This document shows positions 1 to 64,000 of a stretch of DNA of 64,000 nucleotides, piece after piece (position 1 is the first letter of the stretch; every line of letters begins with the position of its first letter). The stretch is taken from assembly GCA_030432565.1 (NCBI GenBank), contig JAUIGV010000021.1:1-64000 (forward strand), read 5' to 3'. The position numbers were made by a program, and so were the translations under genes. The notes under the pieces were generated by a model. The model did not search any database. It saw only the letters and a list, made by a program, of their open reading frames with translations, and was not told the origin of the DNA. This DNA comes from Verrucomicrobiia bacterium. Its GTDB lineage: Bacteria > Verrucomicrobiota > Verrucomicrobiia > Verrucomicrobiales > Akkermansiaceae.

Positions 1-1
1 G

Positions 2-55
2 GCCAAGACGGTCAGACTTCAGAAGCGAACAATTCTCGTTAATACGATCAGTCAT
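2..55 (-). CDS. N-terminal fragment of a protein cut by the window edge
   Basis: An ATG at 55 opens 18 codons (beginning MTDRINENC) that run off the left edge without a stop. Too little is present to name it. The start codon lies inside the left arm of the inverted repeat at 44-80, so the repeat could act on this gene's transcription or translation. An AGGA lies about 12 nt upstream of the ATG, a weak ribosome-binding candidate. It could equally be a chance opening. Confidence 0.3.
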   Translation of the reverse strand, partial: MTDRINENCSLLKSDRLG

Positions 56-80
56 ATCCGGTGATCCTATGACTGATCGT
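44..80. repeat. 13-bp perfect inverted repeat, possible operator
   Basis: ACGATCAGTCATA (44-56) is the exact reverse complement of TATGACTGATCGT (68-80), with an 11-nt spacer. There is no following T-tract, so it is not a typical intrinsic terminator. It covers the start codon of the minus-strand gene at the left edge, which suits a dimeric repressor site or an mRNA hairpin over a start codon. No second copy was noticed elsewhere in the window. Confidence 0.55.
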
Positions 81-109
81 CCCTACAGCTCAATCATCGT
101 CGATAGGTG

Positions 110-175
110 CTACGCGTGACGCTTACGTCTATCCATCAATCGGGAGTTGATCAACGAGACCTCTTCCTCCGACAT
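110..175 (-). CDS. Possible 21-residue small ORF
   Basis: ATG at 175 to TAG at 110 encodes MSEEEVSLINSRLMDRRKRHA, acidic at the start and basic at the end. A G-rich stretch (GGGGGA) sits just upstream of the ATG. It lies in the 214-bp gap downstream of the alkylation-repair gene and upstream of the left-edge gene, on the same strand. It may be a real small protein, a decayed 5-prime end of a longer gene, or chance; there is no family match I recognise. Confidence 0.2.
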   Translation of the reverse strand: MSEEEVSLINSRLMDRRKRHA

Positions 176-214
176 TTCCCCCAACAGGGTAGATTTTTCT
201 TGGAATAGAGCCAA

Positions 215-922
215 TTAACAGCGGGCGAATCTCTTCTTCTTACCAATCCGGCCCATCTTCTCGATCTTTTCGATGTAAGCCAAGGCATCGGGCGTCTTGC
301 AAGCTGTGTCACCTTGATTCACTTCGACCACCCCGATCTTCCGGGCCAGCTTCTTTGCCAATCCGGTCACTTCCGGCAAATAGCTTCCTGCTGAAATCAA
401 AAATCCATTCATGGCAGCCTTCACTTCATTGGGTTCGGTGTGAATCTCCAGCGACACTCGTTTGAGCAGAGTCTCAATCTCATTCGTATCAACGCCATCG
501 TTATCAGCGATGGAAAGATAGTGGGACAAAGTCTGCCAGCCTGCAGCTGCAATAAGCTCTTTTTCGGACTCGATCCACTTCCGGCCCAGAGCCAAACCAT
601 GCCTCGATTCCGCAGCCAGTGCCGCCACTGTGGTCCCCGAGATTAGTGCCCAGGTTGCTTCATTCACCCAACGGTCAAGCTCCTCTTCGGTCACCTTCTC
701 CGAATCAGCGATCAAACCCGCGAGATACATCGCGTCGGAATTTCCCGTGCCATAAAGCGCCAGTGCGATGTCGTGATCGTTCTTGAGTTCCTTTCGAAGC
801 CCCTTGAGGTCCCCGATCTTCACCCCGAAAAACGGTTCCACCGCACCGTGACGCAAGAGAGTCTTCTTGGTCTGCTCGTTTCCGAGAGACTCCAATTCGG
901 CCATTACTTCACCAACAGTCAT
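215..922 (-). CDS. DNA alkylation repair family protein (AlkD-like HEAT repeats)
   Basis: This 235-residue protein looks like the DNA_alkylation_repair family, an all-helical HEAT-repeat fold whose characterised member AlkD excises alkylated purines. The family-typical stretches are all here: FFGVKIGDLKGLRK near the N-terminus, ADSEKVTEEELDRWV in the middle, and HTEPNEVKAAMNGFLISAG then VNQGDTACKTPDALAYIEK before a basic tail GRIGKKKRFARC. The ATG at 922 is preferred because an upstream GTG-type extension would overlap the preceding gene, and it falls 5 bp after that gene's stop. This subgroup differs from true AlkD, and the middle segment lacks the conserved Trp-Asp seen in some relatives, so glycosylase activity is inferred only. 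Confidence 0.8.
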   Translation of the reverse strand: MTVGEVMAELESLGNEQTKKTLLRHGAVEPFFGVKIGDLKGLRKELKNDHDIALALYGTGNSDAMYLAGLIADSEKVTEEELDRWVNEATWALISGTTVAALAAESRHGLALGRKWIESEKELIAAAGWQTLSHYLSIADNDGVDTNEIETLLKRVSLEIHTEPNEVKAAMNGFLISAGSYLPEVTGLAKKLARKIGVVEVNQGDTACKTPDALAYIEKIEKMGRIGKKKRFARC

Positions 923-927
923 GTCTG

Positions 928-1224
928 CTAAAGCTGATACTCTCCGTCCTCGTCCGTGCCATACCATCCAAGTTCCCGAAATGCCGTAATGATTGGAATC
1001 TCAAGATGCTCGTCTTCACCTTCCGCAAATTCGATCGTGGCAGAGCGGGTCATGCCTCGTTCGGAAGCAATACTGATGACAGTCTTGTTGGGCGGAAGAT
1101 TGATCCAGTCACCCCAATCCTTCTGATCATGCTTGGGCTCGAGCCCTTGATCATGCAACGAGGAAATCACTTGCTTGATTGATGAGGCTTTTTCGGTTTC
1201 GGGAATATGTAAAACGGTTTCCAT
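928..1224 (-). CDS. Small protein of unknown function paired with the AlkD-like gene
   Basis: A 98-residue, acidic, soluble protein with no signal peptide or membrane segment. It begins METVLHIPETEKASS and ends GWYGTDEDGEYQL. Its stop lies 5 bp before the ATG of the alkylation-repair gene, so the two are probably co-transcribed. The ATG at 1224 is chosen over a longer start at 1248, which adds only eight residues. I do not recognise the family. The alternating hydrophobic pattern in the middle (KTVISIASERG, SATIEFAEG) suggests a small alpha/beta fold. Confidence 0.6.
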   Translation of the reverse strand: METVLHIPETEKASSIKQVISSLHDQGLEPKHDQKDWGDWINLPPNKTVISIASERGMTRSATIEFAEGEDEHLEIPIITAFRELGWYGTDEDGEYQL

Positions 1225-1290
1225 GTCAATGTGTGCTACGCATAGCATCCCCGATGAACACAGCCCGCGGCAAGAGCGAAAGGCACCAAC

Positions 1291-2439
1291 TTAAACTTTT
1301 ATCCAGGAACCAGCCTTGTGGCTCTCCCAGGACTTGGCCGCGAGATCGACTCCTTTGGCCCCTTCCCTGAGAGTCCACGGAAACGGTTCGTCCCGCGCGA
1401 CGTGCTTAAGAAAAATTTCCCATTGAATCTTGAAGGCATTGTCGCAAGGCCCGGGATCAACAATATCCCAATTCGCGTAGTAATCGATCGGACTGTCCAC
1501 ATCAGGATTCCAGACCGGCCGGGGAGTGTTTTCCAGACTCTGGGCCCAGCACTTGCGCAACCCCACGATCGCGCTTCCCTTGGTTCCATCCACCTGCATG
1601 GTGAGGAGATCATCCCGACGCACCCTGACATCCCACGATGAGTTGAACTGGCAGACCACTCCGGTTTTGGTCTTGAACAGGGCATAGGCCGAATCATCGG
1701 CGGTGCACTTGTACGGATTTCCATCCTCCCCAATTCGCTCCGGCAAATGAGTCGCGGCATGTGTGAAAACCTCGGTAATTTCGCCAAAGAGATTATCGAT
1801 GACGTAGCGCCAATGACAATGCATGTCGATAATGATCCCTCCGCCATCTTCCTCACGGTAATTCCAACTCGGGCGCTGTGCGGCCTGGCCCTCATCGTGC
1901 CCGGAAAATACCCAGTAGCCGAACTCGCCGCGCACCGAAAGAATCTCACCAAAGAACCCTTCGTCGCGCAGTTTCAAAAATGACTGAATTCCCGGCAGCC
2001 AAAGCTTGTCCTGCACCGTTCCATTCTTCACTCCGGCAGCCTCGGCAACCTCTGCAATGCGAAAAGCTTCAGCAGGATCAACCGCCGTCGGCTTCTCACA
2101 ATAAATGTGTTTACCGGCTGCAATCGCCCGCTCCAAAAAACCAACGCGATAGGGAGTCCCTGAGGCGTCGAAAAAAACCGAATACGAACTATCCGCAAGC
2201 ACCGCGTCAAGATCCGTGGAATATTTCTCCACTCCATGCTCGGCAGCGAGCGCCTTTAACTTCTCTTCATTCCGGCCGGTCAAAATCGGATCCGGCATGA
2301 GTCGCGTGCCATCATCCAACTCGACACCACCCTGGGCACGGATTGCCAAAATCGACCGAACCAAGTGTTGATTCGTCCCCATGCGTCCGGTGACGCCATT
2401 CATGATGATCCCGATTCTCCCGGTATTTTCAGTATTCAT
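1291..2439 (-). CDS. Gfo/Idh/MocA family NAD(P)-dependent oxidoreductase
   Basis: A 382-residue dehydrogenase of the Gfo/Idh/MocA family, which oxidise or epimerise sugars, inositols and sugar acids using a tightly held nicotinamide cofactor. A Rossmann start (RIGIIMNGVTGRMG, a slightly unusual glycine spacing) spans residues 8-21. The family Glu-Lys-Pro motif is at E115-K116-P117 (HIYCEKPTAVDP), with the Lys usually acting in catalysis. The C-terminal alpha/beta domain carries GGGIIIDMHCHWRYVID, placing His residues near the substrate. Its ATG overlaps the upstream isomerase stop by 4 bp (ATGA), so the two are translationally coupled. As the last gene of the CotH-DapA-LacI-isomerase unit it probably works on a sugar or ketose; the substrate cannot be read from sequence. 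Confidence 0.88.
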   Translation of the reverse strand: MNTENTGRIGIIMNGVTGRMGTNQHLVRSILAIRAQGGVELDDGTRLMPDPILTGRNEEKLKALAAEHGVEKYSTDLDAVLADSSYSVFFDASGTPYRVGFLERAIAAGKHIYCEKPTAVDPAEAFRIAEVAEAAGVKNGTVQDKLWLPGIQSFLKLRDEGFFGEILSVRGEFGYWVFSGHDEGQAAQRPSWNYREEDGGGIIIDMHCHWRYVIDNLFGEITEVFTHAATHLPERIGEDGNPYKCTADDSAYALFKTKTGVVCQFNSSWDVRVRRDDLLTMQVDGTKGSAIVGLRKCWAQSLENTPRPVWNPDVDSPIDYYANWDIVDPGPCDNAFKIQWEIFLKHVARDEPFPWTLREGAKGVDLAAKSWESHKAGSWIKV

Positions 2440-3260
2440 AGTGATTGATAAATTTTGTCGTATGCGTGAAGGATTTCGTCGAGAAACTCCTGTTGATCCC
2501 GTTCCCACCACTTGGAGGAAAAAATCTCCACCTCACGGGAGCCCTCAAAGCCCGCATCCCTCATCATGACATCTATTCCATGGAGATCCGCGCACCCCTC
2601 TCCCATAATTCCTCGATCCAGAAGAAGGTGGCTTTGGTCGGGCTTAAAGTCGCAGATGTGATACGCGTCCAACCATCCGCCCCTCGCACAGCGTTGGATT
2701 TGCTCTGCCAGATCAAGCTCCCACCAGACGTGATAAACATCCAGGGCAATTCCCACGTTGTGATGATTGATTTCTTCGCAAAGATCATTCGCGACCTTGA
2801 GCGAGGGAATTGCAGAACGGTCGCCGGCATAAACAGGGTGCAGAGGCTCGACCAAAAGCTTCACCCCGTGGGATGCCGCCTCATCGGCCAGCGTCCCAAT
2901 CCCGTCGCGAATCTGCCCGTAATTCTCACGTGGATTTTGGCCAACGGTAGCCCCGCAAACCAAAACCAAGGACGGGAGCTCGAGAATTTCCGCCTCGCGA
3001 ATCAACTGACGATTTTCCTCAAGCGCATCTCTCCTCTCCTTTTCGGTCTCACCGGTAAAGAATCCTCCCCGAACGTACGAAATTCCCCGTAATCCCGCAT
3101 CACGCACCTGTCGTGCCACCGAGCAAAGATCTTCCCCCTCAACGGTCTCACGCCAAATCGAAATCCCTCCAATCCCGCGCCGGGCATATCCCTCGATACA
3201 TTCATCGATCGACCATGGCTTGGTCGTAAAAGTGTGAACAGCAAGATCCTGGTAATTCAT
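2436..3260 (-). CDS. Sugar phosphate isomerase/epimerase (xylose isomerase-like TIM barrel)
   Basis: A 274-residue TIM-barrel protein of the AP-endonuclease-2/IolE/xylose-isomerase-like superfamily. Candidate metal ligands are visible in family order: E138 (LLVEPLHP), D174 (GIALDVYHVWW), H201 (DAYHICDF) and E245 (REVEIFSSKW). Members isomerise, epimerise or dehydrate sugars and inosose-type keto compounds with a divalent metal. The gene begins 3 bp after the LacI gene and overlaps the dehydrogenase by 4 bp, the usual pairing of this family with Gfo/Idh/MocA enzymes. The pair suggests oxidation of a sugar followed or preceded by keto-sugar isomerisation; the actual substrate is unknown. Confidence 0.88.
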   Translation of the reverse strand: MNYQDLAVHTFTTKPWSIDECIEGYARRGIGGISIWRETVEGEDLCSVARQVRDAGLRGISYVRGGFFTGETEKERRDALEENRQLIREAEILELPSLVLVCGATVGQNPRENYGQIRDGIGTLADEAASHGVKLLVEPLHPVYAGDRSAIPSLKVANDLCEEINHHNVGIALDVYHVWWELDLAEQIQRCARGGWLDAYHICDFKPDQSHLLLDRGIMGEGCADLHGIDVMMRDAGFEGSREVEIFSSKWWERDQQEFLDEILHAYDKIYQSL

Positions 3261-3263
3261 CTT

Positions 3264-4268
3264 CTAGGTGGTCTCTCCGACCAGTAATTTTCCCTTAATC
3301 AGAAGGGCATTCGCCGTCTTCTCTCGCTGCACAATTTCAGACTGAAGCGAACGCCCTACTTCACGGGCGAGTCTAAAAATTGAAAGATCAACCGACGTCA
3401 GCTTGGGATGGGAAATCTCATGAATGGGACCGCAATCACAGCCGGTCACCTTCGCCTCTCCGGGAATTTGCAAACCAAGCGATCTCAATTGCTGCATGAG
3501 AATGATACCCACGACATCGTTGAATCCCACAAAAGTGCGAACCCCGCGATCATAAAGCGCTTTCACATGATCGGTCGTGATCCCGCCAGGCCCCTCCACC
3601 TTCGATTGATCAGCCGGGGGATCAAACTCAATTCCATGCTCCAAACATCCTTCCGCGAATCCGTTTAAGCGGGCACGGGTAAGGTCGCCAAAACCGCCAT
3701 AATAAACATAACAGCAATCTCCTCTCACACCACGCCCGGCGAGGTGCCCCGCAAGTTGCTTCATGGCATCATGGTGATCACTGACAACATGCCTCACCCC
3801 GCGCACCATTCGGTTCAAGACCACACAAGCGGCTCCTCTCTCCTGAATCTCGTCCACAACGCGGCTCGAAGGGCGGTGGAAGGCAAAAACAAATCCGTCC
3901 ACCTCTCCACCTTTCTTGTGGGGAAACGGAAGATAGTCGTCCGAGGACGTTTCGACGATCAAGTTAGCCACCGACGGCAGAAGTCCTTCGCGCAAACCAT
4001 CGGCAAGAGTGGTGAAATTATAAAACAATTGGGTGCTTCTCTCCTTTGCCGGAGGCAGCACCAACTTGATCGTGAGGATTGATCTCTCAGCGTGGCGCTT
4101 CTGGGAGCGCCTGATGTAACCAAGCTCATGGGCGATGGCTTCAACGTGCGACCGGACATCCTCCCCAATCAACATTGATCCACCCAGGGCCCGGGAAACC
4201 GTCGCCTTGGAGACGCCCGCTTTCTCGGCAACCTTGGCCATCGTCACTTTTTCAACCGTCTTGCCCAT
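3264..4268 (-). CDS. LacI family transcriptional regulator
   Basis: A 334-residue repressor. The N-terminus holds the LacI helix-turn-helix (VTMAKVAEKAGVSKATVSRA), followed by the hinge region and a periplasmic-binding-protein-like effector domain ending with the family segment PKLTSVDLSIFRLAREVG. The ATG at 4268 follows the stop of the upstream lyase gene by 2 bp; a longer start inside that gene is less likely, and an ATG at 4241 would still keep the helix-turn-helix. It sits inside the operon it most plausibly controls, implying autoregulation with a sugar or sugar-acid effector. I found no convincing LacI-type operator palindrome upstream of the first gene. Confidence 0.9.
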   Translation of the reverse strand: MGKTVEKVTMAKVAEKAGVSKATVSRALGGSMLIGEDVRSHVEAIAHELGYIRRSQKRHAERSILTIKLVLPPAKERSTQLFYNFTTLADGLREGLLPSVANLIVETSSDDYLPFPHKKGGEVDGFVFAFHRPSSRVVDEIQERGAACVVLNRMVRGVRHVVSDHHDAMKQLAGHLAGRGVRGDCCYVYYGGFGDLTRARLNGFAEGCLEHGIEFDPPADQSKVEGPGGITTDHVKALYDRGVRTFVGFNDVVGIILMQQLRSLGLQIPGEAKVTGCDCGPIHEISHPKLTSVDLSIFRLAREVGRSLQSEIVQREKTANALLIKGKLLVGETT

Positions 4269-4270
4269 TT

Positions 4271-5215
4271 CTAAAAGTAGCCCAATCTCTTGGCGCAGTC
4301 TCTCATGATCTCCACCTCCCATTCAGGTCGGCGGGGACAGCGTTTGTGAGGTTCACTGGTTGGAATGCGTCCCAGAAGGTGCTGAAAAACCGCACAGCTG
4401 TGCTTGTAGGCCGGGACGGAATCGCGAAAACCAACGTTTCCAAGATACTGCAAGGCATCGTTCAGCTCAAAATAATCCGCGTCATTCGAAGCCCACAACC
4501 GGTCGCGCTCGGCAAACTTCTCCGGACAAAAGGCAGCAAGCCCCAAAAGATAATCAGAACCGTATTCAATCATATCGATTCCAAGATCGTTCCCGGTATA
4601 AATACGGAAATCAGGTCTGACTTCATCACGCAAAGCGAGTCGCTTCAATTCCTCACCCCGACTGAGTGAAGAATGCTTGATCCCCTTCAGAGCAGGAATG
4701 CCCATCAAACCACGAATGACATCTTCGCTGTAGATCATACCATTGGGCGCAAACATCCGGCCCAACTCAAATCCAAGAACAGATTCATAGGGCTCGCAAA
4801 CCCTGTCATAAAGCTCGACGATCTCCTCCGCAGTCCACTGGTGAAAACGGGTCGTTTGAAAAAGAATCGGCGTTCCACCCCGCTCGGCAATAGCATCAGC
4901 CCCCCTCCGGTAAAGGTCGATCAAATCGCCCTCCAACCCCTCCACAAAAACCCCCGCGACAAAGGGCCGGTCAGGACCAAGCGCTTCCCGCGTCCAATCC
5001 AGCACCTGGGAACGTTCGTCGTCCGAAAGATAATTGGCATAACCGGTATCCATGTTCACCGCACATTTGAGACCCGCCTCCTCCGTCCGCTTCACCGCAG
5101 CCTGAAAGGCTTCCCGCGCCATCGAACCATTTTCCTCGAAGGGAAGAAGACACGCCGCCATCCCCTCGGGCTTACGCCCCATTTTCCGCTGCTGCAATCG
5201 CTCGCTGAGATTCAT
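4271..5215 (-). CDS. DapA/NanA superfamily aldolase or dehydratase
   Basis: A 314-residue class I lyase of the dihydrodipicolinate synthase/N-acetylneuraminate lyase superfamily. The Schiff-base lysine is most likely K180 in GIPALKGIKHSSLSRG, with the barrel-start motif MAACLLPFEENGS at residues 20-31. The usual tyrosine of DapA (Y-Y-N-K-P region) is not present at the equivalent place, where PILFQTTRFHQW is read, so this is a divergent subfamily and not lysine biosynthesis. The ATG at 5215 is used; a TTG at 5242 would add nine residues. It lies just after the CotH gene and before the LacI gene in one unit, so retro-aldol cleavage or dehydration of a keto-deoxy sugar acid is a reasonable guess. 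Confidence 0.82.
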   Translation of the reverse strand: MNLSERLQQRKMGRKPEGMAACLLPFEENGSMAREAFQAAVKRTEEAGLKCAVNMDTGYANYLSDDERSQVLDWTREALGPDRPFVAGVFVEGLEGDLIDLYRRGADAIAERGGTPILFQTTRFHQWTAEEIVELYDRVCEPYESVLGFELGRMFAPNGMIYSEDVIRGLMGIPALKGIKHSSLSRGEELKRLALRDEVRPDFRIYTGNDLGIDMIEYGSDYLLGLAAFCPEKFAERDRLWASNDADYFELNDALQYLGNVGFRDSVPAYKHSCAVFQHLLGRIPTSEPHKRCPRRPEWEVEIMRDCAKRLGYF

Positions 5216-5253
5216 TGCGGGCAACTTATTTGCACGCAACAACTCCGCAAGCG

Positions 5254-8200
5254 TTAATTTGAGGAGATGACCCCGACTCTCAGGCGCATAAACCGGTTCA
5301 TAACATCTGTGACCGCCTGGCTATCGAAGACTTTGCGCAGAACGGTCCCATCAGCATTATCAGACGGATCTTCAACAAGTCCGGTTTGACTGACCCATTG
5401 GACCAGATCATCACAAGATTCAACGATTACCGTCAGATCGAGCGACTTGGCCTGGACTCGATGAGTCATCACCAGACGTTCGATGCCTTCCACTTGCTGG
5501 ATCGAAACTCCATAACCCAACTCCTCATCCGCCACCAAGGGATCCAACCCAAGAGCATACTCGAAGAGGGTACTCAATGAGTCACCATCAAAATCGGCAT
5601 GGTCGCCGGAGATTAGTGGATCATCCAACTGGGTATCGGTGAAATTCCGATACTTCCAAAACTGGTAAGTGAGCCCGGTCTCGCTTGAAACCAAACCGGG
5701 GTCGCCCCCAACCATCTGGCTCACTCCCCAGTTGCGGGCTACATCAAAATCATTAAAAGGAGTGCCTGCAGGATCGAGGACAACCAGCGAATGCCCCTGG
5801 TCATCGGCCACTGGAAACCAACCCCCATCGTAGGAAAACTCCAGGACATTCTCCCCCACCGCGTCGACAATCTGAATTGCTTCGCCACTATTGCTGAGGC
5901 TTCCCGCAAACTCTCCCGCAACCGGCAACCCGGCTCCAAATCGAAGCTCGAAAGCCGCTTGATTGGCGACAACCAAAAGCCGCTCCCCAGCCATCAGGTC
6001 GATCCCCGCACCGAGGGTCATTGTCACTCCGTCAATAAACTGAGCACCACCCAGGTCGAGGGTTTCCGAGCCCGTATTCACCAACTCGATAAACTCAAAG
6101 TCCGACGACGACAAATTTGGAATCGCAGCCAGCTCCGCAACAGTTGGGGCAGCTGGAGCATAAAGAATCTCCGCCACCCTCAAGGCCGACTGGGCAGGAG
6201 TGGGGTCCCCGGAGAAAGTTGCGGTATCGATGACGGTTCCCGCGTGATCTTTCAAGATAATGGTCTCCCCACGGGCAGAGAGCTGCCCTCGATAGCCGCT
6301 GACCAGATATCGCTTTTCATTGGCCTTTGGACTCACCGAGCGGGCCCGGAAACCCACCGCTTCGCGCCCCACATGCAACGTGCCATTTTGCGGGATCACT
6401 GCACCTGCCGGAAGGGTCATTGCGACACCGCCCGAGACTTCCCAACCGGAACAATCGACAGCAAAGTTATTGGGATTATTAAGAATGAAATATTCCCCAC
6501 TTTGGTCAGCCGAAGCACCGGAAGCGGCCGGATTGAAATCGACCACCCCAATATCGATTGATGGTGCGGCAGGTTGCAGGCCTGGCAATTCTCCCAGCCC
6601 GTATAGCTGGGCGCGTTTGGTTGGAATATACTCGTTCAAAATCCGGTTGGCGGCCGGACGCATCGCATTCATATTCCCCCAGGAACGCCATCTTTGGTAG
6701 TCGAGATCAGCATCATCCCCCCCTGACAACGGCGAGTCGTTGTTGGGATCAATCAAGGCAACCAGTTCGTTGACCCGCGTCGAGAGATAATTCACCGGAG
6801 CCGCCGGCGAACCATACAATTGGTCCATTAGGGTCCGTACCCGGCGCCTGAACATGTTATTTAAAACGGGATCATTAAAGACCAACTGCTTCATCCGGTT
6901 TGTTGGTCCGGCACGGAGATTATTGTTGGTGAAGACATCATCGAAATAGGCAGGCCCACTGCGCCAATTACGCCCAAGGCACAAATCAATATCCCAAACC
7001 AAGGGCCGCCATTCTCCGGTCTCGTTGGTATCACGGTAGACGTAGTAATTCTTATGCCCGTGGTCTCGATTATTGGTCATATCAATCGCCGCCAGATAGT
7101 TGATCAAGCCCGCGATATTCATGTGATCGTAACCATAGCGAAGCTTCGCTTCGCCGCTCAATCCAAGACCAGCCACCAGCGCAGCCAAGTCAGAATTATT
7201 TTCGTCCTTACGCGTCTTCTTGTTTACTCCGCTACTCGACGAATCGAGCCGGTTATACATCTTGTAAAGAGCACCCTCCCCGTCAAGACCAACCCTCTCG
7301 AGGTAGCGATCATCTCCATCTTCTATGAGATCTGCCGTACTAAAAAACCGCCCGTTCTGCTGAACCCGAACCGGAAAGGAGTAGTGGGCCGGGTGTCCCG
7401 CCATTCTCATAATTTCATAACCAATGGTATTTCGGGTTTTCGACTTATCAGCCCAGTTGGTGATCAGGTTGACATCCTTCGCCCGCCGTCCTCCCTCGTA
7501 GGGTAAAAAGCGTTCTCCCTTGTTGAAATCGAGATCAAAGCTCTTCTTGGGAAAACCACCGGTCGACTGCCCGTGCCGGTCGGCCTGAATATTGTCATAG
7601 AACTCGCCCCGGTAGTAAATCGAACCCCGGGAACCACTATTTGTTTCCGCGCCCGAAGGACTGGAAGTGAACCAATGAAGAACCGGCAAATTGGAACTGG
7701 CGACCGAGGGATCTTCAGCGATCGTCCCGTAGTATTGGGGCGAATCCCGCGGATCCGGGAATGGTGGAGCAACGGTCTCCACACCTGCCGAGTCTGCGGC
7801 CGTAACCTTCCAGCGCAACATCTGGCCCGCCGAAAGGCTGCTGGTTGGAATCACGGCCGTGTAGACTCCATCGCCTGCGACCGAATCGGATCCAGTGCCG
7901 TCATCAACCATGGGGAGAACCGACTCGGAACCATACATGATCCGCCAGGCGAGAGTGACCGAGGCCAACGGATTCAGGGTCGAAACGACATCAGCCTCAA
8001 TCACAAGTCCACCCGCTGCCGGATCGATCGGAGCCAAATCATTGGTCACCGTCCGGATAACCGGGCCCGGCTCCGAATCGCCTGCCGAATTCGCCTCGCC
8101 GGGTGTCGGGGTCGTAAAATAGGCCTCTTCCAGCGAACCGGTGACACGGGACCCCAAAAGCTCTGCGACAAAAAGCGCATCCGCATTGCCAATCGCCCGG

Positions 8201-9243
8201 TTCATTCCATGAATGCAAAGCAAATTCTCCCCCACGTTCAAAAGAGTGGTATTAATGACGAAGTCCTCACCAGCCAAAGCATTGGAATCACTGTTCGAGG
8301 CGACAGCCGCTGAATCGTGTCCCAAGACATCGGACGGCGGGCTGTTCGCCCCGGCAATGGGCTCGGGGTCGCCGTTCAAGTAGGCCACAAATCCGTCGTC
8401 ATAATTCATCCTCAGAACCAGATCGGAATAGGCACTCGGGTCAGTCACCTGAAACGGGATCCTGATGTAAACCGTTGTCGCTTTGCCATAGAGCTCGTCG
8501 CGAAGGTCCGTCGCAATCAGATCGTAATATTGGTCACTATTTAATGCCCCAAAGCCATGGGGCGTTGGCCCATCCGTCCAAGATGAGTCATCAAAGCTTG
8601 GCATAATCCACGAATCCAGATTCACCCCATCCTGAACATCATCATCGCCGTCGGATGGCACCAGATAAGTTGCCGCCGCCCCGACCGACGCCAATGACTC
8701 ATCCGTGACTTCTTGCTTGAGACCATAGGAAACATTCGTGACCTGAATCGGATAAGCCGGACTGTAATCCTGCTCCACGGTAACTCCATCCGGCCGGACG
8801 ATTCCCAGATATTCTCCCGAATCCGAAAGCTTGAAGTTGGCATGAAGCTCCGCGCCCGAAGCCTTGCGATTCTTGTCCGAAGCAAAGACAAGCAGGCTTT
8901 GCGCCGGCTCCAAGGTCACCGCGGGAAAGGTCCACTTGGTGAGATCGTTGCGATCATCGGTGAGATGCCAGCCTGCGAGATCCACGGCAGAGGCCCCCGG
9001 ATTATAAATCTCAATCCAATCTTCGTCATCACCGTCTTCGTCGAGCAAGCCTGACTGATTCGATGCCATAAACTCGGAAATGACCAACATCTGTGCCATG
9101 GCCAACGGAGCTCCCAGCCAAATAAAGACGCCTAAAAACCAGCAACCAAACCAACAAGGAATTCTCGAAATCCCGTCACCTGGTTCTACACGGGGATACT
9201 CGGATGGACACACCGCCCCTTTGTTAAAAATCGATCGTTTCAT
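5254..9243 (-). CDS. Secreted CotH-kinase protein with lamin-tail domains
   Basis: A 1329-residue exported protein. A signal peptide with an unusually long N-region ends near residue 50 (GAPLAMAQ). A lamin-tail domain follows (VISEFMASNQSGLLDEDGDDEDWIEI onward, to about 165), then a carbohydrate-binding-like insert (VLRMNYDDGFVAYLNG). The CotH kinase domain covers about 540-830, with KKSFDLDFNKGERF, MTNNRDHGHKNYYVY and the acidic PLVWDIDLCLG near residue 750. Two further lamin-tail-like domains and a C-terminal domain (TLFEYALGLDPL) complete it. CotH proteins of spore coats phosphorylate secreted proteins; the role here is unknown. Its stop is 38 bp before the lyase ATG, so it appears to head the sugar operon. 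Confidence 0.88.
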   Translation of the reverse strand: MKRSIFNKGAVCPSEYPRVEPGDGISRIPCWFGCWFLGVFIWLGAPLAMAQMLVISEFMASNQSGLLDEDGDDEDWIEIYNPGASAVDLAGWHLTDDRNDLTKWTFPAVTLEPAQSLLVFASDKNRKASGAELHANFKLSDSGEYLGIVRPDGVTVEQDYSPAYPIQVTNVSYGLKQEVTDESLASVGAAATYLVPSDGDDDVQDGVNLDSWIMPSFDDSSWTDGPTPHGFGALNSDQYYDLIATDLRDELYGKATTVYIRIPFQVTDPSAYSDLVLRMNYDDGFVAYLNGDPEPIAGANSPPSDVLGHDSAAVASNSDSNALAGEDFVINTTLLNVGENLLCIHGMNRAIGNADALFVAELLGSRVTGSLEEAYFTTPTPGEANSAGDSEPGPVIRTVTNDLAPIDPAAGGLVIEADVVSTLNPLASVTLAWRIMYGSESVLPMVDDGTGSDSVAGDGVYTAVIPTSSLSAGQMLRWKVTAADSAGVETVAPPFPDPRDSPQYYGTIAEDPSVASSNLPVLHWFTSSPSGAETNSGSRGSIYYRGEFYDNIQADRHGQSTGGFPKKSFDLDFNKGERFLPYEGGRRAKDVNLITNWADKSKTRNTIGYEIMRMAGHPAHYSFPVRVQQNGRFFSTADLIEDGDDRYLERVGLDGEGALYKMYNRLDSSSSGVNKKTRKDENNSDLAALVAGLGLSGEAKLRYGYDHMNIAGLINYLAAIDMTNNRDHGHKNYYVYRDTNETGEWRPLVWDIDLCLGRNWRSGPAYFDDVFTNNNLRAGPTNRMKQLVFNDPVLNNMFRRRVRTLMDQLYGSPAAPVNYLSTRVNELVALIDPNNDSPLSGGDDADLDYQRWRSWGNMNAMRPAANRILNEYIPTKRAQLYGLGELPGLQPAAPSIDIGVVDFNPAASGASADQSGEYFILNNPNNFAVDCSGWEVSGGVAMTLPAGAVIPQNGTLHVGREAVGFRARSVSPKANEKRYLVSGYRGQLSARGETIILKDHAGTVIDTATFSGDPTPAQSALRVAEILYAPAAPTVAELAAIPNLSSSDFEFIELVNTGSETLDLGGAQFIDGVTMTLGAGIDLMAGERLLVVANQAAFELRFGAGLPVAGEFAGSLSNSGEAIQIVDAVGENVLEFSYDGGWFPVADDQGHSLVVLDPAGTPFNDFDVARNWGVSQMVGGDPGLVSSETGLTYQFWKYRNFTDTQLDDPLISGDHADFDGDSLSTLFEYALGLDPLVADEELGYGVSIQQVEGIERLVMTHRVQAKSLDLTVIVESCDDLVQWVSQTGLVEDPSDNADGTVLRKVFDSQAVTDVMNRFMRLRVGVISSN

Positions 9244-9460
9244 ATTGTGTGCAGGAATAGAGGTTATTACAAAGTCAATGCACCGGTCAAGTAGCCAAGC
9301 CCGAATGAAAGCGGGCCTCCACCACTTCTCGAATCCGGCATCGCCTCGACCCTACCCATTTTCGGGCACGCTCTATCTACAACAATTTAAGTAAGGCGAT
9401 AGACTCGGGGATAAAAGCGTCGTAGGGACCGGCGCAACGAATCAAGACCATATTTACCGT
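9244..9460. other. Divergent intergenic region
   Basis: A 217-bp gap between the divergent CotH and PEP-CTERM genes must hold both promoters. A small hairpin (GCCCG at 9299-9303 and CGGGC at 9312-9316) is visible. No clear -35/-10 pair, no Shine-Dalgarno before either start and no LacI-like palindrome were found. Confidence 0.4.
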
Positions 9461-10321
9461 ATGAAATATCTTACTCTCACCGCCCTTTTCGTCAGCCCAA
9501 TCCATGCTGCCTTGGTCATTGAAGAAACCTTCAGCTATGACGCGGGTAACCTCAACGGTCGGAACGGTGGCACTGGATTTTCCAGCGGCTGGAGCAATAC
9601 GCGCAACAACCCATCAATCGTCGAGACCGGGCTGACTGCCGGCAGCTTGGCCTCGGGCGGCGGAACATCACGTGGGAACGCCTGGAGCGGCACCGAGCGC
9701 CAGATCGGGAGCAGCTTGTCAAATGCAGGACTTACCGCAAACGGCTCCGCCCTGTGGTTCAGCGCCATTTTCGACCTGACGAATATGAATGTTGCCAACG
9801 CAGATCTCAGCCTCTCACTGGGAACTTCCGGTTTTTTCGCGGGCGCATTCGGCGACCGTGAGAATCTCGCCAGCGGAGAAGGCATCGGAATCACCCATAG
9901 CCGGGCGCGAGTTCAAGGCGTTTACTGGTCCGACAGCGACAGCGATACCATCGCAGAAAGGGTCGAGAACGATAGTTCTTTGCTAATCGATGGCCAGGGT
10001 GGAAACGGAAATCCTACACAGGCACTCATCGTCGGTCGCATCGATTGGGGTTCCGACGACAACGCCAATGAGACCCTGACTCTCTACGCTCCATCGGATA
10101 ACCTGACTCTTGGAAGCCCGATCATGGCTGCCTGGGAAATCCCAGCCCTCGACCAATCGGCTTTCGACCGGATCGCCATCCAATATAAGGATAATCCTCA
10201 AGTAGACGAAATCCGATTTGGATCTACATCAGCTGATGTTCTTCCCGCTGCCATTCCAGAGCCAAGTTCCACGCTCCTACTTGCACTCGGAGCTCTTGGC
10301 TTGATCTGTCGTCGCCGCTAA
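9461..10321 (+). CDS. Secreted PEP-CTERM protein, first of a tandem pair
   Basis: A 286-residue exported protein. A short signal peptide ends at PIHA. The body resembles a concanavalin-like beta-sandwich with the opening EETFSYDAGNLNGRNGGTGF common in PEP-CTERM proteins. The C-terminus is a textbook sorting tag: IPEPSSTLLLALGALGLICRRR, giving Pro-Glu-Pro, one hydrophobic helix and an arginine cluster, which exosortase systems recognise to attach proteins to the cell surface or release them. No exosortase gene is in this window. The next gene is a close paralogue lacking the tag. Function of the body is unknown; extracellular polymer association is only a guess. Confidence 0.88.
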   Translation: MKYLTLTALFVSPIHAALVIEETFSYDAGNLNGRNGGTGFSSGWSNTRNNPSIVETGLTAGSLASGGGTSRGNAWSGTERQIGSSLSNAGLTANGSALWFSAIFDLTNMNVANADLSLSLGTSGFFAGAFGDRENLASGEGIGITHSRARVQGVYWSDSDSDTIAERVENDSSLLIDGQGGNGNPTQALIVGRIDWGSDDNANETLTLYAPSDNLTLGSPIMAAWEIPALDQSAFDRIAIQYKDNPQVDEIRFGSTSADVLPAAIPEPSSTLLLALGALGLICRRR

Positions 10322-10351
10322 GCAAGATCTTCCCCCAAGTAGGAATCCACC

Positions 10352-11455
10352 ATGAATTCGAAATTACCCCTCTCTTCTCTCCTGACAGCCGCCGCCTGCT
10401 CGATTGCCAGCGCAACTCCGGTCGTCGAAGAATCTTTCGGTTACGATGAGGGCCCTGTCACCGGTCTGGATGGAGGGACCGGTTTCAGCGGTGTTTGGAA
10501 CAATCCCCGCAACAATCCTGCGGTTGTTGCGCCCGGTCTGACCTGGGGGGAGTTAATGACTTCAGGTAACAGCTCCCGGGGAAATGCCTGGAGCTCTTTG
10601 GTCCGGCCGTTGGATACTGCGATTGCGGATGCGGGACTTCTCGAAAATGGCTCAACCCTTTGGTTCAGCATCATCCTTGATCTTGAAGGTCAAAACATCG
10701 CCAACGCCGACCTCAACTTTTCCCTCGGGACCGCAGGCTTTTTCCCAAGTGTCTTCGGAGACCGCGAAAACCTTGCTTCAGGCGAAGGGATCGGCGTCAC
10801 CCACAGCCGGGCTCGCATCCAGGGTGTTTACTGGCAGGACAGCGATAATGACACCATTGCGGAGCGCGTTGAAAACAATAGCACTCTGCTGATCGATGGT
10901 GGAGACGGGAGGCTGACGCGTGCGCTCGTCGTGGGCCGGATCGATTGGGGTGCCGATGAGAATGCCGACGAAACGCTCACTCTTTACGCTCCGGGCGAAG
11001 ATCTGGCCCTCGGCGAACCCATCATGGACCCGTGGATTCTCCCGGCCCTCGACCAATCGGCATTCAACCAGATCGCCCTCCAATACAAGGACACCCCGCA
11101 AATGGACGAAGTCAGACTGGGAGCGACCTCTACCGATGTTCTCCCGAAGGTCGGTGGCCCGGTAGCCTCCCCCGTTATCACCTCATTGACCGCGATCGAC
11201 CCTACGACCTACGAGCTCACAATTGTGGCCGCGGCAAGCAGCACCTTCTCCCTCACCTCCTCGGAAACTCTCGACTTCCAAGGCAGCGATTTGGTCACCG
11301 GATTGACCCAGGGCAGCCCTGAAGACGCCGGCTCTATCGACAACAACGGACTCGCCTTCACCACTGATGATGAAGGCAACGCGACCATCCGCTTCACCTC
11401 CGTTGCCGCCAAAAATTTCGTCTGGATTGGACCTCCGATAGTTGTAGGGCCCTAG
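10352..11455 (+). CDS. Secreted paralogue of the preceding gene, without PEP-CTERM
   Basis: A 367-residue exported protein. After a signal peptide (residues about 1-21, ending in ASA) its first 265 residues align without large gaps to the preceding protein, roughly two thirds identical by eye, including ENLASGEGIGVTHSRARIQGVYW and IPEPS-free counterpart TDVLPKVGG. In place of the sorting tag it has about 100 extra residues (ITSLTAIDPTTYELTIVAAA to FVWIGPPIVVGP) of beta-rich character, with no membrane helix or arginine tail. It begins 30 bp after its neighbour, so both are probably one transcript. A recent tandem duplication with exchange of the C-terminal module is the simplest reading; this copy should be free in the periplasm or medium. 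Confidence 0.8.
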   Translation: MNSKLPLSSLLTAAACSIASATPVVEESFGYDEGPVTGLDGGTGFSGVWNNPRNNPAVVAPGLTWGELMTSGNSSRGNAWSSLVRPLDTAIADAGLLENGSTLWFSIILDLEGQNIANADLNFSLGTAGFFPSVFGDRENLASGEGIGVTHSRARIQGVYWQDSDNDTIAERVENNSTLLIDGGDGRLTRALVVGRIDWGADENADETLTLYAPGEDLALGEPIMDPWILPALDQSAFNQIALQYKDTPQMDEVRLGATSTDVLPKVGGPVASPVITSLTAIDPTTYELTIVAAASSTFSLTSSETLDFQGSDLVTGLTQGSPEDAGSIDNNGLAFTTDDEGNATIRFTSVAAKNFVWIGPPIVVGP

Positions 11456-11460
11456 TCGGC

Positions 11461-12477
11461 CTATCCCATCGGATACCTTATTTCCTCGCTCACCTTGTCG
11501 ATCAGGTTGAGCGTTTTTTCGTCCAACTTCAATCCGGCCGCCTTGAGAATCGGCTGCATCTGGTCGACCGAGCGAACTCCCACAATCGTCGAAGCCACAA
11601 AATCATGCTGCTTGCTCCAAGCCGTCGCCAGTGTCGTGACATCGAGATCGAGATCTTTGGCGATGTCACCAAAACGCTTCGTCGAAGCAATCGTCTCATC
11701 GTTCACGAATCGAGTCGCCATCGCCCGCTGACGCACGCCTCCGGTTGTTAAATATTCTGAAAAACGAGCCCCATCGGGAACCCCGTCGTTGTATTTCCCC
11801 GTCAAAACCCCGCCCGCAAGCGGACTATAAGGCAGCAGACTGACCTTCTCCCTGCGCAAACACTCGGCCAACTCATGCTCGTCCCGCCGATTGTTCAGCG
11901 AGAAATTGTTCTGCACCGTATCAATCCGCGTAAAACCTTCCAAATCACTTGTCCAAAGGCTCTTCATCACCCCGTAGGAATTATCGTTACTCAAACCAAT
12001 CGCACGCACCTTCCCCTCTTTGACGAATTCATCGAGCACTTCGAGGGTATCGGCGGCCCTCATGCCATGGTCCGGCCAGTGGACTTGATACAGATCGATA
12101 TAATCAGTCCCCAAACGACGCAAACTCCCTTCGAGCGCCTTGCGCAAGTGAACCCGGTCCAGGGCCGCCTTGCCATGGCGAATCGGCGGACAGAACCACC
12201 CGTGCGCCGCTCCCGCCACCTTTGTTGCCAGAATCACCGACTCCCTCGGCTTCCCCTGCAACCATTCCCCCACCCACTCCTCGGTCAGCCCAGCCAACCC
12301 CTCCGTCGGAGGCACCGGATAGACCTCCGCAGTGTCAAAAAAATCGATTCCGGCCTCAATCGACTCATCCAAAATCCGAAAACTCTCCCTCTTGTCAGCT
12401 TGTGTTCCGAAGGTCATTGTTCCCATGCAGATCTCACTGACCACAATTCCGCTCGTTCCCAATCGTCTTTTTTCCAT
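11461..12477 (-). CDS. Aldo/keto reductase, Tas-like
   Basis: A 338-residue NADPH-dependent oxidoreductase with the complete AKR catalytic tetrad: D48 and Y53 (FFDTAEVYPVPPTEG), K86 (ILATKVAG) and H133 (YQVHWPDHG). The AEVYPVPP-x-x-x-GLTE-x-WVG-x-WL segment closely recalls E. coli Tas, a member of the AKR11-like branch with a longer loop here. Cofactor-binding elements near the C-terminus are consistent (VASTIVGVRSVDQMQ). The gene stands alone, convergent with the PEP-CTERM paralogue and divergent from the secretion operon. The natural substrate is not predictable. Confidence 0.9.
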   Translation of the reverse strand: MEKRRLGTSGIVVSEICMGTMTFGTQADKRESFRILDESIEAGIDFFDTAEVYPVPPTEGLAGLTEEWVGEWLQGKPRESVILATKVAGAAHGWFCPPIRHGKAALDRVHLRKALEGSLRRLGTDYIDLYQVHWPDHGMRAADTLEVLDEFVKEGKVRAIGLSNDNSYGVMKSLWTSDLEGFTRIDTVQNNFSLNNRRDEHELAECLRREKVSLLPYSPLAGGVLTGKYNDGVPDGARFSEYLTTGGVRQRAMATRFVNDETIASTKRFGDIAKDLDLDVTTLATAWSKQHDFVASTIVGVRSVDQMQPILKAAGLKLDEKTLNLIDKVSEEIRYPMG

Positions 12478-12629
12478 AACTCAAATTCTCCCCAAGCCTT
12501 TCCAACAGGCAAGCGTCTTTGCTTTTTTTCCTCAATTTCCCCGCCGTCGGCACGACATCGGCGGATTCTCGAAATACGAATTGCATTTCATGAAAGTCAC
12601 GGCATATTTCCGAACCCTTAAGATAGCGA

Positions 12630-14831
12630 ATGAGCGACCCTTCTTCCACTAAAAACGACAAAGGCTACGTCTGCGTTGATCTCCTGACCCGCCTTGGACA
12701 AGTCACCGGCCATCAGTTCGATATTGAGCGCATCTACCAGCTCCTCGAAGTGGTTTACGGCAGGGCGCACGGCGATCCGCTCGCCCAACTCGCACTCGCA
12801 GTCGAAGAACTCACTCTCAAAGCTGCCACGGCTTTCGAGCCACTGGCCCAAGCCGTCTGGCATGCCAACGCCGATAACCCGATAGTCTTTTGGAGCGAAC
12901 CCGAGCAGCGCTATTTTATCGTGACCGGAGTCACCGCCTTCAAAGTCCGTATCGCCACCTTTGAAGAGGACGCCTACGGCTCCGAGACGATCTCGCGCGC
13001 GAAGCTGGGGCGCCTCCTGGGCCTCAAAAGCGTCAACGAGCCCCTTGAATACGCCATCATCGAATCCCAAACGCCCACCGAGGGAGCCAGCGCCGCGACC
13101 GAAAAGCGCGAAGGTGAACAGTTCCTCCGTCACTCCGCCTCCACCCATGGCCATGACGAGCATGGTCACCACAGCCACCTGCCCCCGCTGAAGCGCTTCC
13201 TGCGGATCCTTAAACCAGAGCGCAAGGACATCATTACCCTGCTGATCTTCTCTGTCTTCTCCGGGGTCCTCTACCTCTCACTTCCTCTTGCCGTTGATAC
13301 CATCGTGACCAACCTGGCCTTTGGTGCGCAGTCCGATCCCTACATTCAGGCCCTGATTGTCGTCGCGAAAATTCTCGCCGCCTGCCTCATCCTGCAAGCC
13401 CTCGTCCTGGCCTTCCAATACTACGTCGCAGAGGTTATCCAACGGCGCATCTTCGTCCGGACCGCCAGCGAACTGGCCTTTCGCCTCCCCCGCGTTCGTG
13501 CGGAATCGCTCGATGGCATCCACGGGCCCGAGTTGGTCAATCGCTTCCTCGACGTCGTGACCGTCCAGAAAAACACGACCTACTTTCTATTGGAAGGGGT
13601 CAATCTCGTCGCCGCCAGCTTGATCGGAATGATCCTTCTCGCCTTTTACCACCCACTCCTCCTTCTCCTCGTGACCATACTGGTCGTGCTCATCATCCTC
13701 GTCACCTGGATTCTCGGACGAGGCGCTGTCGATACCGCAATTGAGGAATCCATCCCCAAATACGATCTTGTCGCCTGGTTTCAGGAAATCGCGGCCTACC
13801 CCTTCATGTTCAAAGGTTCCGGTGGCTACGATATGGCCTACCACCGCACCAACCTCCTTGCCACCAAGTTTGTCAACGCGAGGAAGAAGCACTTCGGCAA
13901 AGTCTTCCGCCAAATTTCCGGACTCCTGATTCTGTCCATCATCGCAAGCGTCGCCGTGCTCATTCTCGGCACCTGGCTTGTCCTCAGTCAGCAGATCACC
14001 CTCGGGCAACTCGTCGCCTCCGAGCTCATTATGAGCAGCATCGTCTACTCGCTTCTCAAACTCGGCAAAAAACTCGAAGCCTGGTATGACACCATGGCCT
14101 CAACCGACAAATTGGGCCACATCTTCGATCTCGAAACTGAATCGACCGTCGGAGAATGCCCGGTCATTGATTACACTCGGGGGATCTCGATCAAGGCCCG
14201 CGACCTCGCCTTCGGCTATAGAAGAGGCAAACTTCTTTTCCAGGAACTGAATTTCGAAATTGCTCCCGGTGAGAAGGTCGCGATTTATGGTCCTCAAGGC
14301 AGTGGAGTCAGTTCGATTCTCAACCTTTTCTTCGCCGTTCGTCAGCCAAACAATGGATCGATTTCTTTCGACGGGCTGGACGGCCGCAGTTGGGATCTCG
14401 AAACCCTCCGCGAGTCCGTCCAACTCCTCCGGCGCGACGAATTCATCGAAGGCACCATCGTGGAAAACCTTCGCCTCGGGCGAACCGAGATCAGCATGGA
14501 CGAAATCCGCGATGCTCTCGAGAAGGTTGGCATTCTCGACCGGGTTCTAAGTCGCCCCGAAGGGTTCGACCTGCAAATTCAAGTCGGAGGCTCCCCCCTT
14601 TCCTACACCCAGAGAATCTCCCTTCTCTTTGCAAGAGCCCTGGTTCAAAGGCCACGCCTCCTCCTCATCGACGAACTCTTTGATGGGCTGGATACCCCCA
14701 TCTACGAGCACCTCACCAAGGTGATCTTCGAGTCCGACCTTAACTGCACCATCGTGGTGGCCACCCGGACCAAGGACCTCCTCTCCAAATGTGACCGCAC
14801 CCTAAGTCTTTCCACCCCCTCCCGACCCTAA
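12630..14831 (+). CDS. Type-I-secretion-like ABC half-transporter with degenerate ATPase
   Basis: A 733-residue fusion. Residues 1-135 resemble a C39-like, probably non-catalytic peptidase domain (RYFIVTGV stands where the His motif is expected). A His-rich linker (THGHDEHGHHSH) precedes a six-helix exporter domain (about 195-475). The nucleotide-binding domain (about 505-725) is abnormal: Walker A reads GPQGSGVSS, so the phosphate-binding Lys is Val at 560; the signature is LSYTQ instead of LSGGQ; the H-loop His is Thr (VVATRTK). Walker B with its Glu (LLLIDELFDGLD) is kept. With HlyD and TolC genes directly behind, it belongs to a type I export system, but ATP hydrolysis by this subunit is doubtful. 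Confidence 0.85.
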   Translation: MSDPSSTKNDKGYVCVDLLTRLGQVTGHQFDIERIYQLLEVVYGRAHGDPLAQLALAVEELTLKAATAFEPLAQAVWHANADNPIVFWSEPEQRYFIVTGVTAFKVRIATFEEDAYGSETISRAKLGRLLGLKSVNEPLEYAIIESQTPTEGASAATEKREGEQFLRHSASTHGHDEHGHHSHLPPLKRFLRILKPERKDIITLLIFSVFSGVLYLSLPLAVDTIVTNLAFGAQSDPYIQALIVVAKILAACLILQALVLAFQYYVAEVIQRRIFVRTASELAFRLPRVRAESLDGIHGPELVNRFLDVVTVQKNTTYFLLEGVNLVAASLIGMILLAFYHPLLLLLVTILVVLIILVTWILGRGAVDTAIEESIPKYDLVAWFQEIAAYPFMFKGSGGYDMAYHRTNLLATKFVNARKKHFGKVFRQISGLLILSIIASVAVLILGTWLVLSQQITLGQLVASELIMSSIVYSLLKLGKKLEAWYDTMASTDKLGHIFDLETESTVGECPVIDYTRGISIKARDLAFGYRRGKLLFQELNFEIAPGEKVAIYGPQGSGVSSILNLFFAVRQPNNGSISFDGLDGRSWDLETLRESVQLLRRDEFIEGTIVENLRLGRTEISMDEIRDALEKVGILDRVLSRPEGFDLQIQVGGSPLSYTQRISLLFARALVQRPRLLLIDELFDGLDTPIYEHLTKVIFESDLNCTIVVATRTKDLLSKCDRTLSLSTPSRP

Positions 14832-14876
14832 ACCGGAAACCTCCTGATCTTGAAAACCAGCCATTCCAACAAACCA

Positions 14877-16139
14877 ATGACTGACCTCCCGGCACTGACC
14901 CTCACGGGCTCCAACCGCAAGAGTTACTTCTTCAGCCGTCTCCTCATTCTCGGCCTCATCGGGGTGATTCTCTTTATCGTCTTTGCTCCCTGGCGGCAAT
15001 TCGTCACCGGATCCGGCAAGGTCATCGCCTTCAACCCCCTCGATCGCTCGGTCAATATCGAGGCACCCATTGAAGGTCGCATCCGCATGCTCAATGTGGT
15101 GGAGGGTCAACCCATCATGAAAGGCGAGATCATTGCTGAGATTGAAGATAACGACCCCAACCTTCTTAAGAATCTAAAGTATCAGCAGGAGCAATTAACC
15201 AAACGCCTCGAAAACGAAAAGGAACGCCTCCGTGCCGTCACCCAGAAGAAGGGCTTTCAAGAATTGGAGAAAAATCAGGCCATACGCTCCGCCCGGGAAA
15301 AAATCGCCGCCGCTGAAATCGAGAGCAAGACCGCCCGGCTCAACTTCACCCGAGTCGAAAATCTCTTCGAAAAGGGCCTCGAATCCCGGCAAAACTACGA
15401 AGCAGCCATCCTGCGGCGTGACTCCGCCACCGCCGGACTGAACGCCGCCAATGCCAACCTCATCCAGGTTGAAAAAACCTACGACTCTGCTCTCGCCGAT
15501 ACACGTGGTGCCATCGAGGCCGCAAAAGGGGCCATCGCAGCGGCGAACAACGAACTCAAGAAGCTCGATATCTCCGTTAATCGCACCGCCAGCCAGGTCA
15601 TCCGGGCACCTCGGGATAGCTTTGTCCTCAGCGTCCCCGTCACCGCTGGCTCCTATCTCAAGCCAGGCACCCTCGTCTGCACCCTCATCCCTCAAACCGA
15701 ATCACGATTTGTAGAGATCATGGTTGATGGCAACGACGTCGCCCTCATTGCAGCCCGCGATGAAGAAGCCGGCACCCCCGGCAGCCCGGTCCGCCTCGCG
15801 TTCGAAGGCTGGCCCGCCATCCAGGCCATCGGCTGGCCCCAACTCGCCATCGGCACCTACGGCGGCGAAGTGGTCTTCATTGATGCCACCGACAATGGCA
15901 CAGGTAAATTCCGAGTCGTCGTTGGGCCTGCGACCGACAAGGTAAAACGCTACGGCGAAATCGGCGATATGGAAGTCCCTTGGCCCGATCACAAGACCCT
16001 TCTCCGCCAAGGCGTCCGCACCCGTGCCTGGCTTATGCTCGATGAAGTTCCTCTGTGGTTCGAAGTCTGGCGTCAAATCAACGGCTTCCCCCCCATCGGT
16101 ACTGGTATCGAAGAAATCGACCCAACCCTTAAAAAATAG
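14877..16139 (+). CDS. HlyD-family periplasmic adaptor (membrane fusion protein)
   Basis: A 420-residue adaptor linking an inner-membrane exporter to a TolC channel. One N-terminal membrane helix (RLLILGLIGVILFIVFAPW) is followed by a first half-lipoyl motif (VNIEAPIEGRIRMLNVVEGQ), a long coiled-coil hairpin (about 95-240, rich in Glu, Lys and Ala), a second half-lipoyl (QVIRAPRDSFVLSVPVTAG) and a beta-barrel with the repeated AFEGWPAIQ/GWPQLAIGTYGGEV pattern. An ATG at 14877 is preferred to a TTG at 14850. It is 45 bp after the ABC gene and 5 bp before the TolC gene, so the three form one system. The C-terminal VPLWFEVWRQINGFPP recalls adaptors of Bacteroidota-type exporters. Confidence 0.88.
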   Translation: MTDLPALTLTGSNRKSYFFSRLLILGLIGVILFIVFAPWRQFVTGSGKVIAFNPLDRSVNIEAPIEGRIRMLNVVEGQPIMKGEIIAEIEDNDPNLLKNLKYQQEQLTKRLENEKERLRAVTQKKGFQELEKNQAIRSAREKIAAAEIESKTARLNFTRVENLFEKGLESRQNYEAAILRRDSATAGLNAANANLIQVEKTYDSALADTRGAIEAAKGAIAAANNELKKLDISVNRTASQVIRAPRDSFVLSVPVTAGSYLKPGTLVCTLIPQTESRFVEIMVDGNDVALIAARDEEAGTPGSPVRLAFEGWPAIQAIGWPQLAIGTYGGEVVFIDATDNGTGKFRVVVGPATDKVKRYGEIGDMEVPWPDHKTLLRQGVRTRAWLMLDEVPLWFEVWRQINGFPPIGTGIEEIDPTLKK

Positions 16140-16144
16140 ATCTC

Positions 16145-17569
16145 ATGCCCCCGCGCCTCCTTATCACCCTCCTCTTCATCTTCTCCATCCCTTCAACCAC
16201 CCTCGCCAAAAAAACCCTCGGACTTGAAGACATTCTCACCAGCGTTCGCAAACAGTATCCTCCGCTCCTCGCGGTCCGACTTCAAAGAGACATCGCAAAC
16301 GGCAAGGTTCGCAAAGCCGAAGGGGCCTTTGATCCCATTCTCAGCGCCGCCTTGATGGCCCGTCCCGCAAACTACTACACCGGAACCAACGGCTCGGTCA
16401 TGATTGCGCAACCGCTCCGTAATTCAGGGGGCGAAGTCTATGCCGGATACCGCGTAAGTTCCGGATTCCTCGCCGACTACGAGCGAAAAATCAGAACCGC
16501 CGATGGCGGCGAAGGTGTCCTTGGGGTCAACCTTCCCCTTCTTAGAAATCGCGCCATTGATGAACGCCGCGCCAAACTCACCCAGGCCGAGCTCGACCGC
16601 GAACTCACCAACCCGGAAATCCTCCGGCAATACCTCAACTTCATGCGCGCCTCACGGATCGCATACTACAACTGGATCGCCGCCGGCAAGCGCCTCTCGG
16701 CAGCCGAACAAATTCTACAGATCGCCAAAGATCGTGACACCGCCCTTGGTGAGCAATTGAAAGAAGGTGCCATCGCCCGCATCGTGCAAGTCGACAACCG
16801 CCGCCTCATCGTGAGCCGCGAGATCGCCGTCGTGAACGCACGCCGATCCTTCGAAGCCGCCAGCATCGCCCTCTCTCTTTTCCACCGGGACCTCAACACC
16901 GGGACCACCATCATGCCCACCCGCGAGCAACTTCCGGAAGGCTTCCCACCACTCCTTCTCCTTGATGAGATGACCCTCGTCAACGACCGTGGACGCGCCA
17001 TTTTTCGACGCCCCGAGGTTCGCCAAATCGGAATCCTTCAGTCCAAGGCAAAGGTCGATCAGCGACTTGCGCTGAACAACCTCAAGCCCAACCTCGATCT
17101 TGCCGTCGAGCTCAACCAGGCACTCGGTGGCGACCTCCCCAAGGACATCGAGAATACCGAGCTGACCGCTCTTTTAAACTTCTCAGTACCTATTGGGCGA
17201 AACGAAGCCAAGGGTCGTCTGGAAGCCGTGAAAGCCTACATGGCCCAACTTGTCAAAGAGAAGGAGTTTGCCCGTGAAAACATCATCGCCGATGCCAACG
17301 ACAGTTTTTCGGCGCTCAACGCCGCCTATCAAGCGCTCGCGCAAACCACCCTCAACGTCGAGCTTTCCGAAGAACTGGAACTCGCCGAAGCCGACAAATT
17401 TAAAAATGGGGCCAGCGACCTCCTCGCTGTTCAGATTCGCGAGCAAGCGACCTTCGACGCCCGCATCCTTGAGATCGACGCTTTAAACACCTATTTCAAA
17501 GCTCTCGCCGACTACCTCGCCGCCGTCGCCAAAGACTCCCCGACCCACCTCACTCCCGTGAATCGCTAA
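16145..17569 (+). CDS. TolC-family outer membrane channel protein
   Basis: A 474-residue outer-membrane efflux protein. A cleavable signal ends at TTLA, followed by alternating long amphipathic helices and short beta strands in two repeats, the TolC plan. Typical elements are the start LGLEDILTSVRKQYPPLLAV, the strand GSVMIAQPLRNSGGEVYAGYRV, and the mirrored second half from RPEVRQIGILQSKAKV to FKNGASDLLAVQIREQATF. Trimers would form the outer-membrane exit duct for the HlyD/ABC pair just upstream (5-bp gap). No lipobox cysteine is present, so it is not a lipid-anchored NodT-type member. Confidence 0.9.
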   Translation: MPPRLLITLLFIFSIPSTTLAKKTLGLEDILTSVRKQYPPLLAVRLQRDIANGKVRKAEGAFDPILSAALMARPANYYTGTNGSVMIAQPLRNSGGEVYAGYRVSSGFLADYERKIRTADGGEGVLGVNLPLLRNRAIDERRAKLTQAELDRELTNPEILRQYLNFMRASRIAYYNWIAAGKRLSAAEQILQIAKDRDTALGEQLKEGAIARIVQVDNRRLIVSREIAVVNARRSFEAASIALSLFHRDLNTGTTIMPTREQLPEGFPPLLLLDEMTLVNDRGRAIFRRPEVRQIGILQSKAKVDQRLALNNLKPNLDLAVELNQALGGDLPKDIENTELTALLNFSVPIGRNEAKGRLEAVKAYMAQLVKEKEFARENIIADANDSFSALNAAYQALAQTTLNVELSEELELAEADKFKNGASDLLAVQIREQATFDARILEIDALNTYFKALADYLAAVAKDSPTHLTPVNR

Positions 17570-17602
17570 CTCCGGAACGGAGATCAACCAACGGGGCCCG
17601 CC

Positions 17603-19204
17603 ATGGACGCTATCTTCATCGCCGTTGCCTTCTGCCTGGGACTGACCGCCCGCCAATTCCGCCTGCCTCCAATGGTGGGCTTTTTATTTGCCGGATTCAT
17701 CCTCCAGGCCACCGGTCATGAAGCAGGCAGTGACCTCCGCACCCTCGCAGACATTGGCGTCAAACTCCTTCTCTTCACCATCGGTCTAAAACTTCAGGTT
17801 CGGACCCTCACGAGACCGGAAATCTGGGCCACGACCACGCTGCACTGCGGTCTGACCCTCCTGCTCTTTTCCCCAGGCATTTTGGCCCTTGCCGCTCTTG
17901 GCCTCGGTCTCTCGTGGAAAATCGCCCTTCTCCTCGCCTTCGCCTTCAGCTTTTCCAGCACCGTCTTCGCTATCAAAACCCTGGATGATAACGGCGACCT
18001 CGGCTCCCTCCATGGAAAAGCCGCCATCGGCATTCTTGTCATGCAGGACATCCTCGCGGTCGTTTTCCTAACCCTGTCCAAAGGAGAATTCCCCGCTCCG
18101 TGGAGCCTCCTCCTGATTCCAGCGCTATTCTTCGCACGCCCGCTTCTTGGCTGGATCATGGACCGCTCCGGTCACGGGGAACTCCTCCTTCTTTGCGGCT
18201 TTTTGCTCGCTCTCGTCATTGGAGCCGAAGGGTTTCACCTCGCCGGCCTCAAGGCTGACCTCGGGGCCCTCTTTATTGGCGTCATGATCGGTTGGCACCC
18301 TCAGGCCAATGAACTCAAAAAGACGATAAACCCGATCACCGACCTTCTCCTTGTTGGCTTCTTCCTGCAAGTTGGTCTCGAGGGTGCCCTTACCCCAAAA
18401 GCCATCCTTTGGGCTCTTCTTGTCATCATTCTTCTTCCGCTCAAAAGCATCGCCTTTTTTCTTCTTCTCACCCGCTTCCACCTTCGCGCCCGCACCGCCT
18501 GGATGGCTTCACTCTCGCTCTCCACTTACAGTGAGTTCGGCCTGATTGTAGCCGCTCTGGGATATGCCAACGGTTGGCTCGAATCGGAGTGGCTTGTCGC
18601 CATTGCACTGGCACTCTCACTCAGCTTTCTAATCGCATCGCCACTCAACCGCCGCGCTCGCAAACTTTATGACCGCCACAGCGACTGGCTCAAAAAGTTT
18701 GAACGAGCGGGCAGTCACCGCGGAGACCTCCCAACCATTCGTCCCTGCGAACGACTCGCCATCTTTGGAATGGGTCGCGTCGGCCTCGCCGCATACCACA
18801 CCCTCGAACAAAAGTTCCCCGGCCACCTCATCGGCTTTGACCGCAGCCCCGAAAAAGTAGCGGCACACCGTGAACAGGAACGGAACGTCCGGCTGGCCGA
18901 TGCCACCGACTCCGATTTTTGGGAAGAGGTCTGCCCGAATGATGAACTCGATATGGTCGTCCTCACCATGTCATACCACGCCGCCAACGTGCACGCTGTT
19001 GAAGCCCTGAAAAGGCACCAGTTTATGGGAGTCGTCATCGTGATTGCCAAGCACGACCACGAAGTAACAGAACTCCGTGAACTCGGCGTCGACACCGCCT
19101 TCAATCTATACGCCCAGGCCGGACTCAACTTTGCCGGTCACATCTTCGAGGTGTTCCAACAACAAAGACCAGACCTCATTCATAAGTGGCAGAACCAGTC
19201 TTAG
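17603..19204 (+). CDS. Kef-type cation:proton antiporter with RCK/TrkA-N domain
   Basis: A 533-residue monovalent cation:proton antiporter-2 member. About 12 membrane helices fill residues 1-345, including the core segments MVGFLFAGFILQATG and LLAFAFSFSSTVFAIK. A C-terminal regulatory nucleotide-binding domain begins with RLAIFGMGRVGLAAYHTLE (GxGxxG) and continues with FDRSPEK, the TrkA-N pattern of KefB/KefC potassium efflux proteins; the C-terminal TrkA-C domain is absent. It starts 33 bp after the TolC gene on the same strand, so it may share the transcript, which is not usual for type I secretion operons. K+ or Na+ exchange against H+ is known for the family; which ion is used here is open. 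Confidence 0.88.
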   Translation: MDAIFIAVAFCLGLTARQFRLPPMVGFLFAGFILQATGHEAGSDLRTLADIGVKLLLFTIGLKLQVRTLTRPEIWATTTLHCGLTLLLFSPGILALAALGLGLSWKIALLLAFAFSFSSTVFAIKTLDDNGDLGSLHGKAAIGILVMQDILAVVFLTLSKGEFPAPWSLLLIPALFFARPLLGWIMDRSGHGELLLLCGFLLALVIGAEGFHLAGLKADLGALFIGVMIGWHPQANELKKTINPITDLLLVGFFLQVGLEGALTPKAILWALLVIILLPLKSIAFFLLLTRFHLRARTAWMASLSLSTYSEFGLIVAALGYANGWLESEWLVAIALALSLSFLIASPLNRRARKLYDRHSDWLKKFERAGSHRGDLPTIRPCERLAIFGMGRVGLAAYHTLEQKFPGHLIGFDRSPEKVAAHREQERNVRLADATDSDFWEEVCPNDELDMVVLTMSYHAANVHAVEALKRHQFMGVVIVIAKHDHEVTELRELGVDTAFNLYAQAGLNFAGHIFEVFQQQRPDLIHKWQNQS

Positions 19205-19240
19205 ATCACCTGCCAGATGGAAGCGCGGAGGCCGGAACTG

Positions 19241-20647
19241 CTACTCCCGCCGGGCTCCAAGCAACCCCTCCGATTTGATCGCCTCCGCAACGACTGCCGG
19301 CACCATCGTTTCCCAGCTTGCATCACCCTCCCGGATTTTATTCAAGACATCGCGTGAGAAAATACCAAGGCACTTTTCATCATGATTCATCAACTGGTTG
19401 ATGCAGCCCCGATCGATAAGATATTTGTAAAGGTTTCTTAAATCGTGAGCCACCCGCAGATTGTCAATCGTCACCAACTCGTCACTCCCCGGTTCCCGCA
19501 GAGGGTAAATATAGAGCTTGAGGTCATTTTGGAAGAGGCGACCAAATGACTCCAGAATCCCGCCCTCCAGCTGCGTATAATACTTCTCCTCAAACAACTC
19601 GCGCAGACTTCCAATCCCCATCGTAAGACCGACCAGCTTCTTGGTGTAACGTCCGATGTATGCCGCGAGACGGTAATACTCAAAGTAGTCGGAAATCAGA
19701 ACCGTCATTCCGCTTGCCACCAACATATCGGCCCGGGCCAAAAAATCGCGGTAGTCGATTCTTCCGTCCTCCATCAAATTCTTCATGGTAATCTCCATGA
19801 CCTGCAGGATGGATTCCTCTTCAACGCCCTCCTCTTTTGAAAATTCCTCATAGGCACATCTCATGATGTCGATGTTGGTTTTACATACCGGCCGGAAACT
19901 CCCCCGCTCGATTAGGACCGCTCGCTTTCTCAACACTTCCGATGGCTGCAAGACTTTTCCTCCCGGCCCGAACATTGCCGCATTGGTCAGTCCCATTTGA
20001 ACCAATTTCAGGCTCATCAAACGATTGTCGACATGCCGAAATTCGATTCCGGAAAATTCGATCATATCGATCTCGATCCTCTCGGTGGAGAGGTTGTCGA
20101 GGAGTGATTTCAACAACTCATCCGGACTGTGATGGAGCATACAAGCTCCATAAACAAGATTTACCCCCACAATGCCCAAGGCATCCTGCTGGAGTGCGTT
20201 CGTCCGGTCCAGCATCCGCACGTGAATCAAGATCTGACTGCTCTCGTCCCTGGGATGAGCCTGAAATTTCATCCCGAGCCAGCCGTGGCATTCGTTCGTT
20301 CCATGGAAATTTCGTGCGGAAACCGTGTTTGCAAAAGTGAAAAAGGCGGTGGTATCTCCTCGATCAAGCTTAAGGCGCTTCAGATTGAGATCTTGTTCAT
20401 AAGCCAGCATCGCCTCCAACCTCTCGCGACAAACATAACGGGAACATTTCCCGTAAATTGCATCACTCACCTTCATATCGTAGGCCGAAATACTTTTGGA
20501 AATCGTCCCGGCTGCCCCTCCGGCCTGGAAAAACCACCGGACAACCTCTTGCCCGGCACCAATCTCCGCAAAAGTCCCGTAGCGCCTCTGATCAAGATTG
20601 ACGTGAAGGGCCTTATCCAGCGTCGTATGAACTTCGTTTATCGTCAT
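19241..20647 (-). CDS. Conserved protein of unknown function (QRRYGTFAEIGAGQE family)
   Basis: A 468-residue soluble protein with no signal peptide, membrane helix or beta-barrel repeats. It has strongly conserved-looking stretches: LDQRRYGTFAEIGAGQEV, SISAYDMKVSDAIYGKC, NECHGWLGMKFQAHP, ALGIVGVNLVYGA and VDNRLMSLKLVQMGLTNAAMF. I recall relatives with the same stretches in several phyla carrying unsupported names such as TonB-dependent receptor or nucleotide adenylyltransferase; neither fits what is seen here. The ATG at 20647 is preferred over a TTG 33 bp upstream. The motif G-x-G-Q-E and several invariant-looking His/Cys residues hint at an enzyme. It stands alone between convergent and tandem neighbours. 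Confidence 0.7.
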   Translation of the reverse strand: MTINEVHTTLDKALHVNLDQRRYGTFAEIGAGQEVVRWFFQAGGAAGTISKSISAYDMKVSDAIYGKCSRYVCRERLEAMLAYEQDLNLKRLKLDRGDTTAFFTFANTVSARNFHGTNECHGWLGMKFQAHPRDESSQILIHVRMLDRTNALQQDALGIVGVNLVYGACMLHHSPDELLKSLLDNLSTERIEIDMIEFSGIEFRHVDNRLMSLKLVQMGLTNAAMFGPGGKVLQPSEVLRKRAVLIERGSFRPVCKTNIDIMRCAYEEFSKEEGVEEESILQVMEITMKNLMEDGRIDYRDFLARADMLVASGMTVLISDYFEYYRLAAYIGRYTKKLVGLTMGIGSLRELFEEKYYTQLEGGILESFGRLFQNDLKLYIYPLREPGSDELVTIDNLRVAHDLRNLYKYLIDRGCINQLMNHDEKCLGIFSRDVLNKIREGDASWETMVPAVVAEAIKSEGLLGARRE

Positions 20648-20882
20648 TTCACCCGCTTCAAGAGCAGGAAGCGTGCGCAATACAAAAAGAAATCTCCCCG
20701 CTTCTCAAAATGGGATTGCCCGACAAGGAACTTTGCACAAGGCAGTGGAGCTACTTTACGGCTACCGATGTCTTAAGCTTTTTCCTTTCCTCTCTTCAAC
20801 CAGCCTGGTTTCAAGGGTCACCACACGCGGAATCGCGCTCGTTTCATCTCGTTGCTGCCACTCCGGGCACGCGTCCCCCGAG

Positions 20883-22361
20883 CTATTTTGAGGGAACTTC
20901 GTTCACCGTGTAATAGGCGTGACGGTGAAGCAATTCACCTCCGTCACTTGACCGCAAAGCGCCAAGATCGAACTCGTGAACGTGACCTTTCTTGAGAGTC
21001 TCCAGCTCGATCATCGCAGACATGCCATCCTGCGCCACTGTTACAGTCTCCACCGCCGGTTCGGTTTGATCAATCTCGGGACCGCCATAGCCCTGATGAT
21101 ACTTGTGCGTGAAAGTCTTCACCACATAGGTCGCCGGATCGCCCGCTGACTTCGCTTCCACTTTTTTGGTGAACTCCAGCTTGAAACCTTTCGGTGTGAT
21201 CGTCACCTCCTTGATTTCAAAGGGCATTTTCCCCGACCATTCCAGCCGCTCCAGCGCGAACGGCTTCAGCCCCCGCACCGGCCAACCCCGGTTTGTCCCG
21301 CCTGCCAAAAGCCGACCTTCCGGGGTAAACTGAAGATTCAAAATCCCGGTCGAGAGTTCCTCGCGAAAGGGATAACACGCACCCTGCCAAACTCCGTTCA
21401 CTTGCTCGGTCGTGGCCCGCATAATAAGCGACTGGGTGTAGTCACCGAGAAAGATTTGATTCTCAAACGGCCCGAATTTTCCCTTCGTTTGATCAAGAAC
21501 AAACCCCGTGATCGAGCGCCCCATGCGAATGTATGGAAAGATAACGGCATAAGGCACCAACTCCTCGACACGTTCTTTCTCGACCAGGATACTCGAACCT
21601 GATTCCGGTTTTACCGGTTCCTCCAGACCCGGAGCATACTGATACCAGTTGTAGCTCGCCGGGTGCCCCATAAAACCGCCTTCTTTGACGAACTTCAGAC
21701 TGCATGAAGAATTCCACGGCCCCTGGCTCTCGATGTAGAAGAGCGCACCGTCCTTATTAAAACCAATCCCACCCGGACTCCGCATCCCGCTGGCGATGGG
21801 GATACTCTCCCCTTCCGGCGTGATCTTGAATCCCCAACCACGAAACAAGGCGCGCGAATGGTAAGATGCCGACAGGCCCAGCGCCACGTAAAGATTCCCT
21901 TCCGGGTCAAATTTCGAACCAAAGGCATACTCGTGGTAATTGGCATACCCCCAGGCATCGGAAACGACCTCAAAAAGATCAGCTTTCCCGTCACCGTCCG
22001 TATCCGAAACCTTCGTCAACTCCGCACTGTGGGTCACGTAAAGCGCATCATCTTTCCAGGCCAAACCAAAGATCTCATCCAGGCCGGTCGCAAACATCTC
22101 GTACTTCGGCTCCGGCCGCTCGGCATCGATTCCAGAAACAAAGAAAATATCCCCCCGACGCGTCCCGATCGCAATCCGACCATCCGGCAGTTGCTCGAAT
22201 GCTCCTGCCTCAATCACCAGATCCTTCGGAATTGGAACCTGCACGATCGGATAAAACTCACGTTCACGATCCGCCGTCCCCCAGCGATCGCCCACTTCCT
22301 CGGCCGTCATCGGCACCGTCAGCAGCGCCGTCGTCATAATTGTTTTAGCGAAGAATTTCAT
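20883..22361 (-). CDS. Periplasmic beta-propeller protein, PQQ-dehydrogenase-like
   Basis: A 492-residue exported protein (signal MKFFAKTIMTTALLTVPMTA). The body has repeated propeller blades of the soluble sugar-dehydrogenase/heme-associated type common in Verrucomicrobiota and Planctomycetota: LPDGRIAIGTRRGDIFFV, DEIFGLAWKDDALYVTH, SDTDGDGKADLFEVV, SRALFRGWGFKITPEGE and GIGFNKDGALFYIESQG. It has no CxxCH. The coding start overlaps the upstream five-haem cytochrome gene by 17 bp, so the two are co-translated and the cytochrome may take electrons from it. The C-terminal part (FEIKEVTITPKGFKLEFTKKV) is a beta-sandwich. Enzymatic activity and substrate are inferred only. Confidence 0.8.
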   Translation of the reverse strand: MKFFAKTIMTTALLTVPMTAEEVGDRWGTADREREFYPIVQVPIPKDLVIEAGAFEQLPDGRIAIGTRRGDIFFVSGIDAERPEPKYEMFATGLDEIFGLAWKDDALYVTHSAELTKVSDTDGDGKADLFEVVSDAWGYANYHEYAFGSKFDPEGNLYVALGLSASYHSRALFRGWGFKITPEGESIPIASGMRSPGGIGFNKDGALFYIESQGPWNSSCSLKFVKEGGFMGHPASYNWYQYAPGLEEPVKPESGSSILVEKERVEELVPYAVIFPYIRMGRSITGFVLDQTKGKFGPFENQIFLGDYTQSLIMRATTEQVNGVWQGACYPFREELSTGILNLQFTPEGRLLAGGTNRGWPVRGLKPFALERLEWSGKMPFEIKEVTITPKGFKLEFTKKVEAKSAGDPATYVVKTFTHKYHQGYGGPEIDQTEPAVETVTVAQDGMSAMIELETLKKGHVHEFDLGALRSSDGGELLHRHAYYTVNEVPSK

Positions 22362-24576
22362 AATCAATTGAGTAAGTGTTGTTCTTTGGGACGAGTGGAA
22401 TTTTAACGAGCAACTCTTCCTCGCCATCCACTCCGGATGGTCGTAAAATGGTCTCTGCGTTACCCAGCAACAGCCTCAAATCTGCCGTTCTGTAAACCCC
22501 GTCGGATTCTTTGGTGATCTTTCCCGTCAGTGCCCTGAAGTGGAGCACCCCGGCTTGCCTGGCGTCGAAGCTGAATTTCCGGCTCAGCACCTTCTCACTT
22601 TTCGCTTCAAAGCGATCTTCAATCGCGATCTCCCCGCAAAGATAACGCAAGGTTGGATTCCCATCCTTGCCCAAGGCGTATCCCTTGAAGGCATAACCCA
22701 AATTTTTCGGATAGAGCGGATCCGGATTCACCGGATTCTCCTTCGTCATCACCGGCATGAGCGGCCACTTGTCCATGCTGTCTTTCGCTTGCAGAAATGC
22801 CACATCCTGCGCCAGCTGAATCGACCGCTCCGACGGATTGAAGTCACCCGCGCCCTGCGATCGCCAATTGGCCGAAACATACCCGCCCTTCCAAATCGCG
22901 GACAACGCGCCGTTCTCCAGATTAAAGGCATAATTCAAGCCACCCGGAAAGCCCACCGCGAGACCGCGAAAACCAGCCACCCGACTTCGGCCGCGATAAA
23001 CCCTAACCTTGTCCGTTACCTCGAGCTGGTTCGGCTTCGACTGCAATCCCTTCGGGTCGCGTGCCGATCTCCCCAGCGAAAATTGATGCCAAAGCGCCCG
23101 TAATTGCTCATGGGTATCCCCGCCCATAATCTCCGTCTGCACGGCTTTCCCGTCCGGCCAATAATTTGGCATAATGATTCCCGGACGATGCTTCGCCGGG
23201 TTCTTCATAAATTCATAGAACCAACCCGGTTGCAGGCGCTGATAAGTCAGGATCAAATCGTAACCCTTCATTCCGGGCGATTCCTTCCCGTTGTAATTGT
23301 GACACGAAATACAATTGAGTCCATCCGTCCCCAGCAACAAATGCCCGCCATTCCTCACCATGGGTTGCTCCTGCCGGTCCGGCGGAGGCAAGTCGACCTG
23401 CGGCATTTCATCGACCGTCGCCAAAAGCTCCGGCAATCCCTCCAACGCTTCACGACCATATTGCGGCATACGCGTTTTCATGTAAGGCCGAACCGAGAGC
23501 CCGTCATACAGCACCTTGTTCATCCACTCGGGCTTCAGCTTGCCACCGATCCTGGTGAGCGGCGGTGGAATGCGCGCGGCATCACCGAGAGCCTCTTCGG
23601 TGGTATGAAAAAACTCATCAATCTCCCCAGCCACTCCGCCAAAATCATCGCGGGAGTGGCACGCGATGCAGTTGAGCTGGGTGAGCTTCATCTTCACCCG
23701 ATCCCCGTTCGAAAACTTCACCGGCTTCTCCAGCGCCGCGGCAATCGCCTTGCCCTGATCATCGGACAACTGATAATCCGCGCCTTTCCCAACGAAGCAG
23801 CCCTTCGTCAGCACGACATTTTGCAGCTTCGGCCCTTTTGAAGACCTCGCATCCCCCATGTCGTGGCATGCCGCACAATTATACTTCTCAAAATTCGCCT
23901 TTCCAACCTTCACGAGATTTGGATCGAGCTTCCCGGCCTCTGGCTTTTGCCACCCGGCCAAATAGGCCTCAAGATCGGCCGTTTCCCCGGAACCCAGCTT
24001 GAGATCCGGCATCCGCCCCGACCTGCGGACTTTCAAAGGGTCCCCCAAAAAACCGGACAGCTCGCCGGTCTGATACTTACCCCGGACGTGTGAAAGTGAA
24101 CCGGCACCCTGCGCATCACCGGCGCCATGGCATGCCACACAGCCCACCTCATGATAAATCTCCCGACCTCTTTCAGCCTTTCCAAGAAGGACCGCTTCAT
24201 CGTCAACTTTCCGCTTCAGCGACATCAAGTAGTGGCTGATCGACTCACTTACCTTCGTCTTTTCAGCCTCAGGCAAGCCGCCCAAAACATCCGGCATGGT
24301 CGTACCGGGGTGCACCTTGTGCGGATCAGCAAGATATCGTTTCAAATAAGCAAGATTCAAACGTGACCCCGCTTCGCTCAGATCGGGAGCCATCTTCATC
24401 GCGGTCAAACCCGGAACTTCGTGACACGCTGCGCACCTCAACTCCTCGATCAGCACTTGCCCCGTCTTTGCCTCGTCCAGCGGATGCTTCCCCTGAAGCC
24501 CCGGAATCAGCGGCGACGCCAAAAGGGCACTTCCGGGCATGAGGGAGAGGAAAACAACCTTTCTCAAAAATCGCAT
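22345..24576 (-). CDS. Exported five-haem cytochrome c protein
   Basis: A 743-residue periplasmic protein with signal MRFLRKVVFLSLMPGSALLA and five CxxCH sites: CAACH (48-52), CVACH (146-150), CAACH (234-238), CIACH (303-307) and CISCH (422-426). Candidate axial Met residues occur in TTMPDV, GRMPDL, TRMPQY and IIMPNY. The first four form repeated class-I-like cytochrome modules. The C-terminal 250 residues are haem-free and beta-rich (LAVGFPGGLNYAFNLENGALSAIWKGGYV), a domain often attached to such proteins in these phyla. The ATG at 24576 replaces a TTG 33 bp upstream. It overlaps the downstream beta-propeller gene, suggesting a periplasmic dehydrogenase with built-in electron acceptor. Confidence 0.88.
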   Translation of the reverse strand: MRFLRKVVFLSLMPGSALLASPLIPGLQGKHPLDEAKTGQVLIEELRCAACHEVPGLTAMKMAPDLSEAGSRLNLAYLKRYLADPHKVHPGTTMPDVLGGLPEAEKTKVSESISHYLMSLKRKVDDEAVLLGKAERGREIYHEVGCVACHGAGDAQGAGSLSHVRGKYQTGELSGFLGDPLKVRRSGRMPDLKLGSGETADLEAYLAGWQKPEAGKLDPNLVKVGKANFEKYNCAACHDMGDARSSKGPKLQNVVLTKGCFVGKGADYQLSDDQGKAIAAALEKPVKFSNGDRVKMKLTQLNCIACHSRDDFGGVAGEIDEFFHTTEEALGDAARIPPPLTRIGGKLKPEWMNKVLYDGLSVRPYMKTRMPQYGREALEGLPELLATVDEMPQVDLPPPDRQEQPMVRNGGHLLLGTDGLNCISCHNYNGKESPGMKGYDLILTYQRLQPGWFYEFMKNPAKHRPGIIMPNYWPDGKAVQTEIMGGDTHEQLRALWHQFSLGRSARDPKGLQSKPNQLEVTDKVRVYRGRSRVAGFRGLAVGFPGGLNYAFNLENGALSAIWKGGYVSANWRSQGAGDFNPSERSIQLAQDVAFLQAKDSMDKWPLMPVMTKENPVNPDPLYPKNLGYAFKGYALGKDGNPTLRYLCGEIAIEDRFEAKSEKVLSRKFSFDARQAGVLHFRALTGKITKESDGVYRTADLRLLLGNAETILRPSGVDGEEELLVKIPLVPKNNTYSIDYEILR

Positions 24577-24650
24577 GCCCAACCCTGTCACCCCCACCCT
24601 TCTTGGCAACCATCCATTTCACCGAAAACCTACCCCCGCACGGGCATGGA

Positions 24651-25043
24651 TCACGGCTTGAACGGTGCCTCGGGATCTCTCGCCATCGCGGGCTTAATCA
24701 GAATCCTCTCCGAATCACACTTCTCAAGAAAACCATCCACATAAACCACCTTCCCAACTTCCATCCCTCTCGCCATTAGCTCCATCTTTCCAAAGTGGCA
24801 CTCGGTTCCGTTGGTCAGAAACACTTTGGCATTCCCTTTCTCTCTCACATCAACTCGCTTCACAATGCCACGCACGGTCACTTTCTTGCCGATGAACGGC
24901 TTCCCCTTCTCAGCTACGTCCACCTCCTCGAACTGTGCTTTCACCTTTCCATAATCCATTTGCAAACCCTTTAAAAAACCGCACCCGGAGGCAGCTAGAA
25001 CAACCCCAAAAACGACTGCTGAGAGAATCCATATTTTTTTCAT
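24651..25043 (-). CDS. Small lipoprotein with OB-fold (tRNA_anti-like) domain
   Basis: A 130-residue exported lipoprotein. The signal sequence ends in a lipobox with Cys21 (VVLAASGCGF). The rest resembles the periplasmic OB-fold of the tRNA_anti-like/YdeI group: GKPFIGKKVTVRGIVKRVD, a second strand set AKVFLTNGTECHFG and GKVVYVDGFLEKCD. OB domains bind oligosaccharides, peptides or nucleic acid; the ligand is unknown here. The ATG at 25043 is chosen because it places a basic MKK before the hydrophobic core; the longer start would bury it. It is 74 bp after the five-haem gene's region in the opposite reading order, so it is upstream of that gene and may share transcription. Confidence 0.7.
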   Translation of the reverse strand: MKKIWILSAVVFGVVLAASGCGFLKGLQMDYGKVKAQFEEVDVAEKGKPFIGKKVTVRGIVKRVDVREKGNAKVFLTNGTECHFGKMELMARGMEVGKVVYVDGFLEKCDSERILIKPAMARDPEAPFKP

Positions 25044-25149
25044 CGCCCCAAGCATACTTGAAATCCGAACCTCTCTAAATCGATATCTAATCATGTTAAA
25101 ATCATTAAAAATGATGTTTAGGATTCCTACTGGAACGAATTGACCTCTC

Positions 25150-25536
25150 TCATTTTTCAGGCAAACGCGATGGCTTCAGCAATTTCCCCAACATAATCCC
25201 CCCGCCAATCAAGGGAGTTCCCGCAATAAAAACAAGTCCACCTGACATTAGAAAAAAGAGCGCGACCGGTAGCAGCAACCCCACAAGAATCAAAGACCAG
25301 GCAACGGCGCGGTAGGCGAGCTGACTTCGCAACAATCTGCGCTTTGCTTCATCAAAAATATCATAAGACACCTTCTTGGCTTCATCAGGCCTCAGACCTT
25401 TGGATCGCAGAAAAGTGATGATGCCCATGTGCCCCTTACCTGCACGAAGAATCTCTTCGGCGCTGCCGATCCACTCCTCTCTCACATCATCGGCTGTTCT
25501 ACACCGCGATTCTGTCCTTCGTTTCTCTCTTGTCAT
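25150..25536 (-). CDS. Small two-helix membrane protein of unknown function
   Basis: A 128-residue protein. The first 70 residues are cytoplasmic, charged and helical (IGSAEEILRAGKGHMGIITFLRSKGLRPDE), followed by two adjacent membrane helices (AWSLILVGLLLPVALFFLM and GGLVFIAGTPLIGGGIML) and a short basic tail. I do not recognise the family. Its ATG is only 18 bp from the divergent ATG of the next gene, so the promoter of each must lie within the other's 5-prime coding region or leader. Confidence 0.6.
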   Translation of the reverse strand: MTREKRRTESRCRTADDVREEWIGSAEEILRAGKGHMGIITFLRSKGLRPDEAKKVSYDIFDEAKRRLLRSQLAYRAVAWSLILVGLLLPVALFFLMSGGLVFIAGTPLIGGGIMLGKLLKPSRLPEK

Positions 25537-25554
25537 TTCTTAGGTTTACATAAC

Positions 25555-26094
25555 ATGAAAATCATCCTGACATCTCTTATCCTCTTCCTTGCAATCGCAT
25601 CTTTGGGATACGCCAGTCACTGGGCTGCCATCAATATTCCCGAGGTCACCTTAAGGCATCCGGAAGCAAGCGTAACGGTGAAAGCTGAGAAAAAGTCCGG
25701 CCATCTCGAAGCCATTGCGGTGACCTTTGGAACAAAGACCATTCAAGTTCCCAAATCGGAATTAGACGGGATCGGCCCCATCGACACCTCAAGCGTCCGC
25801 ATCGTCACCGCCTTCGGCCAAGGCAATCTCGAATCCCGCTCCAAGCTGACCGACCATCTTTACGTTGTCTTTGAATTTGGACGTGTCGCCTATCACGTCG
25901 ACGAAGACCTCGAACGGGTCGTCGCCGTCTATCCGACCGCAAGATTCGAATTTGAATCGTCAAAATACACCCGCCGCTCCGTCATGAAACCCGTCGGAAA
26001 CTATAAAAACAAATGGAAACTATTTGCGAAAGATCCCGGCCAAAAGGAGATCCCGGACGGGACATCAGAGAGAGTCTATAAGCCGGGCCCATAA
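25555..26094 (+). CDS. Exported protein of unknown function
   Basis: A 179-residue protein with a signal peptide (MKIILTSLILFLAIASLGYASH). The mature part has a basic, mixed alpha/beta composition with strands such as ASVTVKAEKKSGHLEAIAV and TDHLYVVFEFGRVAYHV. An open frame extends 126 bp upstream but covers the divergent neighbour and would bury the signal peptide, so the ATG at 25555 is used. No family recognised. It is convergent with folP, separated by 23 bp. Confidence 0.65.
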   Translation: MKIILTSLILFLAIASLGYASHWAAINIPEVTLRHPEASVTVKAEKKSGHLEAIAVTFGTKTIQVPKSELDGIGPIDTSSVRIVTAFGQGNLESRSKLTDHLYVVFEFGRVAYHVDEDLERVVAVYPTARFEFESSKYTRRSVMKPVGNYKNKWKLFAKDPGQKEIPDGTSERVYKPGP

Positions 26095-26117
26095 GATTTT
26101 CCAGCAAGCCGCCGGTT

Positions 26118-27002
26118 TCACAGGACGGCCTCGGTCATTCTCAAAACTTGCACGGCTTCCTTTACCTGATGCACCCGATGAATCATCGCTCCCCGCTGAC
26201 GGGTCAGTGCCGTCAGGGCCTGGGTCGGAAACTCCCGCCGTGACATCTCCGAAACACCAAGAAGTTTGCCAATGAGCGATTTCCGCGAGAGCCCCATGAG
26301 GATCGGCCGATTCCCGACCCGGTAGTCCTCCACTTGATTCAGCAAGGCCAGATTGTGGGAAAGGGATTTTCCGAAACCAATGCCGGGGTCGAAAACGATC
26401 CTTTCCGCTTCGATCCCCGCGGCTACCAACGTCTCCAGTCGTTCTTCAAAAAAGGCCCTAAGTTCGGCAACGACATCCTGATAGGTCGGCGCTTTCTGCA
26501 TCGTGCGCGGATTTCCCTGCATGTGCATCACCACGATCCCACAATCCGAGCCGGCACATACATCGATCATAGCGGGATCCCGCAAACCGGTGACGTCATT
26601 CACGATCGCCGCCCCGGCCGCAAGGGCGGCCTCGGCAACCTTCGCTTTACAGGTGTCAATCGAAACCGCTGCCGATCCCAGGGGAACCAACTCCCTCACA
26701 ACCGGAATCACTCGCGAAATTTCATCTTCAAGCCCGACTTCATCAGCCCCGGGCCGGGTGGATTCTCCCCCCACATCCAGAATCCCGGCTCCCTCCTCCA
26801 CAAATCGACGTGCCGCGGCCAAGGTATCGACAGGATCAAAATGCACCCCCCCGTCCGAGAAAGAATCCGGAGTCACGTTCAGGATCGCCATCACCAAGGC
26901 CTCGTCCCCGAGATCCCAGGTGAACTTCCCGGCTTTCCAGAAAACCCGGGTGTCATCCGCCTCATCTTTTGCAGGGTTGCACTCGCTCATGGAATTCGCC
27001 AT
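26118..27002 (-). CDS. folP: Dihydropteroate synthase
   Basis: A 294-residue TIM-barrel enzyme joining 6-hydroxymethyl-7,8-dihydropterin pyrophosphate with p-aminobenzoate in folate synthesis, and the target of sulfonamides. Both family signatures are intact: VMAILNVTPDSFSDGG with the pyrophosphate-binding loop, and GAGILDVGGESTRPGA. The later motifs IVNDVTGL, VVMHMQGNPRTMQ, ERIVFDPGIGFGKS and LMGLSRKSLIG carry the pterin-binding Asp/Asn/Lys and the Ser-Arg-Lys. The ATG at 27002 is adopted, though 26990 or a GTG at 27014 is possible since all precede the conserved core. Its start is 27 bp from the divergent exported-protein gene. No other folate genes are adjacent. Confidence 0.95.
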   Translation of the reverse strand: MANSMSECNPAKDEADDTRVFWKAGKFTWDLGDEALVMAILNVTPDSFSDGGVHFDPVDTLAAARRFVEEGAGILDVGGESTRPGADEVGLEDEISRVIPVVRELVPLGSAAVSIDTCKAKVAEAALAAGAAIVNDVTGLRDPAMIDVCAGSDCGIVVMHMQGNPRTMQKAPTYQDVVAELRAFFEERLETLVAAGIEAERIVFDPGIGFGKSLSHNLALLNQVEDYRVGNRPILMGLSRKSLIGKLLGVSEMSRREFPTQALTALTRQRGAMIHRVHQVKEAVQVLRMTEAVL

Positions 27003-27029
27003 ACTCTCTGCCACACCACTACCATCTCA

Positions 27030-27638
27030 ATGAAAAAAGCAACCTACTTCATCATCGCTTCCTTGTTCGCCGCCGGGCCGGCCTTCGCCGACGAAGACCT
27101 CTGGGAATCCAAAGGGCCGCACGTCCGCATCAAAAAGAACGACCAGGACGGATCCTACGTTGTCTTCGAACGCTCGCCCGACGACCGCCGCCTCGTCAAA
27201 ACCACCAAAAACGAAAATGGTGAGGTCAAAATGAAGGCGACCTACACCCGGGACGCGAAAGGATTTCTCAGATACGGGCAGATTCATGACGGTCAGGGGG
27301 TCCTGATTTATCGAGTGCAATACGGTTACGACAATGAAACCGGACAACTCGTGGCTGAACAGATGTTTGATGCACGCGTGAAGCACTTTTACCCAACCCT
27401 CGATAAGAACGGCCAACGCAAGGAAATGCCCATTCGCCGCGTCTATTATTTCTACGACTCCGAAGGGAACCAAAGCAAGGCCATCTCACTCGTTCCAAAG
27501 GCGGGTAAAACCGCCCGTGAAACCTTCAACAGAACCAAGAAGCCGCTCGACCTTTATGGCGAGGAAGAAGGCTTTGACCCGAAGAATTCCACCCGTCCCG
27601 ACAGCCCCTTCGATAAGGAAAAAGAGAAGGCTCAATGA
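27030..27638 (+). CDS. Exported protein of unknown function, first of three-gene unit
   Basis: A 202-residue exported protein with signal MKKATYFIIASLFAAGPAFA. The mature chain is charged and carries repeated strand pairs (KGPHVRIKKNDQDGSYVVFE, VKMKATYTRDAKGFLRYGQ, VYYFYDSEGNQSKAISL), recalling YD/MORN-like antiparallel sheet proteins. The C-terminus is acidic and disordered. The ATG at 27030 gives the signal peptide; the open frame upstream antisense to folP is not used. Its stop overlaps the next start by 4 bp. Function unknown. Confidence 0.7.
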   Translation: MKKATYFIIASLFAAGPAFADEDLWESKGPHVRIKKNDQDGSYVVFERSPDDRRLVKTTKNENGEVKMKATYTRDAKGFLRYGQIHDGQGVLIYRVQYGYDNETGQLVAEQMFDARVKHFYPTLDKNGQRKEMPIRRVYYFYDSEGNQSKAISLVPKAGKTARETFNRTKKPLDLYGEEEGFDPKNSTRPDSPFDKEKEKAQ

Positions 27639-28882
27639 GTCCCGAGCGGGTTTTTCAAGTCCTGACCGTCCTGGGGCTGACCGCAGGCGGCTGGCTTTAT
27701 GGTGACTACTGGAAGAAGGCCACTTCAGCCTCGGTGGAGAATGAAAGCGCGGCGTCCTTGCGCGCGGAAAACTCCGAGCTGGTTCAGCGCGTCGACACGC
27801 TCGAAGACGAGCTCGCGCAAATGCGCTCGATGTTGTCCAGCGGCCCCTATCCGGTCCCCGATGACCTCATCACCTGGGTCGAAAAGGACTATGACATGGT
27901 CTTCCTCAAAGCACCCGATGTCCGGCTCGCCTCGCCGACCAAACTGAGGGATGCAGCACATGCCAACCTGCGCCTCATCCATGGCGAGATTGCCTTGGAA
28001 CAAGAGGGCCTCGCCTGGGAACTCCTGGGACTCCTCCCGCCCAATCAACGACTCTTTACCCAACTCCTCTTCGTCAACAGCAGCGGACTCAAAGGAATCT
28101 TTGATCTCAGCGAACAGCGGATCCTTTTATCGGAAGACTTCGACTCGGTCAGCGTGCCCGACCGCTCGGTTTTGGTTCGCCTCCTTGGGCAACTTCTTTC
28201 CTACCAAAACCACCCCAAGAAAGAGTGGAGTTCACGGGATGAATGGCAGGCCTGGGAAGCCGCCCATACCGGTTCGGCTGCAGCCCAGCAAGCGAGATTT
28301 CTTCGTCGCAACTCCGCGGCCAACGAAGAAGGCTGGACCGACCCCGAACCAGCCCGCGAGCAACTCCTCAACGATCTTGAGCCAGCACTCCAGGGATTTT
28401 GTAACTTTCCGTTTCTCGAAGGGGCGGATTACTCACGCTTTTTCTTTATCGATTCCCGGGCAGCCTGGGCAGCCATGTTCCGGAATCCTCCGACCACAAC
28501 TGCCGAGATTCTTCACCCCAATCAACAAGCCCGAAAGCCAGTGGAAATCGCCTTCCCGAACCCGGGACCGGAAGTCATTCACGAAAATACACTCGGCGAA
28601 CTGGGCCTCCGCTTATGGCTGGAACCATTGGCGGGAATGGACGAATCCGGATTGCTGGCAGCGCAATGGAGGGGCGACCGATACCAACTCCGCCGCAATC
28701 CGGACGGCCAATTTGCCCTCATCTGGAAGATCGCATTTTCAGATGAGGAATCAGCCAAGAACCTCGTGGCAGAGGTGGAACGCTCCATGATCCGGCGACT
28801 TCGCGAAAGTCAGGCTCTGCGCCAGATCGAAGCCACCCTGTCGGGCACACTCGTCACCTTTTCCAATTCACCGAAGAAATGA
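27635..28882 (+). CDS. Membrane-anchored protein of unknown function with coiled coil
   Basis: A 415-residue protein. A hydrophobic N-terminal segment (RVFQVLTVLGLTAGGWLYG) probably anchors it, followed by a short coiled coil (about 36-66, ENESAASLRAENSELVQRVD). The large remainder is mixed alpha/beta, acidic, with Trp/Phe-rich stretches. It has no HExxH or other catalytic pattern I recognise; the segment DEWQAWEAAHTGSAAAQQA may be a helical scaffold. It is coupled to both neighbours by ATGA overlaps, so it acts with the exported protein upstream and the acylphosphatase downstream, or they are simply grouped. Confidence 0.65.
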   Translation: MSPERVFQVLTVLGLTAGGWLYGDYWKKATSASVENESAASLRAENSELVQRVDTLEDELAQMRSMLSSGPYPVPDDLITWVEKDYDMVFLKAPDVRLASPTKLRDAAHANLRLIHGEIALEQEGLAWELLGLLPPNQRLFTQLLFVNSSGLKGIFDLSEQRILLSEDFDSVSVPDRSVLVRLLGQLLSYQNHPKKEWSSRDEWQAWEAAHTGSAAAQQARFLRRNSAANEEGWTDPEPAREQLLNDLEPALQGFCNFPFLEGADYSRFFFIDSRAAWAAMFRNPPTTTAEILHPNQQARKPVEIAFPNPGPEVIHENTLGELGLRLWLEPLAGMDESGLLAAQWRGDRYQLRRNPDGQFALIWKIAFSDEESAKNLVAEVERSMIRRLRESQALRQIEATLSGTLVTFSNSPKK

Positions 28883-29157
28883 ACTCCACCAAACGCGTCA
28901 TTTTTAGCGGCCGGGTCCAAGGAGTGGGATTTCGCTACACCGCCAAGCAACTGGCTCTCGGGTTCGACCTCGTCGGCTCGGTTCGAAACCAAAAGGACGG
29001 AACGGTCGAATTGAAAGTGATGGGAGAAGAGAACGAAGTGAACGACTTCATCACCGAGATCGTCGACGAATCCGAACTTGCCGGGCTCATTAAAGAGCAC
29101 CGAATCTGGGACATCGACCCGCTGACGGACTGCCGCGGATTTACGATTACGAGTTAG
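28879..29157 (+). CDS. acyP: Acylphosphatase
   Basis: A 92-residue ferredoxin-like enzyme that hydrolyses carboxyl-phosphate bonds. It has the phosphate-binding signature SGRVQGVGFRYTAKQ with the catalytic Arg at R19, and the second signature GSVRNQKDGTVELKVMG with the catalytic Asn at N37, matching the family. Length is standard. It overlaps the preceding gene by 4 bp and its stop overlaps the stop of the convergent protease gene by a few bases. The physiological substrate of bacterial acylphosphatases is usually unclear. Confidence 0.93.
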   Translation: MNSTKRVIFSGRVQGVGFRYTAKQLALGFDLVGSVRNQKDGTVELKVMGEENEVNDFITEIVDESELAGLIKEHRIWDIDPLTDCRGFTITS

Positions 29158-30371
29158 TTTTTGATGACCCGGTAATATTTGCCGGTCAATGCGGAAGCAG
29201 GCCCAAAGGCATCAAAGGTTCCTTCCTGGCCATCCGTCCAGGAAATCGGCCCCCCATTCCCCTTGAGACATGGAATCACATTGACCCAACTACATCCGTC
29301 CGGAGAAGTTTGGACGGTGTAAGTGGCCCCCTCCTCCGACATCAAGCTCAGGGAAATCCCACCACTACTACTCATTCCAAACTCGATGGGCAGCTCGGGC
29401 GCCCGGGGGGGATTCTCGGAAATGACACTCCATCCGATGTCTTTGAGAGCGGCTGCGTCAACATTCGTGACCTCCCGGCGGGTCACTTCGCCACCCACCG
29501 CGAAAGTAGCTTCCATGAGAAGGTTTTGCAGGTTGCCAGCACCAACTGTCCCAAAGTAAAGAGGCGTTCCGAGAGGAAAAATCTTCGAATCATACTTGTT
29601 GTTCTTCCAATGATAATCCTTCGATGACGGACTTACGATCTCAAGGCCGGTCAGGACCTCTCCGGTATCAGCTTGAAGAGCCTGCACTGTATTTTCACCA
29701 ACAAAGCGATTGCCCGCGATTAGGCTACGAAATTCCGCAACCGATCGCGCATTCAAACCCAGGCCGTGGCCAATCTCATGCAATGCGATACTGTAAAAAT
29801 CCAGGCTAGTGCCACCCTCAGGTTGCGAAAGATCAAAACTCCAATCCCGATCCAAGTCGAAAGAGACGGTACCCCCAATGACTGCCAACGAATTCAGCCC
29901 CACGTTGAAGCCGCGATTCACAAAACTTTCCGGATCGGAATAGACAAGGGCTAAATTCCCGGCACCGCTGATCGGAGCCCCCCGGGCCGCGGCGTCCAGG
30001 GGCCTGGCTCCCGCGAATAAAATCCACACATCCTGATCCAAGGAAAATCCTCCAAGATACTCATTCGCAGGGCGTTGACCAGCACGTACGTAAAAATCAC
30101 TTGATCGACTGGCCGCAGCGCTCAGCACGTGAATGTCGCCGGTCCCCGGATGGATAATCTGAAACCGCCCGTCCACAAAACTCTCATCCCCCATCTCCAC
30201 AGGAAGAAGAGTCTGATTCACAATACGACTCCAGCGGGCCGCGGCAGCCTCAAGAACGGCTTTCGCCGCGGGATTTTCGAAAAAACCCTCCGTGTCATAG
30301 CGATAATCGACTTGGATCACGATCCCTTTCAGAGGAACGCAAGCAAGTGCAATTAGTAGCAACGACTTCAT
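29154..30371 (-). CDS. Exported metzincin-like metalloprotease
   Basis: A 405-residue exported protein with a signal peptide ending near residue 16. The zinc motif is HEIGHGLGLNA at residues 198-208: both His and the Glu are present but the third-ligand place of HExxHxxGxxH is Ala. The preceding residues SLDFYSIALHE and a later LMEATF fit the bacterial secreted metzincin group that often deviates at that place. The C-terminal 70 residues form a small beta domain (YTVQTSPDGCSWVNVIP to YYRVIKN) shared by many exported proteins of these phyla. It is transcribed alone. Activity as a protease is probable; the substrate is unknown. Confidence 0.8.
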   Translation of the reverse strand: MKSLLLIALACVPLKGIVIQVDYRYDTEGFFENPAAKAVLEAAAARWSRIVNQTLLPVEMGDESFVDGRFQIIHPGTGDIHVLSAAASRSSDFYVRAGQRPANEYLGGFSLDQDVWILFAGARPLDAAARGAPISGAGNLALVYSDPESFVNRGFNVGLNSLAVIGGTVSFDLDRDWSFDLSQPEGGTSLDFYSIALHEIGHGLGLNARSVAEFRSLIAGNRFVGENTVQALQADTGEVLTGLEIVSPSSKDYHWKNNKYDSKIFPLGTPLYFGTVGAGNLQNLLMEATFAVGGEVTRREVTNVDAAALKDIGWSVISENPPRAPELPIEFGMSSSGGISLSLMSEEGATYTVQTSPDGCSWVNVIPCLKGNGGPISWTDGQEGTFDAFGPASALTGKYYRVIKN

Positions 30372-30437
30372 CCGCCGAAGATACGCAAATCCCCTGAGGT
30401 GACAAATTAATTACTTTTTCCAGACTAAATATTAACG

Positions 30438-31148
30438 TCATTTATCTCTCGAAATTACAGCCTTTTTTATAATTTTTTGATCTTCTTCAGAGAGTTTCTT
30501 AATTTGGTAGCTGACGATTTTTCCACTTTTCATCTGGAAATGGACCTTATCGCCCTCGATTTTTTCCACCGATGCAAGCATTTGCCGGCCTGTCCCGTCG
30601 GTCCATTGTCGCATTGGGATGATCGAGTCTTCTGTGACGCGGACCGCTGGTTTTTCAAGATTTTTCACATCAGCTGTTGCCGCCTTAATTTGAGCTTCAA
30701 ACTGCTCATCATTGGGATGACCGTGAAAAACAAGACGGCCGTCGGGCGCAAAAACCACGGCATAGGGAAGTCCGGAGACTGAAATGGGACCGGTAACGCC
30801 GTCCGTGATGCTATATCCGACATTCTGTTTCTTCAAAACCTCCGCGATCTGGTTTTTTCCGGAGTGATAAATCTCCGCTCCAATGATGGTGAGCCCCTTT
30901 TCGCGATATTCCTCGTCCAACTTTTTGAGACGGGCGAGCCCCTTCAGACAAGAGGAGCATCCCACTCCCCAATACTGGATCACAACCGGCTTCCCCTTCA
31001 GACTACGAGTCGTCACCGGCTTCCCGAAGAGAGAATCCCCCAGTTCCCAGTCCGAAAGTCGGTGCTGGACCACCTGATTCTCGTCAGCACTGGCTGCTTT
31101 TATAAAGATCCCGACAGTCAGGATGACCCACAAGATTTTAAAATTCAT
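30438..31148 (-). CDS. TlpA-like thioredoxin with C-terminal SHD1 domain
   Basis: A 236-residue exported protein (signal ending ASA). Residues 35-165 are a TlpA/ResA-type thioredoxin fold with C64-S-S-C67 in QYWGVGCSSCLKG and the cis-Pro at P128 (SGLPYAVV), so a periplasmic disulfide reductase is expected. Residues 178-232 are an SHD1-type domain (R-x-W-T-D at 180-184, KIEGDKVHFQMKSGK, KKLSEEDQKII), first described in yeast SLA1 and common in Planctomycetota and Verrucomicrobiota exports; it is usually taken as a binding module. The combination is unusual. Possible roles are cytochrome c maturation or redox control of envelope proteins. Confidence 0.85.
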   Translation of the reverse strand: MNFKILWVILTVGIFIKAASADENQVVQHRLSDWELGDSLFGKPVTTRSLKGKPVVIQYWGVGCSSCLKGLARLKKLDEEYREKGLTIIGAEIYHSGKNQIAEVLKKQNVGYSITDGVTGPISVSGLPYAVVFAPDGRLVFHGHPNDEQFEAQIKAATADVKNLEKPAVRVTEDSIIPMRQWTDGTGRQMLASVEKIEGDKVHFQMKSGKIVSYQIKKLSEEDQKIIKKAVISRDK

Positions 31149-31182
31149 CTGGTGAGGCTACACCTCACACGCAGGAATCCTT

Positions 31183-31680
31183 TCAAGCCCCACCCCGGCC
31201 ACGAATATTTAGGAGCGCCCGAAAGAAAACCATCAAGCCCCCCACCAAAAACAATGCTGGAAACCAAATCGAATAGCCAGGGGCCTTCGTTTCATGCTCC
31301 AGCAGAGCCTCGTTCGGGTCATCGGGATTGACATAGGCCTCGACCTTGCTCCCGACCGGAAATCTCTCAACCGTTGGCAAAATCTTGCTTTCCTTCTTCA
31401 AATAGGGGTTTTCGCGACGTTTCAGCCGATTTCCCCGGTAAAATTCACCATCGACCCTGTATTCATAAACCAAGTTGTGACAGTACTCCTTGGCCTTGCC
31501 AATCTGCCGATCTCCCACCTCGGACACGACAACCACGGCAGGATACCCCGGCCATTCCCGCGTTTCCTTGGCACGGAGATAACCGCGGCCCAGCACAAAA
31601 ACGAAAAAGCCCCCCATTACCGCCAACGCCAGGCCGATGAATGCCAGATAGAGATATCCCCCGATGCCCTGCTTTTTCAC
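31183..31680 (-). CDS. DUF3592 membrane protein
   Basis: A 165-residue protein with two membrane helices (LYLAFIGLALAVMGGFFVFV near the start; SIWFPALFLVGGLMVFFRALL near the end) flanking an extracytoplasmic beta domain. The core ETREWPGYPAVVVVSEVG, VYEYRVDGEFYRGNRL and VGSKVEAYVNPDDPNEALL is the DUF3592 pattern. The start codon is GTG. It is 34 bp upstream of the TlpA-SHD1 gene on the same strand, so probably co-transcribed. No function is assigned to the family. Confidence 0.85.
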   Translation of the reverse strand: MKKQGIGGYLYLAFIGLALAVMGGFFVFVLGRGYLRAKETREWPGYPAVVVVSEVGDRQIGKAKEYCHNLVYEYRVDGEFYRGNRLKRRENPYLKKESKILPTVERFPVGSKVEAYVNPDDPNEALLEHETKAPGYSIWFPALFLVGGLMVFFRALLNIRGRGGA

Positions 31681-31758
31681 GAGCCATCGGTATCACAATC
31701 CCACCTTCCCGCAAGACCCGTGCTTGCACCTGATCAAGATTCCCGCCAAAACACTCCC

Positions 31759-32214
31759 ATGAGCACTTTTGCAGAAACCGTCATGGACGACCTCAAGACC
31801 GCAATGAAAGCCAAGGATTCCGTGGCTCTCACCACTCTCCGAGCTCTCAAGACCGCCCTCACCAACGCCGCCATTGAATCCGGCAATAAGGACAACGTGA
31901 TTGAAGAAGCCGATGCCCTCGCCATCGTCCGCAAGCAGATTAAACAGCGCAACGACTCAATCGAACAGTTCGAGAGTGCCGGTCGCCCCGAACTCGCCGA
32001 AACCGAGAAAGCCGAAATCGCGGTTCTCGAAAAATACCTCCCCGCCGCCATGAGTGCCGAGGAAGTCTCTGCCATCGTGGCCGCTGCCGTCGCCGAAACC
32101 GGAGCCAGCAGCCGCGCCGACATGGGCAAGGTTATGGGCATCGTGCAGGCCAAAACCGCCGGCCGCGTTGATGGCAAGACCCTCTCACAGGAGGTCATGA
32201 AGCACCTTTCCTAG
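31759..32214 (+). CDS. GatB/YqeY domain-containing protein
   Basis: A 151-residue cytoplasmic helical protein. It matches the YqeY family by MDDLKTAMKAKDSVALTTLR near the start, KQIKQRNDSIEQFESAGRPE in the middle and MGKVMGIVQAKTAGRVDGK near the end. The family shares the tail domain of the GatB amidotransferase subunit and is often found near tRNA or rpsU/dnaG genes, with its role unproved. The gene is 9 bp before ispD and probably co-transcribed. An in-frame extension upstream is antisense to DUF3592 and is rejected. Confidence 0.92.
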   Translation: MSTFAETVMDDLKTAMKAKDSVALTTLRALKTALTNAAIESGNKDNVIEEADALAIVRKQIKQRNDSIEQFESAGRPELAETEKAEIAVLEKYLPAAMSAEEVSAIVAAAVAETGASSRADMGKVMGIVQAKTAGRVDGKTLSQEVMKHLS

Positions 32215-32223
32215 CGGAAACAG

Positions 32224-32865
32224 ATGAGCTTTGCCGCCATCATCGTCGCCTCCGGTTCCTCACGGCGCATGGGCTTTGACAAACTCGCCGCCAAGTGGAA
32301 CGACAGGCCGATTCTCTGGCACAGCGTCCGGGCCTTTTCGTCATTGGATGTAATCTCCCAGGTCATCGTCGTCACCCCACCCGAACGCTTCGCGTGGCTC
32401 GTCGACCTCGGGCCAAAGCTCCTCCGTGTCGATGGTGGAGTCGAAAGATCCGACTCGGTCGCCTCCGGCCTCGCCGCCTTAAACGACAACATCACCCACG
32501 TCGCCATTCACGATGGCGCCCGCCCCCTGGTCTCGCCCGCTTCCATCCGCGCCACTTTCTCGGCTGCCGAAGAAACAGGGGCCGCCAGCCTCGCGCGACG
32601 CGTCACGGAAACTCTTAAGCGAGCCACACCCGAAGGTGTCACCACTAAATCCGTCTCCCGCGACGATCTCTGGATCATGGAAACGCCTCAGATTTTTTCG
32701 ACAGCCCTCATTAAAAAGGCCTACCAGAACGTCACCTCCGGCGATGCCCAAATCACCGACGAAGTCTCAGCCCTTCAACTCCTCGGTCAGGGCACCACTC
32801 TCGTCGAAAACCACTCTCCTAACCCCAAGATCACGGTTCAAGCGGATCTCGACGCCCTGTCATGA
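32224..32865 (+). CDS. ispD: 2-C-methyl-D-erythritol 4-phosphate cytidylyltransferase
   Basis: A 213-residue enzyme of the MEP isoprenoid pathway that transfers CMP from CTP to methylerythritol phosphate. The CTP-binding loop is IIVASGSSRRMGFDK at the N-terminus, with the usual first Ala-Gly replaced by Ala-Ser. The central VAIHDGARPLVS and the later METPQIFST and TDEVSALQLLG are the family metal- and substrate-contacting motifs. Length is close to the usual 220-230. It pairs functionally with the polyprenyl diphosphate synthase 16 kb away, both isoprenoid steps. IspF is not in the window. Confidence 0.95.
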   Translation: MSFAAIIVASGSSRRMGFDKLAAKWNDRPILWHSVRAFSSLDVISQVIVVTPPERFAWLVDLGPKLLRVDGGVERSDSVASGLAALNDNITHVAIHDGARPLVSPASIRATFSAAEETGAASLARRVTETLKRATPEGVTTKSVSRDDLWIMETPQIFSTALIKKAYQNVTSGDAQITDEVSALQLLGQGTTLVENHSPNPKITVQADLDALS

Positions 32866-32932
32866 TGTCCCGGAGGAATACCCGGACGGGGCGACAAGAA
32901 TTACCTCCGGATTCCAAGAGGCCAAACGAGCG

Positions 32933-33601
32933 CTAAGCCCTCTTGCGGCGGCGCAAAAAGCCAAAGAGGCCGGTCGCCAACAAGACCGCTGACGACGGCT
33001 CGGGGATAAAGACCAAGGACACATCGTCGTAATTTGCAAACGGTCCTCCGGCTACCTCTGAAACTTGAATTGAAGTGATCGTTTCTCCCGGGTTGTGAAA
33101 CCCGATCCAGCTGGCAGAATTGAGGGCCGAAGCTGTCACCGAGTCAGTGGAGGCATCACTGTAAGTCACGCCAACCGTGAGTAGATTCCCGGCAGCAGAA
33201 GGAGTCGTGATGAGACCAAAGTGCGTTAACCCCGCATCCGGAGTCCACGTCTCCGGACCACCATTCACGAAACCCCAACGGGATCCGGAAGCCTTCGCCG
33301 CTGTTCCATCATCTCTTCCATACCTTGAAGCTCCTGTGATCTTTGTCGCCAAGACCCCGGAATCATTTGAGAAGTTCCCCGAACCAAACGAACCCTCGGC
33401 ATCGAGCACCCCTGCAAAATCCAAATTCCCCGTCGAGGTGATCAGACTCTGCATCGCCGTGGACGAAAAGGTCCCCAGCTCATTGGAGATGTCGACATTT
33501 CCTCCCACATCCAGCAAGCCGACAACCGCTCCTCGAGAAACACTGGAAAAACAAGCGGCCGCAACCAGGCAAAACGGTAATGAAGTTGAATTACTGAACA
33601 T
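32933..33601 (-). CDS. Secreted PEP-CTERM protein, second pair
   Basis: A 222-residue exported protein: signal peptide ending near SVSRGA, a beta-rich body opening with GLLDVGGNVDISNELGTFSS, and the sorting tag IPEPSSAVLLATGLFGFLRRRKRA. The body contains FVNGGPETWTPDAGLTHFGLITTP and WIGFHNPGETITSIQVSE, present nearly unchanged in the upstream neighbour. It lies 89 bp downstream of that paralogue on the same strand. As an exosortase substrate it should be surface-associated; its binding role is unknown. Confidence 0.85.
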   Translation of the reverse strand: MFSNSTSLPFCLVAAACFSSVSRGAVVGLLDVGGNVDISNELGTFSSTAMQSLITSTGNLDFAGVLDAEGSFGSGNFSNDSGVLATKITGASRYGRDDGTAAKASGSRWGFVNGGPETWTPDAGLTHFGLITTPSAAGNLLTVGVTYSDASTDSVTASALNSASWIGFHNPGETITSIQVSEVAGGPFANYDDVSLVFIPEPSSAVLLATGLFGFLRRRKRA

Positions 33602-33690
33602 CAGAGTGATATCTACAATATTTGAGAGGAAGTGATCAAGCTATAAAGCCGATAAACAGGCGGACCATGTTGCAACAAACAGGCCATCCA

Positions 33691-34488
33691 CTACTCGGCC
33701 AAACGTGAACGATAGTAGACCGAAGTTCCGTTGACCGGAAGCACGTAGGGGGATTCCGGAGCATCATCAACATCGACCCAGGTCTCCAGATCTTCCGAAC
33801 GCTGGAGGACTCCCGTAAACGAGAGAAGCAATTCCCCTTCTTGTGTCCGCGAAATATCGACAACCGGATCTTCTTCTGCAGTCGCTTCCACAAATGCCAG
33901 CGAAAGATCATCGTAGTTTCCAAAAGCGCCGCCGGCAGGATCGGAAATGGAGATCGAAGTGATTGTTTCGCCTCTTTTGTAAAATCCAATCCAGGTTGTC
34001 ACCCCCGGCTCGGTAGCGGCAGCAGTCTCGGTCGTCGTATCACTGTAGGTGACCGTGACCGTCAAAACGTTCCCCGAATTTAATGGCGTGGTAATCAATC
34101 CCAAGTGATACAAACCCGGCTCAGGAGTCCAGGTCTCACTTCCGTTCACAAACCCCCAGCGGGATCCGGAGGCTTTCGAGGCAACTCCATCCTCCCGTCC
34201 AAATCGAGAAGCTCCTGAAATCTTCCCTGCCAAAGCCCCGGATTCATTGGAAAAATTCCCGGCTCCAAAGGTTCCCTCGGCATCCAACACTCCTGCGATC
34301 TCAAGATCATTGGTCGACACAATGAGATCCTGCATCGACGCCAACGAAAAGCTCCCCAATTCATTGGTCACATCCACATCGCCACCAACATCAATCGTCG
34401 TCACCACATCAGCAACCGAGACTGCAGTCAGTAAAATCGGGGCCGATATCCCTACAAACGAACGAAGCCTGGTATTTCCTTTTTTCAT
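33691..34488 (-). CDS. Secreted paralogue without PEP-CTERM, second pair
   Basis: A 265-residue exported protein whose first 200 mature residues align with the downstream PEP-CTERM protein (for example VDVTNELGSFSLASMQDLIVS and GRDDG-type segment FGREDGVASKASGSRWGFVNG). After the shared domain it has a short beta C-terminus (DISRTQEGELLLSFTGVLQRS, ending YYRSRLAE) with no hydrophobic helix. The ATG at 34488 is placed before MKKGNTRLRSFVGISAPILL, a proper signal; the longer frame is not needed. It repeats the arrangement seen in the first pair at 9.4-11.5 kb, one tagged and one untagged copy. Confidence 0.8.
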   Translation of the reverse strand: MKKGNTRLRSFVGISAPILLTAVSVADVVTTIDVGGDVDVTNELGSFSLASMQDLIVSTNDLEIAGVLDAEGTFGAGNFSNESGALAGKISGASRFGREDGVASKASGSRWGFVNGSETWTPEPGLYHLGLITTPLNSGNVLTVTVTYSDTTTETAAATEPGVTTWIGFYKRGETITSISISDPAGGAFGNYDDLSLAFVEATAEEDPVVDISRTQEGELLLSFTGVLQRSEDLETWVDVDDAPESPYVLPVNGTSVYYRSRLAE

Positions 34489-34673
34489 GATAAACGAACT
34501 AGGAACCAGAGTCTCAAACTTGCAAGCGCATAAATGATAAGCGATCAAGCAAGGAGCGAATCGCCATTGAGCGCCGATCCTTACCCGCCATCGCAATCCC
34601 CGGCTGGATCACCACTGCCTTCCCCGGGCGAAGGGAGCTTTCAAAACCGCTTTAATTGTGTCACCCTTCCGGC

Positions 34674-35414
34674 ATGACTTTTAAAATCCCCGCTGTCATT
34701 TTCTCTGTTTTGTTTCTGGTTCTCCAGTCCTGCTCCATCGGAACCCCCGCCCGGACGACCACCAAACAGGCCGTCGCCAAAGAGTGGCCCAGGATCCAGG
34801 CCGCGATCGCCGCGCAGCGGAGAGCCGGCCATCCAAACTACAATCCCGAGTGGATTTACATCGTTGACCCCGGCACCCAGCGGATGCAGGTCATCTCGCT
34901 GAAAACCCGCGAAGTTCGCATGACGCTCCGTTGCGGAACCGGAAGACGGGGTCTTGGTACCGCACACGCCCAAACTCCTCCGGGCTTCTTCACCATGGGG
35001 GGAGTTCGTATTGCCAGGAATGCCGATTCCTCCATTCAAACCGGTGACTCCAAACGAGGCGTCAGCGGCATATACGCTGAAATCCTGTACCCACCCACCC
35101 ACCCCGATCCCAAGCTTCGGGGCTATGTTCCAAACGGTGTAGTCATCCACTCCTACAATCCCGAAGCCAGCGAAATGCTCCGCCAACGTCGTGCCCAACG
35201 AATGATCGGCCGGGTCCCCTGCACCACCGGCTGCCCGGTGCCCGATATCGATGAAGCTCACAAGCTGATCCCTTATCTCAGGCAATCAGCCGGCAAGTTT
35301 GACCCCACCGCCAAACCCAACGCCAACCTTCGAGCACTGATCAGCACAGGCCAAGTGAAACAGTATCAACGGAATCAACTTGGCGATCCCATCTATATCC
35401 TGAACCGTCAGTAA
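34674..35414 (+). CDS. L,D-transpeptidase-like lipoprotein (YkuD superfamily)
   Basis: A 246-residue exported lipoprotein; the signal ends in a lipobox with Cys20 (LVLQSCSIG). The catalytic domain matches the murein L,D-transpeptidase family of the YkuD_2 type: YIVDPGTQRMQVISLKTREV, TPPGFFTMGG, GVVIHSYNPE with the conserved His, and CTTGCPVPD with a Cys in the place of the nucleophile. Such enzymes cross-link peptidoglycan stems or attach proteins to it. The ATG at 34674 is preferred to one six residues upstream because it directly precedes the signal. It is convergent with the YrbL-like gene and transcribed alone. Confidence 0.85.
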   Translation: MTFKIPAVIFSVLFLVLQSCSIGTPARTTTKQAVAKEWPRIQAAIAAQRRAGHPNYNPEWIYIVDPGTQRMQVISLKTREVRMTLRCGTGRRGLGTAHAQTPPGFFTMGGVRIARNADSSIQTGDSKRGVSGIYAEILYPPTHPDPKLRGYVPNGVVIHSYNPEASEMLRQRRAQRMIGRVPCTTGCPVPDIDEAHKLIPYLRQSAGKFDPTAKPNANLRALISTGQVKQYQRNQLGDPIYILNRQ

Positions 35415-35424
35415 TAACGGCGGA

Positions 35425-36096
35425 TCAGTCTTGTTCCTGAATTCCCCGTCCCTTCAGCTCCTCGCCCGATTCACGTTGGGCGAGGATTTTCCTGAGCGCA
35501 CGCTCATGCTTGGCCCGTCGTTTCCGGTGGACTCTTCTTTGCTCTTTTCGAAACCATTTCGCCAAAGGAATCAATTGCCCGAAGGCATAGCCATCAATCG
35601 CATAAATCTGACAACTCCCGTCTGCCTTCACCTTCACGGAAAGGTTATCGGGGCGGGCCTCCACAAACACCCAGTGCTCGTCAAGGAGTTGCCAAAACTC
35701 TTCAAGAGCCTTTTCGCATTCCGGGGTGAGGCCATGCCGCCAAACATGCTCTTTCAGCGTCAAAGAGATCCCGTCATCATGATCGGTGATTAAATCCACT
35801 TCCAAAGCCGGGCCCAAATCTGTTTCCACAATCCCGTGCGCGCGGGCCACGAAGTTCCAAGCCGCAGATCCCACGCGCTTCCCCAACCCGGTCGAAAAAT
35901 GCAATTCACTCTCGTTCTCGTGAAAATGCCATCGCGGTCGCACCAGCCTTGCAATCACATTCGCCCTTTTCCTCCGATCGCATTGCCGCCAATCCTCGGT
36001 CATCACCTTGAGACAGCGATTTGCGTGATCAGGATGGCGGTAAACTTTGCGATGATTCCCGTGGGCGAACGGCGTAGTATCGCTTAACTTGATCAT
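35425..36096 (-). CDS. YrbL-like protein (PhoP regulatory network family)
   Basis: A 223-residue soluble protein of the YrbL family, a small protein-kinase-like fold. The opening MIKLSDTTPFAHGNHRKVYRHPDHANRCLKV matches YrbL (glycine-rich loop, basic residue, Lys), with VETDLGPALEVDLITDHDDG and SLTLKEHVW following. The usual catalytic loop is changed to VEARPDNLSVKV, keeping P-x-N, and IYAIDGYAFGQ stands at the metal-binding place. The ATG at 36096 is chosen; the longer frame adds a lysine-rich, unconserved stretch. The C-terminus is strongly basic. Kinase activity is not demonstrated for the family. Confidence 0.8.
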   Translation of the reverse strand: MIKLSDTTPFAHGNHRKVYRHPDHANRCLKVMTEDWRQCDRRKRANVIARLVRPRWHFHENESELHFSTGLGKRVGSAAWNFVARAHGIVETDLGPALEVDLITDHDDGISLTLKEHVWRHGLTPECEKALEEFWQLLDEHWVFVEARPDNLSVKVKADGSCQIYAIDGYAFGQLIPLAKWFRKEQRRVHRKRRAKHERALRKILAQRESGEELKGRGIQEQD

Positions 36097-36223
36097 CTTC
36101 GATTCTCCCACACGCCGTCTCCCTTCGCAACTCTCATCCCCCTCCCCAACTCCCTCGGTTTTCCAAAATTTCCTTTTTTTGTAAGAGGACATTGCCCCCA
36201 ACACGATTCATAATCCCATCAAC

Positions 36224-37375
36224 ATGTCCCCAAAAACAAAACTCCTTTCTGCCATCGCGCTCCTCGTTGTCGCGCTTGGCGTCGCGGTCTTCTTCATCTT
36301 CCGGGATGGCGATGACGAAAGCACCATCCTCACTGCCGAGCAGCTTTCACGGTATGAGGAAGGCATGTATTACCGCACCATCGTCACCTCGACCGTCCAG
36401 GGACAGATCGAGGACAAGGACTGGGGCGTCGAAAAGAAAGTCACCCTCATCCACGAAGGCGAGACTGATTTCATCCGTGAAGTGAAGTCCGTCGCCAAGG
36501 ATCACTCAGACGTGGTGGTCGGATTGGAAATCCTCACCGCACGCGACCTTGAAGTGAAATTGGATCTCGATGACCTCAATCTCGACCTCCCTCCAGCCGT
36601 CGGAATTCTCGGTAAGGGTGCCCGCAAAATCCTACTGCCCGGACCTGAAGGAATCGCGGTCGACCTGGTCACCGACCGCGCCGCCGAGTGGCTGAAGAGC
36701 GACACCAATCGCCAAAAGGCACTTTCGCGAATTAACTTCGCAGTTGAAGCAGTCACCGGCCAGGGCATTGAAGAACATCTCCTCGAAGCAAAGCTCCAAC
36801 CCCTTGAAGCCTACGAAGGCCTCACCGCCGAATACACCTATGAAGCCGGCGAAGGACTGGTCGATTTTCAGACCAAAGCCACCCTGTCCAAGGACCAGGA
36901 AGAGCGGGTCAAAAACTTCTCCGTTTACAGCGAAGCCTACCTCCTTCCGGATACCGACCCGGATGGACCGGAGGAATGGGATGTCGATGTCAAAACCATC
37001 GCCCATCTGCTCGCGCCCAGCGGCGACCTCGATGTCAGTGGAACGCTCACCTTAAAACGCGAATCCACCTATGGTGATGAAACGCGCCTTAAGATCGTGA
37101 AGGGCAAAGTCGTCTTTTCCGGCTCGAGCGACAGAAACAAAGTCCTTGGAACCTGGGCCGCGCGTGGCTCACTTTACTACAATTTGAAGACCCACAGCAT
37201 TGTTGAGGGCAAGCTCACCGGCGACGTTTCGCTCGAACGAACAAGCACCGATCACGTTCTCTTTGAGGAGAAGTTTAAAACCGAACCCAGCTACCGGGTT
37301 GTCATCAAGGGCTACGCCACCAAAGATCCCGACGAAGCCCGCAAAGAGATTGCCGGTGAAAAGATGAAGCGATGA
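36224..37375 (+). CDS. Membrane-anchored extracytoplasmic protein, first of ABCG-like operon
   Basis: A 383-residue protein with one N-terminal anchor helix (LLSAIALLVVALGVAVFFIF) and a long acidic extracytoplasmic part. The latter is strongly beta-patterned (YYRTIVTSTVQGQIED, VKSVAKDHSDVVVGLEILTARDLEVKLDLDD, WAARGSLYYNLKTHSIVEGKL), resembling the lipid-sensing or lipoprotein-like domains of unassigned proteins. No catalytic motif is seen. Its stop overlaps the ATG of the ABC gene by 4 bp. As the first gene of a coupled four-gene unit it is probably a substrate-binding or accessory part of the transporter. Confidence 0.7.
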   Translation: MSPKTKLLSAIALLVVALGVAVFFIFRDGDDESTILTAEQLSRYEEGMYYRTIVTSTVQGQIEDKDWGVEKKVTLIHEGETDFIREVKSVAKDHSDVVVGLEILTARDLEVKLDLDDLNLDLPPAVGILGKGARKILLPGPEGIAVDLVTDRAAEWLKSDTNRQKALSRINFAVEAVTGQGIEEHLLEAKLQPLEAYEGLTAEYTYEAGEGLVDFQTKATLSKDQEERVKNFSVYSEAYLLPDTDPDGPEEWDVDVKTIAHLLAPSGDLDVSGTLTLKRESTYGDETRLKIVKGKVVFSGSSDRNKVLGTWAARGSLYYNLKTHSIVEGKLTGDVSLERTSTDHVLFEEKFKTEPSYRVVIKGYATKDPDEARKEIAGEKMKR

Positions 37376-39042
37376 TGAAAGACGCAGTCGGCTTGCAGGT
37401 TGAAGGACTCACCATTCGTCAGAAGGGGATTACCATCCTCAACGACCTTTCGCTTCATCTCGAAGCGGGATCGCTGACCGGGCTCATAGGACCCAGTGGA
37501 GCCGGAAAAACAACCCTTCTTCGCACCCTTGGACTGCGCCCCCCGAGCAGAAAAAACAAGGACCTTGGCATCGTCTCCATCGTCGAAGGAAACCAGGCCA
37601 CTCGAATCTCAGGAGCCAATCATCAGTCGCTGCTTGAGATCCTTTCCTATGTTCCCCAGCAGGATCTCTTTCCCGAATCCGCCCACGTCGGGGAAGTCCT
37701 CGAAGAGGCTCTGATTTTTTCCGGGCATGATGCCGATCCTGTTTCACTTCTGAAATCCGTGGGCCTCTCCGGGGATTTTATGGACCAGTCTGTCTCCAAA
37801 ATTTCCGGCGGAGAAAAGCGGCGTCTCTCGCTGGCCCGGGCTCTCTGTTCGGGCCCTCGCATTCTCCTCCTGGACGAACCCACCAGCGGACTCGATCTAC
37901 CTGTCGCCCATGAGGTAATGCAGCTATTGCGGGAGCTATGCGATCGTCACAAGCTGACCATTGTCACCACCAGCCACCTTCCGGGAACGCTTGCAGTTTG
38001 CGACCGCCTGCTCGTGATGGAAAAGGGCGGAAAATTAAAGGCCGATTACCAGGATGTGCCTGCTTTGCTCGCGACGACCGGCGAAGCAGATCTCTTCGAG
38101 AAAAGCACCTCGATCAGCCCCATCGAGTCTTTTGACTATGCCGACTCACCCGACACCGGTCGGGACTGGTGGAACCCCCGGCACTTCGGAGCCATCTTTC
38201 GGCGTTCGGCACGCCAGTCCTTCCGTGACTACGGAGCTGCCCGCGTCACCATCGCCCTCCCCATCCTCCTCGCCGGACTCATCGTATTCACGCAGTCACT
38301 TCACGGAGGGAACAGCCCCCGCTTCATCAATTTCTTCCTGACCATCGCTGCCTTGTGGATTGGAATGTCCCTGACCATCCGCGAGATTATTTCAAGCCGC
38401 GCACTTTATGCAATTGATGAACTCAGCGGACTGGGGAAGTTCTCATTCTTTCATGCCAAATCCGCCTTTGCCATCTTCATGGTCACCTTCAGCACTCTGC
38501 TGCTTTGCCTTTCGACCTGGTTCTTCGTGTGGTTCTTCAAAATCGACCCGGACGCAGTGGCAGCCTCGAACTGGTTCGACGCCCGTGACTTCATCTCGCA
38601 CTTCTTCGTGCTGGGAATTGTTTGCTTCTCGGGAGCCATGATCGGGCTCCTGCTTTCCACGCTGGCCCGCTCGGAGCGGGGAGCCGTCGCGATGATGCCC
38701 ATCGTTTTATTGCCTCACGTTCTCCTCAGCAAATACGCCACGGGCTTCGCCGGAGAAGCGAACAACGAAAGCCTGACCCACCCTTTCCACAGCCTCGATT
38801 TGGAAAAGGTCGACTACTCCGGGTTCACGCTGATCGAGCAGGGCAACTTCTGGGGCAGTCTCTTCGCATCCACCCGACATGCCACCTCGATTTTTGATCA
38901 GCTGGGTTCCGCCCGGTTTTCCTTTGGCCGGATCTTTGGTCTCGATTTCTGGGCTCTCGCCATTCTTGTAACCGGCCAGGCTCTTTTGGCTCTTATCATC
39001 TTCTGCTATTCGGCAAACTCCGCCATTCGACGAATCAAATGA
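37372..39042 (+). CDS. ABCG-like half-transporter (ATPase fused to ABC-2 membrane domain)
   Basis: A 556-residue ATP-binding/permease fusion in the order nucleotide-binding domain then membrane domain, as in eukaryotic ABCG proteins. ATPase motifs are intact: Walker A GPSGAGKTT (G40-T48), signature ISGGEKRRL (144-152), Walker B ILLLDEPTSGLD with Glu169, and H-loop His202. The membrane domain has about six helices and the ABC-2/ABCG-typical SLTIREIISSRALY. It would dimerise into a functional exporter. It is coupled to both neighbours by 4-bp overlaps, and they encode three uncharacterised membrane proteins. The substrate could be a lipid, a glycan or a small molecule; nothing in the sequence decides. 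Confidence 0.88.
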   Translation: MMKDAVGLQVEGLTIRQKGITILNDLSLHLEAGSLTGLIGPSGAGKTTLLRTLGLRPPSRKNKDLGIVSIVEGNQATRISGANHQSLLEILSYVPQQDLFPESAHVGEVLEEALIFSGHDADPVSLLKSVGLSGDFMDQSVSKISGGEKRRLSLARALCSGPRILLLDEPTSGLDLPVAHEVMQLLRELCDRHKLTIVTTSHLPGTLAVCDRLLVMEKGGKLKADYQDVPALLATTGEADLFEKSTSISPIESFDYADSPDTGRDWWNPRHFGAIFRRSARQSFRDYGAARVTIALPILLAGLIVFTQSLHGGNSPRFINFFLTIAALWIGMSLTIREIISSRALYAIDELSGLGKFSFFHAKSAFAIFMVTFSTLLLCLSTWFFVWFFKIDPDAVAASNWFDARDFISHFFVLGIVCFSGAMIGLLLSTLARSERGAVAMMPIVLLPHVLLSKYATGFAGEANNESLTHPFHSLDLEKVDYSGFTLIEQGNFWGSLFASTRHATSIFDQLGSARFSFGRIFGLDFWALAILVTGQALLALIIFCYSANSAIRRIK

Positions 39043-40256
39043 GTAAACTCGAACCCATCGACAACGGAGTGCGGCGCTTTCGCCCGGGCTTGATGATGGC
39101 GCTTTGCGTCCTCGTTCTGCTCGGCGGCGGATGGGTCATTTTTCAAAGGGTGCAAGACAAGCAGAGCGACACCGGCTCTACTTCCCCGACCACCAAGACC
39201 AGCGGAGAGATCAAAAAAATCCGAGAAGCCCCGGCCCCGCCACCTCCCCCGCCATCGATCCATCCGCTTGCGGGGAAACGCCGGGTCTTCCTCGCAGATG
39301 GTTGCCTTTATCGCTACCAGGAACTGAGCTTCGCCCGCGATCTGACCGGGCAACATGACTATCCCGGCGCGGTCATCCGCAAGAAAGACCCTTGTCTCTG
39401 GAAATTCGTGGGAGTTCCCGACAAGGAAAATGCCTACCGGATCTTTTGTGCCGACCCCAACTTTCCCGAACTTCACGGGCACAATCTCACTTACACCCGC
39501 TTTCAAGATGATGACGTCCCGCAAGATGACCACCTTCCTTTCGTTACCCTCAGAGACAACGACTACTGCGAATGGCAGGTTCGCGAAGCAGGGCCCAAGG
39601 ATCAATACGAGCTCTACTGCCTCAGCGGCAAGGGACCTTTTGAAGATGCCAGCCTTGGCTGGACCGATGCGCAGGAAGAACTGTCTTCGGAATTAACAAC
39701 CGCCACTCTCGGAGAAAACGGAACCCCTTCATGGTGGATTCTTCCAGAAGGAAAAAGCCCCGAACTTCCACGCCGGGCCTCCCACCTGATAGTCATGAAG
39801 AGAGGCCGGATTATGTATGAGGATGAGGCCCGGGAGGACTTTGAACAACACGGCCCCAAAATCTTCCGGGCAAAACTCAAGACTGCCGACGATGAATTCG
39901 AACGTCCGGCGGAAGCTCTCAATTACGTTGAATTGGTCAAGGCAATCCGCAATTCCGACCCTGTGATCGGGCACCCCGATTTCCCTTCCCTCCTGGGGGC
40001 AGGTCCGGCCGAGCTTTTGGATGGGACGGCTTCTTTGGAACGCCCGGATTCCATGTTCCCATTCATTATTCCGCTCAAAGTGGCCCTGCATCCCCATCTC
40101 ATCCACGAACTCACGATGGAGAATACAAAATTCTGGAAGAACGACTGGGAAACACTTGAGGACTTCCAAAGCCATCTCGACGAATCCGATTTCGCCGACG
40201 GCCGGGTCTACCAAGGCACCCGGTTCACTTACATTTTCGTCTCGTGGGATCCATGA
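39039..40256 (+). CDS. Membrane-anchored protein with Cys-x-Trp repeats, ABCG-like operon
   Basis: A 405-residue protein: short cytoplasmic tail, one anchor helix (MMALCVLVLLGGGWVIF), a Pro-rich spacer (APAPPPPPPS at 65-73), then an extracytoplasmic domain. Two similar units are visible there: C119-x-W121...Y133-x-x-x-C137 and C177-x-W179...Y190-x-x-x-C194, each a Cys-Trp-beta-beta-Cys element that looks like part of a trefoil or lectin-like fold, with each pair possibly disulfide-bonded. The C-terminal half is helical and acidic. I do not recognise a named family. It is between the ABC gene and a polytopic protein, each with 4-bp overlaps. Confidence 0.65.
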   Translation: MSKLEPIDNGVRRFRPGLMMALCVLVLLGGGWVIFQRVQDKQSDTGSTSPTTKTSGEIKKIREAPAPPPPPPSIHPLAGKRRVFLADGCLYRYQELSFARDLTGQHDYPGAVIRKKDPCLWKFVGVPDKENAYRIFCADPNFPELHGHNLTYTRFQDDDVPQDDHLPFVTLRDNDYCEWQVREAGPKDQYELYCLSGKGPFEDASLGWTDAQEELSSELTTATLGENGTPSWWILPEGKSPELPRRASHLIVMKRGRIMYEDEAREDFEQHGPKIFRAKLKTADDEFERPAEALNYVELVKAIRNSDPVIGHPDFPSLLGAGPAELLDGTASLERPDSMFPFIIPLKVALHPHLIHELTMENTKFWKNDWETLEDFQSHLDESDFADGRVYQGTRFTYIFVSWDP

Positions 40257-41479
40257 AACCTCAATTGACCAAGTACTGGTTCGTAATCTATGTGCTCGCA
40301 GCCTTGTTGGTCCTGGGCGGGCTCTTGAACCTCGGAGTTCATCTGGGACCAAGGCTTGAAGCTTGGTTGATGGTAAAACTAGTTCCGGAAATCTGGCGCT
40401 CCACGATTGACGACCTCATTCACCGCTTTTTCTCTGAGGAACTGCGAGCCTTTCTTGTCACAACCGGGTTCGGACTGGGAATCATCATCATTGGAATGAC
40501 TCTCTTTCCCCTGAAGGAAAAGCTCTCTGCCACTTACGAGGAAGAACGTTTTCCGGAAATCGAAAAACAACCTCAACCTCCCCTCTGGCGACAAGGGCTG
40601 GAGGAAGTCAAACTCGCTTTTCTCTATCTCCTCCTGCAGGGAATGAGCCTCTTTCTTGCCGTTCAGGGTCATGCTTTTTTGTCCACCTTGGGTGCCGCAC
40701 TCTCAATCGCCTATCTCGTTGCCGCGATGGCGCTCGACCACTGCTCTCCGTTCTTCCAGCGTCGGGATCGCAAGATTCATGGCATTATTTGGATCCTCCT
40801 GAGGCATGCGCCCTTGCGAACAACTTTGATCGGGCTTCTCTGCATCGGCCCCGTCATTGTTCTCGAGCGCCAACTCCCCGCCTCGCTTGGCCCAACCGTG
40901 GCCATCGCCATTCTTGTCTTTACCGAGGTCCTCGGAATGGCTTGCGCCACTCTTCTCGGGTGTCGTCTCGGGGCTGCTCTTCTAAAAAAGAAAGACGGCC
41001 CCGCCGGCCAGCCACCCCCGGCGTTGTGGACTCTTTCCTATCGAACCACTGTTTTAATTCTCACTATTTGGCTGGGGGTATTCTTCAGCTGGTGGGGAAA
41101 CGGAATTTACACCCACTACCACTTCATGAAGTGCCAATACCGGCCTTTGTGGAAAGAAACTGACTTCAAGGTCCGGGAAACCAAGGCCCTCATCACCCTT
41201 CCGGTACAGGTTCACAATAAATCATGCGGACCGCTGGACCCTACCGAGCTTGAGATTGAAGTTCAGGGAAAAGGAATCCTGGCCGGAGGCGTCAAACTGA
41301 CCGGACCACTCATTCAGGCCGGCGAGACCTCAAACATCATGCTCAACTTTGAAGCAGAGCTTACCGAGGCGGCCCTTTTGGACCTCCCAAGCTTCCTCGA
41401 AGCAGAATATAGCGCCCATTTAAAATTCGAACCCCCTCTTTCGAAACCGGTCCTGCTGAAAATCTTCCCTCAAAACTAG
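40253..41479 (+). CDS. Polytopic membrane protein, last of ABCG-like operon
   Basis: A 408-residue protein with about seven hydrophobic helices (for example VIYVLAALLVLGGLL, GFGLGIIIIGMTLF, LTTLIGLLCIGPVIVLE, VLILTIWLGVFFSWW) in residues 7-290, then a C-terminal extracytoplasmic beta domain (VRETKALITLPVQVHNKSCG to LKFEPPLSKPVLLKIF). No transporter or enzyme signature is seen. The ATG at 40253 overlaps the stop of the previous gene by 4 bp; a start nine bases earlier is not needed. The operon ends here, and the next gene is convergent 5 bp later. Probably a permease partner or assembly protein for the ABCG-like transporter. Confidence 0.65.
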   Translation: MKPQLTKYWFVIYVLAALLVLGGLLNLGVHLGPRLEAWLMVKLVPEIWRSTIDDLIHRFFSEELRAFLVTTGFGLGIIIIGMTLFPLKEKLSATYEEERFPEIEKQPQPPLWRQGLEEVKLAFLYLLLQGMSLFLAVQGHAFLSTLGAALSIAYLVAAMALDHCSPFFQRRDRKIHGIIWILLRHAPLRTTLIGLLCIGPVIVLERQLPASLGPTVAIAILVFTEVLGMACATLLGCRLGAALLKKKDGPAGQPPPALWTLSYRTTVLILTIWLGVFFSWWGNGIYTHYHFMKCQYRPLWKETDFKVRETKALITLPVQVHNKSCGPLDPTELEIEVQGKGILAGGVKLTGPLIQAGETSNIMLNFEAELTEAALLDLPSFLEAEYSAHLKFEPPLSKPVLLKIFPQN

Positions 41480-41484
41480 TCCGG

Positions 41485-42012
41485 CTATTTGATCTGAAGT
41501 CCGGTTTTCTTGAGCGCAGTTTCGCGATCGACCAGGAAGCCGCCATGATAACCAGAGACGGAATAGCCCTTGTAAACCGTAACCTCAAAATCAAGAGTTT
41601 TGCCCGCCTTCACCTTCTTCTTGATGGTTTTCGTGGGAGTTTTCACGACAACCGATAGCTCGTGTGTCCCCGCATCAGCATGGACCTTCACGACCCTCTC
41701 TCCGCCCTTCTTGGTCACCTTATTGGTCAAGGAAATGGCATCATCGGGCTCCACCCATCGGTTGGCGATCTTCTGGTCCGCCGCGATGAGCCTTTCGATC
41801 ACCAACCAAACATGCCCCCCGTCCTCCTTAAGGATCTCAATTTTAGAACCATCACGATGCTTATCGGTGATCGCACCCTTGAGGGTCCGCTTGGTCTCCT
41901 GATCGGTCCAGGTACGTGAGTATTTTTTAAGCTGACGGAGCTCAGCCTCACTGCCACCACCTTGCGAGATCGTCAGCATCAGCAGCAAAAAACATAGCTT
42001 TGGAATGGCCAT
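41485..42012 (-). CDS. Exported SHD1-domain protein
   Basis: A 175-residue exported protein with signal peptide (MAIPKLCFLLLMLTISQ). Residues 28-86 form an SHD1-type domain (R33-x-W-T-D37, KIEILKEDGGHVWLVIERL, AADQKIANRW), the same module fused to thioredoxin at 30.4 kb. The remainder is a basic beta-sandwich (VHADAGTHELSVVVKTPTKTIKKKVKAG). The ATG at 42012 gives the basic-hydrophobic signal. It is convergent with the ABCG-like operon and divergent from the acidic-protein gene. Function unknown; a binding role is typical for SHD1. Confidence 0.75.
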   Translation of the reverse strand: MAIPKLCFLLLMLTISQGGGSEAELRQLKKYSRTWTDQETKRTLKGAITDKHRDGSKIEILKEDGGHVWLVIERLIAADQKIANRWVEPDDAISLTNKVTKKGGERVVKVHADAGTHELSVVVKTPTKTIKKKVKAGKTLDFEVTVYKGYSVSGYHGGFLVDRETALKKTGLQIK

Positions 42013-42150
42013 TCCCTGATCTAACAAGCCAAATTCGGAGTGTCAAAGCGTTTGCAAGTGACCGTCGAACAGGTCTGATCCAATGCACTCATCCTGCCAT
42101 TCACAAAAAATTTTCTTTTGCCACGCGAAATCCGATTTTAGCGTTCGACC

Positions 42151-42561
42151 ATGTCCAGCGGAATTAGCGTCGTTTGCGAGCCCGAGATTGAAGATCTTGA
42201 AGGCTATTTTGAGGAATTGGCAGCAGTCTATGAAGAACTGGCGGCTCTCCTGAAAGACGAAGGAGTGGATATCCTCCCCTATCTTTTTTGCCCTGACAGT
42301 GATCTCTCCGACGAGGAGGCGGACGCGGCCGGATACACAAAGGAAGACAAAGCCATTATGAAGATCATCGTGACCGAGGATTTCCATGACGCCGACGAGG
42401 TTTACGATGACATCAACACCGCTGCGGATCTGGTTCGCGCGATGGATGACGATCTTTTTGAGAATGGAAAAAAAGCCCTCCTCGACGATCTCGAAGGACT
42501 TGCTGAGACCCTGGAAATCCCGGTCGAGGAAAAAGTCACCGTCCAACTTCTCCGGGGATAA
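42151..42561 (+). CDS. Highly acidic small soluble protein
   Basis: A 136-residue protein with 39 Asp/Glu and only about 9 Lys/Arg, so strongly negative. It is helical, without signal peptide or membrane segment. Acidic clusters include PEIEDLEGYFEE and SDLSDEEADAAGY; the two Cys are at residues 9 and about 47. I recognise no family. A rho-independent terminator follows 29 bp after the stop. Possible roles are a cation-binding or DNA-mimic protein, but the sequence gives no direct proof. Confidence 0.6.
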   Translation: MSSGISVVCEPEIEDLEGYFEELAAVYEELAALLKDEGVDILPYLFCPDSDLSDEEADAAGYTKEDKAIMKIIVTEDFHDADEVYDDINTAADLVRAMDDDLFENGKKALLDDLEGLAETLEIPVEEKVTVQLLRG

Positions 42562-42589
42562 ATCCGACTTCGGAAACAGTTCAAAAATA

Positions 42590-42627
42590 AAAGCCGGGCA
42601 GAGTCTACTCCGTCCGGCTTTCTTTTT
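42590..42627 (+). terminator. Intrinsic terminator
   Basis: AAAGCCGG (42590-42597) pairs with CCGGCTTT (42614-42621) and is followed by a T-rich run to 42627. It ends the acidic-protein gene; because the opposite strand has a T-rich stretch on the other side, it may also serve the convergent outer-membrane gene. Confidence 0.75.
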
Positions 42628-42647
42628 GGATGCCGAATCACCCTCCT

Positions 42648-43226
42648 CTAAAAACGAAATCCAATTGAGAGATCGTAAGCGGTGGTGTCCTCAGTCAGGA
42701 ACTGGTCATCCAAAAGCGAAAAGTCCTCCCTCCAGAGATGCCTGACACCAATCTGCGCGACGAAACTTTGACCAATCCTGGCCCGGAAACCAACGAAGGC
42801 CTGACCAACAAAATTGGTATCGGAATCGATCGAAAAATCAAAGCGGTCATCCAAACTGACATACTCGATTCCGGCTCCGGCTCCTGCGTAAAAGGAAACC
42901 GCGCTGCTTAACTTGGCTTCCAGTTCGTAGTTCAGCGTAAAGTTGGAAAAATCGATATCACCATCTTCAAAAAAGGTCCGCCCGCCACGCCCCACGAATT
43001 CGAGTTCGGCATCATCGGAATGTCCCAGAAACTCGAAAAACAAGTTGTGGGCGAAGGCATCGTCCTCATAAACCGTTCCCCGTAGTTGCAGAAAGCCATA
43101 AGCCTGACCGGGACTTTCCATATATCCTCCGCCAAGCATGATTCCACCATTGATTCCGGCGAACTGGGCCTGAGAGGCGGAGGTGAGTCCCACGATTCCC
43201 ATCATTGTCATCAGTGTCTTTTTCAT
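42648..43226 (-). CDS. Outer membrane beta-barrel protein
   Basis: A 192-residue exported protein. Signal peptide MKKTLMTMMGIVGLTSASQA is followed by alternating strands (GINGGIMLGGGYMESPGQ, VSFYAGAGAGIEYVSL, FVGQAFVGFRARIG), and the C-terminus ends in a Phe (YDLSIGFRF), the outer-membrane insertion signal. About eight strands are expected, as in OmpA/OmpX-type small barrels. It is the last gene of the vWA-HAD-lipoprotein-barrel run, 18 bp after the lipoprotein stop. Role unknown; porin or adhesion are possible. Confidence 0.82.
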   Translation of the reverse strand: MKKTLMTMMGIVGLTSASQAQFAGINGGIMLGGGYMESPGQAYGFLQLRGTVYEDDAFAHNLFFEFLGHSDDAELEFVGRGGRTFFEDGDIDFSNFTLNYELEAKLSSAVSFYAGAGAGIEYVSLDDRFDFSIDSDTNFVGQAFVGFRARIGQSFVAQIGVRHLWREDFSLLDDQFLTEDTTAYDLSIGFRF

Positions 43227-43244
43227 AATTCTTTAACAGTTGGT

Positions 43245-43829
43245 TTAGTTTTTTATTTTGTACGAAGATGATCGTACCGAAGTCGGTCTTGACGATCCTC
43301 CGCCACGATATCCACCGCGCCTCCAGGGGCCCCATCCACCACCCCACCACCCGCGATTCACCCCAACGCCAACGCCAACCACGGGAGCAACCACTCCGCC
43401 GTTGGCATTCGGTGGCTGAACATCCGCAGGCAGCAGCTCCTTGTAGCGATCACGATAGGACTTCGAAGCGTCTTTCACAGTATAAATGGTGAAACCGGAC
43501 TGACTGGCCACATTGGGAATCAGCGCTCCTTTCTCGGCGTAAATCTTGCTCCGATTGACTCCTTTTTTGAAGCCCACGAGTGCTCCACCGGCCTCGACGA
43601 AGTAGCGATTTCTGGAGCTGTATAAAACCTCCAGGGTACTACCGTTTGGAATGAAGACATCACTGTCCACAACGGTTTTGTTGACCGTTCGTCCCGGAGG
43701 AGCTTTCAAATCGGCACCAACTGTTCGCGAGCCGGAGCAACTTGCAAGAAACAAAGCCGGGGCCGCAAAGAAGAGGAAACGCGCAACACGCACGTAGATT
43801 GAAACGGGGGAGCCAGGTTTTTTATTCAT
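43245..43829 (-). CDS. Lipoprotein with glycine-rich tail
   Basis: A 194-residue lipoprotein with a long signal and lipobox Cys31 (ALFLASCSG). The centre (DVFIPNGSTLEVLYSSRN, FVEAGGALVGFKKGVN, KIYAEKGALIPNV) is beta-rich. The last 45 residues are Gly/Trp/Arg-rich (GVNRGWWGGGWGPWRRGGY), low-complexity and probably disordered or RNA/polysaccharide-binding. It is 18 bp before the outer-membrane barrel gene and 39 bp after the HAD gene, so probably in one transcript. No family is recognised. Confidence 0.65.
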   Translation of the reverse strand: MNKKPGSPVSIYVRVARFLFFAAPALFLASCSGSRTVGADLKAPPGRTVNKTVVDSDVFIPNGSTLEVLYSSRNRYFVEAGGALVGFKKGVNRSKIYAEKGALIPNVASQSGFTIYTVKDASKSYRDRYKELLPADVQPPNANGGVVAPVVGVGVGVNRGWWGGGWGPWRRGGYRGGGSSRPTSVRSSSYKIKN

Positions 43830-43868
43830 GGGTAGGGAAACTTTCGCCAGACTCTCCCATGCTCCATG

Positions 43869-44510
43869 TTAGAGGCAAGCCAGAATCGCCGACGGTTCAG
43901 TATAGTCATCAAACCGGAGAGCAGTTTCAATCACCGGCCCGATCCCGACCAACTTCCACCCCAGATTACTCGTCGCTTCGACATCCCAGGGGGCATCCCC
44001 AAAGTAAATCACTTCGGTAAACCGTGCCTGATGGGCACGGGCCGCACGATCGAGAGCCTGAAGCATAATATGCTCACGAACCACCGCATCCGAGGAACTC
44101 GCAAGAGGCAGGCCTGCGATATCAAAACCCGCCGTCTCCAGCTTGTAGCGCGCGGAAGCTTCGTGCGCCCCGGTGGCAAAAGCCACAGCATGATCCGGAG
44201 ATTCCACCAGAGAGTTCACAAACTCGATGGCGCCCGGAATGGCCTGAAATAACGACCTTGGTTGTTCCCGGAGGCCTTTCACAAGGTGCTCGTGAAAGGC
44301 CTTGGTGAGTGCTCCGCTCATTGGCCGGTCGCAGTAACGCTGGGAAATTTCCTGGGCTACTCCACTGTCGGTGACGAACTGGTATTGGGACCAGTCGGTT
44401 TCAAAATCTTCCACACCCAGAACTTCCCGCACGGCCCGAATGAAACACTCGGAATCGACCGCATTGGTCTGCGTAAGAGTGCCGTCGATATCAAAGATCA
44501 CGACTTTCAT
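43869..44510 (-). CDS. HAD-superfamily hydrolase, phosphatase-like
   Basis: A 213-residue haloacid-dehalogenase phosphatase. Motif I is VVIFDIDGTLTQT with the nucleophile D6 and acid/base D8; motif II is AFATGAHEAS with Thr; the Lys of motif III is less clear; motif IV is VIYFGDAPWDVEA with the metal-binding Asp residues. The cap domain sits between motifs I and II, as in phosphoglycolate phosphatases. Its ATG overlaps the vWA stop by one base (TGATG), so the two are translationally coupled. Substrate unknown. Confidence 0.88.
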   Translation of the reverse strand: MKVVIFDIDGTLTQTNAVDSECFIRAVREVLGVEDFETDWSQYQFVTDSGVAQEISQRYCDRPMSGALTKAFHEHLVKGLREQPRSLFQAIPGAIEFVNSLVESPDHAVAFATGAHEASARYKLETAGFDIAGLPLASSSDAVVREHIMLQALDRAARAHQARFTEVIYFGDAPWDVEATSNLGWKLVGIGPVIETALRFDDYTEPSAILACL

Positions 44511-45586
44511 CAGTCATAATCGGAACTCGTCATGTCTTCCGCAGAACTGCCGACAAGGCGCTTGCCCTTGTAGATCATCGAGAACTTGCCACCGGTTTCC
44601 TCGGCGATCATGAGGAGCTGCCCGGCAGGAGTCCCCGGGAGCTCAAAGGCGATGGTATCGATTGGGATCCCCTCGGGATTGAGTTCCTCCATCTTTTCAA
44701 GAACATAATCCGCATCGGTCGGCTCTCCGTCGGAAAGAAGGTATACGATATTTGGGTTGGGGGTCATGGAGAAAGCCATCTTAAGAGGAGGATACCAATT
44801 GGTTCCACCTTGGGCCGGCATTTTTTGGATCGCGTCCACGACGACTCCCTTGAGGCGCTCCGAGGCAGGATACCAGTTCACGTCAGGGACTTTTCCATTT
44901 CCACGGAACCCTTTCATGTAGTGGTTCGGGCCTTCGGTATCGATGGTCCAACCGGTGGTTGAGAAGAAAATCACGGAGACGTTCATGCTGGCTGGAAGAG
45001 CATTGATGGAGCGCACCAGCTCCTTCTTGAGAGCCTGGATTCGCGTTCCACCCCCGCCCTCGGCGTCCGACTCCATGGAGCCCGAAAAATCGACGATAAA
45101 AACGACGTTCCTTCCCTTTCGGCGACTGCCAAAAAAGGTCGCTCCACCGCCGCCATCGCCATCACCTTCACCGGTTCCAAATCCGGGACCAAAGTCTTCT
45201 TCCATGCCAAACATGCTGTCGGGATTTGCGGTCACCGGAATGGGGACAGCCACCGGAGATTGCGACTGCGACGCAATGACCTTGGCCATCGATGAACTCG
45301 CCCCCGGAGGTTTCGGCTGGGCGTTGTTCGTCAATTCCTTCATCCTGACCGGCGGTTCCTCCTCCGGGGTGGCGGCCTGATAGGTCACGATCTGGGGGAT
45401 ATTCTTGGTGGTGGGAATCATCGCGATGAGCCACAGAATCGCGATCACCACTCCAAATCCGAGAAGACCGGTCACTGCCGATTGAATACTCTCCTGCCGG
45501 CGCTGGCGCTCCACAGCCATCTTGACGGCATGGCTATTCGCCGCCAATTGCGCGGTATCAGTCTCGGTCACATAAATGTCGCTCAT
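44510..45586 (-). CDS. Membrane-anchored von Willebrand factor A protein
   Basis: A 358-residue protein. One membrane helix (VTGLLGFGVVIAILWLIAMI, about 38-57) is followed by a Pro-rich and Gly/Asp-rich linker and a vWA domain from about 158. The metal-ion-dependent adhesion site is intact: D166-F-S168-G-S170, Thr in AQGGTNWYPP, and Asp in LLSDGEPTDAD. vWA domains bind proteins through a divalent cation. The linker GFGTGEGDGDGGGGATFFGSR is low-complexity. It begins the vWA-HAD-lipoprotein-barrel run; a partner such as a MoxR ATPase is not present. The topology would place the vWA domain outside the cytoplasm. Confidence 0.88.
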   Translation of the reverse strand: MSDIYVTETDTAQLAANSHAVKMAVERQRRQESIQSAVTGLLGFGVVIAILWLIAMIPTTKNIPQIVTYQAATPEEEPPVRMKELTNNAQPKPPGASSSMAKVIASQSQSPVAVPIPVTANPDSMFGMEEDFGPGFGTGEGDGDGGGGATFFGSRRKGRNVVFIVDFSGSMESDAEGGGGTRIQALKKELVRSINALPASMNVSVIFFSTTGWTIDTEGPNHYMKGFRGNGKVPDVNWYPASERLKGVVVDAIQKMPAQGGTNWYPPLKMAFSMTPNPNIVYLLSDGEPTDADYVLEKMEELNPEGIPIDTIAFELPGTPAGQLLMIAEETGGKFSMIYKGKRLVGSSAEDMTSSDYD

Positions 45587-45658
45587 GATCTTGGCCTCAT
45601 TCTAATAAAGGTAGAACGCACTGGCGAGGAGATTCCATAGCGCAAATCTTGCAATCAG

Positions 45659-45697
45659 AAAAAAAACGCCCCGCCGGAAAAAACCGGCAGAGCGTTT
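45659..45697 (-). terminator. Intrinsic terminator for the large exported-protein gene
   Basis: On the minus strand, AAACGCTCTGCCGG and CCGGCGGGGCGTTT form a 14-bp stem with two G-T pairs (plus 45664-45677 and 45684-45697), a T6 loop and a following T-run. It lies just downstream of the 731-residue gene and upstream of the vWA gene on the same strand, so it insulates the two. Confidence 0.85.
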
Positions 45698-45720
45698 AAG
45701 AAACGGTTCCTTAAATCGAT

Positions 45721-47916
45721 TTACTTCAAGTTGAAGTGAATCGAAGTCCTGGCTTCTCCATTCTCCATGCGGGTGTGAGCCGTCATGTCCTTGAACTGGG
45801 CAAAGGCTGCGAGAAACTTCTGAATCAGTGGAAGGTTCTCGTTAAAGTCGTCGCGCATGTATTCGTTCTCAAAGATCTCCTCCGAGTTCTCCTTCAGGAG
45901 CTTGACCCAATACTCGGCCATTTCGTGAGCGGCCGAGAAATCAATGCGGGTGTAGCTTCCCTTGCGAACAGGGACGTCGCCGCCGGCCACGAGCTTCTTG
46001 TCGAGCTCGGCGATGAACTTCTGGGACGTTGAGAAATAGAAGTGCTTGTCGGACATTCCAACCACCGGACGGGCGTCCTTGGTCGAGAACTGGATTGCCG
46101 TGCTGTAGTAGGTGACACCATCTTTCGTGTTGTCATCGAACTCCTGCATCGGAATTTCAGTCCCCTGGACTTCCTTAACCGTCTTGAGAATATTGCTGAT
46201 GGAGCCCTCAATTTTCTTCCAGGCGGTCGACATTTTCTCACGATCAGTCACGGGAGTTACATAAGCAATGCGAGGAATCAACCCCTTCTCGATGATCGCT
46301 CCGGGAACCTCCGGGACGCGGGGTAGAGTTCCCTTGGTATCGATGATCAAAGCTCCTTCGTCACCGGTTCCCTGGGCCCAGTCGGTCGTCAGGGCAGTCC
46401 AGATATTCTTAAGGTCTCCGGCGGCCATTTCGTCGAACATCTTAAAGCCTTCGCGGAAGTCCCGGAAGTCGCCATCATCGATCTCCATTTCGGCCACCCG
46501 CGATGCCATCAAATAAGTGGCCTGACCGAGCGAATCCATCATATCATGCACCTTTCCGGTGAACTCGGGATTCGAGCGGCTGTTGCTGAAGAAAACAACG
46601 CCATCCATGTCACCAAGTCCCGCAAAGCTGTGGGCGGTCTCGGTATCGATCGAAGGAAGATTGCTTCCGCCGTGGCTTTCAATCTTGAAGCCATCTTCGA
46701 TGAAGGCCACCGAACCGGTTCGGCTGAAATCAAACATATCAAAGATTTTGTCCTCAACTCTGGCCACGTGACCGAGAAGAGCCTGAATGTCGCGGGTGTC
46801 ACCAAAAACCTCTGCCTCGGCGAGTCCGGCCTTCAACCCCTTGGCCATCGATGAGAGAACTTCGTTTGCTCCTCCGATGGTTTTCATCGCTTCCTCCTCG
46901 CCAAACACCAGCATGCGGATGTCCTTGTCGATGTAATCATTGAGGAAATCCATCCCTTCATTCGCCAAGAGCGAATCCTCGGGCTTGGCCGGGAATTTCA
47001 GTCCATCAAGGGAATCGCCAAGATAGACAACGATGTAGCTGCCCTTCACCCCGATCGCGATGTTGAGGTTCTTCTTGGCCACAGCGGCCAAGACCCGGTC
47101 AACCATGGCACGGGATCCGAAGAATTCGGTCATCTCTTGCTTGGTGTCCTCATCGGCCAAGGCGGCCAACTTCTTGCCGCTAATGGTCATCCCGTTCAAA
47201 GCAACGCCATCCTTCTCCATTTCGATTTCGTCAAAAGGAGCTTCTTCTCCGAGGTCAAAGAGCGAAAGGATTCCACCGATCATCATCTCGGAAATTTGGG
47301 TGCGCATCTCCTCGTCGCTCACCTTGAAACCAATCGTTACGGGAGGCATCTTGGACTTCTCAAAAATTGGAACTCCGGCTTCCGGATCGCCCAAAATAGA
47401 ACTAAACATCGACATTGCGATGCCCTGCATCTCATCGGGATTGGCATCATCATCCATGGTCAGGGCTGCCATCTTCACCATCATTTTCATTTGATGGAAG
47501 GAAGACGAACTGTTGATGGCTTGGAGGTTTACCGCCTGATCACCGGCCGTATCGCCAAAGGCGGCAAAGATCTCCTCTCCAATCACGGCCTTTAAAATCT
47601 GAAAATCCTGATCCTCTTCAAGCTCTCCAAGATCTTCACCCTGATCGGCCATCATCTGGACCATGACCTTGCCCAGATCGGTCTTTAAAAGGCGCTGATA
47701 CATGTCATATCCTCCAAGAATCGAGAAATAACCCTCGCTGTTCTTGGGGACATGAGCCGCAAAGCCCAGCTTTTTGATAACGGCCTCGGGAGTCACTTTG
47801 GCCGTTGAAGTTGATTCGGTCTCATTTTGGATCAAATGAGTCGCCGGCTCTCCCCGGGAAGGAAGGATGAGTAGACCTCCCGCAATCACAGGGAGGAGTG
47901 TTGTGTTTAGTTTCAT
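45721..47916 (-). CDS. Large exported protein of unknown function, DUF3352-like
   Basis: A 731-residue exported protein (signal about 1-24, MKLNTTLLPVIAGGLLILPSRGEPA). The chain is rich in Asp, Glu and Met, with two similar halves of alternating helix and strand: FAAHVPKNSEGYFSILGGYDMYQ at the start and IAYVTPVTDREKMSTAWKKIEGS in the second half both recall periplasmic proteins of the DUF3352 type, whose function is unknown. No catalytic or lipobox motif is seen. It is expressed alone, with a clear terminator and a TATAAT about 40 bp upstream of the ATG. Confidence 0.65.
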   Translation of the reverse strand: MKLNTTLLPVIAGGLLILPSRGEPATHLIQNETESTSTAKVTPEAVIKKLGFAAHVPKNSEGYFSILGGYDMYQRLLKTDLGKVMVQMMADQGEDLGELEEDQDFQILKAVIGEEIFAAFGDTAGDQAVNLQAINSSSSFHQMKMMVKMAALTMDDDANPDEMQGIAMSMFSSILGDPEAGVPIFEKSKMPPVTIGFKVSDEEMRTQISEMMIGGILSLFDLGEEAPFDEIEMEKDGVALNGMTISGKKLAALADEDTKQEMTEFFGSRAMVDRVLAAVAKKNLNIAIGVKGSYIVVYLGDSLDGLKFPAKPEDSLLANEGMDFLNDYIDKDIRMLVFGEEEAMKTIGGANEVLSSMAKGLKAGLAEAEVFGDTRDIQALLGHVARVEDKIFDMFDFSRTGSVAFIEDGFKIESHGGSNLPSIDTETAHSFAGLGDMDGVVFFSNSRSNPEFTGKVHDMMDSLGQATYLMASRVAEMEIDDGDFRDFREGFKMFDEMAAGDLKNIWTALTTDWAQGTGDEGALIIDTKGTLPRVPEVPGAIIEKGLIPRIAYVTPVTDREKMSTAWKKIEGSISNILKTVKEVQGTEIPMQEFDDNTKDGVTYYSTAIQFSTKDARPVVGMSDKHFYFSTSQKFIAELDKKLVAGGDVPVRKGSYTRIDFSAAHEMAEYWVKLLKENSEEIFENEYMRDDFNENLPLIQKFLAAFAQFKDMTAHTRMENGEARTSIHFNLK

Positions 47917-47956
47917 AGTCGGTGTTTTGTATACGCGGCGAAGCGTAGTTTGGTTA

Positions 47957-47962
47957 ATTATA
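47957..47962 (-). promoter_or_regulatory. Possible -10 element of the large exported-protein gene
   Basis: A perfect TATAAT (reverse complement of ATTATA) in an AT-rich stretch is 40 nt before the ATG at 47916. No good -35 hexamer is seen at 16-18 nt spacing, so the assignment is tentative. Confidence 0.35.
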
Positions 47963-48180
47963 AAAATCGAAGCATTTTGGACCTATTGTTCATCTGTGGG
48001 CGATTTCATCGCATATCCAACTTGCAAAGACAAATGAGTCGTTGAATTCGATGGGGTTTCAGTGCCATGGGAAGATATCGGGGGCTTTGCGCGGAGCTTG
48101 CGGGGGGAATTTGACCATGCCTACTCGGTCCGTCATTCCGCGTTTACGTATGCCGCAAGCAATCATAATGCCATTCTTGA

Positions 48181-48348
48181 TCAGCCGTTCCGATCCCTTC
48201 CAGCCATCCGGATTGGAGCCCTTGAAAAAATTCCGGGCATCCCCGGAAGCCTCCCTGCTATTCCGGGATGTTTGCTTTCCAGCGAATTAAGCCACCCTGC
48301 CAAAATCACCAACCCTAACCAAATCAGCCAGTTACCTAAAAAGATCAT
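48181..48348 (-). CDS. Possible 55-residue small membrane protein
   Basis: An ATG at 48348 opens MIFLGNWLIWLGLVILAGW, a clear hydrophobic segment, followed by PGIAGRLPGMPGIFS. The hydrophobic start and the GRLPG motif faintly resemble short DUF2905-type membrane proteins, but the family's terminal part is absent. It could be a decayed copy. Weak evidence only. Confidence 0.2.
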   Translation of the reverse strand: MIFLGNWLIWLGLVILAGWLNSLESKHPGIAGRLPGMPGIFSRAPIRMAGRDRNG

Positions 48349-48463
48349 GTTCGCAATCAAACCCGGAAACACCCATTCGCCACGGATTCAAACCCAACCC
48401 TTCATTCTTTTTCATTCATAAAAGTTGCAATTTTCAGTATTTAGTGAAAGTTCACCTGTGCCG

Positions 48464-49465
48464 ATGACAACCAACCGTGAAACCGTCAACCCAGGGCTTT
48501 TTCCCTTCGATCTGATCCGTCCTCACATCGAGAAAGTCGAAGCCCGCATCCGCGAGCAAGTGCGTGATTTCGATCCCGGCGTGGAGCCCTACATGGAATA
48601 TATCTGCGAAACCAGCGGCAAACGTATCCGTCCTGCCCTCGCGGTCCTCACCGGCGGTGCGACCGGAGGCTTGCAAGACGATCACATCAATCTCGGCGTA
48701 ATCCTGGAGCTCATCCACATGGCGACCTTGGTTCACGATGATATCATTGACGGCGCTTCTTCACGCCGAAAAGTCCCCACTGCCAACGCAAAGTGGGGAA
48801 ACGGCATGGCTGTCCTCTTGGGCGACGCCCTCTTCTCGCACGCCCTCAAGCTCTCGACCGACTTCAATGATCTCGCGCTGAGCCGTGCCATCAGCCTGGC
48901 CTCCCGCGAAGTCTGCCAAGGCGAAATCCTCCAAACCCAGCGCCGCTTCGACCTCAACGTCACCAAAAAAGACTACTTCAAGATGATCGAGATGAAGACC
49001 GGGGCCCTCTTCGCCGCCGCCTGCCAACTCGCCGCTGTCATCTCCGACACCTCCAAGGCCGTCAGCGATGCCATGTTCGACTACGGCATGAAGCTCGGCA
49101 CCGCCTACCAGATTTACGACGACGTGGTCGATCTCATCGGCTCCGAGGATCAAATCGGGAAAACCCTCGGTACCGATCTTGAAAAAGGAAAGCTCACCCT
49201 TCCGATTCTCAATCTCCTCGAGAGAGCCAATCCCAAGCAAAAGGAACAACTCTCCAAGCGCATCATCGAGCACCAACCGCTCGACCTTCCGGTCCTCGTC
49301 GGCATTGCCGAATACGAAGGCTCCATGTCCGACGCCATCGACACCGCCGCCCAACTCGTGGCCGAAGCCCGTGACACTCTCAAGCTCCTCAACGCCTCCG
49401 AATTCGCCGATGCCATGAACAACATCACCCTCTTCGTGGACCAACTCCTCGCCGGCTGTCGATAA
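48464..49465 (+). CDS. Polyprenyl diphosphate synthase (long-chain, all-trans)
   Basis: A 333-residue trans-prenyltransferase. The first Asp-rich motif is VHDDIIDGASSRR (D92, D93, D96 with Arg-Arg following), the second is QIYDDVVDLIGSE; GKRIRPAL and KGKLTLPI are the usual flanking motifs. It extends farnesyl or geranylgeranyl diphosphate by isopentenyl diphosphate to a chain used for menaquinone or ubiquinone side chains. Chain length cannot be fixed, though the residues before the first motif (LIHMATLVHDD, small Ala and Met) suit a long product. The ATG at 48464 is adopted over an earlier start. The cyclophilin gene follows after 41 bp. Confidence 0.92.
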   Translation: MTTNRETVNPGLFPFDLIRPHIEKVEARIREQVRDFDPGVEPYMEYICETSGKRIRPALAVLTGGATGGLQDDHINLGVILELIHMATLVHDDIIDGASSRRKVPTANAKWGNGMAVLLGDALFSHALKLSTDFNDLALSRAISLASREVCQGEILQTQRRFDLNVTKKDYFKMIEMKTGALFAAACQLAAVISDTSKAVSDAMFDYGMKLGTAYQIYDDVVDLIGSEDQIGKTLGTDLEKGKLTLPILNLLERANPKQKEQLSKRIIEHQPLDLPVLVGIAEYEGSMSDAIDTAAQLVAEARDTLKLLNASEFADAMNNITLFVDQLLAGCR

Positions 49466-49506
49466 GGCCTTTTCAGACGCTCGATTCGCGCTAGATTGTC
49501 GCCCAC

Positions 49507-49995
49507 ATGGATGACATCAAAATTACTATGCAGACCAGCAAGGGCGACATCAACCTCACCCTCTTCCCCGATGACGCACCCGTCACCGTTTGCTCCTTCC
49601 TCCACCTCGCCTCGCGCGGATTCTACAACGGACTGACCTTTCACCGTGTCATTCCCAACTTCATGATCCAAGGCGGCTGCCCGGATGGAAGCGGCCGTGG
49701 TAATCCCGGTTACAAATTCGAGTGCGAATGCAAGGCCCATCGCCGTCATGACAAGCCCGGCATCCTCTCCATGGCCAACGCCGGACCCAACACCAACGGC
49801 TCGCAGTTCTTCATCACCCATTGCCCCACCCCACACCTCGATGGAAAACACACCGTCTTCGGCGAGGTGACCGAAGGGCAGGACGTGGTCGACTCCATCG
49901 CCGGCGGTGATCTTATCAAGGAAATCGTCATCCACGGCGACACCACCGAGCTCTTCAAAGCCCACGAAAACCGCATCGCCGACTGGTCGAAGTAG
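49507..49995 (+). CDS. Cyclophilin-type peptidyl-prolyl isomerase
   Basis: A 162-residue cytoplasmic rotamase of the cyclophilin fold, no signal peptide. Characteristic segments are [23 protein letters not shown] (catalytic Arg in FHRV), [18 protein letters not shown] with the conserved Gln, and [20 protein letters not shown]. It accelerates proline cis-trans isomerisation during folding. Size matches PpiB. It is likely co-transcribed with the prenyl synthase, and a strong terminator follows 23 bp after the stop. Confidence 0.94.
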
Positions 49996-50017
49996 TTTTC
50001 CTCAAGCTCTTTTCAAT

Positions 50018-50052
50018 GCCCGCCCGGTCACTCACCCGGCGGGCCTTTTTTT
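50018..50052 (+). terminator. Intrinsic terminator after the cyclophilin gene
   Basis: GCCCGCC (50018-50024) pairs with GGCGGGC (50038-50044), extended inside by GGT/ACC beyond a mismatch, followed by seven T residues. It ends the prenyl-synthase/cyclophilin transcript. Confidence 0.9.
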
Positions 50053-50088
50053 CGGCACCACGCTATATGTAAATACATTGTAGACATT

Positions 50089-53000
50089 TTGAATATCATT
50101 TGGAATTCTCTTCGTGTGATTAGCTCCACTCACTTTGCCCTGTTCTTCTTTCTGGTGACAGTCAGCCACTCGATCGGCGCCGGCTTGGAAGATCTGACCT
50201 ACGACGCCTCGGGCGACACCGTCAAGATCACCGGAAGCAAGCATACCATCGCTGGAGTTTTGGACATCCCGGAAGAAATCGAAGGGAAACCAGTCACTGC
50301 AATCGGAGAACGAGCTTTTGTGAGTCGCTGGAACCTAGTGAAAGTCACCCTTCCTCCAACCGTTCTCACCATTGAGCAAAGGGCATTCGAAAACTGTATT
50401 CGCATTCAAATTTTCAACCTCTCTTCAAACCTAGAGTCAATTGGTCGTGAAGCATTCAAAGACTGTGACCTGCTTCGCTCTCCCAACCTACCACCAAGTC
50501 TCAAAACACTGGGAACGGGCGCCTATCGATCGTGTCACAAGATCACCTCCGTCACTATTCCCGAGGGTGTCACCTCGCTTCCTCCCTACGTTTTTGCGAG
50601 TTGCGGGAACCTTGAAAAAATCAACATCCCCAGAACCATCACAGGCATTGGCAGATCAGCATTCCTCGCATGTCGCTCTCTGTCAGTCGTCGAGATTCCT
50701 CCCGGGATCACCGCTCTCGAAGAAAAAACTTTTCTCGGATGCCGGAGCCTTGACGATATCCTGCTCCCTCAAGGTCTCATCTTCATTGGTGATGAATGCT
50801 TTCGTGACTGTTCCTCACTCTCCTCAATCATTCTTCCCGATTCCGTTCGCGCAGTTGGCAAATCCGCCTTCAGCTTCTGCTCCAAGCTAACCTCATTCCA
50901 CCTCGGAGCCGCTCTGGGAACTCTCGAAACGACAATGTTTGGCGGGTCTCACCAACTCACCCGATTATCAGTTTCCGAACAAAATCCCCAGTTCTCTGAA
51001 ATTGATGGAGTTCTCTTCGACAAGGACCGAACCACCCTTCTATTCCATCCGGTGGGAAGACCCGGAACCTTCGTGATACCCGCTTCAACCGAATCGTTGG
51101 CGGCGTGGGCTTTCTTCGGATCAAAGAAGCTAACCTCAATCACCGTCCCCAACGGCGTTACAACGATTCCCGACTATTGCTTTGGAGCTTGCACCCTCCT
51201 GGAGAATGTCCGACTCCCGGCCTCTTTGACAGAAATCGGATCCTTCGCATTTGGATCCTGCCCCGCTCTTTCCAACATCGAAATCCCGGCTGGTGTCACA
51301 CAAATTAAAAGCGGAGCATTCTCCTCTTCGGCTCTAGTCGAAGTCAAACTCCCAGCAAATCTCCAAACACTTGGTCAGTCAGCTTTCGCAAATTGTTGGC
51401 TAATTGAGAGAATTACCCTTCCGGACGGATTGCTTCAAATCGAGCCACACACTTTCAGCTCCTGCTCCTCGCTCCTTGAGGTTACCTTTTCGACTCAACT
51501 TAAGAGCATTGGCGAATCTGTCTTCGAGCAATGCACCGCTTTGGAAAACGTTCTCCTTCCAGATTCGCTTGAAACACTGGGACCCTTCGCCTTCTCACAA
51601 TGCACAGCACTGCGATTTATCAGCTTCGGCAATCGCCTCACTGCAATTGGAACTCAAGCCTTCGACCAATGCAGCGCTCTCCTTCGTCTCGATTTCCCCG
51701 ATAGCCTTGTTTCAGTCGGAAGCTACGCTTTCCGGCTCAACTCGTCCCTCACTCAAGTTGTCTTTGGGGACAGCCCCATCGAGTTTGGTCGCTTTGCCTT
51801 CTACCGCTGTCTCTCCCTGACTTCGATTCACCTAGGCACCTCCATGAACGGCCTCGATGACGAAACCTTCCGGAGTTCGATCAACGTCATAACCCTCAGC
51901 GTCTCACCGGAGCACCCGACCCTCTCCAGCTCGGATGGATTTCTGTTCAATAAAGATCACAATGTCCTCGTCAACGCCCCACTCGGATTTGCGGGTCATT
52001 ATACGATCCCTGACACGGTTGCGGAAATCGGAACCAACGCATTTGCCTACTGCGAAAACCTCACCTCGGTAACCTTTCCCGACGATCTCGAGACCATTGG
52101 CGACGATGCGTTCAGAAGCTGCCCTATTCTCGAAAGCCCGACCTTTCCTGCCACCCTTCGCACCCTCGGAAACTCTGCATTCCATGCGTGCCAGAGTATC
52201 ACCGAAATCACACTCCCCAACGAAATTACCCATCTCGGAGATTCCCTTTTCGACTACTGTGAATCACTTCAGAACGTCCACCTCCCCGACCAACTTCAGA
52301 CAATCCCTAACAGGATTTTTCACCTTTGCCGAAATCTTTGCTCCGTCGCGATCCCACCAACAGTCACCTCTATCGGCGAGGCTGCATTTCTCGGCTGTCC
52401 ATTGACCTCTGAGTTTCTCCTGCCTGAGACTCTCACCACGATTGGCCACACTGCCTTCTTCAACTGTGAGCGACTTACTCACATCGCAATCCCGGAAAAT
52501 GTGACAGCCCTCGGCCCCTCCTCATTTTCCTACTGCCCCAATCTATCGTCCGTTTCCCTCACAACCGGTATCACCAGAATCCCAGCCAACGCCTTCGAAA
52601 ACTGCATAAACCTTCGCTCAATCGAACTCCCTGACGGGCTCATCGAAATTGGTAAGGAAGCATTCAGTAGATGCGCCAATCTTGATCGCATCTCGCTCCC
52701 GGATTCACTTCAGGAAATCGGGGCGAGCGCCTTCGCCTCCTGCCGGTCTTTGATCTCTATTACACTTCCCGCATCGCTCACCTGGATTGGCAAAGGCGCC
52801 TTCGATGTCTGCCTGAACCTCCAATCTCTCGAGTTCCTCGGAGATGCCCCGGAATACGACACCTTCAATCCTAGCCAATGGCCAGATCCGAAAGTGATCA
52901 CCTACGAAGGGGCCGAAGGATTTGGAGACACCTTTCTGAATCGACCAGTCATCATTTTGAAAAAGAACCTCGTGCCCACCGTTCGTTCCACGCAAATCCG

Positions 53001-53184
53001 AGGCGACCATCTCGTAATTACTCTATCCTCTCCCAACCTTTCCGGAATGAGCCTTCAAGTCTACAACTTCCTCAGTCACACATGGGGAACAGCCCTCGAC
53101 TATTCATCACGGGGCAACACTTTCCGCATCGCTAGAAAATCTCTTGGTTCCCAGATTGGATTTTTCCGCGTGATTGAAAACTAA
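50089..53184 (+). CDS. Secreted BspA-type leucine-rich repeat protein
   Basis: A 1031-residue exported protein starting at TTG (no ATG close by gives the signal peptide MNIIWNSLRVISSTHFALFFFLVTVSHSIGAG). It consists of more than 25 copies of a 23-residue LRR_5/BspA unit of the type A-F-x-x-C-x-x-L-x-x-I-x-L-P, with the pattern CxxL recurring to residue about 930. Two interruptions (near DGVLFDKDRTTLLFHP and DGFLFNKDHNVLVNAP) carry a related beta unit, as in other BspA proteins. The C-terminus is a small beta domain (FFRVIEN). BspA proteins bind host or matrix proteins; here surface adhesion is inferred. Confidence 0.9.
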   Translation: MNIIWNSLRVISSTHFALFFFLVTVSHSIGAGLEDLTYDASGDTVKITGSKHTIAGVLDIPEEIEGKPVTAIGERAFVSRWNLVKVTLPPTVLTIEQRAFENCIRIQIFNLSSNLESIGREAFKDCDLLRSPNLPPSLKTLGTGAYRSCHKITSVTIPEGVTSLPPYVFASCGNLEKINIPRTITGIGRSAFLACRSLSVVEIPPGITALEEKTFLGCRSLDDILLPQGLIFIGDECFRDCSSLSSIILPDSVRAVGKSAFSFCSKLTSFHLGAALGTLETTMFGGSHQLTRLSVSEQNPQFSEIDGVLFDKDRTTLLFHPVGRPGTFVIPASTESLAAWAFFGSKKLTSITVPNGVTTIPDYCFGACTLLENVRLPASLTEIGSFAFGSCPALSNIEIPAGVTQIKSGAFSSSALVEVKLPANLQTLGQSAFANCWLIERITLPDGLLQIEPHTFSSCSSLLEVTFSTQLKSIGESVFEQCTALENVLLPDSLETLGPFAFSQCTALRFISFGNRLTAIGTQAFDQCSALLRLDFPDSLVSVGSYAFRLNSSLTQVVFGDSPIEFGRFAFYRCLSLTSIHLGTSMNGLDDETFRSSINVITLSVSPEHPTLSSSDGFLFNKDHNVLVNAPLGFAGHYTIPDTVAEIGTNAFAYCENLTSVTFPDDLETIGDDAFRSCPILESPTFPATLRTLGNSAFHACQSITEITLPNEITHLGDSLFDYCESLQNVHLPDQLQTIPNRIFHLCRNLCSVAIPPTVTSIGEAAFLGCPLTSEFLLPETLTTIGHTAFFNCERLTHIAIPENVTALGPSSFSYCPNLSSVSLTTGITRIPANAFENCINLRSIELPDGLIEIGKEAFSRCANLDRISLPDSLQEIGASAFASCRSLISITLPASLTWIGKGAFDVCLNLQSLEFLGDAPEYDTFNPSQWPDPKVITYEGAEGFGDTFLNRPVIILKKNLVPTVRSTQIRGDHLVITLSSPNLSGMSLQVYNFLSHTWGTALDYSSRGNTFRIARKSLGSQIGFFRVIEN

Positions 53185-53274
53185 ACCATGCAAGGAAATC
53201 AGAACCTGATAGAACTCCTCGCCCCTAATTCTAACCTTGGAAACTCAGCGCAAGACAGGAAGATTATCCCCACC

Positions 53275-53721
53275 ATGAAATCCATCACCTTGCTCATTCT
53301 CGCCCTCTCAACTTCCCTTGGCTTCGCCAACAAGGAACTCATCACAAAGCTGGACGAACTCTTCGACCTTCGCATCAAGGTCAACAAGGAATACAAGGAA
53401 CGATTCACGGAAGAGGCCAAGGACCTCGAGAATGCCGAAGCCAGGAAGTTTCTCGTCAAAAGCGAAAACGACTACGGTCAAAAATGGATCGACTACCTCG
53501 AACACATGAAAACCAGCCCGGACATCAAAGCCCGGCTTCTCGTCCTGCACCTCGAAATCGTCGGCGACCTCAACAACGGATACTACGAACTCGAAGGCGC
53601 CTCCGGACTTGTCGAAAAAGCCAAAGCAAAAACCGCCATCACCAAATGGAAAAAAGCCCTCAAAAAGCTGGAAGAAGCCGAGGCTCTTTACAAAGCAATG
53701 CCTAAAAAGAGGAAAGAGTAG
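53275..53721 (+). CDS. Small exported helical protein
   Basis: A 148-residue exported protein with signal peptide MKSITLLILALSTSLGFA. The mature chain is charged and helical, with Lys/Glu repeats (KVNKEYKERFTEEAKDLENAEARK, KAKTAITKWKKALKKLEEAEALY), probably a coiled-coil bundle. The ATG at 53275 gives the signal; the frame upstream to 53188 is not needed. No family is recognised. It lies between the LRR gene and the DUF1549 operon on the same strand, without an evident terminator between. Confidence 0.65.
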   Translation: MKSITLLILALSTSLGFANKELITKLDELFDLRIKVNKEYKERFTEEAKDLENAEARKFLVKSENDYGQKWIDYLEHMKTSPDIKARLLVLHLEIVGDLNNGYYELEGASGLVEKAKAKTAITKWKKALKKLEEAEALYKAMPKKRKE

Positions 53722-53778
53722 ACCTCTACCTCTTCTTCCCGAAAAATAATGCCTGCGGCCACGTATTAATCAGTCCTC

Positions 53779-55677
53779 ATGAAAACACTCAGCCGGACCC
53801 TTGCCTTCGCACTCAGCGTGTCCGGCCCCGTGTCTTCACAGGTCCACCCTGTCATCATTGACAACTGCACCAAGTGCCACGGCGGGGTGAAACAAAAAGG
53901 CGGCCTCGACCTCCGCACCATTGAGGCCGCGCTCGAAGGCGGCGAGACCGACACCGCCCTCATTCCCGGCGACGCCGAGAAAAGTCCGCTTTATCAGGTC
54001 GTCCAAGTCGATTCCAACCCCCACATGCCGCCAAAAAAGCAGCTGCCTCCCGAGGAAATCGAAGCCCTTAAAGCCTGGATCACCGATCTTAAAATCACTC
54101 CGCCCAAGGAACTCGTTCTCCCCGATCCAGCGAGGCAACCAGCCGAGATCATCAACCAACTCATTTCACAAAAATGGCAGGAGGAACAAATCGCCCCCGC
54201 GCCTTCCTCGGACGACGCGACCTTCGTCCGCCGCGTCCACCTCGACCTCCTCGGTCGCATCCCGCGCGTGTCCGAACTCAACGCCTTTCTCGCGGATCAA
54301 AACCCTCAAAAGCGCAACCTCCTCGTCGATCGCCTGACCAATTCCGACGAACACGCCGATCACCTCGCCCACGTTTTCAATATCGTATTCCTCGACCGCG
54401 CCCACGTTCGCAAACGCAACCCCGACCATCGCACCTCTTGGCTCAACTACCTCCGCTGGGCCTTCAAAACCAACCGCCCTTGGGATCAAATCGGCCGCGA
54501 CCTCGTCCTTGCCCGTCCGAAGTCAGACCAGGAACGCGGTGCCTCCTGGTTCCTCTACGATCAACTCGACGACCATAGCCAAATCGCCACCCGCGTCTCC
54601 CGCACCCTCCTCGGCAAGCAAGTCCAGTGCGCCCAGTGCCACGACCACCCCGTCGCCCCCGAAATCGAACAACGCCACTACTGGGGACTTGTCGCATTCT
54701 TCAACCGCAGCCTCAACGTCAAAACTCCCCAAGGCCCACGTGTTGCCGAACGGGCCGGCGGCGGCTACGACCAATTCGCCAACCTCGAAGGCAAGACCGA
54801 CCAGTCCCAACTCATCCTCTACTCCAACAAAATCATCCCCGAGGCTGGCGGCAAACAAAGCAAAGATTCCCCCGAACTCTACTCCGTCGCCCCGCCCGAG
54901 CAATGGTTCCGCAAACTCAAGAAAGACGAAAAACTAAAAAAAGACCTCTCCAATCTTCCCGTCCCAAAGTTCTCCCGTCGCGAAGCCTTCGCCCAGGCCC
55001 TCACCTCTGACAATCCCGACTTCTCCCGCGCTATCGTCAACCGGATCTGGGCCCTCATGTTCGGACGCGGCCTCGTCCACCCCGTCGACCTCATGGACTC
55101 CGCCCACCCGGCGAGCCATCCCGAACTCCTCGCCTGGCTCGCCCGTGATTTTGAAAAGAACGGCTACAATCTCCGCCGCCTCATCCGCCAAATAGCCAAG
55201 TCCACTCCCTACCAACTCAACTCCCGCCCCGCCCCCTCTGCCGGACAACCACCGCTCGATTCCTTTTTCGCCCGCGCCCTCGACAAACCACTCTCCGCCG
55301 AAGCCCTCACCCGCTCCCTCCGCATCGCCCTGGGCCACGAGGAGCCAAACGACAAGCCCCTCCGAAACCAGCTCGCCAAGATCTTCCCCGACCTTTTCGC
55401 CGAGAACTTCTCCCCCTCCGTTCAACAAACCATGTTCCTGACCAACGGCCCGCTCTTCGAAAGACTCATCACGGACTCACCCCTTCTCGACAAACTAAAG
55501 GGGATAGAGGATCCCCAAGTCCTCGTCCGCGAAACCTTTCTAAACATCCTCACGCGCGAACCCGACGAAGAAGAAAAAGAACGCTCCCTCTCCTTCGTGG
55601 AAGCCAAGAACCCCTCCTCCATCACCCAATTCTGCTGGGCCCTCCTCACCAGTGCCGAATTCCGCATCAACCACTAA
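53779..55677 (+). CDS. Exported DUF1549/DUF1553 protein with planctomycete-type cytochrome c
   Basis: A 632-residue exported protein. The signal is followed by a planctomycete cytochrome c motif, VIIDNCTKCHGGVKQKGGLDL (haem site C30-x-x-C33-H34, PF07635 type), then DUF1549 (VRRVHLDLLGRIPRVSELNAF; the conserved CAQCHDHPV), and DUF1553 (NRIWALMFGRGLVHPVDLMD, RRLIRQIAKSTPYQLNS). The three-part architecture is the standard first member of the DUF1549/1553-DUF1501 pairs that fill Planctomycetota and Verrucomicrobiota genomes, thought to act in degradation of complex polysaccharides. It overlaps the DUF1501 ATG by one base. Catalytic role is not established. Confidence 0.9.
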   Translation: MKTLSRTLAFALSVSGPVSSQVHPVIIDNCTKCHGGVKQKGGLDLRTIEAALEGGETDTALIPGDAEKSPLYQVVQVDSNPHMPPKKQLPPEEIEALKAWITDLKITPPKELVLPDPARQPAEIINQLISQKWQEEQIAPAPSSDDATFVRRVHLDLLGRIPRVSELNAFLADQNPQKRNLLVDRLTNSDEHADHLAHVFNIVFLDRAHVRKRNPDHRTSWLNYLRWAFKTNRPWDQIGRDLVLARPKSDQERGASWFLYDQLDDHSQIATRVSRTLLGKQVQCAQCHDHPVAPEIEQRHYWGLVAFFNRSLNVKTPQGPRVAERAGGGYDQFANLEGKTDQSQLILYSNKIIPEAGGKQSKDSPELYSVAPPEQWFRKLKKDEKLKKDLSNLPVPKFSRREAFAQALTSDNPDFSRAIVNRIWALMFGRGLVHPVDLMDSAHPASHPELLAWLARDFEKNGYNLRRLIRQIAKSTPYQLNSRPAPSAGQPPLDSFFARALDKPLSAEALTRSLRIALGHEEPNDKPLRNQLAKIFPDLFAENFSPSVQQTMFLTNGPLFERLITDSPLLDKLKGIEDPQVLVRETFLNILTREPDEEEKERSLSFVEAKNPSSITQFCWALLTSAEFRINH

Positions 55678-56999
55678 TGCCTAAGCCTGATCCATCTCAA
55701 AACTGCGGCTCTCCGGACCACAACATCCACCGCCGCAAGTTCCTCCAGGGCCTCTCCGCCGGCGCGATCTCCAGCATGAGTTTCGCCGGCCTTTTCGGAG
55801 CCCCCGCCTTTGCCCAGATCGCAAAGAAAAAGCAAAAGCACTGCATTCTCCTCTGGCTCTGCGGCGGTCCATCCCAGTTCGAAACCTGGGACCCAAAACC
55901 AGGCACCACCACCGGCGGCCCCTTTAAAAGCATCCCCACCAAGGTCCCCGGCACCCACTTCTCGGAACTCATGCCGAAGTGCGCCTCCATCGCCGACAAG
56001 CTCGCCGTCATCCGCTCGATGAAGACAACCGCCAAGGAGCACACCGAAGGCATCAACCTCCTCCAACGCGGCCACGCCCCACGCCCGCCTTTCACCCGAC
56101 CCACCCTCGGCTCGGTCCTTGCCCAACAACTCGGCCAACTCGAGTCCAAGATCCCCAACTTCATCCTTCTCGACCCCTGCCCCGAGGGCAACGAATTCAA
56201 AGGCTTCAAAGCCGGCAACTGGGCCGGCTGGCTTGGCGCGGAATACTCTCCCGTCCGCGTTGGCGGCGAATTTAAAATCCCCGACGCGCATAAGCTCGAC
56301 TCCATCACCCAGGATGACCACGAAGCCCGCGAAGCCCTCCGCAAGTTCTTCAGCAAGAAGTACGAGAATGACCGTAGATCAGCGGCAGCAGGCTCCTGGA
56401 ACGCCACCTTTGAGCGCGTCAACGGGCTCATGAGCTGCGCCCATCTTTTCGATCTTGAGCGCATCCCCCGGGCAGACCGCGACCGCTACGGCCCCGGTGC
56501 TTTCGGCCAACACGCCCTACTCGCCCGCACCCTCGTCGAAGAAGGCGCCCCCTTCGTCATGGTCGCCAATGGCATGCCGTGGGACAGCCACGTCTTCAAC
56601 CACGAGATCTACCAAATGGTCGTTCCCGACCTCGATAACATCATCTTCCAACTCACCAAAGACCTTGAAGACCGAGGCATGCTCGAGGATACCCTTGTCA
56701 TCGCCATGGGAGAATTCGGACGCTCCCCATGGATCAACCAGGCCCGTGGCCGCGACCACTACCCCGACGCCTGGTCTCTCGCCATGGCCGGCGGCGGCGT
56801 TCAGGGCGGCGCCCTCGTCGGAGCCACCGACAAATACGGAGCGGAGGTGACCGACAATCCCTTCAACGAGGAAAACCTCTTCGCCACCATCTTCTCAGCT
56901 CTCGGCATCGACCCTCACGCCGAGTTCAACATCCCCGGCTTCCCCACCTTCCACCACGTCGAAAACAAAGCCGACCCCATCAAACAAATCCTCTCATGA
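55677..56999 (+). CDS. Exported DUF1501 protein (Tat-type signal)
   Basis: A 440-residue protein with a twin-arginine signal (HRRKFLQGLSAGAISSMSFAG), so it is probably exported folded. The family core follows: ILLWLCGGPSQFETWDPKPG, KLAVIRSMKT, MVANGMPWDSHVFNHE and ILVIAMGEFGRSP-type segment TLVIAMGEFGRSPWINQ with GRDHYPDAWSLAMAGG. DUF1501 is related to alkaline-phosphatase-like/sulfatase folds (metal-binding Asp/His), but no activity is proved. Its start overlaps the DUF1549 gene stop and its stop overlaps the WD40 gene by 4 bp, giving a three-protein module. Confidence 0.92.
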   Translation: MPKPDPSQNCGSPDHNIHRRKFLQGLSAGAISSMSFAGLFGAPAFAQIAKKKQKHCILLWLCGGPSQFETWDPKPGTTTGGPFKSIPTKVPGTHFSELMPKCASIADKLAVIRSMKTTAKEHTEGINLLQRGHAPRPPFTRPTLGSVLAQQLGQLESKIPNFILLDPCPEGNEFKGFKAGNWAGWLGAEYSPVRVGGEFKIPDAHKLDSITQDDHEAREALRKFFSKKYENDRRSAAAGSWNATFERVNGLMSCAHLFDLERIPRADRDRYGPGAFGQHALLARTLVEEGAPFVMVANGMPWDSHVFNHEIYQMVVPDLDNIIFQLTKDLEDRGMLEDTLVIAMGEFGRSPWINQARGRDHYPDAWSLAMAGGGVQGGALVGATDKYGAEVTDNPFNEENLFATIFSALGIDPHAEFNIPGFPTFHHVENKADPIKQILS

Positions 57000-58069
57000 A
57001 CTCTCCATCGCTCAAGAAGGCAAAGGAGATCAAGCTCCCCAGCCACGTCCTCGACCTCACCCTCGGCAAGGACAACCAGATTTACGCCGCCTGCCTCGAC
57101 GGCGGCATTTACGAGGTCTCCGCCAAGTTGAAACTCCTCGGCGAGGCCTACAAGGAAATCGCCCGGCACGACAACTACGCCTCCGGCGTCAACTGGTCCG
57201 CAGCCCGGAACACCCTCATCTCCGGCAGTTACGATGGCGATCTCAAATGGATCGATCCCGCTGAGAAGAAGGAAACAAAAACCGTCAAGGCCCACAATTT
57301 TTGGTCCTGGCAAAGCCGCCTCTCACCCGACGACTCGCTCCTCGCCACCACCACCGGGCAATACCTTTGTGGCGGCTACAAATACGAACCCGCTCCCGAA
57401 ACCGAACCCTCCGTCAAAGTCTTTGACATCGAGACCGGCGAACTCCGTCATTCATTCCCCCACACCCCACCGGTCCAATCCGTCGCCTTTTCCAACAACG
57501 GGAAACTCCTCGCCGCCGGCAATCTGATGGGTGAAGTCATCCTCTGGGACCTCTCACAGAACGGCAAGGAAATCGCCCGTATTAAAACCCCCGACTTCAC
57601 CGGCTGGGGCATCATCAAGGGACACTACTACACCGGCGGCGTCTTCGCCCTCCACTTCGCTCCCGATGACCAATCCCTCTACCTCGCCGGCATGGGCTCC
57701 ACCACCGACCCCGCCGCCGGAAATGGCAAACAGCTCTGGCAAAAGTTCACCTGGAAAGATGGAGTAAAAAAAGAAGCCGCCGCAGCTGACTCCGAAATCG
57801 GCGAAGGCCTCATGGAAACCCTCGCTTTTCACCCCGGCGGAAAATTTTTCATCATGGCCGGTCGCATTTTCAAAGGTGACTGGAACGCGGCCCTCTTCGA
57901 CCACGAGAGCGGTTCAAAACTCCATCACCAAAACGTCGGCTTCCGCATCTCCGCCTCCACCTTCACCCCCGATGGTAAAACCCTCTACCTCGCTGGCGGC
58001 GCCAATCAAGGCCGCCCCAGCGAAGAAAAAAAATGGGGACGCATCGTGATCTACGAAGTTATCAGCTGA
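56996..58069 (+). CDS. WD40-repeat beta-propeller protein
   Basis: A 357-residue protein without a signal peptide. About six or seven WD40-like blades are seen, for example ASGVNWSAARNTLISGSYDGDLKWIDP, WQSRLSPDDSLLATTTG, SVAFSNNGKLLAAGNLMGEVILWDLS and FALHFAPDDQSLYLAGMG. WD40 proteins are scaffolds. Coupling by a 4-bp overlap with the exported DUF1501 protein is a common arrangement in these phyla, though the lack of a signal leaves its location unexplained. The start at 56996 is used; the open frame upstream is inside the DUF1501 gene. Confidence 0.85.
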   Translation: MNSPSLKKAKEIKLPSHVLDLTLGKDNQIYAACLDGGIYEVSAKLKLLGEAYKEIARHDNYASGVNWSAARNTLISGSYDGDLKWIDPAEKKETKTVKAHNFWSWQSRLSPDDSLLATTTGQYLCGGYKYEPAPETEPSVKVFDIETGELRHSFPHTPPVQSVAFSNNGKLLAAGNLMGEVILWDLSQNGKEIARIKTPDFTGWGIIKGHYYTGGVFALHFAPDDQSLYLAGMGSTTDPAAGNGKQLWQKFTWKDGVKKEAAAADSEIGEGLMETLAFHPGGKFFIMAGRIFKGDWNAALFDHESGSKLHHQNVGFRISASTFTPDGKTLYLAGGANQGRPSEEKKWGRIVIYEVIS

Positions 58070-58341
58070 TTGTTATTCGATCGAAGCCGACAGGTCTGCC
58101 TCCTTTCGCATGCAATGTTCGGAATCATGCAAGACTTGCATCTTTTCTCACCTTCTCTGTCGAGATTCACTTTTCTTCATGCCCCATCGGCAAAGGTCTC
58201 CGGATTCCGATGCGGAGTTGCCTCAGTTGAATTTTTGTTTGTTGTGCGCATGTTCCCGCATGCCATGTGAATTTTGGATGCGGTTCAAAGCTCCGAACGT
58301 GCTCTTTGTGTTTGGCCGTGATTGATAGAGATTGCAGGTTT
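58070..58341. other. 272-bp intergenic gap with base-composition change
   Basis: Between the WD40 and CotH genes, sequence shifts from C-rich to more T/G-rich. Small inverted words are visible (GCATG near 58118 and 58132; CTCCG/CGGAG around 58200-58215). No clear promoter, terminator or gene is seen. Confidence 0.4.
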
Positions 58342-61300
58342 ATGCGGTTTTTGAGATCTAGCATGCCAGTCATGAGTGCCTTACGTCCCCTTACAACAAG
58401 CTTGTTTTTGTTTGTGATTACGATTGGGGCCGCGTTGGCTGCTTCTGTTTCGTGGACCAGTGGCGTGGTCACCGGTGATGCCGTCGTGAGTAATGAGGGG
58501 AGTTTGATCGAGGCCTGTAATTTTGGGAATGCCTTTGCCTCATCCCCCGTAATTCACGGTGTTCCCTTTGAGGCGGTCGATTTTGCCGCGTCGGAGAGTC
58601 CATCGTATCTCGTGGGGCTCACCTACAATACCGGGGAGAACGGGAAACTTCCGGGATCCGGAGTAAATGAACTGGCAGATACCATTGCCTATCGAAGCGG
58701 AGCGAATCCTCAGACGGCACTCCTAACCGGCTTGACGATTGGTTTGGATTACGAGGTTCAGTTTTTCTACTATCACAATACGGTCAATCGAAGTGTCACC
58801 ATTCTTGATGACGGAGGGAACGACGTCACCTTGAGCGAGACAGGCGAGCCATTATACGCGACCGGTGTTTTTACCGCCGATGCCACGACACAGTCTCTGA
58901 CCTTTGATGCCAGCACCGGGTCCCAGTTTTTGAATGCCTATCAATTGCGACAGCGGGCATTGATACCACCCCTCGTTCTGAACGAGGTCGTCATCAGTGA
59001 ATTCATGGCTTCCAATGGGCAATCACTCGATGACGGAGATGGGGAGTCATCGGATTGGATTGAAATCTGGAACTCCACCAATGAAACGGTGGACCTTGCG
59101 GGTTGGGTGTTGACCAATTCAAGCGGGGAGGCCGGCGGCCTGGTGTTCCCGTCTCTTGCACTTGCTCCCAACGATTTTCTTGTTGTTTTTGCCTCGGGCC
59201 AGCACGGATATGTTGATTCCGAAGGAAATTTGCATGCCGGTTTCAAGCTGAATAAAGATGGAGGTTATTTGGCGTTGCTGAAACCAGACGGTGAGGGGGG
59301 ATTGGAGCTGGCAGATGAGTATTTCGAATACCCCGCCCAGGAAACGGATGTCAGCTACGGAATTTTTGGGACTGAAGTCCCCCTCGACGTGGGTTATCTG
59401 GATCGCCCAACGCCCGCGTCAACCAACGCTGACGCAGGTTATACCGGGTTTGTGGGCGATACTTCCTTTCATCCGGATCGAGGGTTCTATGAGGATCCGA
59501 TTGTCGTGACGATTGAGGCCGGTCAGCCGGATGCGGTGATTCGCTACACGACCGACGGGTCCGAGCCAACGCCCACCAATGGCATCGATTATCCGGGAGG
59601 TTTGGGGATCCCGGTCACCACCACCACGACCCTGCGGGCGGCAGCCTTCAAGGATGGGTTCCGGCCGGGTAATATCGATACCCATACCTATCTTTTTGCA
59701 AGAGATGTGGTCGACCAGCCCTCCGCTCCGGAAGGGTTTCCCCTGACCTGGACCGGAGCGGACTATGGCATGGATGATGAACCGACAGATCTTGCCTTGA
59801 TTGCCGGCGATACCGGATTTGGCGTTGAAGAAGCAAAGACCGTGATCCGGGAGGCCTTGCTCGAACTTCCCACGATGTCACTGGTGATGAATACGGATGA
59901 TTGGTTTGGCACGTCCGGGATTTACCGGAACAGCACTGCGAGGGGCTCGACCTGGGAACGAGCTTGTTCCGCCGAATTGATTTTCCCCGATACTCTTGAG
60001 GGCGAGCCCTTTCAAATTGACTGTGGAGTGAGGATTCAGGGGAATACCTCCCGAAACGCATCGGCAAACCCAAAACACTCACTGCGTTTGGCCTTTCGGG
60101 GAAAATATGGTGAATCAAAGCTCCGCTATCCCTTTTTTGGCAAGGATGGCCCGTCGGAGTTTGACACCATCGTGTTGCGTTCCAATTCACAGGATGGATG
60201 GGTTTATAGCTCGGAAAGGAATCGCATGGGGCAATTTGTGAGAGATGCCTGGGCGCGTGAGACCCATCGCCGGATGGGGCATGCCTCGCCTGACAGCAAT
60301 TGGGTCCACTTGTATCTGAATGGGCTCTACTGGGGGGTCTATAACCCGACCGAGCGACCGGATTCGGCCCACGGGGAATCCTATTACGGAGGAGATAAGG
60401 AAAATTGGGATGCTATCAAAAATCATGAAGAAGTGCTTGATGGCAATGGGGATTCCTATCGTCAACTCCTTGGGTTGATTCAGAAAGACCCGAATAACTG
60501 GAATGCCGGTTATCGTGATTTGTCCGATCCTGATGACTATGCGGCCGTCCTGGAGGTCATTGAGGTGGAAATGCTCATCGATTACATGATCCACAACATG
60601 TATGCGGCTGCCGATGACTGGCCGGGCAACTTTTACATGGGTTATGACCGGACCGGGGCCAACGGAGGATGGAAGTTCTATGATTGGGACAATGAGCACG
60701 GAATGAAAAACCCTGTGACGCTGAATCGAACAATTCCGCACAGCCGCGACGACGATTCTCCGACCAAATTCCATCATGCCCTAAGATCCAACCCGGAGTA
60801 TCGTCAGCTTTTTGCGGACCGGCTGCACAAAGCCTTCTTCAACGGCGGTGTTTTACACGTGGATCCGGAGCATCCCCGATGGGACCCGGCTTATCCTGAA
60901 CGGAACGTCCCGGCTACGCTTTGGATGGAACTGACCGAAGAGATTGAGACGGCTCTGATTGCCGAGTCGGCCCGATGGGGCGACTATCGCAAATCAACTC
61001 CTTACACTGTGTTTAATGAGTTTCAGGCCTTGAGAAACGACTTGCTGCAAAATTGGTTTCCGGAGAGATCATCTGTCGTTCTTTCCCAATTTCAACAGCA
61101 AGGGCTTTACCCCGACGTTCCAGCCCCCGCTTTGAATCAATTCGGGGGGACGGTGCCTCGTGGCTTTTCTCTGGAAATGAGCGGGCTGGAGAACGGGACC
61201 ATTTATTACACGACTGATGGCAGTGACCCCCGGGTTCCGGCTGGCAGTGGAACCGAGACGATCCTGATTGGGGACGATGCGGAGGTCAGGGTGATCGTTC

Positions 61301-62766
61301 CGACTTCCTCCAATCCGGGGATTGATTGGAGGAATATCGGCTTCGATGATCAGTCGTGGGCCGTCGGCACCGGCGGAATTGGCTATGAAACCATTGCCGG
61401 TGATTATGATTCTTTGATCGGCTTCTCTGTTCAGGAAATGTTTGGTAACAACGAATCAGTTTACATCCGGATTCCCTTTGAAATCGCCAATGAGGAGGCT
61501 CTGGCGCAGATCGGTTCCCTGATCTTGCAGATGCGATACGATGATGGCTTTGTCGCTTACTTAAATGGAATCCGGGTTGCGGCCGCAAATGAACCGGCAA
61601 TCCCAAGCTGGCAGTCCGGGGCCACCCGGAGCCACCCTGATTTTCAGGCTGTGAATGCAATTCCATTCAATATTTCGGAACATCTGGATCTACTTCGGGT
61701 CGGGGAAAATGTACTAGCCATTCACGGACTGAACCAAGGTATCACCAGCAGCGACTTTTTGATCAGTCCCCGGTTGGTTGCCGGCAGTTTCGCCTCAGTT
61801 GGAATTTCTCCAACTGCCTTGCGATACACGGAAGCGGTGACTCTGGAGACGACCGGGGTCGTCCGGGCCCGGTCTTTCGATGGTGGAGAATGGTCTGCTC
61901 TGAGTGAAGCCTCGTTTGTAGTCGGAGTGCCGGCGACATCGGAAAACCTCGTCGTTTCAGAAATTATGTATCACGCCGAAGGAGGGACGGAGTATGACTA
62001 CCTCGAACTGATGAATGTCTCAGTGACCGACACCGTTGAGCTCAGCGGAGTGAGATTTGCGGAGGGAATCAAATTTGAGTTTGCCTTTGGATCGAGTCTC
62101 CTTCCCGGTGAAAGAATACTGCTGGTCGAGGATCTTGTCGCTTTCGCCGCTCGATATGGACATGACCATCCGGTGGCAGGTCAATACGTGGGTAAGCTGG
62201 ACAACGGAGGAGAGCGTCTTGTTTTGTTGGGGCTGGAGCAGGCGGTCATCCAGGATTTTGTATACGATGATGAAGGAGGCTGGCCCGTCCGGCCTGACGG
62301 AGCCGGGGCTTCTTTGGTTTTGATTGCTCCTGAAAATCTCCCTGTTCACGGCAACTCAACGAGCTGGAGATCGAGTGTCTCCCCAGGGGGAAATCCGGGA
62401 GGGAGTGATGCCACCCGTTTTACCGGGAATGCTCATGCTGATTTCGATCAGGATCTGATACCCGCAATACTCGAGTACGCCCTCGGATCTTCTGATCTGG
62501 AATCCAACCCTTCGATCGCTCCAACAGTCAGTTCCTTCGGGGATTCCACCGTATTTCGTTTTACCCGGAACCTTGCGGCGGATGATCTCATTTATCATGT
62601 CGAGACTTCTACCGATCTTCAAACCTGGAGTTTGGTGCCGGAGACCACGAATGGGGTTTCAACGTTAGATCCAGGTGGTGGCTATCTCCTGGTCTCGTAT
62701 CAATCCGCCCCAATTTCCGAGGGTATCAGCCGACGGTATTGGCGACTGCGGGTATCACTACGTTAA
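58342..62766 (+). CDS. Giant secreted CotH-kinase protein with lamin-tail and CHB_HEX domains
   Basis: A 1474-residue exported protein; the ATG at 58342 is used (others at 58363 and 58372 keep the signal). Order: N-terminal beta domain (ASVSWTSGVVTGDAVVSNEG...), lamin-tail domain (VISEFMASNGQSLDDGDGESSDW), chitobiase/hexosaminidase C-terminal-like repeat (YTTDGSEPTPTNGIDYPGG), a CotH core (VRIQGNTSRNASANPKHSLRL; GWKFYDWDNEHGMKNP carrying the acidic motif), a second CHB_HEX repeat (YYTTDGSDPRVPAG), a carbohydrate-binding-like insert (MRYDDGFVAYLNGIR), a second lamin-tail domain (VVSEIMYHAEGG) and a C-terminal domain (ILEYALGSSDLE). It is a relative of the CotH protein at 5.3 kb with a longer, glycan-binding build. 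Confidence 0.88.
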   Translation: MRFLRSSMPVMSALRPLTTSLFLFVITIGAALAASVSWTSGVVTGDAVVSNEGSLIEACNFGNAFASSPVIHGVPFEAVDFAASESPSYLVGLTYNTGENGKLPGSGVNELADTIAYRSGANPQTALLTGLTIGLDYEVQFFYYHNTVNRSVTILDDGGNDVTLSETGEPLYATGVFTADATTQSLTFDASTGSQFLNAYQLRQRALIPPLVLNEVVISEFMASNGQSLDDGDGESSDWIEIWNSTNETVDLAGWVLTNSSGEAGGLVFPSLALAPNDFLVVFASGQHGYVDSEGNLHAGFKLNKDGGYLALLKPDGEGGLELADEYFEYPAQETDVSYGIFGTEVPLDVGYLDRPTPASTNADAGYTGFVGDTSFHPDRGFYEDPIVVTIEAGQPDAVIRYTTDGSEPTPTNGIDYPGGLGIPVTTTTTLRAAAFKDGFRPGNIDTHTYLFARDVVDQPSAPEGFPLTWTGADYGMDDEPTDLALIAGDTGFGVEEAKTVIREALLELPTMSLVMNTDDWFGTSGIYRNSTARGSTWERACSAELIFPDTLEGEPFQIDCGVRIQGNTSRNASANPKHSLRLAFRGKYGESKLRYPFFGKDGPSEFDTIVLRSNSQDGWVYSSERNRMGQFVRDAWARETHRRMGHASPDSNWVHLYLNGLYWGVYNPTERPDSAHGESYYGGDKENWDAIKNHEEVLDGNGDSYRQLLGLIQKDPNNWNAGYRDLSDPDDYAAVLEVIEVEMLIDYMIHNMYAAADDWPGNFYMGYDRTGANGGWKFYDWDNEHGMKNPVTLNRTIPHSRDDDSPTKFHHALRSNPEYRQLFADRLHKAFFNGGVLHVDPEHPRWDPAYPERNVPATLWMELTEEIETALIAESARWGDYRKSTPYTVFNEFQALRNDLLQNWFPERSSVVLSQFQQQGLYPDVPAPALNQFGGTVPRGFSLEMSGLENGTIYYTTDGSDPRVPAGSGTETILIGDDAEVRVIVPTSSNPGIDWRNIGFDDQSWAVGTGGIGYETIAGDYDSLIGFSVQEMFGNNESVYIRIPFEIANEEALAQIGSLILQMRYDDGFVAYLNGIRVAAANEPAIPSWQSGATRSHPDFQAVNAIPFNISEHLDLLRVGENVLAIHGLNQGITSSDFLISPRLVAGSFASVGISPTALRYTEAVTLETTGVVRARSFDGGEWSALSEASFVVGVPATSENLVVSEIMYHAEGGTEYDYLELMNVSVTDTVELSGVRFAEGIKFEFAFGSSLLPGERILLVEDLVAFAARYGHDHPVAGQYVGKLDNGGERLVLLGLEQAVIQDFVYDDEGGWPVRPDGAGASLVLIAPENLPVHGNSTSWRSSVSPGGNPGGSDATRFTGNAHADFDQDLIPAILEYALGSSDLESNPSIAPTVSSFGDSTVFRFTRNLAADDLIYHVETSTDLQTWSLVPETTNGVSTLDPGGGYLLVSYQSAPISEGISRRYWRLRVSLR

Positions 62767-62798
62767 AAAAAACCACACCTTCGAAAAGGTGTGGGTTT
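62764..62798. terminator. Bidirectional terminator between convergent genes
   Basis: CCACACCTT (62773-62781), loop CGAA, AAGGTGTGG (62786-62794), flanked by A8 on the left and TTT on the right. On the minus strand the hairpin is followed by a T-run, so it best ends the LamG gene; it may also help end the CotH gene. Confidence 0.85.
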
Positions 62799-62822
62799 GA
62801 TTCTTGATTTTGAGAGATTCTT

Positions 62823-64000
62823 CTATCGGGTGACCCGGAAGAAGATCCGTGGCTCCGTTGCAGGATCCAGGAATGCCGTTCCAGCCGGCAAGGTGAAGCT
62901 GGTTTGTTCTCCCTGGGATTCGTAGCTGTCAGTGAGCTCGGCCCAAGATCCCTCGAGATCACGCGAAGCCGATACCCCATAGACCACACCAGGGCGGGAA
63001 TTCCAGGTAATGGTTACGTTTCCAGCGGCATCGCGATCGATTGAGGTGATCTCGAACGAGGCGGTTCCGGCAATTTCACCAGGTGTCGAACCGGAAGCCA
63101 GCTCGGCAATCTTGGCCGGAGACATGACTCCTTTCCAAAGGGAGACGTCATCGACAAATCCCTCGACAAGGCAGCATGAAGTGGCACGCAGGATTCCTCC
63201 AATTGAGGTAGTGTCGAGGTCCGGGGAGAGAATGTCCTTAAAAATCCAATCTTCCCGATCGAGAACGCCGTCCACATAGAGTTGGATTCTTTGATTGGCG
63301 TCATTGTGGGTGTAGGCGATATGGCGCCAGGTCCCGTCGAGCGGCTGGCCGGTCGAGAACTGGTGATTGGGTGTTCCGGCATCACGAAGATATACATCGA
63401 AGCTGTTGTCGGCGCCGTTGTTCCTCGTGCCCAGATTCAAGAGGGGGTCGTTGTTGAAGCTGGAACTCTCGGAGAAGAAACGGCGATCATTTTGACCGGT
63501 TCCGGTGACCTTGACCCACATTGAGATGGTGTATGCCGGATACTGGGTGATCGGCAGCGCATCATCAACGCCATGAACTCTGGCCAAAATGGTATCAACG
63601 CCATTGAAGGAAGCCACAGCGCGACCTTCGTCGGTGACAAAATTGGTCGCATCCATGTTCATGAGGTCAAGGTGGTAGCCGTTGGGACCTTCGTCCGGTG
63701 TGGTGGTTCCGTCCGTGCTATCGAGTGGCCAGTAGGCGCAAAGAAGGTCTCCAATCGAGGGGCTTTCGATGTCGGTTGGACTTGTGCCGTTGGTGATTTC
63801 GTCATTGTCGGCGATTCCATCTCCATCAGAGTCGCTCAGCAGGGGGTTGGTCCCGGCTGCAATTTCGGCTCCATCATTCAGACCGTCTCCATCGGTATCC
63901 GGATTGGTCGGATCAGTGCCGGCGGCCACTTCGGCGCCATCATTCAGGTCATCATCATCCGAATCGCCGTCACGTGGGTCGGTCCCATTGGCATACTCCT
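62823..64000 (-). CDS. LamG-domain protein with TSP3-type repeats, N-terminus beyond window
   Basis: The reading frame stays open to the right edge, so the N-terminus is missing. The visible part begins with three 22-residue Asp/Gly-rich repeats (D-T-D-G-D-G-L-N-D-G-A-E-I-A-A-G-T-N-P type) of the bacterial thrombospondin-3/calcium-binding class, then a LamG/concanavalin-like domain (AYWPLDSTDGTTTPDEG, YTISMWVKVTGTGQNDRRFF, WRHIAYTHNDANQRIQLYVDG, VDDVSLWKGVMSP) of about 200 residues, and a C-terminal beta domain (ITWNSRPGVVYGVSASRDLEGSW, ending IFFRVTR). It is a probable extracellular protein binding glycans or calcium. The C-terminus matches that of other exported proteins in the window. Confidence 0.85.
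   Translation of the reverse strand, partial: EYANGTDPRDGDSDDDDLNDGAEVAAGTDPTNPDTDGDGLNDGAEIAAGTNPLLSDSDGDGIADNDEITNGTSPTDIESPSIGDLLCAYWPLDSTDGTTTPDEGPNGYHLDLMNMDATNFVTDEGRAVASFNGVDTILARVHGVDDALPITQYPAYTISMWVKVTGTGQNDRRFFSESSSFNNDPLLNLGTRNNGADNSFDVYLRDAGTPNHQFSTGQPLDGTWRHIAYTHNDANQRIQLYVDGVLDREDWIFKDILSPDLDTTSIGGILRATSCCLVEGFVDDVSLWKGVMSPAKIAELASGSTPGEIAGTASFEITSIDRDAAGNVTITWNSRPGVVYGVSASRDLEGSWAELTDSYESQGEQTSFTLPAGTAFLDPATEPRIFFRVTR
63768..64000 (-). repeat. TSP3-type 22-codon tandem repeats
   Basis: Three full units and part of a fourth, each with D-x-D-x-D-G or D-D-D-D-L cores and a GTxP end, spaced 22 codons. Pattern fits bacterial TSP3/calcium-binding repeats in the long surface protein cut by the window end. 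Confidence 0.8.

Follow-up and report, generated by a model that had tools for sequence, protein, structure and literature searches.

What is the unit of function at a bacterial locus where an ABCG-like transporter is encoded in one coupled run with three membrane-anchored or membrane-spanning proteins? In an Akkermansiaceae genome (Verrucomicrobiota; contig JAUIGV010000021.1), four such genes, here called A-B-C-D, lie on the + strand at positions 36224-41479. A sequence-only reading had presented them as an undescribed envelope export or remodelling complex, with translational coupling taken to imply stoichiometric assembly of all four products. The 64,000-nucleotide stretch that was analysed is referred to as the window; G and L numbers designate genomes and loci, respectively.

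Organization of the operon

The four genes form a same-strand run in which each junction is a 4-bp overlap:

Gene A, 36224..37375, + strand: 383 aa; N-terminal membrane anchor at residues 7-25, followed by a beta-rich extracytoplasmic part
Gene B, 37372..39042, + strand: 556 aa; ABCG-order half-transporter with ATPase at about 1-230 and permease at about 285-556
Gene C, 39039..40256, + strand: 405 aa; anchor at 17-35, Pro-rich linker, repeat at 75-137 and 138-194, C-terminal domain at 247-403
Gene D, 40253..41479, + strand: 408 aa counted from ATG; C-terminal domain of about 120 residues behind seven hydrophobic segments

The overlaps are ATGA sequences at 37372 (A/B), 39039 (B/C) and 40253 (C/D), the last of which requires that D start at ATG 40253 and not at the earlier GTG 40244 given in the ORF list. 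With this start, the layout is as the earlier reading had described it. Its account of the protein architectures was likewise borne out, with a single N-terminal hydrophobic segment as the anchor in both A and C, and seven hydrophobic segments in D, whose C-terminal domain is probably extracytoplasmic.

Among the 13 carriers of the set in the window's genus, the A/B junction is ATGA in 12 (the exception, L028, reads TAATG), as is the B/C junction (in the exception, L027, it is GTGA and an ATG comes later). The C/D junction is the weak joint. The 4-bp overlap of the window is found likewise in L023 and L025, there with a GTG start; in L017, L019 and L022 the old ATGA is still open into D, with a 22-residue D extension; and in L018, L020 and L021 the reading from ATGA into D is closed and D starts about 66 bp later. 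In L024 (genome G016; 886-1386), approximately 500 bp, absent from the other carriers with both genes, lie between C and D. Loci L026 and L028 end before D, and L027 is ambiguous at this junction. The step from translational coupling to stoichiometric assembly is thus not sustained, since the C/D overlap is inconstant and gene overlap is no proof of assembly. For all four genes, dN/dS was 0.06-0.11 (window versus L017) and 0.08-0.20 (L020 versus L021); these low values in two comparisons indicate purifying selection, and A, B, C and D are thus all maintained as proteins.

The flanks of the operon hold several further genes. Directly upstream lies a gene for a YrbL-PhoP_reg family protein (35425-36204, - strand; 2.8e-30), which is kept in several relatives, preceded by one for an L,D-transpeptidase (34656-35414, + strand; YkuD, 3.9e-6) that is possibly envelope-related and is kept near the operon in relatives. 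Between D and the next + strand gene, E, a 180-aa protein is encoded (41485-42027, - strand); among the fetched relatives it was matched only in G003, in pieces and in different frames, and is thus probably a recent insertion or fast-evolving. Gene E (42151-42561, + strand) encodes a 136-aa acidic protein beside the operon that is 84-90% identical across eight relatives, the window copy having a weak Dehydratase_LU match (0.0018, below cut-off). As a fifth partner, gene E was rejected, because it is also found in G003, G004, G007, G013 and G024, all of which are without the intact set.

The transporter and its partners

Gene B encodes a complete set of ATPase motifs, comprising Walker A (GPSGAGKTT, residue 40), Q-loop (PQQD, 95), signature (SGGE, 145), Walker B (LLLDEP, 165), D-loop (SGLD, 172) and H-loop (TSH, 200). 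Six hydrophobic segments follow behind the ATPase at 292-544, the fifth and sixth being separated by a long stretch, as is usual in ABCG proteins; the description of B as an intact ABCG-order ATPase-permease therefore stands. Pfam matched ABC_tran (2.1e-24) and, at 1.2e-5 and 25.4 bits, ABC2_membrane just below its cut-off of 26.9, a threshold passed by the A-linked relatives L161, L162, L163, L164, L167 and L184. B shares with eukaryotic ABCG half-transporters the ATPase-then-permease order, the six spans and the long fifth-sixth stretch, but it differs from them in having operon partners A, C and D. Moreover, the best NCBIfam row, TIGR00955 (pigment precursor permease subfamily; 3.6e-30, far below cut-off), is limited to the ATPase at residues 14-219. 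The chain starts at the ATPase and had no FHA match in Pfam. B is probably a homodimer.

None of the other three proteins belongs to a named family over the curated Pfam or NCBIfam cut-offs, in agreement with the sequence-only reading. For A, the structure model has a mean pLDDT of 47.6, and searches of the PDB sequences returned one chance-level row with a genus profile and none with a wider profile. Foldseek searches with the A and C models gave no match reaching E 0.001. A lipid-carrier fold for A, suggested by Foldseek rows for LIMP-2 and microsomal triglyceride transfer protein (E 0.002-0.003), was discarded, with TM-scores below 0.2 and a model of this pLDDT.

In C, the Cys-x-Trp element described earlier is a true repeat for two copies: in 1000 column shuffles, the score between copies 1 and 2 was never attained. 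The third copy did not hold up, as comparisons with it were equalled in 144 and 239 of 1000 shuffles and are not significant. The invariant cysteines are at 89, 137, 177 and 194. The model of C has a mean pLDDT of 48.8, with the repeat part below 50. A beta-trefoil was not adopted given two significant repeats instead of three, the poor model, and the occurrence of lectin-type trefoils only among non-significant Foldseek rows. A C2-like C-terminal domain was rejected because the best VIA-align hit (Z 4.8, rmsd 7.4 A) is at a level that the tool describes as common. D had by eye a likeness to CysZ/EI24 (PF07264), from which it differs in its additional C-terminal domain; the profile alignment is weak (hhalign 26.1 over 62 columns, with 6 of 150 block shuffles as high), D had no Pfam match to PF07264, EI24 was not found in the window's genome, and this candidate was not adopted.

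Presence and loss within the genus

The A-B-C-D set is present in 13 of the 27 genus genomes (Akkermansiaceae MAGs), D having been found in 12 of these 13. A, C and D were searched across all 27 genomes, while the presence of B in the 13 carriers was read from the fetched loci. A was matched in 14 genomes and D in 13, one match in each case being a fragment in G003; D was not matched in G021, where the contig ends inside C. Matches to C were obtained in 13 of the 27 genomes, the window's own included, in a search of 58 genomes; among the 31 non-genus relatives there was no convincing match, with one weak match (1.4e-4) in another genus covering the anchor and linker region. The order A-B-C is kept in 13 of 13 carriers; C is truncated where the contig stops in G019 and G021, and it is split in G023. 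In 11 of the 13, D comes after C on one contig, truncated in the same way in G016 and G022; in G019, a separate contig begins with the remainder of D.

In G003, the closest relative seen, whose flanks are intact and align with those of the window at 91-95% DNA identity, a single gap corresponding to window positions 36536 to 41218 leaves residues 1-104 of A fused beside residues 323-408 of D (L113 6209-6770). At the corresponding place G004 retains only scraps, B 1-19 and D 384-405, as weak matches (E 0.001-0.002), and the stretches fetched from G002 and G005 contain the outer flanks and none of A-D. Loss over all or most of the length in two genomes (G003 and G004) indicates that A-B-C-D is dispensable. 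No intact C or D without A-B was found among the 27 genus genomes searched for A, C and D. Whole-set losses between such close relatives provide natural knock-outs for comparison.

The A-B pair across the phylum

Early wide searches misleadingly suggested genus-specific genes, because a single-sequence search with B at E 1e-80 and a genus-only profile of A each matched one of 288 phylum genomes, that of the window itself. When GTDB contigs were scanned for two B-permease peptide patterns, 12 loci were retrieved, all from Akkermansiaceae or Verrucomicrobiales MAGs and on contigs that agree in length with those of the other 12 carriers. With a profile of the B permease, proteins were found in 11 further phylum genomes (E <= 1e-6), and eight of these loci were examined (G049, G151 and G281 were left out). 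In four of the eight, the upstream neighbour matched the A genus profile (2e-16 to 3e-8); once the profile had been extended with those four, A was recognized upstream in seven (L161-L167; not L168). A 12-row family alignment, the A7 profile, then gave matches in 12 of the 387 phylum genomes: that of the window, the seven already known and four further ones (G107, G473, G467 and G059; 5e-44 to 1e-29).

In each of the 11 non-window loci, an ABCG gene with the same orientation lies directly downstream of A. The seven that B had led to do not count as independent; the independent test is provided by G107, G473, G467 and G059, which were found via A alone; A and B are adjacent in 4/4. Judged from sequence and gene order, A is a member of an unnamed, sporadic family whose genes sit upstream of ABCG-type transporters. 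The family does not accompany every ABCG protein: another ABCG-type transporter, with frames of about 1200 residues, occurs in much of the Akkermansiaceae sample (L052, L055, L058, L160 and others) and is not A-linked, and genomes with it (e.g., G028, G151 and G238) gave no A match with the A7 profile.

In a tree of the transporters, 14 A-linked ABCG proteins and five others split at one branch with support 81/82. A-linkage maps as one change on the tree in 76% of bootstrap trees, and none of 500 label shuffles came as low. The tree has long branches and an uncertain deeper order, and support for the branch that would unite the A-linked transporters is not strong. Of the five proteins labelled 'no A' (L052, L055, L058, L160 and L168), the label reflects a search for L055 and L168 and, only if its genome falls in the 387-genome sample, for L160; L051, L053 and L060 (short ORFs) and L159 (no B-profile match) were left out. 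The window's B falls in a set with L183, L161, L162 and L163 (95/96).

C and D behave differently from A and B. The genus profile of D matched one of 387 phylum genomes, the window's own. Using hmmsearch on 12 ABCG loci, no counterpart of C or D was found beside other A-B or ABCG genes, and hhalign of C and D against proteins near other A-B loci gave weak rows only, the best covering the anchor and Pro-rich linker. The expectation of a conserved four-gene order is thus upheld within the genus and fails beyond it, where the A-B pair alone recurs; the four genes are not one general unit. The two outcomes that the sequence-only reading had named as refuting it, scattered neighbours and membership of each protein in an unrelated known family, were not seen. 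A-B would therefore appear to be the recurrent core module, with C and D as a local addition seen only in the window's genus.

Signalling context of the A-linked transporters

Many of the distant transporters carry or adjoin signalling domains. FHA was found over the Pfam cut-off on six of the 11 A-linked transporters (L165, L166, L167, L181, L183 and L184) and not on L161, L162, L163, L164 and L182. A Ser/Thr kinase domain is encoded in the next gene in L165, L167 and L183. DO-GTPase-like domains occur in L164-L167, all below the Pfam curated cut-off, and these four loci also have in common a family of GAP1-like genes, which match one another by blastp at 3e-17 or better and of which the L166 member alone matched GAP1-N2 (0.0029, below cut-off); the members in L164, L165 and L167 had no Pfam match at 0.01. 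The small genes beside the GAP1-like genes in L164-L167 look related as well (1e-17 to 0.008). In L165 (8029-11520) and L167 (7901-11218), a kinase domain is joined to a DO-GTPase-like domain and a GAP1-like gene follows; the fusion proteins scored 1e-25 and 2.9e-15 for the kinase and, below cut-off, 2.3e-5 and 5e-5 for DO-GTPase.

Altogether, Ser/Thr kinase and/or DO-GTPase-like plus GAP1-like genes follow A-B in 5/11 loci, and in the other six no recognized kinase or GTPase gene adjoins the pair. A third gene, of 671 aa in L161 and 756 aa in L162, had no Pfam match; in L163, L181, L182 and L184, simple ORF lists contain no close same-strand gene after B, although the L163 contig ends soon after B. 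In the window, Pfam detected no kinase, DO-GTPase or GAP1 gene among A-D, and the YrbL-like protein nearby is encoded upstream on the opposite strand.

Comparison with known systems and alternative explanations

The closest counterpart is mycobacterial Rv1747-PknF. Two papers describe Rv1747 as having two FHA domains and an annotation as a lipooligosaccharide exporter, as being needed for normal levels of PIM glycolipids, which its loss lowers (PMC5549992), and as lying in one operon with the kinase gene pknF (PMC3908365). This system, FHA-FHA-ATPase-permease plus a Ser/Thr kinase, has the ABCG domain order of the A-linked relatives, which bear FHA in 6/11 cases and a next-gene kinase in 3/11. 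The likeness is drawn from domain order and gene context. Unlike Rv1747-PknF, the loci described here have an A-type anchored partner directly upstream, and the window's B is without FHA and has no kinase alongside. On this likeness we base our reading that A-B is the core of a regulated exporter, with a lipid or a glycolipid as its substrate.

A different comparison is with GTPase-centric conflict systems. Kaur et al. (2020) report gene neighbourhoods of GAP1-N2 whose themes are tubulin, HSP70 or kinase (PMC7159879); section 29 of that paper names no ABC transporter, and the count of 'abc' in the paper is 0. Loci L164-L167, in which DO-GTPase-like and GAP1-like genes, the core pair of such systems in that paper, stand by A-B, would fit a role of the pair as the membrane component of a conflict or defence system: on attack, kinase or DO-GTPase/GAP1 signals would trigger the pump or alter the membrane, and the window's genus would keep a stripped version. 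The sporadic distribution of A is in keeping with this. However, the DO-GTPase and GAP1 matches are all below Pfam cut-offs and none is seen in 7/11 loci, the window's operon has neither gene, and PADLOC has no model for A, C or D, with B and the kinases matching general ATPase or kinase models only. The conflict role of GAP1 systems is, moreover, itself a prediction in PMC7159879, and we regard a defence role for A-B as unlikely.

Export of small molecules would be another use for such a pump. Animal ABCG proteins include drug exporters, and the NCBIfam model that B matches best is that of an ABCG subfamily, albeit far below cut-off; A, C and D would then be accessory or adaptor proteins of an efflux pump for drug- or signal-like compounds. 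We consider this quite improbable, as the operon is without the outer-membrane or adaptor proteins of known efflux systems, and Rv1747, the sole experimentally studied FHA-ABC relative looked up, is tied to glycolipids. That A-D are merely unrelated neighbours sharing one transcript in this genus is very hard to credit: C and D are indeed unlinked to A-B elsewhere and their junction is variable, but the adjacency of A and B at every locus found via A alone argues against it, and, where searched for, the genes of the set are either all there or are missing or cut down to remnants as a group.

Proposed role and significance

The reading that we prefer, at a probability of roughly 0.5, is that A-B forms the core of an ABCG-type exporter for a lipid or glycolipid, with A as a dedicated extracytoplasmic partner and C and D serving for genus-specific control or hand-on. 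In such a complex, B would be an ATP-driven pump in the inner membrane, and A, anchored by its one N-terminal helix and lying on the far side of the membrane, would receive the substrate or gate its release. Delivery of this lipid-type substrate to the outer leaflet would be the most likely activity of A-B. The presence of FHA on about half of the distant pumps, together with kinase, DO-GTPase-like or GAP1-like neighbours in 5/11 loci, suggests that control of the pump probably comes from the cytosolic side. These cytosolic inputs are absent in the window's genus, where C and D, in the operon instead, would probably control the pump or pass its substrate on. As A-B is rare (12/387) and dispensable, it is not an essential envelope machine.

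The pump itself belongs to a familiar type. Neither the A family nor its association with ABCG transporters nor the C-D variant was found in Pfam, in NCBIfam (queried with A, C and D of the window) or in the literature searched. An ABC exporter tied to kinase plus DO-GTPase/GAP1-like signalling was not met in the open-access literature searched, and a search for the FHA-ABC/kinase combination in Verrucomicrobiota returned nothing relevant. We tentatively propose, at somewhat less than even odds, that A represents a new family of ABCG-pump partners and A-B a portable export module that is wired differently by lineage: to FHA and kinase; to kinase-DO-GTPase and GAP1-like proteins; or, in the window's genus, to C and D. 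If true, this would define an unrecognized class of regulated exporters for envelope lipids or conflict. Bacterial ABCG-order transporters are little understood, and a family of anchored partners would offer a direct handle on them.
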